This document shows, piece by piece, positions 1-43,829 of a DNA stretch of 43,829 bases (position 1 is the first letter of the stretch; every line of letters starts with the position of its first letter). The notes under the pieces were generated by a model, which was given only the letters and a program-made list of their open reading frames with translations, made no database searches and was not told the origin of the DNA. The position numbers and the translations under genes were made by a program. The DNA is from Candidatus Magasanikbacteria bacterium CG1_02_41_34 (GTDB taxonomy: Bacteria; Patescibacteriota; Patescibacteriia; Magasanikbacterales; UBA922): the NCBI GenBank assembly GCA_001871445.1, contig MNVD01000020.1, positions 1-43,829 on the forward strand. Direction: 5' to 3'.

Positions 1-5
1 CATAT

Positions 6-76
6 TCGGGGATCGTCTAATGGTAGGACTTCAGGTTCTGGTCCTGACTATCGGGGTTCGAATCCCTGTCCCCGAG
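6..76 (+). tRNA. tRNA-Gln (anticodon CUG)
   Basis: Acceptor TCGGGGA/TCCCCGA, anticodon stem TCAGG/CCTGA with loop TTCTGGT (anticodon CTG), T-arm GGGGTTCGAATCCC; complete cloverleaf. Confidence 0.95.
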
Positions 77-257
77 CAAAAAATTTAGTGACCCTTTGGG
101 TCTGATTCGTCAAAAATATGGAAATGGAAAATCTTCAGTACAGAATTGATAGCAAAATTCGTTATGCAAAAGTACACCTTGATGAATTAAAAGAAAAAGG
201 AGTACACACCAGAGATAATTTTGACAGAGCACATCAGGAATCATTTTCTCCTCCCCC

Positions 258-573
258 TATGAACACAACACCACTCAATATAAAAATCCTCGGCACAGGA
301 TGCCCAAACTGTATCACCCTCGAACACAATACCAGACAAGCCGTCGCAGAACTCCAGCTCGACGCTGTAATCGACAAAATCACAGATATAGAATCCATCA
401 TGGGCTACGGCGTGATGAGTACGCCAGCACTCGTCGTGAATGAAGAAGTACAAAGCGCAGGGCGTGTATCAGACGTAGAAGAAATAAAAATAATGCTCAC
501 CGCAAAAAAACAAACAGAACAACCAGCAGACACGTCATCAGGAGATGCGTGCGGATGTTCCCATGCGTGCTAA
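258..573 (+). CDS. Small redox thioredoxin-like protein (CPNC motif) with Cys-rich C-terminus
   Basis: MNTTPLNIKILGTGCPNC...STPALVVNEEV, typical of small thioredoxin/glutaredoxin-like proteins; tail CGCSHAC. ORF is open from 118, so the start is uncertain. Confidence 0.75.
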
Positions 574-1547
574 CTGTGGATATTTTTTATCCATTTGCCG
601 TTATCGCCACATGGCTCGTGGATGATGTCTTTCGTATTAGCAATGCCACACTTGCTGGGAGTGTCGATTTTTTTGTCTACGACACCCTCAAGATTTTTTT
701 CTTGATTCTCGTGATCACCCATATCATGAGTCTCCTCAGATATTATCTGCCAATAGAAAAACTGCGTGACTTTCTCACATCTCATCAACTCTACGGATTG
801 GATTATGTGTTGGCAACGATCTTTGGAGCTATCACACCATTTTGTTCCTGCTCCTCTATTCCCCTCTTCATCGGATTTGTGCAGGCACGCATTCCCCTTG
901 GCGTGACTTTTGCATTTCTCATTACGTCCCCACTCATAAACGAAGTCGCAATTGGATTGTTCATCGGATTGTTTGGATTGAAAATAACACTCCTCTACAT
1001 CACAGCTGGCATGGCGATCGGTGTCGTCGGTGGCTGGATCCTCGGAAAATTGCGCATGGAAAAATACGTCGCCGACTTTGTCTGGAAACTTCCCGAACAA
1101 AAAGAAAATATCATTGCACAGCAATCACGATCAAAAAAACAAATCGCACAAATCGTCTCAAAAGAAGCAATGAATATTACAAAAAAAATTGCACTATACA
1201 TTTTTGTCGGTGTTGGTATTGGCGCAGTGATTCACGGCTACGTCCCACAAGGATTTTTTGAAACGTATTTGCAAAAAGCGGGCATCTGGAGCGTGCCACT
1301 CGCCGTCATTCTCGCAGTTCCCCTGTACTCAAATGCCAGCGGTGTCATTCCTATCATCCAATCCCTAATTGCAAAAGGTGTACCCATCGGCACCGGCCTC
1401 GCCTTTATGATGGCCGTCGTCGTCCTCTCCCTCCCAGAAGCACTTATTTTGAAAAAAGTATTGAAGTGGCAACTCCTCGCGAGTTTTTTTGGTATTGTCA
1501 CGGTGGGGATTATTATTATTGGGTACCTTTTCAATGGAATTTTGTAG
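549..1547 (+). CDS. Permease, DUF318/ArsP-like
   Basis: Polytopic; FCSCSSIPLFIGF...LITSPLINEVA motif typical of DUF318 permeases; paired with the upstream thioredoxin. Start may be GTG 576. Confidence 0.8.
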   Translation: MRMFPCVLTVDIFYPFAVIATWLVDDVFRISNATLAGSVDFFVYDTLKIFFLILVITHIMSLLRYYLPIEKLRDFLTSHQLYGLDYVLATIFGAITPFCSCSSIPLFIGFVQARIPLGVTFAFLITSPLINEVAIGLFIGLFGLKITLLYITAGMAIGVVGGWILGKLRMEKYVADFVWKLPEQKENIIAQQSRSKKQIAQIVSKEAMNITKKIALYIFVGVGIGAVIHGYVPQGFFETYLQKAGIWSVPLAVILAVPLYSNASGVIPIIQSLIAKGVPIGTGLAFMMAVVVLSLPEALILKKVLKWQLLASFFGIVTVGIIIIGYLFNGIL

Positions 1548-1783
1548 TAAGGGCAATATTGGCTATGATTGATTTCAATTGCAATAGCCGTTTCTCCTTA
1601 TCAAAGGGGTTTTAAGGGGAAAGCTGTCTGAGCCTCACCGCTTGTCAATGAGTACTTTCTTAGTGACAACACAGGCGAGTTCTTTCCCCTAACACTTTTT
1701 GTTACTTTTTGGTGACAAAAAGTCAGGGAAGAAATACTATACGTTCTTTCATTAAAAATAACCCAAGGTATAGTAAATAAAAC

Positions 1784-1807
1784 ACCGCTACACCAAGCGG
1801 TTTTTTG
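1784..1807 (+). terminator. Intrinsic terminator
   Basis: ACCGCT-ACACCA-AGCGGT followed by TTTTT. Confidence 0.7.
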
Positions 1808-1845
1808 TTTACTTTTAGAATATATTGTGATAGAATGTCTGCATT

Positions 1846-2688
1846 ATGGCATTGATAGACGGAAAACAAATCGCAGCACATATCGCAGAAAAGACAAAAC
1901 AACGTGCTGAAAAACTTGCAAAAAACGGCCTCCAGCCAAAACTGGCCGTCCTTATTGTTGGCGATGACAAACCATCCCACATGTACGTAAAAACAAAAGG
2001 ACTCGCTGCAAAAAAGGCGGGTATTGCATTTTCTCTTACAGAACTCCCTGCGGATGCTACGAAAGAAGAGATCATCAATACAATCAATAAAATTCAGTCA
2101 GACAACACAGTTACCGGCCTCATCATCCAGCTTCCACTCCCAAACCGCGAATGGGAAAATGATGTGGTGAATAGTATCCGCCCAGACATCGATGTCGACT
2201 GTCTGACAGATACCAATCTCGGCAAACTTGTCGCAGAAACAAACACCATCGTGCCTCCAACTCCCGGCGCCGTCATGGATATTCTCGAATCGCTTGGCGT
2301 CGATCCTGCCGGCAAACGCGTGGTCATTGTCGGCACTGGCACACTCGTCGGCAAACCACTCGCGATCATGATGATGAATCAACTGGCGACAGTCGTCACG
2401 TGCAATATCAAAACAAAAAACACAAAAGATTTGTGCAAAGAAGCAGACATTCTGATTTCTGCCGTTGGAAAAAAACATCTCATCACAAAAGACATGGTAA
2501 AAAAAGGCGCGATCGTGATTGACGCTGGTGTTGATTTTGACAATGGTGAAATGTTTGGCGATGTCGATGTTGTGCGTGTGTCAAAACGCGCCTCATACGT
2601 CACTCCAACTCCTGGAGGTGTGGGGCCTCTGACGGTTGCGAGACTGCTTTCGAATACGATTATTCTGACTGAAAATAAAACTGATTAG
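1846..2688 (+). CDS. folD: Bifunctional methylenetetrahydrofolate dehydrogenase/methenyltetrahydrofolate cyclohydrolase
   Basis: FolD motifs: YVKTKGLAAKKAGI, GLIIQLPLP, TPGAVMDIL, PTPGGVGPLTVA. Confidence 0.96.
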   Translation: MALIDGKQIAAHIAEKTKQRAEKLAKNGLQPKLAVLIVGDDKPSHMYVKTKGLAAKKAGIAFSLTELPADATKEEIINTINKIQSDNTVTGLIIQLPLPNREWENDVVNSIRPDIDVDCLTDTNLGKLVAETNTIVPPTPGAVMDILESLGVDPAGKRVVIVGTGTLVGKPLAIMMMNQLATVVTCNIKTKNTKDLCKEADILISAVGKKHLITKDMVKKGAIVIDAGVDFDNGEMFGDVDVVRVSKRASYVTPTPGGVGPLTVARLLSNTIILTENKTD

Positions 2689-2801
2689 CACGTTCCCTTC
2701 CTTACTAAGGAGGGGTCAGGGGAGGTTATCGCAAGGCGAAGTTCATTGCTAACACGCTACCCCTCCCTGTCCCTCCCCTTATAAAGGGGAGGGGACGTGC
2801 T
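2687..2801. repeat. About 115-bp imperfect inverted repeat in spacer
   Basis: AGCACGTTCCCTTCCTT...AAGGGGAGGGGACGTGCT with internal AGGGGTCAGGGGAGG / CCTCCCTGTCCCTCCCC arms. Confidence 0.7.
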
Positions 2802-2813
2802 TCAACTTTTTTT

Positions 2814-3692
2814 ATGCACAAAGAACGCACCAGCGAGCTTTTCATCTTTTCTGAAGCATTTTTGTGGGCATTTTATCCGATTGTTTCAAGTATTTTGGTA
2901 CTCGCATTTTCTCCTGTGTTTGCACTTGCCGTGAGCACACTCGCCGCAGCAGTATTCTTTGGTACGGTCGTCGCTCTACAAAAAAGGTGGCATGAGCTCT
3001 TTATCAAACAGGCCTGGAAATATCTGATTCCGATGATACTCCTCATGGGCATCCTTTTGTACGGACTATTGTTTTTTTCATTGCAATATACCACGCCTGG
3101 CAATGTGAGTATTATCTCCCTGATGGAAGTATTTTTTACCATGGTGTTGCTCGGGGCAGTGACCAAGCATGAAACACTGTCGCGCGTGACCATCATTGGT
3201 GGCGCGCTGATGGTCATCGGAGCATTTTTTGTTATTTTCCAAGGATCACTCAAACCAAATCCTGGTGACATGCTGGTACTCTTGGCCATGGCAGTGCCAC
3301 CATTTGGCAATTTGATGACAAAAAAAGTGCGAAGCTATATGTCTGCAGCCACGCTCATGTTTGCTAGAAGTACGATTGCAGGAATATTTTTACTTTTTCT
3401 TGCCTGGGTACTGGGAGATATACCAAACACAATGCCATCGTGGGGAATGATCGGGCTTATCGCTCTGAATGGATTTGTGCTTCTTGGTTTTTCAAAAATA
3501 CTGTGGATTGAAGGCATCCACCGCATCCAAATTTCTAAAGCAATTTCTCTTTCATCGATAAACCCCGCTATCACACTTTTCTTTGCGTTTGTTATTTTGC
3601 ATCAAAGACCAACACTGTTTCAGGTTCTCGGTCTCGTGCCAATCATGGCAGGTGTCTGGCTTTTGACAAGACGAAATCTCGTAACTGAATAG
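2814..3692 (+). CDS. EamA/DMT-family transporter
   Basis: About 10 hydrophobic helices; two EamA-like repeats (TTPGNVSIISLMEVFFTMVLL; ISLSSINPAITLFFAFVIL). Confidence 0.85.
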   Translation: MHKERTSELFIFSEAFLWAFYPIVSSILVLAFSPVFALAVSTLAAAVFFGTVVALQKRWHELFIKQAWKYLIPMILLMGILLYGLLFFSLQYTTPGNVSIISLMEVFFTMVLLGAVTKHETLSRVTIIGGALMVIGAFFVIFQGSLKPNPGDMLVLLAMAVPPFGNLMTKKVRSYMSAATLMFARSTIAGIFLLFLAWVLGDIPNTMPSWGMIGLIALNGFVLLGFSKILWIEGIHRIQISKAISLSSINPAITLFFAFVILHQRPTLFQVLGLVPIMAGVWLLTRRNLVTE

Positions 3693-3713
3693 AAGAATGA
3701 TGTTGACCAAAAC

Positions 3714-3746
3714 AAAAACGTTCTTCATCACGAAGAACGTTTTTTT
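3714..3746 (+). terminator. Intrinsic terminator
   Basis: AAAAACGTTCTTC-ATCAC-GAAGAACGTTTTTTT. Confidence 0.9.
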
Positions 3747-3800
3747 ATTCCTGAACAATGTTCCTTTATTTTTTTGAAGAAAAGAAACACTCTTTGGAAA

Positions 3801-3833
3801 GCGGCGCGAGGTCTTGGTGAGATCTCGCGCCGC
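3801..3833 (-). terminator. GC-rich hairpin after Cys-rich lipoprotein gene
   Basis: GCGGCGCGAG ... CTCGCGCCGC, 10-bp perfect stem just downstream of the minus-strand CDS. Confidence 0.7.
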
Positions 3834-3852
3834 GGGTTGGGGTTGCTTGTTG

Positions 3853-4731
3853 CTACGGCGATAGACACTGCGCAGTGTCCAACGGCTCGCTGACGCAGCC
3901 ACCGCTCGCCGGGTCACAATAGTCGTTGGTGCAGTCCTTGCCGTCGTCGCAGTTCACCCACAAGGCGGTGTTGCATCCGCCGTTAAAGCAGACGCTGTTG
4001 AGCGTGCAGACGTTGTCGTCCTCGCACGGCGTGCCGTCCTCGACATCGACCTCGTCGCACCAGTGGTCGACGATCTCCGCCGAGACAACGCACTGCTGGT
4101 CATGCCCATGACGCGGGCAAACCACGAGGGAACAGATCGTTCCCTCCCAGCAATAGTCGTAGTTATGGCAGTCATCGTCGCTCTTACAGAAGTGCGGATG
4201 ACATTCACGTGTCTCGAGGTCGCATAGGGCTCCCTCACCACACTCCTCGTGCGACTGGCACGGGTTTGCGCAGATCGGGTAGCCGAGGTCAACCCCAGTC
4301 GCTGGGTCGGCACCAAACTGGTTGCAGTACTGCCCTGTGCCACACTCGCCAGCGTCGTTGCAACACTGCACACCCAGATCGAAGTCATCGACGACCGGAT
4401 GCGCGCACTTGTTGTGCTCGACGTCGCAGACGTCGAAAGTACACGCGTTGTTGTCGTTGCAATCCTCGCTCTGCGTCTCCTTGCTGCAGACGAAGGGCGC
4501 GACGACCACCGCGGTGTCAGTCTGCACAGCAGTATCGGTGGACGAGATGTCCTCCTCCACCACGGCGGTGTCGATGCCGACGGTCGGCGTGGTGTCGTGC
4601 TCGACGACCACGTCGGGCTGTGACTCGACGGTGTCCTGCTGCGTGAAGCCGGTCGGCGGCTCGAAGCTGCCGAGGCAGCCGGCGAAAACGAAAAAAACAG
4701 TCAGGGCGGTGGTGGTGATCCGGTACTTCAT
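3853..4731 (-). CDS. Putative secreted Cys-rich lipoprotein with DxxxCTxDxC-type repeats
   Basis: Signal peptide/lipobox-like VFFVFAGC; repeats DNNACTFDVCD, DDNVCTLNSVC, DGKDCTNDYCDPASGGC; SD GGAG upstream of ATG; visibly GC-rich. Confidence 0.85.
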   Translation of the reverse strand: MKYRITTTALTVFFVFAGCLGSFEPPTGFTQQDTVESQPDVVVEHDTTPTVGIDTAVVEEDISSTDTAVQTDTAVVVAPFVCSKETQSEDCNDNNACTFDVCDVEHNKCAHPVVDDFDLGVQCCNDAGECGTGQYCNQFGADPATGVDLGYPICANPCQSHEECGEGALCDLETRECHPHFCKSDDDCHNYDYCWEGTICSLVVCPRHGHDQQCVVSAEIVDHWCDEVDVEDGTPCEDDNVCTLNSVCFNGGCNTALWVNCDDGKDCTNDYCDPASGGCVSEPLDTAQCLSP

Positions 4732-4822
4732 GGTGCTTCTCCTCCCGATTCAATCGGGAAAAAGTTCTCGTAGACGCTGACCAACATGGTCTGCGTCTCA
4801 ATGTCTCACCCGCACCCGTAGC

Positions 4823-4887
4823 TTCTAGCTATGGGAACAAATATGTCCTTATATTGGCTAAGAACACATCAATTCCCAAAGCTAGAA
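4823..4887. promoter_or_regulatory. 15-bp inverted repeat in 5' leader of the lipoprotein gene
   Basis: TTCTAGCTATGGGAA ... TTCCCAAAGCTAGAA (one mismatch). Confidence 0.5.
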
Positions 4888-4918
4888 CACAAGCAAATTG
4901 TCAAAGAACGAACACGTA

Positions 4919-4947
4919 TCCATATCATATTCCCATAATTTTGTCAA
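4919..4947 (-). promoter_or_regulatory. Sigma70-type promoter
   Basis: Minus strand TTGACA-17 nt-TATGGA with TG extension. Confidence 0.55.
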
Positions 4948-5110
4948 GTTTCTCCTAGATATAGCATACTACGTATTTATTATACCTTCAAGGCATGATT
5001 TTGGTGGTTTGTCAAGGGGAAGTCCTCTTCGCGTGGAAAGACTAAAGATTGGCGTCCACCTTACGGTGGACGAAGATTGAAGATTGAATTGAAACAAGTC
5101 TTTCTACATT

Positions 5111-5197
5111 ACCGCGGCATTAATTGCTCAACGAAAATTAGAAGAACTCGCAGATACTGATGCGCAAGAAGATATCGGCTATAAAAAAGCATCCTAA
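5111..5197 (+). pseudogene. Possible C-terminal coding remnant (TAALIAQRKLEELADTDAQEDIGYKKAS*)
   Basis: Protein-like stretch without a start, with in-frame stops upstream; lies between inverted AGATTGA-type arrays. Confidence 0.35.
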
Positions 5198-5278
5198 AAT
5201 TTCCTAGTCTTCAATCTTTTTTTTTGCGTAGCAAAAAAAGTAATCTTCAATCTTTCATAGTAAAAAAGAACAACGTCT

Positions 5279-6355
5279 TTACACGCTATTCTTTTTTACA
5301 TGCTCCTCCAGCCGCTTCAAAATATCTTCCAACTCTTCCACCGAATGAATCCTCACCAATTCACTACGAAATTCTTTTATCCTGGGAATCTCCATTCCTA
5401 ATTTATTGCTCTTGAAATACCATGACAAATGTTTTCGGAATGTCACGATAGATTTTTTTTTCAATTCTTCCTCTGTCACACCAACTACGGCATGTTTCTT
5501 CGCCATCGCCTTCAATTTGGCACTATTCTCAACGTGTAATGTTGCGTGTTCGAGAATTACTTGTATCTTTTCATGCAAAGGAATCTGTACTGAAACGAGA
5601 TCCTTCGACTGTCGCTCAGGATGACGCAGTCGAAGCGCTGCGTCAAAAAACCACGGATTCCCAAGTGCCCCGCGCGCAATCAAGACACCGTCAGCTCCAG
5701 TTTGTTCTATAGCATCCCACACTTGATGCGGCTCGTGGATATCACCATTTGCAAGAAGCGGAACTGTGGCGATTTCTTTTGCCTGACGAATGCGTTCCCA
5801 ATCTGACACGCCGCTGTACCCTTGCGCCTTTGTACGACCATGAATGGTGATAAGATCAGCTCCTGCTTCTTCAAGCACAGGAATGAAGGTTTTGAATCCA
5901 TCAGGATCATCCCACCCAAGCCGAATTTTCACAGACAGAGGTGTCTCCCCTATTGCCTTTTTCATCTCACGAATAATCTTCGCTGCAAGCGGTGGCTCTT
6001 TCATGAGTGCGGCGCCATTAAAATTGCTGGTAATCTTATACACAGGGCATCCCATGTTGATATCTATTCCTTCTGGTCCTGCATGCTGCATGACAATCTC
6101 AGCAGCTCTCGCCATAGTGGCAGGATCTGCCCCAAAAATCTGTTGCACAATAGGTCGCTCGGCATCGACAAAATCTATCATGCCAAGTGTTTTTTCATTA
6201 TCACGAACCAAGGCCTCCGCAGAAACCATTTCTCGAAATACAATATCCGCCCCACCAATTTTTCTGACAATCTGACAAAATGCAGAGTCTGTCATGTCAG
6301 CCATTGGTGAGAGAGCAAGGATTTTCCCTTTTTTCAATGTATCTTGTACCCACAT
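5279..6355 (-). CDS. dus: tRNA-dihydrouridine synthase
   Basis: LSPMADMTDSAF, DINMGCPVYKI, LSVKIRLGWDDP, ITIHGRTKAQGYSG, ANGDI...GADGVLIARGALGNPW. Confidence 0.95.
   Translation of the reverse strand: MWVQDTLKKGKILALSPMADMTDSAFCQIVRKIGGADIVFREMVSAEALVRDNEKTLGMIDFVDAERPIVQQIFGADPATMARAAEIVMQHAGPEGIDINMGCPVYKITSNFNGAALMKEPPLAAKIIREMKKAIGETPLSVKIRLGWDDPDGFKTFIPVLEEAGADLITIHGRTKAQGYSGVSDWERIRQAKEIATVPLLANGDIHEPHQVWDAIEQTGADGVLIARGALGNPWFFDAALRLRHPERQSKDLVSVQIPLHEKIQVILEHATLHVENSAKLKAMAKKHAVVGVTEEELKKKSIVTFRKHLSWYFKSNKLGMEIPRIKEFRSELVRIHSVEELEDILKRLEEHVKKNSV
5597..5635. repeat. Palindromic repeat-like insertion within dus
   Basis: GATCCTTCGACTGTCGCTCAGGATGACGCAGTCGAAG; 9-bp perfect arms CTTCGACTG/CAGTCGAAG, read in-frame as RHPERQSKDL. 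Confidence 0.6.
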
Positions 6356-6530
6356 ATGATTTATTGAGTCTCGCCCCGCATTGACCGAGCCAAAGCGAGG
6401 TCTAGTGCGGGGTCAGCCATGGGTGATAATGCCAATATCTTATTTTTTTTCAATGTATCGTGTATCCACATAAAGGTAATCTTGACTTGCCCTGCACTGA
6501 CCGACTGAAAGGAGGTCTAGTGCGGGGCCC
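6297..6530. repeat. Diverged tandem duplication (about 116-bp unit) of the dus 5' end plus a hairpin
   Basis: Unit 1 gtcagccattggtg...ttttttcaatgtatcttgtacccacat + GCCCCGCATTGACC...GGTCTAGTGCGGGG; unit 2 gtcagccatgggtg...ttttttcaatgtatcgtgtatccacat + GCCCTGCACTGACC...GGTCTAGTGCGGGG. Confidence 0.8.
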
Positions 6531-6551
6531 AGATAGTTCGCAGACTATAGC

Positions 6552-6605
6552 AAAAAAAGAAGAACATTTCAATCCCGACTGAGTCGAGATACGTAAATGT
6601 TCTAC
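6552..6605. repeat. Hairpin repeat, left copy
   Basis: AAAAAAAGAAGAACATTTCAATCCCGACT...AAATGTTCT; related to 8043-8094. Confidence 0.6.
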
Positions 6606-6783
6606 TACAGAGTTGAAATTGGTAGACATTGTAGTACAAAAAAGGTTACCGAAACCTAGCATGTAGATACAACATGTTCTTGCTTATTATATGCCCGTAT
6701 GCTAGTGTTCTTTTAGTCATGCAGGGTATTCCAAAAATATTTGGATCCCCAATTGACACCAACATCCGCATATTGAGGGCACA

Positions 6784-6840
6784 ATGAGTAAGGAAGGAAG
6801 CGGCAACAGCGGCGGCCCCAAGACCGGACAGCGGCGCTAG
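6784..6840 (+). CDS. Putative 18-aa peptide MSKEGSGNSGGPKTGQRR
   Basis: GAGGG SD-like sequence 4 nt before the ATG; GC-rich codons; hairpin 25 bp downstream. Confidence 0.4.
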   Translation: MSKEGSGNSGGPKTGQRR

Positions 6841-6865
6841 CGAGCATCCCACTCGCACAACAACA

Positions 6866-6895
6866 GAAGGAGCGGTGTTTCGACATCGCTCCTTC
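6866..6895 (+). terminator. Hairpin downstream of small ORF
   Basis: GAAGGAGCG ... CGCTCCTTC; weak U tract. Confidence 0.5.
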
Positions 6896-6908
6896 TTCAA
6901 CTTACTAT

Positions 6909-8018
6909 ATGAGGTATCATCATACAACACCATGGAACAATACAATTGCTTTTTGCATACTATTCGACGTACGCAATCTTGAACTAAAAAAAACACAATT
7001 TCCATTACTGCATTTTGCGGAACATCTTATGTTTGTTGAAACACAACATCTTGATGGGAATTCATTGAGAGTACAAAAAAATTTGTTGTTTGAAGCATTA
7101 GAAGCCTATACATCATTTGATTTTTTGGATATCACCGTCGTCTGTTCACGAGGAGATCTAGCTCAAGTATGCTCAACATTGAAGGAAATGATATTCACCT
7201 GGCAGTGTAATGAAATACAATTTCAAAAAGTAAAGGAAGACATTATTACCGAAATAAAAGATGCAAAAGAACTCCTTGTACATAAATCAATGGCATCGTT
7301 AAAAGATCTAGCTCTTGAAGAAATCGACCTTATCGTTAATGTAACTGGAGACGAAAAAACTATTCACGCGCTGACTTTCTCAGAACTTCAAGAAATAACA
7401 CATGTCTGGCAGACTATGCTTAAGTATGCTCCACGCAGTCTTCTGGTTGCAGGACCAACATTAGCAGAGGCAGAAATAAACATGCTTGATGAGGTTCTTG
7501 AAATGAAACATCATACACAATCAATTCCATTACGTTCTCCAATACCTTTCGGGTCGAGGTATTTCAGGCGGACTGAAACACACGCTGTTGTCATCAATAC
7601 AGCATTCAGCTCACTCTTCTTTTTATTATTTCAACGATTGTATAGTATCCGTCATATGAATCTCAATACCGATTGGGAATTTTCATTTGCACGTGATACA
7701 AACCATTTGTTTTATCTCGCATCGGCAACGGATGATAAACCATTAGACGATTCTGCAGTGGAAAAATTTTTCTTACGTAAGCCAACAAACGAAGAATTCT
7801 TACTTATACAAAGATTGCTTGTCCAAGAATTGGATACTCTGAATGATGGTATATATCCAAAAGAAATAATAGGATGGATGGACATATTTCAAGTACGGAA
7901 TATACCTGAAACACAAAAAAAAACTTTTTCCGAAATTCAAGACATGTTTCGTGTAATTCCGTATCTAGATTTTTTACATCAATGGAAAAAAGTATTTGGA
8001 CATTTTAAAAAAAAATAA
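6909..8018 (+). CDS. Diverged M16-family (pitrilysin-like) peptidase
   Basis: Inverted zinc motif HFAEH in LLHFAEHLMF; downstream KEDIITEIKDAKEL fits the third-ligand Glu helix of M16. Confidence 0.65.
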   Translation: MRYHHTTPWNNTIAFCILFDVRNLELKKTQFPLLHFAEHLMFVETQHLDGNSLRVQKNLLFEALEAYTSFDFLDITVVCSRGDLAQVCSTLKEMIFTWQCNEIQFQKVKEDIITEIKDAKELLVHKSMASLKDLALEEIDLIVNVTGDEKTIHALTFSELQEITHVWQTMLKYAPRSLLVAGPTLAEAEINMLDEVLEMKHHTQSIPLRSPIPFGSRYFRRTETHAVVINTAFSSLFFLLFQRLYSIRHMNLNTDWEFSFARDTNHLFYLASATDDKPLDDSAVEKFFLRKPTNEEFLLIQRLLVQELDTLNDGIYPKEIIGWMDIFQVRNIPETQKKTFSEIQDMFRVIPYLDFLHQWKKVFGHFKKK

Positions 8019-8042
8019 TCTCTACTCAATTGAGATACATAC

Positions 8043-8094
8043 AAAAAAAGAAGAACATTCCAATCCCCACTACTTCAGGAATGAGATATGTTCT
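8043..8094. repeat. Hairpin repeat, right copy
   Basis: AAAAAAAGAAGAACATTCCAATCCCCACT...GGAATGAGATATGTTCT, related to 6552-6605. Confidence 0.6.
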
Positions 8095-8120
8095 CTAATC
8101 TAAGTATATATTCATGGTAA

Positions 8121-8151
8121 GGTCAGCCGCGCGTCGTACGCACGGCTGACC
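8121..8151 (-). terminator. GC-rich hairpin after minus-strand ORF 8172-8447
   Basis: GGTCAGCCG ... CGGCTGACC. Confidence 0.6.
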
Positions 8152-8171
8152 CTACGGTGTCCGGTGTAGTC

Positions 8172-8447
8172 CTAGTGCTCTATCTGGAGATCCCAGAACT
8201 CGAGCTCTCCCTCCTTCTTCGTCAGCGTGAACTTGTATCCGACTCCTCGAAGGGAGGCTGTCAGCGCCATGATGATCTCAAGTGCGTCATGATCTACCCG
8301 AAAGTTGAATTTGTCCTTACGGGGAGTCAGTATTGTATCGTGAACCAACGAGACGACCATTGATCCAACGCCCTGACCATCGGGGTGAGGTGCCCAGCGG
8401 AACCCCACAATGTTCAGGAGCATCCCAACGTCATACGACTTCGACAT
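8172..8447 (-). CDS. Hypothetical protein (91 aa), GC-rich orphan cassette
   Basis: SD GAGGAG before ATG; consensus promoter; hairpin downstream. Confidence 0.75.
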   Translation of the reverse strand: MSKSYDVGMLLNIVGFRWAPHPDGQGVGSMVVSLVHDTILTPRKDKFNFRVDHDALEIIMALTASLRGVGYKFTLTKKEGELEFWDLQIEH

Positions 8448-8487
8448 CGATTTTCTCCTCGCTCTTGCTACTGAAAACGGACTTTAC

Positions 8488-8516
8488 TTTATACACCCAA
8501 ATTGTCTTTTTGTCAA
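8488..8516 (-). promoter_or_regulatory. Sigma70-type promoter for 8172-8447
   Basis: Minus strand TTGACA-17 nt-TATAAA. Confidence 0.75.
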
Positions 8517-8538
8517 GATGTATATCTTATGCTACACT
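8510..8538 (+). promoter_or_regulatory. Putative divergent promoter for 8551-9468
   Basis: TTGTCA-17 nt-TACACT; -35 overlaps the opposite-strand -35. Confidence 0.5.
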
Positions 8539-8550
8539 AAAAAAAATACT

Positions 8551-9468
8551 ATGAGCGTGCAAACATCTATTCTCATGGTCACACCGCCACCTGGCGGTCT
8601 CTGGCCACATGGCTACACTGTCCATAAAGGACACACACCCGAAAGCCTGAATCATGCGACCGTGGCAGCCGCGACCTCGGGGATTATTCCTTCCCCAGAA
8701 CTTCTTTCTCTCCAATGGAATCAAGCAATCGATCACCTGACCAATGCAAAAATCGAGATAACATTTCTTCCTTATCCACAAGAACTTCTCTCTCAATATC
8801 CGCCGGACTACGACGGTATTTTTATTCGTGATGTTGGGATGTTCGCAAATGGCAAGTGGGTAAAAGCACATTTCGCTGTACCAGAAAGACAACGAGAAGC
8901 AGACACATTCGCACGTCTCATTGAACAAACATATCACGTAGAAATTGTGGATTTGCCACCAGGCGCGGATCTCGAATGTGGCGAAGTATTTTTTGTAAAA
9001 ACACCCGCAGGCTCGTATTATTTTGGTGGACTCGGGAGATCAAACAAAGCAGGACATGATGCCATGCTACATATAATAAAACCTGATCATATATTTTTAT
9101 TAGAAACAACAGGCTTTCATCTGGATACTACCTGTACACCACTCATAGATTCTTCAGGACATCTCGTATCATTCATGTATGCACCAGAGCTATTTTCAGA
9201 AGAAAGTAAAAAGCATCTTTCGATGCTCGAGGTACCACTCATCGCACTTGATCCAAAAGATACCTGTGGCATCGGAGAAAATCTTGGAAACATGGCAGTA
9301 AATGGATTGTCACTCCCAGGAATATTTATCAATGCAGAGGAATTCAACACACCAGGCGTCGAAGCACATATTGCATCACTCGGCATTGCTCGATATTCTT
9401 CCCCACTTCCCTACTTTCATCATGCAGGAGGATCGTATCATTGTCTGACGAATGAAGTACGGTTGTAA
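8551..9468 (+). CDS. Pentein-superfamily (amidinotransferase / dimethylargininase-like) protein
   Basis: IFIRDVGMF, LECGEVFF, TGFHLDTTCTPL, C-terminal GGSYHCLTNEVRL consistent with the catalytic His/Cys arrangement. Confidence 0.75.
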   Translation: MSVQTSILMVTPPPGGLWPHGYTVHKGHTPESLNHATVAAATSGIIPSPELLSLQWNQAIDHLTNAKIEITFLPYPQELLSQYPPDYDGIFIRDVGMFANGKWVKAHFAVPERQREADTFARLIEQTYHVEIVDLPPGADLECGEVFFVKTPAGSYYFGGLGRSNKAGHDAMLHIIKPDHIFLLETTGFHLDTTCTPLIDSSGHLVSFMYAPELFSEESKKHLSMLEVPLIALDPKDTCGIGENLGNMAVNGLSLPGIFINAEEFNTPGVEAHIASLGIARYSSPLPYFHHAGGSYHCLTNEVRL

Positions 9469-9484
9469 ATATTGAAATTGAAAG

Positions 9485-9514
9485 GCCTCGGCAGAGCAAA
9501 TGCTCCACCGAGGC
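9485..9514 (-). terminator. GC-rich hairpin after small ORF
   Basis: GCCTCGG...CCGAGGC downstream of 9537-9707. Confidence 0.6.
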
Positions 9515-9536
9515 AGGATGTCGTAGTGCGTCGCGC

Positions 9537-9707
9537 TCAGCGACGACGCCCCTTGTAGCGGTCCCAGCTGCTTCCAAGGATAGCTCCTCCGAGGGCATTC
9601 CCCAGAGCCCGCAAGTCCTGGAGCAATGGTACCACGTACTTCTTGATGAGGATGAAGGTTACGCCTCCGCCTCCAGCAACGATGAGAATCCAAATCCACC
9701 AAGACAT
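9537..9707 (-). CDS. 56-aa single-TM small protein, GC-rich orphan cassette
   Basis: MSWWIWILIVAGGGGVTFILIKKYVVPLLQDLRALGNALGGAILGSSWDRYKGRRR; SD AAGGGGAG; absent from the ORF track because it is under 60 aa. Confidence 0.75.
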   Translation of the reverse strand: MSWWIWILIVAGGGGVTFILIKKYVVPLLQDLRALGNALGGAILGSSWDRYKGRRR

Positions 9708-9745
9708 AATCTAACTCCCCTTGTAGTTTGTTGAAATATATTGCT

Positions 9746-9773
9746 ATCATACAGCTATTCTTACTTTTGTCAA
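9746..9773 (-). promoter_or_regulatory. Sigma70-type promoter for 9537-9707
   Basis: Minus strand TTGACA-16 nt-TATGAT. Confidence 0.65.
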
Positions 9774-9801
9774 TCCATCCACACAATACGCACCTCATTT
9801 C

Positions 9802-9829
9802 TTGACACACGCGCCAAATCTGCCATACT
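9802..9829 (+). promoter_or_regulatory. Putative promoter of riboswitch leader
   Basis: TTGACA-16 nt-CATACT just upstream of the aptamer-like region. Confidence 0.5.
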
Positions 9830-9847
9830 ACAGTCATACAATTTACC

Positions 9848-9990
9848 AAGTACTATGTGGAAGTAAGGTGCGACCTTCGCTATGCGAGGTCAATTCCTTC
9901 ACTGTGCCGCAACGGTAATCAAGCGTGTCATTGGCTCTTCTGGACGAGACTCTCCAACAGTCTTTCAGTAAAGCCAAAAACGCTCGTAGT
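9848..9990 (+). ncRNA. Cobalamin-riboswitch-like aptamer
   Basis: GGAAGTAAGGTG...AATTCCTTC (P4/P5-like), CACTGTGCCGCAACGGTAATC conserved core, AGTC-TTT-CAGT-AAA-GCC (B12-box-like, cf. AGYCAGG-A-CCUGCC with compensated stem), closing helix ACTATG/CGTAGT. Confidence 0.75.
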
Positions 9991-10056
9991 CCGATCTTCA
10001 TAGTACTGTATATCCCGAGCAGGAATAAAAAAAGACTTTCTTTTTTTGACATTCTT

Positions 10057-10084
10057 ATCTTTCTGCTCAGGAAAGATTTTTTTT
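10057..10084 (+). terminator. Attenuator terminator of riboswitch
   Basis: ATCTTTC-TGCTCAG-GAAAGAT then 8 T's; loop and 5' arm overlap the alternative pairing GAGCAG(10017-10022)/CTGCTC(10063-10068). Confidence 0.7.
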
Positions 10085-10129
10085 ATTCATTGATTTCGCT
10101 GATTATAAAAAGATGCAAACAGATTTGTT

Positions 10130-10732
10130 ATGAAACATTTCTTGAAACAAAATAGCATTGTCCTACTTCTTTTCTTCATATCTATTGGAGCAACCGTATA
10201 TTTTTACTCACGAAGTCAGATACCAACAATACAAACAACAGTCACTACCCTGCAGTCAAATGTAATCAATGAAACAGTGACAACGACATTTGATCAGTTA
10301 GAAAAAAAACAAGAAATCAAAAAAACAAGAAATCAAAAAAAAACACCTCCGCAAGTACAAACCCAAGCAACTTCCACAGAGACTGCCACAGAAAAGGATA
10401 CACGCAGCGAAACAGACGAAGCGCAAATAACAGTCGTAGCAACACTCAGCATCCCAAAAATTGGATACGAAAAAACAGTTAATCTGCCACCTGGATCAAA
10501 TGCCTACGATCTGATGGAGACCCTCCGAGAGCAAGGACTACAGTACGACGCAGCAGAACATGGCTCGCTCGGAGCATTCCTCAGCTCTATTGGTGGAATT
10601 GAAAATGATTATAAGAAGCACATGTTCTGGATCTACTATGTCAATGGACAAAAAGCAAACATCGGCATTTCCAATTATATTCTTACTCAAGATGACATAA
10701 TCACATGGCAATATGAAGCAGAAGATATATAG
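10130..10732 (+). CDS. Membrane-anchored DUF4430 (transcobalamin C-terminal-like) protein
   Basis: N-terminal TM; LGAFLSSIGGIENDYKKHMFWIYYVNGQKANIGISNYILTQDDIITWQYE matches the DUF4430 pattern. Confidence 0.8.
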   Translation: MKHFLKQNSIVLLLFFISIGATVYFYSRSQIPTIQTTVTTLQSNVINETVTTTFDQLEKKQEIKKTRNQKKTPPQVQTQATSTETATEKDTRSETDEAQITVVATLSIPKIGYEKTVNLPPGSNAYDLMETLREQGLQYDAAEHGSLGAFLSSIGGIENDYKKHMFWIYYVNGQKANIGISNYILTQDDIITWQYEAEDI

Positions 10733-13469
10733 CACCATTTTTTTCACCGTTTTCCTTTCACTCGTAGGGGTATCGGCAGTACAGGCTGTTGATACGACAA
10801 GCACCTTGAGGAGTGAAGAAATCAGCACGAACAGCATCACAGCAAATACAGCAGAACAAGCATCGCTTACGCTTATTTACAACGATACGGTTGTGTTTCA
10901 GGATGTCGCAACGTTTGAAGCGCAAACATTTTTGTATAGACTACCGGACAGTGTTGCGACAGCAGCCACAGCAGGAGGAGACGCATTGTCACTGCTCCTC
11001 GCACTTGATGCTGCATCAAGTGAATTCAACATTACACATATACAACAATATGATTTTGGATCAGGACCATTGTATTATATTCAATGTATAGAAATCAATG
11101 GAGAGGAAGCCTGCGCAGATTGGCAATACATGATAAACAGTGCATATTCATTTTCTTCGATAGATCAACAACCTCTGGCAGATGGAGACGAACTACTCTT
11201 GTACTTTGGAAGTCAATATGCAATATCAATAGACGAAGCAAATGACGTTGCCGTAGGCAGTGACATAAACTCAATAATCGAAGAATACAATCCGCAAACA
11301 CCAGGATATGAGCCACTTGCAAATGCAACGCTTGCTCTTTTGGAAAATCCCGATGCCACATCTTCACTTTCAACAGCGACAACAGATGAAACAGGCACGG
11401 CAACATTTACAGCGCCAACAATCTCAGGAACATACTACATTGGCTATGATCAAGGAGGGTATTACTGGCCAACACAAGAAATACAAATACTTCCAATTCC
11501 AACTCAAAATATCAATCTTCGTATAGAAACACCCGATTCAACATTATTTGCCGGGACAGTGGCAATGCCAGAATCATGTAGTGTTATCGAAACCACGACC
11601 ACGACTCCCCATGAATTCACTGAATTCAATGCAATCTGTGCGTTGCAAGAAGCAAGTAATCAAGAGTTCATCTCTTCCTATCAAGTAACTGATTGGGGAT
11701 TTGCATTTGCAATTGATCAAATCAATGACGTAACAAATGCAGAAGATTGGAGTGAAACTTGGCTCGTATATCACAATAATGAAGCCCCTGATGGAGGAAT
11801 TAATACATTCTCTCTTGTTACCGAAGATGAATTAGTACTAACCTATGGTCCATGGCCAATGAGCCCACTCGCATTTGATATTTCTACAACGACGCTTTCA
11901 ATCAATGCTACTTCAACTATTACCATTACAACATTTGGAACGTCTATTCCTCTGTCTAGTACAACAACCTTACATATTGGGGACGAATTGCTTACTTCTT
12001 CGGATGGGACATTTTCATGGGTTCCAAAAGTGACCGGAACCATCGACATCTACGCTGAATCGGACGGATTTACACGTACCAAAATATTACCATTCACAAT
12101 AATTAGTGAAAACACCCAAACCATAACAGAAGAAGAACCGACATCATCAGGAGGAAATGGCGGTGGCTGTAGCAGCTGCGGAGCGGATTCAAATAGCGAC
12201 GTAGATACAGTCGTAAAAAACATCATCACTTTCCTCGACGCAAACCAAAATTCAGACGGTTCATTTTCATCCAGTGTATCATTCTCTGACTGGACCGCTC
12301 TTGCGTACAACGCCTACACAGGTACAGCCATAGGAAAAGATGCATTGAAAGCGTATCTGCTCACAAATCCAAGCCCAATAGACGGACCAAACACGACAAC
12401 AGCGTATGCTCGCCGTGCAATGGCACTTATGAGCTATGGCATCAATCCATATTCCGGAACTAATACAAATTATATAGAAAAAATCCTCGAAGGATTTGAT
12501 GGCACGCAGTTTGGTATAGAAGGACTGATCAATGACGATGTCTTTGCTCTCATTCCTCTCTTAAACGCTGGATATATAGCGTCTGATCCAATTGTGGTGA
12601 GCACCACAAAATATATTCTTGAAAAGCAAGATACAACGGGAAAATTTGAAAGTCCAGATATAACAGGAGCAACACTACAAGTACTTTCAAAACTTACAGT
12701 AATAGATGGTGTCAACACAGCGATCGAAAAAGGAACAGCATACATTCTAGATCAACAGAAGAGTGATGGTGGCTTTGGAGATATCTATGGAACATCATGG
12801 ATCATACAAGGACTTTCTGCACAGAATGTTGATATCAAGACTCTCAAAAAAAACAATTTCTCTCCGATTGATTATTTAAAAGCAAATCAAGAAGCAGACG
12901 GAGGAATTGGAAACACAAAAAATAGTCTCCGACTCTGGACGAGTGCATGGGCAGTACCTGCTCTTCTCGAAAAACCATGGCCAACACTTTTGACGTCATT
13001 CAGCATTCCTTCTGATAGCGAAACGCAATCCACTGGTGGAAGCACAACGACAGAAGACACCACAACATCCACTCCAGAAATTGCAGAGCAAGGGACGTCA
13101 ACATCAACAGATGCATTGGCGGACGAAACAACTTCTGAAAATACTTCCGAAGTCACAATTCTTCCTCTTCCGTATGATACACAGGAAGCAGTGGGCTATG
13201 GCATTGGCGGAGGCATAGACGATCAAACAATCGAACAAAACGTTGCCGGAGTAAAAATTACAAATAACACTGTTCCTTTAGAAAAACCTGAAACGCAGGA
13301 AGATGAAAAAACCGAAAAACGTGTAGAAGAGCCACTCTTCGAAGAAGCTACTGCGACAATTCAAGAAAATTCTTCGGGAAATGGCACGAAACCTATCCAC
13401 TATGCCTTTGGCACAACGATTCTCCTCGGACTGCTGCTCGGTTGGCGGTTCCTCCGAACACTGGTATAA
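10713..13469 (+). CDS. Large surface protein: DUF4430-like domains + prenyltransferase/intrinsic-factor-like alpha/alpha repeats + C-terminal TM
   Basis: Signal peptide; two DUF4430-like segments (ADWQYMINSAYSFSSIDQQPLADGDELLLYFGS; SETWLVYHNNEAPDGGINTFSLVTEDELVLTYG); repeats FLDANQNSDGSFSS, YILEKQDTTGKFESP, YILDQQKSDGGFGD, YLKANQEADGGIGN; C-terminal TM. Overlaps upstream gene by 20 nt. Confidence 0.8.
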   Translation: MKQKIYSTIFFTVFLSLVGVSAVQAVDTTSTLRSEEISTNSITANTAEQASLTLIYNDTVVFQDVATFEAQTFLYRLPDSVATAATAGGDALSLLLALDAASSEFNITHIQQYDFGSGPLYYIQCIEINGEEACADWQYMINSAYSFSSIDQQPLADGDELLLYFGSQYAISIDEANDVAVGSDINSIIEEYNPQTPGYEPLANATLALLENPDATSSLSTATTDETGTATFTAPTISGTYYIGYDQGGYYWPTQEIQILPIPTQNINLRIETPDSTLFAGTVAMPESCSVIETTTTTPHEFTEFNAICALQEASNQEFISSYQVTDWGFAFAIDQINDVTNAEDWSETWLVYHNNEAPDGGINTFSLVTEDELVLTYGPWPMSPLAFDISTTTLSINATSTITITTFGTSIPLSSTTTLHIGDELLTSSDGTFSWVPKVTGTIDIYAESDGFTRTKILPFTIISENTQTITEEEPTSSGGNGGGCSSCGADSNSDVDTVVKNIITFLDANQNSDGSFSSSVSFSDWTALAYNAYTGTAIGKDALKAYLLTNPSPIDGPNTTTAYARRAMALMSYGINPYSGTNTNYIEKILEGFDGTQFGIEGLINDDVFALIPLLNAGYIASDPIVVSTTKYILEKQDTTGKFESPDITGATLQVLSKLTVIDGVNTAIEKGTAYILDQQKSDGGFGDIYGTSWIIQGLSAQNVDIKTLKKNNFSPIDYLKANQEADGGIGNTKNSLRLWTSAWAVPALLEKPWPTLLTSFSIPSDSETQSTGGSTTTEDTTTSTPEIAEQGTSTSTDALADETTSENTSEVTILPLPYDTQEAVGYGIGGGIDDQTIEQNVAGVKITNNTVPLEKPETQEDEKTEKRVEEPLFEEATATIQENSSGNGTKPIHYAFGTTILLGLLLGWRFLRTLV

Positions 13470-13493
13470 TAGGAAAAATGATATTTCGTTCGT

Positions 13494-13886
13494 ATGTTTC
13501 ATATGCGCTGTCTCATTCCCCTGCTCATCGCCTTTCCAATCCTTGGTCTAGGCTGTTCGAGTAGCGAGAAAGTAGCAGCAAATGTCTACACCATCAACAT
13601 TGAGACTACAGAAGGTCAACCTGAAACCCGTATTGCATCGTTGTCAGCAGATGAAATAATGATGAACGAACTCCTCGATTCTGTCGGAGTAAAAACAAAC
13701 GAAATTATACAAGGAAACACCGTTATCATTACAAACTTTGACGGTGTGATTGCAACAAAATCAAAAGCATGGCATCTATATCTCAACAATTACCCAGCGA
13801 CATTAACCAACTTGGCGCATATGCCTGTCCGTGCCTCAGATATTATTGAATGGAAATATGAAAACCCAACAACAACGAACAAGTAA
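13494..13886 (+). CDS. DUF4430-like lipoprotein
   Basis: Lipobox ILGLGC; KAWHLYLNNYPATLTNLAHMPVRASDIIEWKYE. Confidence 0.75.
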   Translation: MFHMRCLIPLLIAFPILGLGCSSSEKVAANVYTINIETTEGQPETRIASLSADEIMMNELLDSVGVKTNEIIQGNTVIITNFDGVIATKSKAWHLYLNNYPATLTNLAHMPVRASDIIEWKYENPTTTNK

Positions 13887-13890
13887 ACCA

Positions 13891-14412
13891 ATGAGGAATA
13901 TTACTTGGATTGCAGTCTTACTTATTCTCTTAGGAGTAACGTCTCGCCTATTTCCTCATCCAGCAAACTTTGCACCAATTGCAGCAATTGCCATGTTTGG
14001 TGGATTGTATCTGTCAAAGAGAATGGCTTTTATATTGCCCATGACAGCCATGTTTTTGAGTGATATTGTTGTTGGATTTTATAGCTGGAAAATGATGACT
14101 GCCGTCTATGTGAGTTTTCTTTTGATTGTCGGCATTGGGATACTAGTACAACGAAACAAAACATTTGGAAACATTCTCACTGGAACACTTCTTGGTTCGG
14201 TCCTCTTCTTCCTCGTTACCAATGGCGCAGTCTGGGGCTTTGGCACGATGTACGCACATTCCTTTGGAGGGCTCATGCAAAGTTATCTCATGGGTATTCC
14301 CTTCTTTAAAAATACGCTTCTTGGCGATCTTTTCTATACAGGGGTACTTGTAGGAAGTATGGAAGCAATTGCACTGTATAAAACAAAAATCTTTGCAAAA
14401 CAATCAATGTAA
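13891..14412 (+). CDS. DUF6580-family putative transport protein (ECF S-component-like)
   Basis: SRLFPHPANFAPIAAIAMFGGLYLSKRMAFILPMTAMFLSDIVVGFY; about 5-6 TM helices. Confidence 0.75.
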   Translation: MRNITWIAVLLILLGVTSRLFPHPANFAPIAAIAMFGGLYLSKRMAFILPMTAMFLSDIVVGFYSWKMMTAVYVSFLLIVGIGILVQRNKTFGNILTGTLLGSVLFFLVTNGAVWGFGTMYAHSFGGLMQSYLMGIPFFKNTLLGDLFYTGVLVGSMEAIALYKTKIFAKQSM

Positions 14413-14413
14413 T

Positions 14414-14722
14414 ATGACAGACCTCAAACAACTCCAAAAGGATGTTTGGAAAAATAAAGTAAAGCAAGGCTTCAATACAACAGATGTCCCGCTTGAATTT
14501 TCTTATACCTACGGTGAGCTCGCAGAAGCATTTCATGCATACAGAAAAAAACTTCCTGACATTGGCGAAGAATTAGCAGATGTGATGATCTATCTTCTTG
14601 GCCTGGCAACGATACTCGACGTAGATATGGAAGACGAGCTGGTCAAAAAGATAGGGGAAAATGCAAAGCGAAAATATAAAACGATTGATGGGATATTAAC
14701 GAGAACAAAAGAAGCTGGATGA
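14414..14722 (+). CDS. MazG-like nucleotide pyrophosphohydrolase
   Basis: EFSYTYGELAEAFHAY...IGEELADVMIYLLGLATILDVDMEDELVKKIGENAKRKY (ExxE...ExxD pattern). Confidence 0.8.
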   Translation: MTDLKQLQKDVWKNKVKQGFNTTDVPLEFSYTYGELAEAFHAYRKKLPDIGEELADVMIYLLGLATILDVDMEDELVKKIGENAKRKYKTIDGILTRTKEAG

Positions 14723-14726
14723 TTCT

Positions 14727-14759
14727 AAAAAACGTCCGTATGAATACGGACGTTTTTTT
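14727..14759 (+). terminator. Intrinsic terminator of the DUF4430 operon
   Basis: AAAAAACGTCCGTAT-GA-ATACGGACGTTTTTTT. Confidence 0.9.
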
Positions 14760-14767
14760 GTTTATTG

Positions 14768-14797
14768 TCCCGCAGAGCGGGATCCCGCTCTGCGGGA
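14768..14797. repeat. 30-bp perfect palindrome
   Basis: TCCCGCAGAGCGGGATCCCGCTCTGCGGGA. Confidence 0.85.
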
Positions 14798-14835
14798 ATT
14801 ATTGTTCAATGCTTATTGATTATTGATGATAGACC

Positions 14836-16278
14836 TCATCCAAACCGCTGCTGTTGTTCATCAACATAGTGAATCTGCCCAGAATCATCGATATACGTTC
14901 GACCAGCAGATGCTTCTGAAGAAGATTCAACAACAGGCAATGCTCGCTCGATAGGGAGCCCACTTGGTGGCTCTGCTGTTTTGAGTTGTGCTTTTTGGAG
15001 CATTGGTGTTACTACGTAAGACATCGGAAAGTGCCATACGGTAGCAAGTTCTTCTATATTTAGTACAAATGGATTTGCGCCTACATTCATTTTTCTCTTT
15101 TTAAATGCTTTTAGTAGTTCTGTTTTCTTTGCCTCGGTTTGCCGTGTAGTATTCTGACTAGTTGTCACCGCAGGTACCAACGAATTTGCACTAGGACTAT
15201 TAAACTGAGTAATTGCTCCAAGTAATGCATGAACTCCTCTGTCAGGATTAAAAACCGTTTTTTCAGCAACATAAACACCACGCATTTTTGTTTTAAAACC
15301 AATTTTACTTATCTTCAATTCAATGCCCTCAACTAACTTCATTTGACCAGGCGTCATATATCGCATTTTGTTTGGTTCTTCTTTATCATTTCCCTTTGAA
15401 TCATCACCTCCCACAGACGCTTCTGTACCAGTAAGTTGCGCCAAAATTTCATTGAAACTATTTCCCATTTCCTTTGTGAGCGCATTGTCAGTAAGTCCAG
15501 AAAATATACCTTTTCCTCCTCCACTACTTTTTTCACCTATCAATTCTTTCACTTTTTTTATAGCGTCTTCTTTCCATTTATTTCCAATTGGCTGTACTAA
15601 TATTTGGAACCACATTTGTTCTCCAATCCCAATACGACTAAAACTTTCCAAAAATGTTCCCATTGGATCTTTGAGCACAGTGTCTTTTGAAATATTGTGC
15701 TCGAATTCACGGTAACTTCTGAGAGGAAAAGAATCATCCTCTGCAGTAGCAATATCGGCAATCCAGATATCATGTGTGACATTGGGATAAGCATCGGGAA
15801 CTGATGACACATAATCCTGTACTTCTGTAATTTCTGCTTGTGGATATTGTGCATAGATAGACGCCTCCACCAAATCTCGAAGACCTTTTTCTGTACGGAC
15901 CACAAACTGAATATATCCTTCGATACTAATAATTTCAAAACTAAACCATCGTTGTTTATGTCCACGATAAAATACATCTCTGATACCAGGTGGATCGTAG
16001 GCTCCAGCAAGATGAGAAAAAAGTTGCTCAACGGCCATCGGTGTCTGTATGTTGAGTTGAGGGATATCAATAGCCAACACAATCCACTCCCATTTGGCAG
16101 TAAATTTATCTTCTCGATAATCTTTATAAAAAGAAAGACCTGCATAGAGAAGTAAATATACAAGTGGAATCCATCCAACAATTGCAAATCCAATAAGAAC
16201 CAATGCCGTAGGGCTAGTCAATTGAAAAAAAGATATAATTCCTACAAAATTTATCGTAAATAAACCAAAAACATCCAT
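14836..16278 (-). CDS. Conserved-looking membrane-anchored protein of unknown function
   Basis: N-terminal TMs then IPQLNIQTPMAVEQLFSHLAG...; no family assigned with confidence. Confidence 0.7.
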   Translation of the reverse strand: MDVFGLFTINFVGIISFFQLTSPTALVLIGFAIVGWIPLVYLLLYAGLSFYKDYREDKFTAKWEWIVLAIDIPQLNIQTPMAVEQLFSHLAGAYDPPGIRDVFYRGHKQRWFSFEIISIEGYIQFVVRTEKGLRDLVEASIYAQYPQAEITEVQDYVSSVPDAYPNVTHDIWIADIATAEDDSFPLRSYREFEHNISKDTVLKDPMGTFLESFSRIGIGEQMWFQILVQPIGNKWKEDAIKKVKELIGEKSSGGGKGIFSGLTDNALTKEMGNSFNEILAQLTGTEASVGGDDSKGNDKEEPNKMRYMTPGQMKLVEGIELKISKIGFKTKMRGVYVAEKTVFNPDRGVHALLGAITQFNSPSANSLVPAVTTSQNTTRQTEAKKTELLKAFKKRKMNVGANPFVLNIEELATVWHFPMSYVVTPMLQKAQLKTAEPPSGLPIERALPVVESSSEASAGRTYIDDSGQIHYVDEQQQRFG

Positions 16279-16293
16279 ATAGAAGATGTACGA

Positions 16294-16455
16294 TTAAGCT
16301 TCTACGAGATTATAGATAACTGCGTATGTCAAAAAAGAAAGAATGCCAACAAACCACCACCCTTGTGTTCCTGTGATATATCCTGCCCAGTAGGTAATCA
16401 CAAACGCAAGCATTCCCAAAAAAGATATGACATGACGAAGCATGTTGTCAGACAT
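16294..16455 (-). CDS. 53-aa two-TM small protein
   Basis: MSDNMLRHVISFLGMLAFVITYWAGYITGTQGWWFVGILSFLTYAVIYNLVEA; directly upstream of 14836-16278. Confidence 0.6.
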   Translation of the reverse strand: MSDNMLRHVISFLGMLAFVITYWAGYITGTQGWWFVGILSFLTYAVIYNLVEA

Positions 16456-16496
16456 ATACTATGTTATTAGATATAATATTATATCATAGTATATCA

Positions 16497-16536
16497 TGAA
16501 AAAACAAAAAAGCCCACAGATGTGGACTTTTTTGTT
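16497..16536. terminator. Bidirectional-looking terminator
   Basis: AAAAAAG(C)CCACA-GA-TGTGGACTTTTTT. Confidence 0.7.
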
Positions 16537-16551
16537 TTATTTACATGAAAA

Positions 16552-17598
16552 TTATCGATGTGTCCAACGTTCCCAAACGATTAATATTGGACTTGCCAAA
16601 AAGATAGAAGAATACGTACCAACGATGATTCCTGCAATCAACGCAAGTGCAAAATACTTGATAGTTTCTCCACCAAAGAAGAATAATGTACTCAATACCA
16701 AAAGCGTAGTAAATGACGTATTGAACGAACGCATCAACGTATCATTTACTCCTTTATTCACGACTTCCTCAAACTTTTGGTACCCCATTCGAATCAGATT
16801 TTCTCGAATACGGTCAAATACCACAATAGTATCATTGACAGAATATCCAAGAATGGTAAGCAATGCCACTATAAACGGAATATTCACTTCAACATTCAAA
16901 TAATACCCAAGGAGCACAAACATTCCAACAACAATCATAACATCATGAACCAAGGCAATAACAGCCGTTACGCCAAATTTCCATGATGATATTGGTTTTG
17001 ATACTCTTCGAAATGCGTATGCGATAAAGACAACAATCGCAATGACCACACTCAGACCGATCTGCAAAGCACGTTCCTTCAAATGTGCACTAACAGTTGG
17101 TCCAATAGTCTCAAGACGTTCTTCTATAACAGCCGGTGCATCTTGTGCTATAGACGTATCATTGAGCATGATAGTAGCTCCTTCTACGGTTTCGATCGCT
17201 ACCTTACCACCTTGTTCAGATCCACCATTGATCGTGACTTCTGGAAGAACTTCAGCAGGATGTTCAACAGGAAACGTATCACGCAATGTTGCAAGAATGT
17301 CTTGGTGTTCAACTTCGGAAATAAACTTGAGACGCAATATCATTCCATGATCTCCTGATGGCTGTACCTGTACCTCACCAAGATCAAGTGACGCTAACGC
17401 ATCGCTAACTTCGGTAATAGTTGGACGTTGTTCAGTAAATGTTACTTCGAGAAGTGATCCTCCAGTGAAATCAATACCCGCTTTCAATCCTATCGTAAAC
17501 AAGAGAACAACACTCGTCAAAAAAAGCGCACCTGAGATGAAAAATGGAATCTTTCTATACTTGATAATATTCATATGCAGGAAATTAAGCTTCTTCAT
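16552..17598 (-). CDS. secF: Protein translocase subunit SecF
   Basis: FTGGSLLEVTF; LTILGYSVNDTIVVFDRIREN. Confidence 0.95.
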   Translation of the reverse strand: MKKLNFLHMNIIKYRKIPFFISGALFLTSVVLLFTIGLKAGIDFTGGSLLEVTFTEQRPTITEVSDALASLDLGEVQVQPSGDHGMILRLKFISEVEHQDILATLRDTFPVEHPAEVLPEVTINGGSEQGGKVAIETVEGATIMLNDTSIAQDAPAVIEERLETIGPTVSAHLKERALQIGLSVVIAIVVFIAYAFRRVSKPISSWKFGVTAVIALVHDVMIVVGMFVLLGYYLNVEVNIPFIVALLTILGYSVNDTIVVFDRIRENLIRMGYQKFEEVVNKGVNDTLMRSFNTSFTTLLVLSTLFFFGGETIKYFALALIAGIIVGTYSSIFLASPILIVWERWTHR

Positions 17599-19630
17599 TT
17601 TTTATTGCTCCTAAAAAGAGCACATTGCCACGTTCTTTGAACCATGGCACTACAAAACGAAGCATGATACGAGTAACTGTGATTGCAGAGAATAAACTAA
17701 CCAAAATACCGAGTGACAATGTTATCGCAAATCCTTTTACAAAACTAGATCCAAAGAACATAAGGAATCCGCAGGTAATCAATGTAGAAATATTCCCATC
17801 ACGAATAGATGTCCATGCACGAAGGAATCCTTCTTCGACAGCCCCCTTCAAACTTTTTCCATCTCTGAGCTCTTCTTTCATACGCTCAAAGATGAGCACA
17901 TTTGCATCTACGGCCATACCAATAGAAAGGATAAATCCAGCAATACCAGCGAGGGTCAACGTAACACCAATGAGCTTCATGAGCGCAAGGGACACTGCGA
18001 TATACACCATCAAGGCAGCAATAGAAATAATACCTGGCAATCGGTAAAAGAACATCATGAACATCATGATAAAAATAATACCAGCAATGCCAGCTTTTAC
18101 ACTAGATGTAAAGGATGCTGCACCAAGCGATGCCCCAACAGTCTGCTGACTTACAAGGTCTACAGGCACTGGCAGAGCCCCTGCATTGAGACGTTGTGCG
18201 AGGATTCGTGCTTCAGTCAAATCAAATCCACCAGTGATAACAGCGCGTCCATCCGTAATAATTGTCTGAACAACAGGTGCACTAATAATACTGCCATCAA
18301 GAAAAATCGCGACTTGTTTGTTGATATTTCTTTCCGTAATATCGCGAAAGAGTGCCGTTCCTTCACTATCAAACAAAAGTGATACTTGAATTTGTCCAGT
18401 CTGTGAATCAGTGACTACTTCTGCTCTATCCAAATTTTTTCCAGAAAGCTGTGTTGGCATCCAAGGATCTTGGAACGGCAACACATCGGTCGCAGTCAAT
18501 TTTCGAATGTGCACAAGAGAAATTTCGTATTCTGTTGATGGGGTTTCAGATTCTTTGTAGATAATATGATATCCATATTCTGTTTCAACTGGACCAATAA
18601 TTTCACCCGCTTTTGCAGTATTGAGGGCTTCTTCAAAAGCTGGCACCATAGCACCAGGACCAAATGTTCCAAGACTACCACCTGTCACTTCTGCACCAGG
18701 CTCTGTCGAGTTTTCTTTTGCAAGGTCTGCAAAATTTCCTGCATTTGCTTCACCGTAAATGCGCTCTGCTTCAGCAAGTGCTTCTTGCTTTGTCAGGGTA
18801 GCAGAACAATCTTTTGCACCAAGATAACAAATAAGAATGTGACTTGCAGTGGTTTGCATATCACCACCTTTTGATCCGCCACGCTTTACAATCTCATATC
18901 CACCATCAGTCTCAACAACTTTTTTTGTGATATCTCCTTCTGTAGCTTTTTCAGACCAAGAAAAAATTTCAGGATAAATACTCTTTTCACTAACAAAACC
19001 AATATACCCGCCATTCACTTTACTTTTTTCATCTTCAGAGACATCTTTTGCTACATCCTCAAATGATTCACCACCAGAAATGCGTGCAAGCGTAGCACCA
19101 GCTCTCTTTGATGCATCAACATTGTAGGTATCAATTTGCTTTTGTTCTTCTTCTGTCAAATCTCGTGGTTGTACATTATTTTCTTCTCGAAATTCAAGAA
19201 TTGGTGTCTCACCAATCATCGCTATCGCTGCATTCACATCGGTGACGCCAGGAAGTTCAACGAGGACACGATACGTCTCCCCTACTTTTGATGTTTGTAC
19301 ATTTGGTTCACCAACACCAATACCATTAACGCGACGTTCTATAACGTCTCGTACGCCTTCTACCGCTTCTGGTCTATCTGCGGGATCGATTTCTTTGGTA
19401 TTTGCTTCGTAGATAAGATGCGCTCCACCTTGCAAATCAAGGCCAAGGGCAAAGGGTTCTTCTGGAAGCCGTGGGATTCCAAGGGCAACAGTATTATTCA
19501 CTTTATCAATTGCACGATTTGCATACATTGGCCCATCGTAGGCAAGCGCAATCAAAAGAAGCACAAAAATGCCAAAAATCCCCCATCGAATTTTTGCTCG
19601 TACTTGCTGTTTTGTGTGTTGTTTTGCCAT
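17585..19630 (-). CDS. secD: Protein translocase subunit SecD with parvulin-type PPIase insertion
   Basis: LGLDLQGGAHLIYE, ERRVNGIGVGEPNVQ, GMAVDANVLIFERMKEELR; inserted ASHILICY...FADLAKENSTEPGAEVTGGSLGTFGPGAMVPAFEEAL...GPVETEYGYHIIY. Confidence 0.95.
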   Translation of the reverse strand: MAKQHTKQQVRAKIRWGIFGIFVLLLIALAYDGPMYANRAIDKVNNTVALGIPRLPEEPFALGLDLQGGAHLIYEANTKEIDPADRPEAVEGVRDVIERRVNGIGVGEPNVQTSKVGETYRVLVELPGVTDVNAAIAMIGETPILEFREENNVQPRDLTEEEQKQIDTYNVDASKRAGATLARISGGESFEDVAKDVSEDEKSKVNGGYIGFVSEKSIYPEIFSWSEKATEGDITKKVVETDGGYEIVKRGGSKGGDMQTTASHILICYLGAKDCSATLTKQEALAEAERIYGEANAGNFADLAKENSTEPGAEVTGGSLGTFGPGAMVPAFEEALNTAKAGEIIGPVETEYGYHIIYKESETPSTEYEISLVHIRKLTATDVLPFQDPWMPTQLSGKNLDRAEVVTDSQTGQIQVSLLFDSEGTALFRDITERNINKQVAIFLDGSIISAPVVQTIITDGRAVITGGFDLTEARILAQRLNAGALPVPVDLVSQQTVGASLGAASFTSSVKAGIAGIIFIMMFMMFFYRLPGIISIAALMVYIAVSLALMKLIGVTLTLAGIAGFILSIGMAVDANVLIFERMKEELRDGKSLKGAVEEGFLRAWTSIRDGNISTLITCGFLMFFGSSFVKGFAITLSLGILVSLFSAITVTRIMLRFVVPWFKERGNVLFLGAIKNEEA

Positions 19631-19677
19631 AGTCAGATAATATTCGAAAGTGCCTAGTAAGTAGGCATGTGGAGCAT

Positions 19678-19706
19678 ATGATAGCCTAATTGACTACGTA
19701 CGTCAA
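19678..19706 (-). promoter_or_regulatory. Putative secD promoter
   Basis: Minus strand TTGACG-17 nt-TATCAT. Confidence 0.55.
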
Positions 19707-19738
19707 GGAAATTTGGTGGATGAAATGATATGATATTA

Positions 19739-19765
19739 TTGACAACATACACTGCTTCGTATAAC
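19739..19765 (+). promoter_or_regulatory. Putative promoter for 19798-20040
   Basis: TTGACA-15 nt-TATAAC. Confidence 0.5.
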
Positions 19766-19797
19766 GTAACTATAACTTGTCGCAAAGGAGAACCGGC

Positions 19798-20040
19798 GTG
19801 AACGAAGAGAACCCTTACCGCCCATTCGTGATCAAGGCGATGACGATCATCTCCGTTGCCTCGACCAAGAAATGGGCATGGCTGCTTGCCGTACCTATGG
19901 TACTGGTTGGGATGGTTGGCCTCAAGTGTCTGCCCCCCACCATCAAGGAGAGAGTCCTGTTTCCGAAGGAAAAGAGAAACGACTGGACCCGACAGTTCTG
20001 CCGCAACGTCAGCAACTACATCCACGTCGGGCGACCATGA
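19798..20040 (+). CDS. 80-aa single-TM protein, GC-rich orphan cassette (GTG start)
   Basis: SD AAAGGAG before GTG; MNEENPYRPFVIKAMTIISVASTKKWAWLLAVPMVLVGMVGLKCLPP... Confidence 0.7.
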   Translation: MNEENPYRPFVIKAMTIISVASTKKWAWLLAVPMVLVGMVGLKCLPPTIKERVLFPKEKRNDWTRQFCRNVSNYIHVGRP

Positions 20041-20046
20041 CAACAA

Positions 20047-20087
20047 CGCATAGCACCTCCCCAGTTGAACTGGGGAGGGGCTATGCG
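20047..20087 (+). terminator. GC-rich hairpin
   Basis: CGCATAGCACCTCCCCAG-TTGAA-CTGGGGAGGGGCTATGCG. Confidence 0.75.
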
Positions 20088-20094
20088 AAATAGA

Positions 20095-20161
20095 ATCACC
20101 CGCTTCATTATGTGTGCCTCATACGTGAGACATACGTCAAAGGAGATACGGGTGATTTTTT
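20095..20161 (+). terminator. Second hairpin with U tract, possible short RNA
   Basis: ATCACCCG ... CGGGTGATTTTTT enclosing about 46 nt. Confidence 0.45.
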
Positions 20162-20236
20162 GTTTATTGATTATTCTCTATCACGCTCCATGACACTTTC
20201 CAGATACGTTAATACTTCGATGGACAAACTTATTAC

Positions 20237-23044
20237 TTATTTACCGTGACACTTCTTATATTTTTTTCCACTACCGCACGTACACGGATCATTACGTCCT
20301 ACTTTTCCTCCTGTTTCATTACGTTCTTTCTTTTCAATATGTTCACCCTGTTCACTCATATCTTTTTTTGCTCCTTCGAGAGTCATCTTGTCAGACGACA
20401 TGATACTTGGTGCAAGGTCAAGACCAATATTCACTTTGAAAAATGAATAGACGACTTCTTTTTGAATGTTGGCGAGCATGTCATTAAAAAGGAAAAAGGT
20501 CTCTTTTTTGTATTCTACCAATGGATCTCGCTGTCCGTAGCCCTGCAATCCAATACCCTGTCGTACATGTGCGACAGATTCGAGATGTTCTACCCAGAGT
20601 GTATCAATAGCACGCAAGAGCAATGCTTTTTCCATTGTTCGTAGAACCTTGTGACTCCCTTCTGTTTCTCCAATAGTCTGTACTATTTTTTGTTCGAGAG
20701 CTATATATGTTTGTCGTGCTTTTTCAAGCAAAAATTCTACAATAGCATCACGCAGTTCAACATCTTCGAGTTTACCATTGCCATTTCCCTCTCCTAGCGT
20801 AAACATTGTTTCTTTTTCTTCTGGAGAAAATGGAAAAATCGTTCGCATGGTTTCATAAATCTCAGTGAGTTCCCATTCTTTTGTATCCTTTTCAAGATTT
20901 GTATGGTATGACACAACGTGTTCAATCTCAGCTTCTATCAGATCCACGATCATGTCTTTCAGTGACATGAAGTTTTCATCTTCATCAGGCTCTTCTTCGC
21001 TGTTGCTTATTTTTCTATGTGCATATTGAATTTCTCCCCCTGCCAATTCAAGAATCTTCTTTCGTCGTCCGTAAATGACTGATCGATGTCTGTTCAACAC
21101 ATCATCATATTGCAAGACATGTTTTCGTGTATCAAAGTGATGTCCTTCTACTTTCTTTTGAGCGCTCTCGAGCATCTTGGTAATCATCTTTTGCTCAATA
21201 GGCATATCTTCAGGAACTTTCAGTCGCTCCATGACATTTTTCATGCGGTCGCCAGCAAAAATACGCATAAGATCGTCTTCGGTAGAAACAAAAAATTGTG
21301 TCATACCAGGATCTCCCTGACGCGCAGAACGACCACGAAGCTGATTGTCGATACGTCGTGATTCATGTCGCTCGGTACCGAGAACAAAGAGTCCGCCAGC
21401 ATCGATGACTTTTTTTTCTTCATCGGTATCAATAGGATTGCCACCCAGCTTGATGTCGACACCACGACCAGCCATGTTTGTTGCCAGTGTCACTGCTCCT
21501 GGGCGTCCTGCTTGTGCAACTATTTCACCTTCACGTTCATGATTTTTTGCATTCAAAGCTTCGTGCTGAATACCATGCACAGAGAGGTACATACTGAGTT
21601 CTTCATTTTTTTCTACAGAAGCTGTTCCAATCAAAATAGGCTGTCCGGTTTCACGACATTCTTTGATCTTTTCAGCAATGGCTTTGTATTTCCCTTTATT
21701 ATTTTTGTAAATTCGATCAGGCAAATCGATACGTGCATCCGGTTTGTTTGTTGGGAGGACTATGACTTCGAGTTTGTAAATCTTAAACAATTCTTCTTCC
21801 TCTGTTTTTGCGGTACCGGTCATTCCAGACACCTTCTCATACATGCGGAACAAATTTTGAAACGTAATCGTTGCAAGTGTCTGACTTTCTCGCTGAATTT
21901 CCACGTTTTCTTTTGCTTCAATAGCTTGATGAAGTCCTTCTGAATATCGTCGACCTGGCATTTTTCTTCCAGTAAATTCGTCAATAATAATAATTTCACC
22001 ATTATCGACAATGTAATCTTTATCACGTTTAAAAAGCATTTCAGCTTTCAGCGCTTGCTCGATATGATGCACTGTCCGAACACCAGCTTCGACATAAATA
22101 TTTTCTACCCCAAGTATTTTTTCAAATTTTACGATTCCTTCTTCAGTCAATGTTGCACTACGCATTTTTTCGTCAACATTATAGTCAGTTTCTTCTGAAA
22201 GAGTTCTGACATGTGTTGCAAATTGATAATATTGATCTGCTGCTTTTTCTGCTGGCGCTGAAATGATAAGCGGTGTACGCGCTTCATCAATCAAAATAGA
22301 ATCAACTTCATCGATAATCGCATACGGCATTTCACGCCCCGGACGCATGACCATGTCATCCAACGACTGAACCATGTTGTCACGCAAGTAGTCAAATCCA
22401 AATTCATTATTTGTTCCATAGACAATGTCACAATGGTACGCTTCCTTTCTACTCGAAGGTCGGAGAAATGCTTCTTCAACGTGAAAACTTCCCGTCTCAT
22501 CACGTTCTTCATCGAGTAAAGCACCTTCCTCGGTACCCTTTACTGAGGCATCATATAGATAGGTAACACGCTGATTTTGAATAATTCCCAAACTCAAACC
22601 AAGAAAATCGTAAATCTGTCCCATCCAAACAGCATCACGTTTTGCCAAGTAATCATTGACAGTAACAACATGGACACCTCGTCCAGCGATCGCATTCAAA
22701 TAGACTGGCAATGTTGCTGTAAGCGTCTTTCCTTCACCAGTACGCATTTCTGCAATGTTGCCCTGATGCAAGACCATTCCACCGATGAGCTGCACATCAT
22801 AGTGACGCATGCCCATAAGACGCTTTCCAGCTTCACGAACAGTGGCAAACGCTTCTGGCAAGATATCATCCAGTGTTTCTCCTTTTTCAAAACGAGACTT
22901 AAATTCAGTCGTTTTTCCTTTCAACTCGTCATCGCTCAGTGCCTCAAAAGTAGCCTCAAGATCATTGATTTTCTCAACATTTGACTGCATCTTTGCAATC
23001 GCCTTTTTATTCGAATCTCCAAAAACTTTTGTATATATACTCAT
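20237..23044 (-). CDS. secA: Preprotein translocase ATPase SecA
   Basis: MRTGEGKTLTATLPVYLNA, DEVDSILIDEARTPLIIS, C-terminal GRNDPCTCGSGKKYKKCHGK. Confidence 0.97.
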   Translation of the reverse strand: MSIYTKVFGDSNKKAIAKMQSNVEKINDLEATFEALSDDELKGKTTEFKSRFEKGETLDDILPEAFATVREAGKRLMGMRHYDVQLIGGMVLHQGNIAEMRTGEGKTLTATLPVYLNAIAGRGVHVVTVNDYLAKRDAVWMGQIYDFLGLSLGIIQNQRVTYLYDASVKGTEEGALLDEERDETGSFHVEEAFLRPSSRKEAYHCDIVYGTNNEFGFDYLRDNMVQSLDDMVMRPGREMPYAIIDEVDSILIDEARTPLIISAPAEKAADQYYQFATHVRTLSEETDYNVDEKMRSATLTEEGIVKFEKILGVENIYVEAGVRTVHHIEQALKAEMLFKRDKDYIVDNGEIIIIDEFTGRKMPGRRYSEGLHQAIEAKENVEIQRESQTLATITFQNLFRMYEKVSGMTGTAKTEEEELFKIYKLEVIVLPTNKPDARIDLPDRIYKNNKGKYKAIAEKIKECRETGQPILIGTASVEKNEELSMYLSVHGIQHEALNAKNHEREGEIVAQAGRPGAVTLATNMAGRGVDIKLGGNPIDTDEEKKVIDAGGLFVLGTERHESRRIDNQLRGRSARQGDPGMTQFFVSTEDDLMRIFAGDRMKNVMERLKVPEDMPIEQKMITKMLESAQKKVEGHHFDTRKHVLQYDDVLNRHRSVIYGRRKKILELAGGEIQYAHRKISNSEEEPDEDENFMSLKDMIVDLIEAEIEHVVSYHTNLEKDTKEWELTEIYETMRTIFPFSPEEKETMFTLGEGNGNGKLEDVELRDAIVEFLLEKARQTYIALEQKIVQTIGETEGSHKVLRTMEKALLLRAIDTLWVEHLESVAHVRQGIGLQGYGQRDPLVEYKKETFFLFNDMLANIQKEVVYSFFKVNIGLDLAPSIMSSDKMTLEGAKKDMSEQGEHIEKKERNETGGKVGRNDPCTCGSGKKYKKCHGK

Positions 23045-23047
23045 ATT

Positions 23048-23121
23048 TTCAGCTTAGAAGCAGAATAAGCAATAAGCACATAAGCATTTTTGCTTACGAG
23101 CTTATGAGCTGAACTGCTGAA
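23048..23121. repeat. Inverted pair of ATAAGCA-type short tandem arrays in secA 5' UTR
   Basis: TTCAGCTTAGAAGCAGAATAAGCAATAAGCACATAAGCA / TGCTTACGAGCTTATGAGCTGAACTGCTGAA. Confidence 0.65.
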
Positions 23122-23133
23122 CGAAACGGGCGT

Positions 23134-23162
23134 AGTATAGCAGAAGAAAACGGATATGTCTA
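23134..23162 (-). promoter_or_regulatory. Putative secA promoter
   Basis: Minus strand TAGACA-17 nt-TATACT with TGC extension. Confidence 0.6.
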
Positions 23163-23164
23163 GG

Positions 23165-23193
23165 TTGACAAAAGATACAAAATATGAGAATAT
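23165..23193 (+). promoter_or_regulatory. Putative promoter for 23238-23450
   Basis: TTGACA-17 nt-GAATAT; -35 is 2 bp from the divergent secA -35. Confidence 0.55.
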
Positions 23194-23237
23194 GTTCCGC
23201 AACGACGGCCGAGAAGGCCAAAGGAGTAAGAGAACTC

Positions 23238-23450
23238 ATGACACTCAAGATCGACGGTGTCGAGCGATGTGAGCAATGCCTCTCTGAAATCCGGCTGAAC
23301 AGCCGTGGTCGGTGTTCCGGCTGTGGCCATAAGGAAGCCCACGCCAACAACTGCACCTGTGGTGCTTGCTCGAGCGAGCGCCGACAACGAGCCACGTTCA
23401 CAAGTGGGACAATCTCGCCCCACCACGACGGCAGGTACCTCGCTGGCTGA
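23238..23450 (+). CDS. 70-aa Cys-rich, zinc-ribbon-like protein, GC-rich orphan cassette
   Basis: CEQC...CSGC...CTCGAC; AAAGGAG upstream; the longer start at 23184 would fall inside the promoter. Confidence 0.65.
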   Translation: MTLKIDGVERCEQCLSEIRLNSRGRCSGCGHKEAHANNCTCGACSSERRQRATFTSGTISPHHDGRYLAG

Positions 23451-23546
23451 TCGATCACCGTTCCTCGCTTGAGGTCTCAAAGCGGGGAAGACCCTCGCGA
23501 GGACACGCCGACGAAAGGCCACATCCCCCGGCCAACCGTCGGTTCA

Positions 23547-23585
23547 GGGCACACAGAGAGAGCTCACCGCTCTCTCTGTGTGCCC
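23547..23585 (+). terminator. 17-bp perfect GC-rich hairpin
   Basis: GGGCACACAGAGAGAGC-TCACC-GCTCTCTCTGTGTGCCC. Confidence 0.75.
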
Positions 23586-23602
23586 CTCTTCATATATACA
23601 AC

Positions 23603-23637
23603 ACTCGCCCAGCAAATTGCTGAGCGAGTTTTTTTAT
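23603..23637. terminator. Intrinsic terminator
   Basis: CTCGCCCAGCAAATTGCTGAGCGAGTTTTTTT. Confidence 0.75.
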
Positions 23638-23650
23638 ATAACATTATTTC

Positions 23651-24001
23651 TTATTCTCCGTCGTATCCTTTTACATCTCTCAATTCTTCTCTATCAAGCT
23701 GATGCATTTTTCCTTTTACTTTTTCAATTTCAACTTTCATGTGATCTTTTACTTTATCAATTGCTTTATAGAGATCTTCTGCTTCTTTGGATATATACAA
23801 ACTCGGTCGACCTGGAATTTGCAACTTGAACTCTGCGTAATAAACGCTTCCCTTTTGATGGTGATGACTTTTCATCCCGACATCTATATCAGCAGATTCA
23901 ATCCCTTCAAAAAATGTTGTTAACGATTCTACTTTTTCTGTCACATACTCCTTGATTGCCTCCGTTGGTTCAATCCCCGTGAAATTGATGTTGATGTTCA
24001 T
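23651..24001 (-). CDS. hpf: Ribosome hibernation promoting factor (HPF/RaiA)
   Basis: MNININFTGIEPTEAIKEYVTEKVESL...YYAEFKLQIPG...DLYKAIDKVKDHMKVEIEKVK. Confidence 0.9.
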   Translation of the reverse strand: MNININFTGIEPTEAIKEYVTEKVESLTTFFEGIESADIDVGMKSHHHQKGSVYYAEFKLQIPGRPSLYISKEAEDLYKAIDKVKDHMKVEIEKVKGKMHQLDREELRDVKGYDGE

Positions 24002-24003
24002 AA

Positions 24004-24128
24004 TAGAAAGCTTAGGATGCTTAGAAAGCTTGGAAGGCTTAGAAAGCAACTATTTCAAAATAATATGTGGATTGATATAAACAGCATTCTAGGCTTTCCA
24101 AGCCTTCTCGGCCTTCTGAGCCTTAAAG
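24004..24128. repeat. Inverted pair of 9-bp tandem arrays
   Basis: Left GCTTAGGAT/GCTTAGAAA/GCTTGGAAG/GCTTAGAAA; right (opposite strand) AAGGCTCAG/AAGGCCGAG/AAGGCTTGG/AAAGCCTAG. Confidence 0.75.
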
Positions 24129-25124
24129 AATGGACACTTCCTCCTCCAGCTCAATCCCTAACTTAGTATACACTTCTTGCTTCACTTCATCAATCAATGA
24201 TAGGACATCATCTGCCGTAGCGCCGCCAGTATTGAGCATAAAATTTCCATGTTTGTCACTTATCTCTACCTTGCCTCTTTTTTTCCCTTTCAGCCCTGCC
24301 TGCTCAATCAGCCACCCCGCAGAAATTTTCCCTACTTCCAAAAAATTCTTCACTTTCTCATCATCTTTATCGAAGTGTTCAAGCAATGCAGTTCTATTCT
24401 TCTGAGCAAGTTGCTGTTGTCTGTTGTCTGTTGGCTGTTGGCTAATATCTACATTCTTAAATATACATCCACTCGACGCAAACCCCTTCGGCTGTGTACT
24501 ATTGCGATACTGCAGATGTTCGAGTGCTTTTTTCATGAGGTGCGCATCTGGCTCTGCCTTTTTCAATTGCAGATACGCTCGTAGTATCACGCCACCGTTG
24601 TTTTTGAATGCACTATCACGATACCCAAATTCGCATTCTTCATTTGTCACGGTGATGACTTCCCCATCTTTATATACGTCTACTTTCAATATATCTTTTT
24701 TCATGTCACCACCCATGGCACCGGCATTTCCCCTCACAGCGCCACCAATAGTCCCGGGTACACCAACACCCCACTCAAAGCCGGTAAGCCCCGCAGACAT
24801 CGATTTTTGGGCTACGACGACGGTTTGGCAGCCTGCTTCAGCCATAAACACATCACCATCTACCTCGGTATTTCTCGTTTTAATATCAATCACCACACCA
24901 ACATAGCCAGCATCACTCGCGAGCGTATTACTTCCGCCACCGTGAATGAAATATTCAATCCCTTTGCCATCGAGCAACTTCAAAAGTTCGACAAGCTTTT
25001 CAGTTTCCGTAACAGTCACAAAAAAAGACGCCGGTCCACCAATTTTGAATGTCGTATGTTTGGCAAGTGGTTCATTGAGTTTCACTTTGCCGTAGTCTTT
25101 GAATTTTTTATATAAATCTTGCAT
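24123..25124 (-). CDS. murB: UDP-N-acetylenolpyruvoylglucosamine reductase
   Basis: HTTFKIGGPASFFV, GGGSNTLASDAGYVG, GVPGTIGGAVRGNAGAMGG, GWLIEQAGLKGKKRG. Confidence 0.95.
   Translation of the reverse strand: MQDLYKKFKDYGKVKLNEPLAKHTTFKIGGPASFFVTVTETEKLVELLKLLDGKGIEYFIHGGGSNTLASDAGYVGVVIDIKTRNTEVDGDVFMAEAGCQTVVVAQKSMSAGLTGFEWGVGVPGTIGGAVRGNAGAMGGDMKKDILKVDVYKDGEVITVTNEECEFGYRDSAFKNNGGVILRAYLQLKKAEPDAHLMKKALEHLQYRNSTQPKGFASSGCIFKNVDISQQPTDNRQQQLAQKNRTALLEHFDKDDEKVKNFLEVGKISAGWLIEQAGLKGKKRGKVEISDKHGNFMLNTGGATADDVLSLIDEVKQEVYTKLGIELEEEVSIL
24414..24441. repeat. Heptanucleotide tandem repeat inside murB
   Basis: GCTGTTG TCTGTTG TCTGTTG GCTGTTG (then GCTAATA). Confidence 0.85.
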
Positions 25125-25135
25125 AGATATATATG

Positions 25136-25224
25136 GAACACAGATTTCCAGGATTACCATGATTCACCATGATTTTTATTGACAAGATCCTGGATTATCC
25201 TGGTAATCCAGGTAATCTGCGTTC
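25136..25224. repeat. Imperfect inverted repeat built from about 9-bp units, murB-metG spacer
   Basis: GAACACAGATTTCCAGGATTACCATGATTCACCATGATT ... AGATCCTGGATTATCCTGGTAATCCAGGTAATCTGCGTTC. Confidence 0.75.
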
Positions 25225-26771
25225 TATTTCTCAAGCCGTGGAAACAACATATCACCTTTCACAACTTTCGTACCAGGTTTCAATCTGGCCCATGCTGATT
25301 CTATTTCCAATGATTCAAGTGACGCGACATCAATTCCCAGCGACGTCAATATTTTTTCTGCACTTGCTGGGATGATTGGGAGTAATGCGAGTGCAATATG
25401 ACGAAGTCCTTCTGCAAGCTGATATAACAATCCTGAAATATCCTCCCCTACTTTTGCTTTTTCCCAAGGTTTTTGCTGAGTTATATAATAATCCAACTCA
25501 TTTACTAAACGTTTAGATAAACTATGAAGAGCTCCTTCAAAATTGAAATTGTTAAGTTCCATTCCAAATAAATCCCAAAAAGATTCTATTTGTTCAGGAA
25601 ACCAACATTTTTCTTTTTCTGGAATAACACCATCTGCATACTTCTCCACCATCGTCAGTACGCGAGAAGTCAAATTCCCCACCCCATTCGCAAGATGCGC
25701 AGTGTAAAAATCTTCAAAACGTGTTTCTGACCAATCTCCATCATCGTAGCTAGGCAATCCACCGAGGAGAAAGTAGCGAACAGCATCAGTACCGTATTTT
25801 TCAACAACGTCGTATGGCGCGACAACATTCCCAACACTTTTACTCATCTTTTTCCCTTCTGCAGTAATGAATCCGTGAATAAAAATTTGCTTGCTTGGTG
25901 GCAACTGTGCAGACAAAAGCATGGCCTGCCACATCGCTGTCTGCTGTCTCAGATTATCTTTCCCCGCGACTTGTACGCCATTCGGATGTTCAACAGTCCC
26001 CCACAATGTTTCAAACGTCGCGGGCCTGCCCGGCGCAGCTGTAGCGGAGCCGGGCCAGCCGAGTGTTGAAATATAATTCACCAGCGCGTCGAACCATACA
26101 TACATGACTTGTGCTCCGTCCCCAGGCACTGGCACACCCCATGGCATTTTTTCTTTGAGTCGAGAAATAGAAAAATCTTGCAATCCACGCTCGACAAATG
26201 CTTTGATTTCATGTTGCCTGTGCTGTGGCACAATAAACCCTTCTTGTTCATAAAGTTTCAACAATTTTTCTTGATATGCAGAAAATTTGAAAAAATAATT
26301 TTCTTCACTGATCATTTCTATCTCGTATGTTGGATGAATCGGACACTTATCATCTACAAGTTCTGAATCTGTTTTTTCGAGTTCACAGCCGACACAATAT
26401 TTTACCTGATATTCTTTTTTATAAATGTCACCATTTGCTTCACAACGCTTCCAAAATTCTTGTGCAGCAACTTTGTGATGTGGATCGGTCGTACGAGTAA
26501 AATTTGTATAGCTCAAATTGAGTGAATCTTTCAACTTTCCAAATGTTGCAGCATAGCCATCGACATATTCCTGTGTAGGAATACCCTGTTCTTCTGCTTT
26601 TCTGTGAATTTTCAGTCCATGTTCGTCTGTGCCTGTATTGAAAATTACATCATTACCAAGCATACGCTGATACCGAGCAATCGCGTCTGCCTGTACAATC
26701 TCAAGCGCAAAGCCGATGTGTGGGTCGGCATTGACGTATGGGAGGGTGGTTGTGATATAGAAATTTTTCAT
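25224..26771 (-). CDS. metG: Methionyl-tRNA synthetase
   Basis: [17 protein letters not shown] (HIGH-type), [15 protein letters not shown] (KMSKS). Confidence 0.97.
26028..26055. repeat. GC-rich palindromic element in-frame within metG
   Basis: GCCCGGC-GCAGCTGTAGCGGA-GCCGGGC, encodes [12 protein letters not shown]. Confidence 0.6.
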
Positions 26772-26783
26772 AACAAGATTGAT

Positions 26784-27467
26784 TTATATTGCGGTATCTT
26801 CCGTTTTATCTCTTTGAACAATAGCTTCTTTTGATGAATCAGGAAGTTGCCCATAAAAACTACTAATCTCTTTTGGTTCAGTAATCATTTTTTCCGCTAT
26901 AAAATTTATCAGGTCAAACAATTTTAAAACCAATTCACGATTCTCCTCAAGATTTATCTGACCAGGATGTACAGCATTATTTCCTGTAATTCTTAAAATA
27001 TCTAAAGATTGCTGAATTTGAGAATTCAATCCTTTTTTAACCAAACTTTTAATGTCATCATTGATATCTTTTCCTTTTTCACCTAATTGCTTACAAAGCT
27101 TTTGAAGCGCCAATCGTAAAAGTGCTGCGGATGATCTTACTGATTCCTCCAAAACGGCAGCAGCTTCAAAATAGTCACTCTGTATATCATCAGACAAATC
27201 TTCATTTGGCAAGGGAACATTCATCTTTTTAGGATAAATAATTGATTTACTTAACCAAATTACTTTTTCAGAGCAATGTTCACATTTTGATATAGTCCAT
27301 TCTGGACGCAAATTCTCACTAAAGGAAACGGTAGGATCTATTGAACTATTGCCCCAAATCTCTCGAGCCTGTATATGTGACCAAAATTGTTTAGCGAAAA
27401 CACCACAATGAGGACAATGATATTTTTTTTCTGCATGTTTAGGTGGGTAAAATATTTCTTTTCTCAT
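26784..27467 (-). CDS. DUF4145-domain protein with N-terminal zinc-ribbon-like CPHC/CEHC
   Basis: CPHC...CEHC; AAAVLEESVRSSAALLRLALQKLCKQLGEKGKDINDDIKSLVKKGL...LRITGNNAVHPG. Confidence 0.75.
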   Translation of the reverse strand: MRKEIFYPPKHAEKKYHCPHCGVFAKQFWSHIQAREIWGNSSIDPTVSFSENLRPEWTISKCEHCSEKVIWLSKSIIYPKKMNVPLPNEDLSDDIQSDYFEAAAVLEESVRSSAALLRLALQKLCKQLGEKGKDINDDIKSLVKKGLNSQIQQSLDILRITGNNAVHPGQINLEENRELVLKLFDLINFIAEKMITEPKEISSFYGQLPDSSKEAIVQRDKTEDTAI

Positions 27468-27485
27468 ATAAAAAATATAGTTCTG

Positions 27486-28151
27486 TTATCTACTTCCACG
27501 AACAACGACCACGAACTCACCTTTCTCCGACATCTCCATCTTCGAAACCTCCTCAATACTTCCACGATACACAGTTTCAAACTTCTTCGTCAACTCTCGG
27601 CAAATCACCACTTCCTTATCCCCTTCTAACACTTTGCCCAATTGCCCAATGGCTTTCAAAATTCGATGATTGGATTCATACAATGCCACAGTATACTTTG
27701 CCTCTGCAACTTCCCGAAAAAATGTCTCTCGCCCTTTCTTGTGTGGAGGAAAGCCCATGAAAATGAACTTGTCAGTTGGAAATCCTGAGATAGAAAGTGC
27801 TGCGATAACGGCTGAAGGACCTGGAATAGGAACAGTAGAGACGTCAGGCATCTGTGTGTGAATGTCTGCAATGAGTTTATTCCCAGGATCTGAAATACCC
27901 GGCGTCCCTGCATCTGTAACAAGCGCCAGATGTTTTCCGTCTGCTAATAATGAGAGTATCTCACTGATTTTTTTTTCATCACTGTGCTGATGATAACTCA
28001 TCGTCGGCGTCGTGATCTCGTAATATGAAAGCAATTTCTTTGTCACTCGTGTATCTTCGCACAAAATAATATCCGCAGATTTGAGTATCTCAAGAGCGCG
28101 GAGGGTGATATCCCCGAGATTTCCAATGGGTGTTGCAACGATTGATAGCAT
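27486..28151 (-). CDS. rsmI: 16S rRNA (cytidine(1402)-2'-O)-methyltransferase
   Basis: MLSIVATPIGNLGDITLRALE, LCEDTRVTKKLLSYY, VTDAGTPGISDPG, PIPGPSAVIAALSISG. Confidence 0.95.
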   Translation of the reverse strand: MLSIVATPIGNLGDITLRALEILKSADIILCEDTRVTKKLLSYYEITTPTMSYHQHSDEKKISEILSLLADGKHLALVTDAGTPGISDPGNKLIADIHTQMPDVSTVPIPGPSAVIAALSISGFPTDKFIFMGFPPHKKGRETFFREVAEAKYTVALYESNHRILKAIGQLGKVLEGDKEVVICRELTKKFETVYRGSIEEVSKMEMSEKGEFVVVVRGSR

Positions 28152-28172
28152 AATATAAAGCCTGTCATTTCG

Positions 28173-28227
28173 ACCGAAGGGAGAAATCTTTCCTATATCT
28201 AGCCTTCGAAGAATTGCTCCCTTCGGT
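28173..28227. repeat. Palindromic intergenic element
   Basis: ACCGAAGGGAG ... CTCCCTTCGGT perfect 11-bp arms. Confidence 0.7.
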
Positions 28228-28332
28228 TCACATAACAAAATAGCAAATCAAAAGTAACCTTATTCTAGCGAAAAACTATTGTTTTGGCAAACTGTTCCTT
28301 TCCTCATATTATCTATGCTATACTCACTATCT

Positions 28333-30633
28333 ATGAATCATATATCAAAACGTATTTTCTCTTTTGTGATCGTCCTTGGCATGGTACTCCCGCAACCAGC
28401 CTTTTTGGCGACCACAGCAGATTTCAACCCAAACTTTCTCCTTTCTGACGAAGAATTGCAAGCATGGAATATCATGTCTCGCACAGATATCCAGGCATTT
28501 CTCGACGAACGAGGGAGTTTTCTCTCGACACTTCGTACAGAAGATAAAAATGGCATCAATAAACTCGCTGCAGATATTATTTATGGCGCAGCCGTAGACA
28601 ATAAAATAAATCCAAAATATATACTCGTCAAACTTCAGAAAGAACAAAGTTTGATCACAGAAAAAAGCCCAACGCAAAAACAACTCGATGGCGCAACAGG
28701 CTATGGTATCAGCGATGGTTGTGGTTGGGATTGCCAGACATACAAAGACAATCAAGGATTTGGGAAACAAGTCGATGCAGCTGCCGGCATCATGCGCTGG
28801 TATTATGACAATGTTTCATCTCAAAGTTGGATCAAACGTCCACCTCTCAGCTATACCATAGATGGTGAATTTATTACCCCATCAACACTTGCAACAGGAT
28901 TTCTCTATACATATACACCACATCTGCAAGGAAACAAAAATTTCTGGACGCTCTGGCAATCTTGGTTTGATCAAGTTTATCCAGATGGCACTCTTTTGAA
29001 ATCTGCAAATGATGCGACAGTTTACCTCCTTCAAAACGGAAAAAGACGTCCATTTGCAAGCATGACTGCATTGGCAACGAGATATGATTTGAGACGTATC
29101 GTCACCGTACCCAGCTCTGAGCTTACTCGATACGACATCGGCTCGAGTATTAGCTTGCCAAACTATTCTATTGTAAAAACAACAGGTGGTGGCTATTACC
29201 TCCTTGATTATGATGCAAAACGCCCATTTGCATCCAGCGATACAGTAGGGAAACTTGGATACAATCCTGACGAAATTCTTGACGTAAGTGAGCAAGATCT
29301 TAGTGTATATATTCTCGGCTCAACGATTACAGCCAACACTACGAATCCACTCGGAGAACTTGTTCAAATAAAAGAAAATAGCGCGCTGTACTATCTAAAA
29401 GATAATGAATATCATCTCATCTACGACAAAGCAATTATAAAAGAAAACTTTCCCAATTTGACATTGCAAACCGTATCAATTGACAAACTGAAATCATACG
29501 TCCCAGGTCAACCGGTCAAAATAAAAGATGGAGCACTCGTACTTGTTGAGGGAGATAATAGAGTATATGCCATAGAAAATGGCAAAAAGCGACATATAGC
29601 TTCTGAAGATGTTTTCAATGGCCTTGGCTATGACTGGAAAAATATTGTCACCATCAATGAATTTACTGGGATTCTTCATGAAACGGCTGAGCCTATTTAC
29701 CTACGAAGTGATATCATCACACAGCCAGTTACCGCAACCCCTTCCACAAATAAGCCCACTGTACCCCCTACAACAGCAAGTCAAGAAAGCACGACCACAC
29801 AAACGACAGACATTGCAGATCTCATGATCACAACCCCAAAAGACCATTGGACTTTTGTCGGTAAAACAATGGACTCTCCTGTCGATGCATATCTTATTGC
29901 AGATTATGCTAGTGGAGAAATTTTCGCTGGTAAAAATATTGATACAGTGAGACCCACAGCATCACTCGCAAAAGTTATGACGACCTATATGTTGATAAAA
30001 GAAGGACTCAATCTAAACGGATCCGTGACATTCAACAGTGCCACACAAAAAACACCACCAGAATTCCATAGATACAGAATCATTGATGGTGAACGTGTCA
30101 AAAACAGCGACCTTCTGAGTGCTGTCCTCATCTCATCAATGAACACGCCCGTCCGGATGCTCGTCTCCAGTGTGACAAATGACGAAGCAGGATTTGTATC
30201 AAAAATGAATGCACAATTGCGAGACTGGGGACTAACAAAAACATCTCTCAAAGATGTCTACGGCGGCGCAGTAGAGAATGACACCACAGCACGAGAATAT
30301 CTGACGATCTTTACGAAAGCCACAGCAAATGGTACGGTAAAGCAGTACATGGGGACAGCGACATATGCCTACGATGAGCTCCTTGACCTCGATGGACTCC
30401 CCCACCATTTTGATGATCATACGAATGATCTCATGAAGGACAAAACACTGTCATTCACTATCGTCGCCAGCAAAACAGGATATATTTATGAATCTGGCGA
30501 TAACCTCGCTATGTTGGTCTCACGAAAATCTGATGGAAAGCAATTTGTTATCATTAGCCTAGGAAATCCAGAAAGCGCAAATAAATTTGCCGCCCCAAAA
30601 GTTCTTACTGAATGGGCGATGAAAACCTTCTAA
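28333..30633 (+). CDS. Secreted multidomain cell-wall enzyme: putative lysozyme-like N-domain, surface repeats, C-terminal D-Ala-D-Ala carboxypeptidase
   Basis: N-term INPKYILVKLQKEQSLITEKSPTQKQLDGATGYG; middle repeats (LLQNGKRRPFASMTALATRYDL...); C-term SxxK (SLAK), SxN (SMN), KTG (SKTGYI). Confidence 0.8.
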   Translation: MNHISKRIFSFVIVLGMVLPQPAFLATTADFNPNFLLSDEELQAWNIMSRTDIQAFLDERGSFLSTLRTEDKNGINKLAADIIYGAAVDNKINPKYILVKLQKEQSLITEKSPTQKQLDGATGYGISDGCGWDCQTYKDNQGFGKQVDAAAGIMRWYYDNVSSQSWIKRPPLSYTIDGEFITPSTLATGFLYTYTPHLQGNKNFWTLWQSWFDQVYPDGTLLKSANDATVYLLQNGKRRPFASMTALATRYDLRRIVTVPSSELTRYDIGSSISLPNYSIVKTTGGGYYLLDYDAKRPFASSDTVGKLGYNPDEILDVSEQDLSVYILGSTITANTTNPLGELVQIKENSALYYLKDNEYHLIYDKAIIKENFPNLTLQTVSIDKLKSYVPGQPVKIKDGALVLVEGDNRVYAIENGKKRHIASEDVFNGLGYDWKNIVTINEFTGILHETAEPIYLRSDIITQPVTATPSTNKPTVPPTTASQESTTTQTTDIADLMITTPKDHWTFVGKTMDSPVDAYLIADYASGEIFAGKNIDTVRPTASLAKVMTTYMLIKEGLNLNGSVTFNSATQKTPPEFHRYRIIDGERVKNSDLLSAVLISSMNTPVRMLVSSVTNDEAGFVSKMNAQLRDWGLTKTSLKDVYGGAVENDTTAREYLTIFTKATANGTVKQYMGTATYAYDELLDLDGLPHHFDDHTNDLMKDKTLSFTIVASKTGYIYESGDNLAMLVSRKSDGKQFVIISLGNPESANKFAAPKVLTEWAMKTF

Positions 30634-30637
30634 CACT

Positions 30638-31432
30638 ATGTCTCTCGTATTTGCCGGAATTGTACCCCATCCAGTCATCCTCCTTCCTACTGTTGGAAAA
30701 GATGCTATTTTTAAACTTGATGCAACAAGAATTGCACTCGAAAAACTGGAACAAGAGCTTTATCTTGCAAAACCACATCGCATCATTATAATTACCCCTC
30801 ATGAAGGTGTATTTGAAGATGCCTTTGTGGTAAATGCGCATACAGAGCTTGAGTCTCGATTTGAAAAGTTTGGTGACATGACAACGGAACACATCTGGAA
30901 AGGTACACCAGATCTTGCTGCAAAAATCCAACACAAAGCAAACGAACAAAAGCTGCCCACAAGACTTGTCAGTAATGAATACCTCGGTCATGGCGCATCT
31001 ATTCCACTGGTCTATCTGACCAACCATATGAAAGATGTCACTATTTTGCCAATTGGCTACAGCAAACTTGATTCAAAGACACATGTCGCCTTTGGCGAAC
31101 TTATCAAAGAAGTCATCATGGAATCCGACAAACGCATTGCAGTCATAGCATCAGGAGACATGGCACATACACTGACAAAAAATTCTCCAGCAGGATTTCA
31201 TAAAGATGGCGAATGGTTTGATACAGAAATAAGAAAGTTTCTTTCAATCGAAGACAGATACGGCATAGAAACGCTCGATCCTAAAAAAGTTTCTCATGCC
31301 GATGAATGCCTGTACCGTTCCCTCCTTATCATGTGTGGCGTACTTTCAAATATGCATTGTTCTTTTGAAGAATATGTCTATGAAGCACCTTTTGGTGTTG
31401 GCTATCTCACTGGACAGTTTCATGTAAGTTAG
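30638..31432 (+). CDS. AmmeMemoRadiSam protein B / class III extradiol dioxygenase (LigB-like)
   Basis: FAGIVPHPVILLPTVGK, ITPHEGVF, YLGHGASIPLVYL, IASGDMAHTL. Confidence 0.85.
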   Translation: MSLVFAGIVPHPVILLPTVGKDAIFKLDATRIALEKLEQELYLAKPHRIIIITPHEGVFEDAFVVNAHTELESRFEKFGDMTTEHIWKGTPDLAAKIQHKANEQKLPTRLVSNEYLGHGASIPLVYLTNHMKDVTILPIGYSKLDSKTHVAFGELIKEVIMESDKRIAVIASGDMAHTLTKNSPAGFHKDGEWFDTEIRKFLSIEDRYGIETLDPKKVSHADECLYRSLLIMCGVLSNMHCSFEEYVYEAPFGVGYLTGQFHVS

Positions 31433-31448
31433 TAACTATGATTAGCCC

Positions 31449-33326
31449 ATGATCGCCGAAATCATTCCAATCAAACGCCTGCCACGCCGATTCTCACATT
31501 TTGATTATACTGTTCCAGAAGATATCAAAGAAAGAATTACACCCGGGCAGCTGGTAAAGATACCGCTTAAATCGTCCGAAATATTCGGGCTTGTTTTATC
31601 ATTGAGAGAAAAACGTGCGTCTGATACGAGCGCACTCAAAGAAGTAATTGACATTATCCATGAAACACGAATAGTATCAACCGCACATCTCGAACAATTG
31701 AAAGTACTCTCCGAATGGTACGGGGTCTCATATGGAACACTGACAAAAATGATGCTGTTGCCACTGCAAAAAAGAAAATTAAAAACAATTACGTTGGGAG
31801 GCATACTCACACCAGTAAGTAATCTGGTACACAAGCCGACATTCTCCCACTATGTAAATGAAAAAGAGCACAAAGACATGCTTACTAGCCAACTTGAGTA
31901 CTTGAATACAAAAGAACAAATTGCCATAATTGTTCCCGAAATACAATACATCGACACTATTCTTTCGTATCTCAACGAATACGAAGAAAATATCGTTGTC
32001 TGGCATAGCGGACTGTCTACCAAAGAACAATTTGAACGGTGGCTACAGATACGCAATGGAGAAAAACATATTATCCTAGGTACACGTGGAGCACTTTTGC
32101 TACCATATTTCAATCTGAAAAAAATTGTCATCGATTACGAACACAAAGACAATCATAAACACTGGGATCAAGCTCCAAGATTTCATGTAAAAGATGTTGC
32201 TGAATTACTTCGAACGAGGCACGGTGTAGACATACATATGATGAGTTTCTCTCCGAGTTTGGAATCATATTTTCATATACACAAACATCAATATGCATCC
32301 GAAACAGTAGACATCACTCCTTTCTTAGATTGCCACATTGTCAATATAAGCGACGAACGAAGGGGAAGAAATTTTTCCCCTATTTCTGAAAAACTCGAAC
32401 AGCAATTACTCGCCCTGCAGGGAGATGCATTTCTCTATCTCAATCGCCTTGGCCTTGCCACGTATATTGGCTGCAATAGCTGTGGCTGGCGTGCGACATG
32501 CCCAAGCTGCAAACTTCCACAAATCCTGCATGAAAAAAATAAGCAACTCACCTGCCATTATTGCAAAACAGCAGCGTCACTTCCTACGATATGTCCGAAG
32601 TGTAAAGAAACCATTGTCACAATATCAGGTGTAGGTACAGAAACGGTAGAAAAATTACTGATCGATTTCGTAAAAGAACACAATCTTCCGCATCAAGTGA
32701 TTCGCGTAGATAGCGAAACAAATTCCCAAACTGCCCAGGTACTTAATTTCCCTATTATCCTCATTGGAACTGACACAGCATTTCCATACATAAATTGGCA
32801 AAAGACTGATCTCGTCGCCTTCCTTGACATAGACATGCAACTTTCGCTGCCAGAATTTCGAGCTCAAGAATCGCTTTGGCATTTGTTGCGAGAAGTACAC
32901 TATCACAAAAGAGCAGACGCACAGTTTTTCATCCAAACACGTGAACCAACACATATATTATTCAAATCACTTGAAGAACCAGATCGATTCTACCGTACAG
33001 ATCTCAATCATAGGATGAAACTCGGCTACCCACCATACAAATATTTGGTAAAATATTTTTATGGCCATGCGAATTTTCTCGAAGCAAAAAAAGTAATGGA
33101 AACAAGTGTCGTCGTACTCAAAAAACGATTGAGAGAACAACACAAAGATATAGAGCTTACCGATAGCTTTGATATGCACCCACGATATTATCGCGGACGA
33201 CATTGGTTTGCGGTCATGGCACGTCTCTCTCCTGAATTGTGGGAGGAAGATCTCGTCTGGCTCAATGCCCACATTCCAGACACCTGGAAAATTGACCCAA
33301 ATCCCATTTCTATTTTGTCACCATAA
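31449..33326 (+). CDS. priA: PriA-like primosomal protein N' (degenerate helicase motifs)
   Basis: N-terminal 3'BD-like; Zn cluster CNSCGWRATCPSCK...CHYCK...CPKC; GVGTETVEKLL; IVIDYEHKDNHKHWDQAPRFHVKDVAELL. Confidence 0.88.
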   Translation: MIAEIIPIKRLPRRFSHFDYTVPEDIKERITPGQLVKIPLKSSEIFGLVLSLREKRASDTSALKEVIDIIHETRIVSTAHLEQLKVLSEWYGVSYGTLTKMMLLPLQKRKLKTITLGGILTPVSNLVHKPTFSHYVNEKEHKDMLTSQLEYLNTKEQIAIIVPEIQYIDTILSYLNEYEENIVVWHSGLSTKEQFERWLQIRNGEKHIILGTRGALLLPYFNLKKIVIDYEHKDNHKHWDQAPRFHVKDVAELLRTRHGVDIHMMSFSPSLESYFHIHKHQYASETVDITPFLDCHIVNISDERRGRNFSPISEKLEQQLLALQGDAFLYLNRLGLATYIGCNSCGWRATCPSCKLPQILHEKNKQLTCHYCKTAASLPTICPKCKETIVTISGVGTETVEKLLIDFVKEHNLPHQVIRVDSETNSQTAQVLNFPIILIGTDTAFPYINWQKTDLVAFLDIDMQLSLPEFRAQESLWHLLREVHYHKRADAQFFIQTREPTHILFKSLEEPDRFYRTDLNHRMKLGYPPYKYLVKYFYGHANFLEAKKVMETSVVVLKKRLREQHKDIELTDSFDMHPRYYRGRHWFAVMARLSPELWEEDLVWLNAHIPDTWKIDPNPISILSP

Positions 33327-33339
33327 GAGGATGATGCAT

Positions 33340-33768
33340 ATGAAAGTAACGCATGTATATACCACAAGCCACACAACAAACGCTCCATATCCGATGTTTG
33401 ATTCTCCCGTCTCTGCGGGATTTCCTTCGCCTGCTGATGATTATATCGAGCAAGATATAGATCTTCATGACTATCTAGTAAAGAATCCGCCAGCGACGTT
33501 TCTAGTGCGTGCAGAGGGAGACTCTATGGAAGGAGCAGGTATTTTTTCAGGAGACATATTAATTGTAGACAAATCTCTGTCACCGCTGCATGGCAATGTG
33601 GTGATTGCCGTAGTTGATGGAGATCTCACAGTAAAACGATTGCACAAAACAACAAAAGGCATTATCCTCGTCCCAGAAAATGACAGATACTCCCCTCTCC
33701 ATATTTCCAATGAAGAAGAACTCACTATCTGGGGGGTTGTAACGAATGTCATTCATTCATTGAAGTAA
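33340..33768 (+). CDS. umuD: DNA polymerase V subunit UmuD (S24 autoprotease)
   Basis: SPVSAGFPSPADDYIEQDIDLHDYLVKNP, VRAEGDSMEGAGIFSGDILIVD, VIAVVDGDLTVKRL. Confidence 0.92.
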   Translation: MKVTHVYTTSHTTNAPYPMFDSPVSAGFPSPADDYIEQDIDLHDYLVKNPPATFLVRAEGDSMEGAGIFSGDILIVDKSLSPLHGNVVIAVVDGDLTVKRLHKTTKGIILVPENDRYSPLHISNEEELTIWGVVTNVIHSLK

Positions 33769-33773
33769 AAATT

Positions 33774-33822
33774 TGTTAATTGTTAATTGTTAATTGTTAA
33801 TTGTTAGTTGTTAGTTGTTAAT
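33774..33822. repeat. Seven-copy heptanucleotide array between umuD and umuC
   Basis: TGTTAAT x4, TGTTAGT x2, TGTTAAT; ends 4 bp before the umuC ATG. Confidence 0.97.
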
Positions 33823-33826
33823 TGCC

Positions 33827-35077
33827 ATGTACGCTCTTGTCGACTGTAACAATTTCTTTGTATCCTGCGAGCGCGTGGTCAATCCAAAGCTTGAAGGAAA
33901 ACCAGTCGTTATATTGTCAAACAATGATGGCTGTATTGTGGCACGATCAAATGAAGTAAAAAAACTGAGTGTTCCGATGGGAGCACCGTATTTCAAATGG
34001 AAAGAATATTTACAACGCCACAACGTCCGTGTATTTTCTTCCAACTATCTTCTCTACGGCGATATGTCTGGTCGCGTGATGGAAACACTAGAAACATGTC
34101 TCCCAAATATTTCTATCTATTCCATAGATGAAGCCTTTGCCGATGTGTCAGGCGTAAAAGATATCCAATCACTCGTAGAAGAAACAAAACAAATAGTCAC
34201 ACAGTGGACTGGTATTCCCGTCTCAATCGGTGTCGGCCCAACAAAAACTCTTGCAAAGGCAGCAAACGAACTCGCAAAAAAACATGCAGAACATAATGGC
34301 ATCTTAATTTTTGAAACAGCCGAAGCAGCAGTCCCCTATTTTTCAAACATTCCCGTGCAAGATCTCTGGGGTGTAGGGAGAGCCTTTGGAGAAAAGCTCC
34401 CACGCCTTGGCATTCATACTACAGAGGATCTCTTGAAAAAAAATGATGTATGGATAAAAAAAGAGCTTGGCACACCAGGGCTCTCACTCGTGCATGAATT
34501 GCGTGGAATTGAAAGCACATCCCTAGATCATCATAGTGATATGAGAAAATCTGTCATTCGCAGTCGTTCCTTTGGGACACGAATAACAGAAAAAAAAGAT
34601 ATTATCGATGCGCTCACCTACTTTGCCGACCGCGCAGCAAAAATGCTTCGTGACGAAGACCTCCGTACACATGTCATCCGTCCATTTTTCATGACATCTC
34701 AATTTTCTCCAGAGAGATATTATGCATCAAAAACAATTGCACTTGATGAAGCCACAAATGATAGCCGGATGTTGATACAACATGCAATTGATGTCGTAGA
34801 AAAAACATTCAAACCAGGATTTCACTATGCAAAAGCAGGTATTGTCTGCACCGATATCGTTGACGATGCACATTATCAAAAAAGTTTATTTTCAAGTGAA
34901 CGAATTGAAGATACCGCCGTTATGAACGCATACGACGCTATCAAACAAAAATATGGGCCATACAGTATCAATATCGGCAGAACGAGTGAAGATAAAAACT
35001 GGCACATGAAACGAAACCTTCTCAGTACTCCCGAACGAAAAAATATATCGAGTGTGCCGACGGCGTTGTGCAAATAA
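33827..35077 (+). CDS. umuC: Y-family DNA polymerase V catalytic subunit UmuC
   Basis: MYALVDCNNFFVSCERVVNPKLEGKPVVILSNNDGCIVARSNE; YSIDEAFADV. Confidence 0.95.
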   Translation: MYALVDCNNFFVSCERVVNPKLEGKPVVILSNNDGCIVARSNEVKKLSVPMGAPYFKWKEYLQRHNVRVFSSNYLLYGDMSGRVMETLETCLPNISIYSIDEAFADVSGVKDIQSLVEETKQIVTQWTGIPVSIGVGPTKTLAKAANELAKKHAEHNGILIFETAEAAVPYFSNIPVQDLWGVGRAFGEKLPRLGIHTTEDLLKKNDVWIKKELGTPGLSLVHELRGIESTSLDHHSDMRKSVIRSRSFGTRITEKKDIIDALTYFADRAAKMLRDEDLRTHVIRPFFMTSQFSPERYYASKTIALDEATNDSRMLIQHAIDVVEKTFKPGFHYAKAGIVCTDIVDDAHYQKSLFSSERIEDTAVMNAYDAIKQKYGPYSINIGRTSEDKNWHMKRNLLSTPERKNISSVPTALCK

Positions 35078-35086
35078 AAAAGAAAG

Positions 35087-35117
35087 ACCCCGGGACGCGC
35101 GAACGCGTACCCGGGGT
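35087..35117. terminator. GC-rich hairpin between umuC and convergent ORF
   Basis: ACCCCGGG-A-CGCG-CGAA-CGCG-TA-CCCGGGGT; U-rich on the minus side. Confidence 0.75.
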
Positions 35118-35128
35118 GGTGTCAGTTC

Positions 35129-35566
35129 CTACCGACGATTGGCATCATGACCAGCACGCAAGATGTCCTGATCGGTGGTCACCTTGCTATGGGGTTGTAG
35201 ACGACGGAGAAGAGAGGTGTAGAGACCACTTCGCACGGAAGAAGTCTTTAGCAACTCACCAATGCTGACATGCCACTCCATATCGATGCCGAGAAACGCA
35301 CGGTGGTCAGCCCCACGAATCCAGACTCGAATCGGAACGCGCTGAATACCCGTGTAGGATCCCTCACCCTGAAACTCGTGTGTGTTGCCACCCACATTTC
35401 TCAGCAGATTGAAGAATCGACACGGGATGCAATCGTAGCCGAGATCAATCGTCAAATGGACTTCCAGTCCACAGTCGATGGAACCCTGACAAGCTTCGAT
35501 CACATACACACTCGGGGTTCTCCAGATGCCGGAGACTGCCCAAGGGCTACCTGGTTTCTGACGCAT
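35129..35566 (-). CDS. 145-aa hypothetical protein, GC-rich orphan cassette
   Basis: GGAGGAATCC-ATG strong SD; MRQKPGSPWAVSGIWRTPSVYVIEACQGS... Confidence 0.7.
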   Translation of the reverse strand: MRQKPGSPWAVSGIWRTPSVYVIEACQGSIDCGLEVHLTIDLGYDCIPCRFFNLLRNVGGNTHEFQGEGSYTGIQRVPIRVWIRGADHRAFLGIDMEWHVSIGELLKTSSVRSGLYTSLLRRLQPHSKVTTDQDILRAGHDANRR

Positions 35567-35742
35567 GGATTCCTCCACGGTTTGGGTTGCGGTGTGGCCT
35601 TGCGGCCGGCTGTGCCGGCGTTGGTTGGATCGCCGACGACTCCCAAAACTGTACAAAGATTGTTCTCAAATGAACACCTTTTGTACACATCATATGTATT
35701 CTTTGCTTACCATGTTATTCATGACATCCCAAAGAATAAAAG

Positions 35743-35771
35743 ACCATATCATAAAGTAAATATATTGTCAA
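35743..35771 (-). promoter_or_regulatory. Putative promoter for 35129-35566
   Basis: Minus strand TTGACA-17 nt-TATGGT, about 175 bp upstream of the ATG. Confidence 0.5.
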
Positions 35772-35772
35772 T

Positions 35773-35803
35773 ACAAAAAAACCGGCATAAGCCGGTTTTT
35801 GAA
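35773..35803 (-). terminator. Intrinsic terminator of ribosomal operon
   Basis: AAAAAAACCGGC-ATAA-GCCGGTTTTT. Confidence 0.9.
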
Positions 35804-35836
35804 TATTTGTAAATCAGAATAATCAGTAATCCGTAA

Positions 35837-36247
35837 TTATCGCTTCTTCCACTGTCGTCCACGTCGCGCTTTGAGCAACCCTGGTTTCTTTCGTTCTTTT
35901 GTTCGTGCATCTCGTGTCATGAATCCTTCTACCTTGAGTGCTGGCTTGAGATCAGCATTCCAGTCTACAAGAGCGCGAGAAATACCATGTCGGACAGCTT
36001 CTGCTTGTCCTCGTGATCCACCACCTGCTACCTTTACAGATACATCAAAATCTTTCAATTTTCCCGTTACTTCGAGTGGTGAAGAAACGATATTTTGCAA
36101 AATCAATGTGGTAAAATATGCTTTGAATTCTTTTCCATTCACAACAATTTCTCCTTTTCCTGGAGTAAGGCGAACACGTGCGGCAGCTTCTTTTCGTCTG
36201 CCTACAGCTCGAGTTATATCTTGTGTATTGTTCGTAGCCATACTCAT
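35837..36247 (-). CDS. rpsI: 30S ribosomal protein S9
   Basis: VGRRKEAAARVRLTPGKGEIVVNGK...RDARTKERKKPGLLKARRGRQWKKR. Confidence 0.97.
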   Translation of the reverse strand: MSMATNNTQDITRAVGRRKEAAARVRLTPGKGEIVVNGKEFKAYFTTLILQNIVSSPLEVTGKLKDFDVSVKVAGGGSRGQAEAVRHGISRALVDWNADLKPALKVEGFMTRDARTKERKKPGLLKARRGRQWKKR

Positions 36248-36249
36248 AA

Positions 36250-36612
36250 TTAGTTCTTAATGGTGAGACGCTTCATCATCTCGTCTCGCTGCTTATTTTT
36301 TGGAAGCATACCATACACTGCTTTACGAATAACTTCACCTGGATTTTCATCAAAAACATACTTCATTGCTTTTGTTCTAAGTCCACCAGGATGCATGGTA
36401 TGGTGATAATAATCTTTTTGTACAAGCTTATCACCTGTAAACAGTACCTTGCTTGCATTGACAACAGTGACAAAATCACCAGCATCAATATGAGGTTCAA
36501 ACGTTGGTTTGTTTTTTCCACGAAGAATCATAGCTATTTGAGTAGCTACGCGACCTGGCGCTCTGCCAGTTGCGTCTATTTCGTGTTGTGCTCGTGTTAT
36601 AGTCTGTGTCAT
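36250..36612 (-). CDS. rplM: 50S ribosomal protein L13
   Basis: GRVATQIAMILRGKNKP, AGDFVTVVNASKVLFTGDKLVQKDYYHHTMHPGGL. Confidence 0.95.
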   Translation of the reverse strand: MTQTITRAQHEIDATGRAPGRVATQIAMILRGKNKPTFEPHIDAGDFVTVVNASKVLFTGDKLVQKDYYHHTMHPGGLRTKAMKYVFDENPGEVIRKAVYGMLPKNKQRDEMMKRLTIKN

Positions 36613-36613
36613 A

Positions 36614-36967
36614 TTATACAAGTTCGATGCGTACTTTTTCAGCACCATCATTTGGACGAAAACCTATTTTAAGAACACGGGTGTATCCACCTTTACGTTC
36701 CTTATATCGTGGTCCGAGGTCATCCATCAATTTTCTTACAGCAATATCAGTGTAGAGAGCTTGGATGAGTCTACGTCGGTCAGTAAGTGTACCACCTTTT
36801 GCTGTAGTAATCAAAGGTTCAACAAACTTACGCAATTCTTTTGCTTTGATTTTTGTCGTTACGATCGCTTCGTGAAGAATCAAACTTTCAGCAAGATTTC
36901 GCATGAGCGCTTCTCGCTGAGCCTTTGGTCTTCCGAGTGTTCGTGGTTTTTTCTTTAAATGTCTCAT
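36614..36967 (-). CDS. rplQ: 50S ribosomal protein L17
   Basis: MRHLKKKPRTLGRPKAQREALMRNLAESLILHEAIVTTKIKAKELRKFVEPLIT. Confidence 0.95.
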   Translation of the reverse strand: MRHLKKKPRTLGRPKAQREALMRNLAESLILHEAIVTTKIKAKELRKFVEPLITTAKGGTLTDRRRLIQALYTDIAVRKLMDDLGPRYKERKGGYTRVLKIGFRPNDGAEKVRIELV

Positions 36968-36988
36968 ATCTTTCTAATTCGATGATGC

Positions 36989-37696
36989 TTATGCGCTTAC
37001 CTCATCTGTTTCATTCAAAAGCAATGAAAAGTGATCCATCAATATTTTTGTTGCTCCTGATATAGCATCCTTTGGAGTAATCGTTCCATCAGTTTCTACG
37101 GTCATAACCAATTTTTCGTAGTTTGTTACGTCTCCCACACGAGTCATTTCAACATTGTATCCAACATCTCGAATAGGCGTGTAGAGTGAATCGATTGCAA
37201 TCGTACCAAGATCAAGATGCTTTGTTTCTTTTTGTGCAACTGGGACATATCCTTGTCCTTTTGCCACAGTAATCTCCATGGTAAAAGCTTTTTTATCATC
37301 AGTCACGTTTGCGATGACCATGTCTGGATTTGCAATTTCTACGTCAGCATTTTTATCAAAATCTTTTCCAGTGATAGGACCTTTCCCTTTTTTTGTAAGT
37401 GTCAATGTTATTGGTTCATCACTATGCACTTGTACAGCGAGTTGCTTGAGATTCAAAATGATTTCAATCATGTCTTCTTGCACACCTTCGACGGCAGAGA
37501 ATTCATGCTGCACACCCTCAATTTTCACAGATTCTACAGCGGCACCAGGGAGTGAAGACAAAAGCACACGTCTCAGTGCATTGCCAAAAGTAGTCCCATA
37601 CCCCTTACTACATGGGGTTATCACAACCTGGCCGACGTGTTCACGGTCGGTATCGTTGAATTCGATAGTGGTTGGGAGTGGGATGTTGTATTCCAT
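36989..37696 (-). CDS. rpoA: RNA polymerase alpha subunit (NTD only)
   Basis: PCSKGYGTTFGNALRRVLLSSLPGAAVESVKIEGV; ends at residue 235 after ILMDHFSLLL. Confidence 0.96.
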   Translation of the reverse strand: MEYNIPLPTTIEFNDTDREHVGQVVITPCSKGYGTTFGNALRRVLLSSLPGAAVESVKIEGVQHEFSAVEGVQEDMIEIILNLKQLAVQVHSDEPITLTLTKKGKGPITGKDFDKNADVEIANPDMVIANVTDDKKAFTMEITVAKGQGYVPVAQKETKHLDLGTIAIDSLYTPIRDVGYNVEMTRVGDVTNYEKLVMTVETDGTITPKDAISGATKILMDHFSLLLNETDEVSA

Positions 37697-37726
37697 AGGT
37701 GAATATGGTTATAAAGTGACAGGTTT

Positions 37727-38347
37727 TTAACGTGTTGAGTAGTACTCGATAATAAGCTTTACATCAAATACATTTTCTACTTCTTCTTGCAATGGCGCTG
37801 AAAGTACAGACCCTTTTTTTGCTGAAGGATCTACTTTGAGCCATGATGGTGCTTTTGCATTTGATAGCTGATCAGTAATAGGTTCAAAAATTTTCTTTCC
37901 TTGTTTGTTGTCTCGAAGGGCGATCTCATCTCCCACTTTTGTCAGATATGAAGGAATATTGAGTTTTTTACCGTTGACAGTAAACATGGCGTGGTTTACA
38001 AATTGACGTGCCTGTGCACGTGTCACTGCAAATCCCATTCTATAGATGACATTGTCAAGACGTGATTCAAGGATTTTATTCAAATTGACACCTGAGTCGC
38101 CTTCTCGTCGGTTTGCTTCTTCTACATACCCACGAAATTGACGCTCACGAAGACCATAAATAAATTTTGCTTTTTGCTTTTCTTCAAGCTGTTTTCCAAA
38201 ACTAGACGTTGAAGAACGGCGACGAGCACCATGCTGCCCCGGTTTTTGATTAAGACGCTTTGCAACTTTTGCTGCATTAGTCTTCAGCCCGAGGTTTACA
38301 CCAAATCGGCGAGCTATTTTATTTTTTGGACCTGTATATCTTCCCAT
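37727..38347 (-). CDS. rpsD: 30S ribosomal protein S4
   Basis: MGRYTGPKNKIARRFGVNL; RLDNVIYRMGFAVTRAQARQFVNHAMFTVNGKKLNIPSY. Confidence 0.97.
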   Translation of the reverse strand: MGRYTGPKNKIARRFGVNLGLKTNAAKVAKRLNQKPGQHGARRRSSTSSFGKQLEEKQKAKFIYGLRERQFRGYVEEANRREGDSGVNLNKILESRLDNVIYRMGFAVTRAQARQFVNHAMFTVNGKKLNIPSYLTKVGDEIALRDNKQGKKIFEPITDQLSNAKAPSWLKVDPSAKKGSVLSAPLQEEVENVFDVKLIIEYYSTR

Positions 38348-38378
38348 ATCGAAATAAAAATCGTAAATGCGCTATATA

Positions 38379-38783
38379 TTAAACTCGTCTTCGTTTTGGT
38401 GGTCGGCAACCATTGTGTGGAATTGGTGTCACATCTTTGATAGATGTTACATTAAGTCCCTGGTTGTTGAGGCCACGAATTGCTGATTCGCGTCCACCAC
38501 CAATACCTTTGACAAAGACACTTACTTCTTTGAGACCGTATGATTGCACCATTTCCATTGCTTTTTCTACCACTTTTGATGCTGCGTAGGGCGTTGCTTT
38601 TTTTGGTCCTTTGAACCCGACCATACCAGCACTTGCCCAAGCAAGTACATTTCCATTTGCGTCGGTCAGTGTCACGATCGTGTTATTGAAGGTTGCCTGT
38701 ACATAGGCACGACCAGTTCCCACATTTCGTGATTGGACTTTTTTCTTTTTTGCTTTTGTTGGTTTTGTTGGTTTCGTTGCCAT
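38379..38783 (-). CDS. rpsK: 30S ribosomal protein S11
   Basis: [56 protein letters not shown]. Confidence 0.97.
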
Positions 38784-38802
38784 AAAACATTACTAGCGGA
38801 GG

Positions 38803-39189
38803 TTATGTCTTTTGTGCACCTGGTTTCTTCCCACTTGCCGCTTTATTTCGGACATTTCCTCGCACGGTACGAGAATTTGTTTTTGTGCGCTGTCCTCGTG
38901 AAGGAAGACGCTTCATGTGTCGTATACCTCGGTATGATTTGATATCCTTCAACCGCTTGATATTTGCAGCGACGTCACGACGAAGATCACCTTCTGTCTT
39001 ATATTCTCCTTCAAGAATTGAACGAATTTTATCTTCTTGCTCTTGTGTAAGATCTTTTACTCGGATACTTTCATCAATACCAGCAGTACTCAAAATCTTT
39101 TCTGAGCTCGTTTGACCAATACCTTTCACATAAGTGAGGGCAATGACAACACGTTTTTGTTTTGGGATTGTAACTCCTGCTACACGCAT
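38803..39189 (-). CDS. rpsM: 30S ribosomal protein S13
   Basis: [57 protein letters not shown]. Confidence 0.97.
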
Positions 39190-39198
39190 ACAAAACTA

Positions 39199-39339
39199 TT
39201 AATTACCAGCGCTGGTGCGCTTTTTTTGTCCTTGTCGCTGTTTATGACGAGGGTTTTCACAAATAACGTGAACCACGCCTTTTCGGCGAACGACTTTACA
39301 TTTTGCACATCGTGGCTTCACGCCGCTGTGAACTTTCAT
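39199..39339 (-). CDS. rpmJ: 50S ribosomal protein L36
   Basis: [46 protein letters not shown]; under 60 aa so absent from the ORF track. Confidence 0.95.
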
Positions 39340-39374
39340 ACGAAATCGATAATGTCATTTAGGAAACAAAAACC

Positions 39375-39457
39375 ATCAACCACTGCCGTGATATCGTTGC
39401 TTCTCTCAATGACAGATCTGCCTATTCGCGAGAGAATGCTCCACCACACTGGTTGAT
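39375..39457 (-). ncRNA. Nested hairpin region between infA and rpmJ (possible r-protein leader)
   Basis: ATCAACCAGTG ... TTCTCTC ... GAGAGAA ... CAGTGGTTGAT (minus strand, nested inverted repeats). Confidence 0.4.
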
Positions 39458-39486
39458 TTCTTTTTATTGTAAAAACAAGCTATATC

Positions 39487-39705
39487 TTAGTATCGATATG
39501 TGATGCGTCCTTTCGTGAGATCATAGGTACTGATCTCTACTTTGACTTCATCACCAACACCAAGTCGAATACGAAATTTCCGCATTTTTCCGGCAATCGT
39601 GGAAATAACCTCATGGTCATTTTCGAGCCGAACGCGAAATTTTGTCCCGGGAAGTGCTTCTTCTATCACGCCCCGCGCTTCGATCATGTCATCATTTTTA
39701 GCCAT
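39487..39705 (-). CDS. infA: Translation initiation factor IF-1
   Basis: [72 protein letters not shown]. Confidence 0.97.
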
Positions 39706-39813
39706 TTTCTTCAGTTCAATTAGTCTAGGCACAAGTCTACAGGAAAGCATTTCCCCTGTCAAGTCGATACTGTGCCGAGATATGTGAATAAGTTGGAATA
39801 TGTATCAGTATAG

Positions 39814-40302
39814 TCAATTTTGTCTATTATAGCAAGGGGGACACCCTCGGTCATACAATTGAAGGACTCTTTTTTTTGTATCAGTTGGGGACACGGCATC
39901 AATATGAAACACCCAATGTCGATACAGCACAAAATTCCAAGACAGGGAGAGAACGATCGTCCCAATACGAACCTGCCGATAGTCTATGCCAATATGTTCA
40001 TTAAAAATATACATAAAGAAAATCGCCAGTGCATAATTGAATGCAAAGAGCATCATATACCTTACAAACTGTTTGTGAGGAAGCGTCTTATTATTGAATG
40101 ACCAAATTTTATTCGCAGTAAAATTGAACGAAATAATAATAATTTGATTCAACATGACTGCGATATACGGAGTAACACCAAGCCTTTCTCGAAACAACGT
40201 TAATGTAACAAGATCCAAGCCGACACCAACAATCCCAACAATGAAATACTTCATGAATGAATGTCTCGCATCGATGGCATAACGGATAATTTTTCTTACC
40301 AT
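39814..40302 (-). CDS. GtrA-family membrane protein
   Basis: FMKYFIVGIVGVGLDLVTLTLF...LNQIIIISFNFTANKIWSFNN...LSLSWNFVLYRHWVF. Confidence 0.88.
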   Translation of the reverse strand: MVRKIIRYAIDARHSFMKYFIVGIVGVGLDLVTLTLFRERLGVTPYIAVMLNQIIIISFNFTANKIWSFNNKTLPHKQFVRYMMLFAFNYALAIFFMYIFNEHIGIDYRQVRIGTIVLSLSWNFVLYRHWVFHIDAVSPTDTKKRVLQLYDRGCPPCYNRQN

Positions 40303-40303
40303 G

Positions 40304-42253
40304 TTATTCGAGTATTGCGCGGATTCGACGTACACCAGCAGAGACCGCTTCCTCCTTTGTAATTTTGAACACACCAAGCACGCCGGTATGTTCTACATGT
40401 GGCCCACCACAAAATTCCTGACTAAACGTTGGGTGAGAAACATCAGCTTTCATAGAGACATCAGGATCACCAACGGTATAGACTTTTACTTTTTCTTCGT
40501 ATGAATTATCAAACAAGCCAATAGCTCCTTTTGCTCGCGCTTCATCCACAGACAACATCTGCCAGCTCACAGGATAATCTTTTTTAATAGCAGCATTGAC
40601 CAAGTCTTCAATTGCCTTTATTTCTTCATCAGTGACCTTCTTATCATACGCAAAATCAAATCGAAGTCGCTCTGGCGTAATATTGCTACCTTTCTGGAAG
40701 GCCTCAGAACCAAGCAATCCGAGCACAACAGCATGGAGCAAATGCGTAGCTGTATGGTACTGAATACTCATGTCAGAATGATCGGCAAGTCCACCTTTAA
40801 ACTTCTTATCCATCCCTTGTCGTGATACGTTTTGGTGTTCTTCAAAGATCTTGTCGTAGGAATACGTCAATTCGTTTTCATCAAATGCTGATTCTGGAAA
40901 TGTTTTTTGGAGCAAATCTGTAAAAATTTCAAATGGCAGACCAAATGTCTGATATAAATCAAAAGACATCTTGGCGATATGATCAATCATAAACTCTCCA
41001 CATTTCTCAATTTCAGTCTTGATATTCTTCTCAATCTTTCCAAATTCTTTTTCTCCTCTCACGAGCGCACTTCGAAATTTCTTTTCTTCGCCATCCAGGA
41101 TATCTTCAATTTTTTCTTTCATGTTTGCTACCTGGGGATATGCCTCACTATAGGTAGAAATAAAAGCGGCCGCAATAGGCGCAGTGACTTGTGTTTCAAT
41201 ACCAAGTTTATATCCAGCACGAACTGCTCGGCGTACCAATCGTCTTGCAAAATACCCCTGATCTTTGTTTGACGGATACACACCGTCAGCAATAAGAAAC
41301 ACAGCTGCGCGTAAATGATCGAGCATAATACGATAATTGTGTGTAATTTCAACACTGTCATCGTATGTTTTCCCTGACTGTGTTTCAACAATCTTTCGTG
41401 GTTCATCGAACAAATCAATAAGAAACACATCTGGATTTTTTTGTTGTGCAGCCGCAATACGCTCGAGTCCACCACCAAAATCTACATTTTGTTTTTCAAG
41501 TTTTTCAAATCCACTTTCAGTACGTTTGTACGCCATGAACACACTGTTTGCAATTTCCATAAAACGTCCACAGTCGCAGTTTGGATGACAATGTTCTCCC
41601 CAGGCAACATCGTGTTCTCCTCCGAAATCATAAAACACTTCAGTATCAGGACCACACGGATCACCTATAGGTGTCGTTGCTTCAGATCCACCACGGCTCC
41701 ACCAATTTTTCTTGCCATCAAAAAAGAAAATACGTTCACCATCCTTCATTCCTCGCACATATCCTTCTGCTTCAGATCCCATTTCTGCAGTTGCATGTGT
41801 GATGCCTTTTTCTTGAAATAAACCCTGCCACAACTCCGCAGCTTCGGTATCTTTTGGAATATCAAACTTCTCACTTCCTGCATAACACGTCACATAGAGT
41901 TTTGAAGGATCAAGACCTATATCGTCTACAAGAAACTGAAATAACCAAGGAATTTGTTCTTTTTTGAAATAATCACCAAACGACCAGTTTCCAAGCATTT
42001 CAAAAAATGTCGTATGACGATTGTCCCCTACTTCTTCGATATCTTGTGAACGAAAACACTTTTGCGAGTCAGTCAAACGCGTTCCAGAGGGATGCGGTTG
42101 TCCGAGCAAATATGGCAAAATAGGCTGCATTCCAGAACCGGTAAACAAAGTTGTAGGATCATTATCAGGGACCAGAGAAGACGATGGAATAATCGTATGC
42201 CCTTGTTTCTCAAAAAATGAGAGATACGTACTTCGAATTTCGTTTGCTTTCAT
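40304..42253 (-). CDS. alaS: Alanyl-tRNA synthetase lacking C-Ala domain
   Basis: KANEIRSTYLSFFEKQGHTIIPSSSLVPDNDPTTLFTGSGMQP; HTATHLLHAVV; CGGPHVEHTG; ends at GVRRIRAILE. Confidence 0.97.
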   Translation of the reverse strand: MKANEIRSTYLSFFEKQGHTIIPSSSLVPDNDPTTLFTGSGMQPILPYLLGQPHPSGTRLTDSQKCFRSQDIEEVGDNRHTTFFEMLGNWSFGDYFKKEQIPWLFQFLVDDIGLDPSKLYVTCYAGSEKFDIPKDTEAAELWQGLFQEKGITHATAEMGSEAEGYVRGMKDGERIFFFDGKKNWWSRGGSEATTPIGDPCGPDTEVFYDFGGEHDVAWGEHCHPNCDCGRFMEIANSVFMAYKRTESGFEKLEKQNVDFGGGLERIAAAQQKNPDVFLIDLFDEPRKIVETQSGKTYDDSVEITHNYRIMLDHLRAAVFLIADGVYPSNKDQGYFARRLVRRAVRAGYKLGIETQVTAPIAAAFISTYSEAYPQVANMKEKIEDILDGEEKKFRSALVRGEKEFGKIEKNIKTEIEKCGEFMIDHIAKMSFDLYQTFGLPFEIFTDLLQKTFPESAFDENELTYSYDKIFEEHQNVSRQGMDKKFKGGLADHSDMSIQYHTATHLLHAVVLGLLGSEAFQKGSNITPERLRFDFAYDKKVTDEEIKAIEDLVNAAIKKDYPVSWQMLSVDEARAKGAIGLFDNSYEEKVKVYTVGDPDVSMKADVSHPTFSQEFCGGPHVEHTGVLGVFKITKEEAVSAGVRRIRAILE

Positions 42254-42258
42254 ACAAG

Positions 42259-42372
42259 TTATTCTTTGAAAAATTTATATGCCACAAAAATCAGCATTCC
42301 AACACCTATAATAAGCATAATCTGCCCAAAACCAAAACTGTATGCATTCTCATTTCCTGTCAGTCCAAACAT
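42259..42372 (-). CDS. 37-aa single-TM small protein
   Basis: MFGLTGNENAYSFGFGQIMLIIGVGMLIFVAYKFFKE between mnmA and alaS. Confidence 0.5.
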   Translation of the reverse strand: MFGLTGNENAYSFGFGQIMLIIGVGMLIFVAYKFFKE

Positions 42373-42402
42373 ATGTTTGAAAATAAAATAAAGAATATTG
42401 AA

Positions 42403-43527
42403 CTACGCAATCACTCCACCACCGAGACACACTCCTTCTTTATATAACACTGCAAATTGCCCTGGAGTCACAGCCCGTTGTTTGATTTCAAAATCAAGTT
42501 GCAATTTTCCATTCTGCATTCTACATTCTGCATTCTGCAATGATTGTCTATGGCGTAGCCTTACTTGACAGTGTAGTGGAAATTCTGGGGCTTGTCCACT
42601 CACAAAGTGAACATTTGTTACACGTATTTCTTTCTTATAGAGCAAAGCACTTTCTTCATTTCCAACAACCAACTCATTATTCTCAAAACGTTTTTCCAAC
42701 ACATACATCGCAGAACGATTTGTATCTTGTGTCTTACTATTTGTGAGTTGCCCAACGTGTCGCTGCCCTATCGTATAAAAAGAAAGCCCCTCATGTTCAC
42801 CAACAACAGTACCATCTTCTGTAACAATATTTCCAGGCTTTTTACTAATTTTTTGCTGCAAAAAATCTTTCATCGGCATTTCACCGACAAAACAGATGCC
42901 CATACTCTCTGCTCGCTCTGCGGTAGGCAAACCAAACTTTCGAGCCAACTCACGAACTTCTGTTTTTGTATATTCGCCAAGCGGAAACATTGTTCTGGAT
43001 AATTGCTCTTGTGTGAGCTGGTGTAAAAAGTATGTCTGATCTTTGTCTTCATCCTTTGCAGCACGTAACACATAACACATATCACGTATCACTTCTTCCT
43101 GCGACGTGTTACGTGTTACGTGATTCGTGCTACGTGAAATACGTGCGTAATGTCCAGTCGCCATTGCATCAAACCCCATTTCCAAAATTTTCTTGAGCCA
43201 TGCATCAAATTTAATAAACTTGTTGCACATCACATCTGGATTTGGTGTTCGTCCAGCTTCGTATTCTGCAAACATATACCCCATCACCCACTCTTTATAT
43301 TCTTTTTCAAAATCAAGCGTCAAGAGTGGAATTCCCAGATGCGCTGCCACACGCATGGCATCCCGACGATCTTTTTTCCACTCACAAAGACCTGATATAT
43401 CTTTTGTATCAGACCATTGTTTCATATAGGCGCCAGTAACATCATATCCCTGATGAACAAGCAGCGCGGCAACAACAGAAGAATCAACACCGCCACTCAT
43501 AGCAACGAGGACTTTTCCTTTTTTCAT
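42403..43527 (-). CDS. mnmA: tRNA-specific 2-thiouridylase
   Basis: VLVAMSGGVDSSVVAALLVHQGYDVTGAYMKQW; NPDVMCNKFIKFDAWL; GHYARIS; ESMGICFVGEMPMKDFL. Confidence 0.96.
   Translation of the reverse strand: MKKGKVLVAMSGGVDSSVVAALLVHQGYDVTGAYMKQWSDTKDISGLCEWKKDRRDAMRVAAHLGIPLLTLDFEKEYKEWVMGYMFAEYEAGRTPNPDVMCNKFIKFDAWLKKILEMGFDAMATGHYARISRSTNHVTRNTSQEEVIRDMCYVLRAAKDEDKDQTYFLHQLTQEQLSRTMFPLGEYTKTEVRELARKFGLPTAERAESMGICFVGEMPMKDFLQQKISKKPGNIVTEDGTVVGEHEGLSFYTIGQRHVGQLTNSKTQDTNRSAMYVLEKRFENNELVVGNEESALLYKKEIRVTNVHFVSGQAPEFPLHCQVRLRHRQSLQNAECRMQNGKLQLDFEIKQRAVTPGQFAVLYKEGVCLGGGVIA
42510..42537. repeat. Heptanucleotide tandem repeat in mnmA (distal)
   Basis: CATTCTG CATTCTA CATTCTG CATTCTG. Confidence 0.9.
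43062..43138. repeat. Inverted pair of heptanucleotide arrays in mnmA (proximal)
   Basis: CACGTAA CACATAA CACATAT CACGTAT ... ACGTGTT ACGTGTT ACGTGAT TCGTGCT ACGTGAA. Confidence 0.88.
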
Positions 43528-43528
43528 A

Positions 43529-43828
43529 TTATAGTTCTACGGATGTTATGTTATCCTTCAACAGTCGTGTTCGTTCTGCTTCAAACGGTGCAATCAAATC
43601 ACGTTCTTCATTGAGACGTTTGGCAGTATCTGTTTTGAAGTGACACAACCATTCATATCGCAGTCGCAATCCCATGTGTGCTTTTTTCAAATTTCCTTTT
43701 GTATGCTCATGATGTCGTTGCAATCCAATTTCACCTAGGCCATCTATTTTATCCGCATCACGCAAGATATATGCACTCGCATAGTCATCAGCCTCATCAT
43801 TCCAGTGATATCGCACAGCATAGAGCAA
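43529..43828 (-). CDS. HD-domain phosphohydrolase-like protein (partial, runs off window)
   Basis: AYILRDADKIDGLGEIGLQRHH; open to the window end. Confidence 0.65.
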   Translation of the reverse strand: MLYAVRYHWNDEADDYASAYILRDADKIDGLGEIGLQRHHEHTKGNLKKAHMGLRLRYEWLCHFKTDTAKRLNEERDLIAPFEAERTRLLKDNITSVEL

Positions 43829-43829
43829 T

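Follow-up and report, generated by a model that had tools for sequence, protein, structure and literature searches.

Is the heptamer array between umuD and umuC of Candidatus Magasanikbacteria bacterium CG1_02_41_34 a switch for a mutagenic polymerase? A first-pass annotation of the stretch of DNA analyzed here (43,829 nt; hereafter, the window) had raised this suspicion, and the data described below turn it into a question about a general class, that of oriented heptamer arrays at gene boundaries.

Genes and array of the umuD-umuC junction

All features of the junction lie on the plus strand. umuD, encoding the autoproteolytic subunit of Pol V (33340–33768), ends with a TAA stop codon at 33768 and is followed by a 58-nt spacer (33769–33826) and by umuC, encoding a Y-family polymerase subunit of 416 amino acids (33827–35077; ATG at 33827). 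The gene identities given by the annotation agree with both Pfam and NCBIfam. UmuD matches Pfam Peptidase_S24 (1.5e-31) and, above cut-off, NCBIfam NF007621 (7.7e-49). UmuC has the Pfam domains IMS, IMS_C and DUF4113, and its best NCBIfam match is NF002955 (Pol V UmuC; 2.8e-101), but this match falls below the curated cut-off. A gene that we call priA-like from its encoded sequence in the list of open reading frames (31449–33326) lies 5' of umuD across a 13-nt spacer, and the two genes are apparently in one transcription unit. This synteny is kept in two congeners, G001 and G003 (the source genome being G000). No promoter-like match towards umuC was found near the array, and the match count for this region lay within 1.5 sd of shuffles. 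An internal umuC promoter within the array was therefore rejected.

The array itself spans 33773–33824, with its TTGTTAA sense towards umuC. TRF reports a period of 7, 7.4 copies of TTGTTAA/TTGTTAG, 95% matches and a score of 90, the highest in the window. From umuD to umuC, the spacer consists of AAAT, four TTGTTAA units, two TTGTTAG units, another TTGTTAA, TTG and CC, followed by the ATG. Both the spacer sequence and the TRF copy number thus confirm an array that fills the spacer, and no SD-like motif was found in the spacer 5' of umuC. The array had been said to end 4 bp before the ATG, which holds if the unit is read in the phase TGTTAAT; in the TRF phase the distance is 2 nt. Our counts for G000 rest on 165 kb of sampled stretches and those for the congener G002 on 140 kb, with pattern searches in addition. 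Period 7 was the commonest in the sampled G000 sequence, with 8 arrays at a score of at least 15, as compared with 0–2 for each other period from 5 to 12. At a strict threshold, we observed 5 period-7 arrays in the 165 kb versus 0.0 in first-order Markov resamples, which excludes a chance origin of the array.

Since the array sits between a stop codon and a start codon, slippage cannot shift a reading frame. The sampled G000 sequence shows no enrichment of SD motifs: SD-like 4-mers occur at −20 to −4 of 11 of 115 called genes versus 9 of 115 control positions, the corresponding values for G002 being 13 of 107 genes and 19 of 107 controls. Hence, the absence of an SD before umuC is uninformative by itself, and it leaves slippage with no SD-start distance to alter. 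A search for 16S rRNA found none in the assembly. The base at −1 of start codons is T in 85% of G000 genes and 79% of G002 genes, and in 18 of 19 rpsG starts (L129–L157), the exception being a G007 gene called at an internal ATG.

The junction compared between congeners

Among the 144 relatives searched, UmuC is found at high identity only in G000, G001 and G003, all remaining matches being at most 33% identical; in the closest named genome, Candidatus Magasanikbacteria CG_4_10_14_0_8_um_filter_42_12, it is 91% identical. A umuDC pair directly behind priA (33340–35077 in the window) is rare in the lineage, in that 3 of 144 relatives have a high-identity UmuC, and is likely a late acquisition in the genus.

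The annotation had called for repeat counts in related strains. In the congeners, with one genome per species, the umuD-umuC spacer measured 16 nt in G001, 58 nt in G000 and 127 nt in G003, with about 1.4, 7.4 and about 8 heptamer units, respectively. The unit number therefore changes between species. As had been proposed, the distance from umuD to umuC varies, at least from species to species, but its variation brings no frame change. In G001, the umuD stop codon is followed by AATTGTTAATCTCAAT and the ATG, so that the junction holds a single unit in its 16 nt. The array of G000 does not quite replace a junction, as the annotation had put it; the sequences suggest that a short spacer was expanded or received an insertion, and the single unit of G001 may be the seed or the remnant of an array. 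The G000 spacer exceeds that of G001 by 42 nt, which equals six units and may be chance. In G003, about eight TTGTTAR-type units adjoin the ATG, and a second heptamer family, GTAAATG-like, adjoins the umuD stop codon. Both long arrays, those of G000 and G003, have diverged units in which TTGTTAA and TTGTTAG are mixed.

The spacer 5' of priA varies as well, from 16 nt in G000 and 23 nt in G001 to 180 nt in G003, and the G003 spacer carries heptamer-like arrays in inverted order at its two ends. Spacers in the umuD-umuC/priA neighborhood gain arrays readily. We also compared the rpsL-rpsG spacer in the four congeners. It holds TTGTTAA units in G000 (L129), repeats like a 9-nt unit of the AAGCATTAT type in G001 (L132) and G002 (L131), and a pattern different from all of these in G003 (L130); the position of spacer repeats seems to persist while the repeats themselves are replaced. 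Functional conservation of the array before rpsG was considered and rejected, as the array is present in G000 and in G061, a member of another family, and absent in the three congeners.

A family of oriented arrays

TTGTTAA-family arrays, with a degenerate unit of about TTGYTHR, were found by pattern search in 34 of the 144 relatives. We fetched about 60 array neighborhoods, picked by pattern hit with no use of context. Gene calls were home-made; because the codon-model caller put the umuC start 48 nt off, start tests were run directly on ATG-opened ORFs, which had to be of at least 60 codons and to start −3 to +12 nt from the array end. A start codon was found at the TTGTTAA-sense end of 28 of 67 intergenic arrays and at the other end of 3 of 67 (P = 2.4e-7), and a stop codon preceded the array in 16 cases for the TTAACAA sense and 6 for the TTGTTAA sense (P = 0.03), these P values treating arrays as independent even though some share related genomes or one inverted pair. 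An independent count gave the same trend (start codon at 29 versus 6 ends among 81 arrays). The TTAACAA sense thus tends to lie behind a stop codon or to overlap it, and the TTGTTAA sense adjoins start codons, at an array-to-ATG distance of about 0 to 10 nt. So strict a start-codon polarity exceeds what neutral tolerance alone explains.

In 18 of 22 arrays with an inverted partner, the order is (TTAACAA)n-loop-(TTGTTAA)n; the remaining 4 are adjoining composites, all in one genome. Twelve of the inverted pairs fold with z-scores of −2.6 to −9.7. The G000 umuD-umuC junction has the start-side TTGTTAA part alone, with no inverted partner. The genes directly 3' of arrays include rpsG, rpsL, rplT, fusA, efp, ileS, metG, trpS, secF, rsmH, ahcY, uvrA and an RNase J gene; these serve housekeeping rather than contingency functions.

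Genes themselves contain about 27 arrays, 25 of the 27 in the TTAACAA sense, which encodes hydrophilic peptides. Among them are in-frame arrays in conserved enzymes (L056 827–858, L069 3415–3445, L071 1495–1525, L073 1493–1522, L075 1477–1510, L076 1494–1527, L105 1498–1528 and L118 1503–1532). Judging from their sequences, the enzymes look like the products of valS, ileS and pheT, with peptides such as QLTINNEQLT, and the valS-like and ileS-like array sites look alike across different families.

Comparable arrays are known from other bacteria. TAACTGA direct repeats occur in Beggiatoaceae, some Cyanobacteria and Bacteroidetes; in Beggiatoaceae, forward arrays most often end 1 nt before a start codon where SDs are rare, are also found in ribosomal protein operons, and run in reverse orientation inside ORFs (MacGregor, 2015; PMC4679880). 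The TTGTTAA arrays resemble them in being scattered over the genome, oriented, a few nt from start codons with SDs largely absent, and placed before ribosomal protein genes; in-ORF arrays are likewise reversed, and the forward array has stop codons in all three frames. By contrast, the unit here, read in the same phase, is TAATTGT/TAGTTGT rather than TAACTGA, and inverted pairs are common, whereas they are almost absent among TAACTGA arrays, for which one indirect repeat has been reported (PMC4679880). Xanthomonas GGGAATC arrays, mostly of four units, form 70 inverted pairs in one genome and 75 in another, with one strand near stops and its complement near starts, and their length varies between related species (PMC4692102). 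Neither the genes near these arrays nor those near the GGGGA(C/T)T arrays of Nostoc, one of which separates pecE from pecF within an operon, show a functional bias (PMC4692102). The TTGTTAA family shares the inverted pairs, the length differences among related species, the lack of a functional gene bias and the stop/start strand polarity of GGGAATC, with the start-side array standing alone at umuD-umuC. Unlike the G-rich GGGAATC and GGGGA(C/T)T units, which form quadruplexes in vitro, its unit is AT-rich and has one G (two in TTGTTAG), the Gs never being adjacent, so that there is no G-tract. Like the STRR (short tandemly repeated repetitive heptamers) of cyanobacteria (Calothrix; as cited in PMC4692102), the arrays are dispersed tandem heptanucleotides; the STRR, whose origin is given as unknown, have other unit sequences.

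At least three heptanucleotides stand in tandem at umuD-umuC, and related arrays are found at numerous sites of this genome as well as in relatives. The arrays are best filed as a Patescibacteria member of this dispersed heptamer-array class, and not under TAACTGA or GGGAATC proper, because of the differing unit and the missing G-tract, respectively. Literature searches that covered mostly open-access papers returned no report of comparable arrays in bacteria of the candidate phyla radiation. The arrays of Magasanikbacteria and relatives unite stop/start polarity of the Xanthomonas type with start-codon anchoring of the Beggiatoaceae type. The same polarity thus recurs with unrelated units in distant phyla, and small genomes without SD enrichment are well suited to testing it.

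Readings of the array and other repeats in the window

We consider it probable that the array represents one member of a lineage-wide, dispersed heptamer family, that it is tolerated at this junction and that its effect on umuC is modest and quantitative, with no on-off switching. The array would have arisen in a short spacer, either by growth or by insertion followed by trimming, through slippage or recombination at heptamer units. Its tolerance could be understood if initiation is independent of an SD and the last few bases before the ATG alone matter. The effect on umuC is probably small, and might come from the longer stop-to-start distance and the U-rich, weakly structured leader. Most likely, then, the mutagenic polymerase is not under the control of a switch formed by the array. 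If it were a contingency junction, unit slippage would switch or tune umuC against umuD, and cells would alternate between mutator states. Slippage is a general liability of tandem repeats, and as in phase-variable simple sequence repeats, the array is a tandem repeat beside a gene with a unit number, and here a spacing, that differs between congeners. However, in a contingency locus a change in unit number alters a frame or the spacing of a promoter or SD, and the umuD-umuC array affects none of these. Its units are imperfect, and their divergence argues against fast on-off slippage. The phase-variable junction had been presented as a property of an error-prone polymerase operon, but the same family stands before essential housekeeping genes across the order. 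Phase variation was judged unlikely on the same ground for the heptamer arrays of Xanthomonas and Nostoc (PMC4692102), and we regard it as highly improbable at umuD-umuC.

Tolerance alone leaves the polarity unexplained, and for this reason a small place must be kept for function in translation. Without an SD, the U-rich TTGTTAA strand before the AUG could recruit ribosomes via an RNA-binding protein such as S1, at a rate tuned by copy number, and umuC would be one of many such genes. The strict orientation, the closeness to start codons and the lack of SD enrichment are consistent with such a leader, as is the translational role proposed for the Beggiatoaceae TAACTGA arrays, which share its position and SD-poverty (PMC4679880). 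On the other hand, the array is not kept at the same gene, since rpsG has it in G000 and not in three congeners; umuC of G001 has one unit only; about 27 arrays lie within genes; and the distance to the ATG varies. We therefore regard a leader function as unlikely, and give the same low credence to the broader proposal that TTGTTAA-sense arrays are a recurrent initiation leader of SD-less Patescibacteria, with copy number as the knob, that arose independently of TAACTGA in Beggiatoaceae. Paired arrays might instead form an intercistronic hairpin that brings the upstream stop and downstream start codons close together, coupling translation or protecting the mRNA. The folding of the inverted pairs agrees with this, and in isolation the G000 array forms a fold of its own (z = −3.0). 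At umuD-umuC, however, there is no inverted partner; with 30-nt flanks the fold of the G000 array is not significant (z = −0.55), the G003 spacer is less structured than shuffles (z = +1.1), and the G001 spacer has nothing to fold. RNA structure is not conserved at this junction, and folding of the three orthologous spacers rules out hairpin coupling as the main explanation there; as an account of the array, the hairpin is improbable.

Other repeats were observed in the window. mnmA (minus strand) contains in-frame arrays of a CATTCTG unit and of inverted CACGTAA/TACGTGT units (42495–42539 and 43062–43136), the array at 43062–43136 coinciding with an indel in a loop. In the G001 ortholog, a TTAACAA-type array sits at yet another position of mnmA (L065 16589–16620). 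Two 9-nt arrays, at 24004–24047 (TAGAAAGCT type) and 24083–24124 (AGCCTTCTC type), are near-inverted, in a layout like that of the heptamer pairs.
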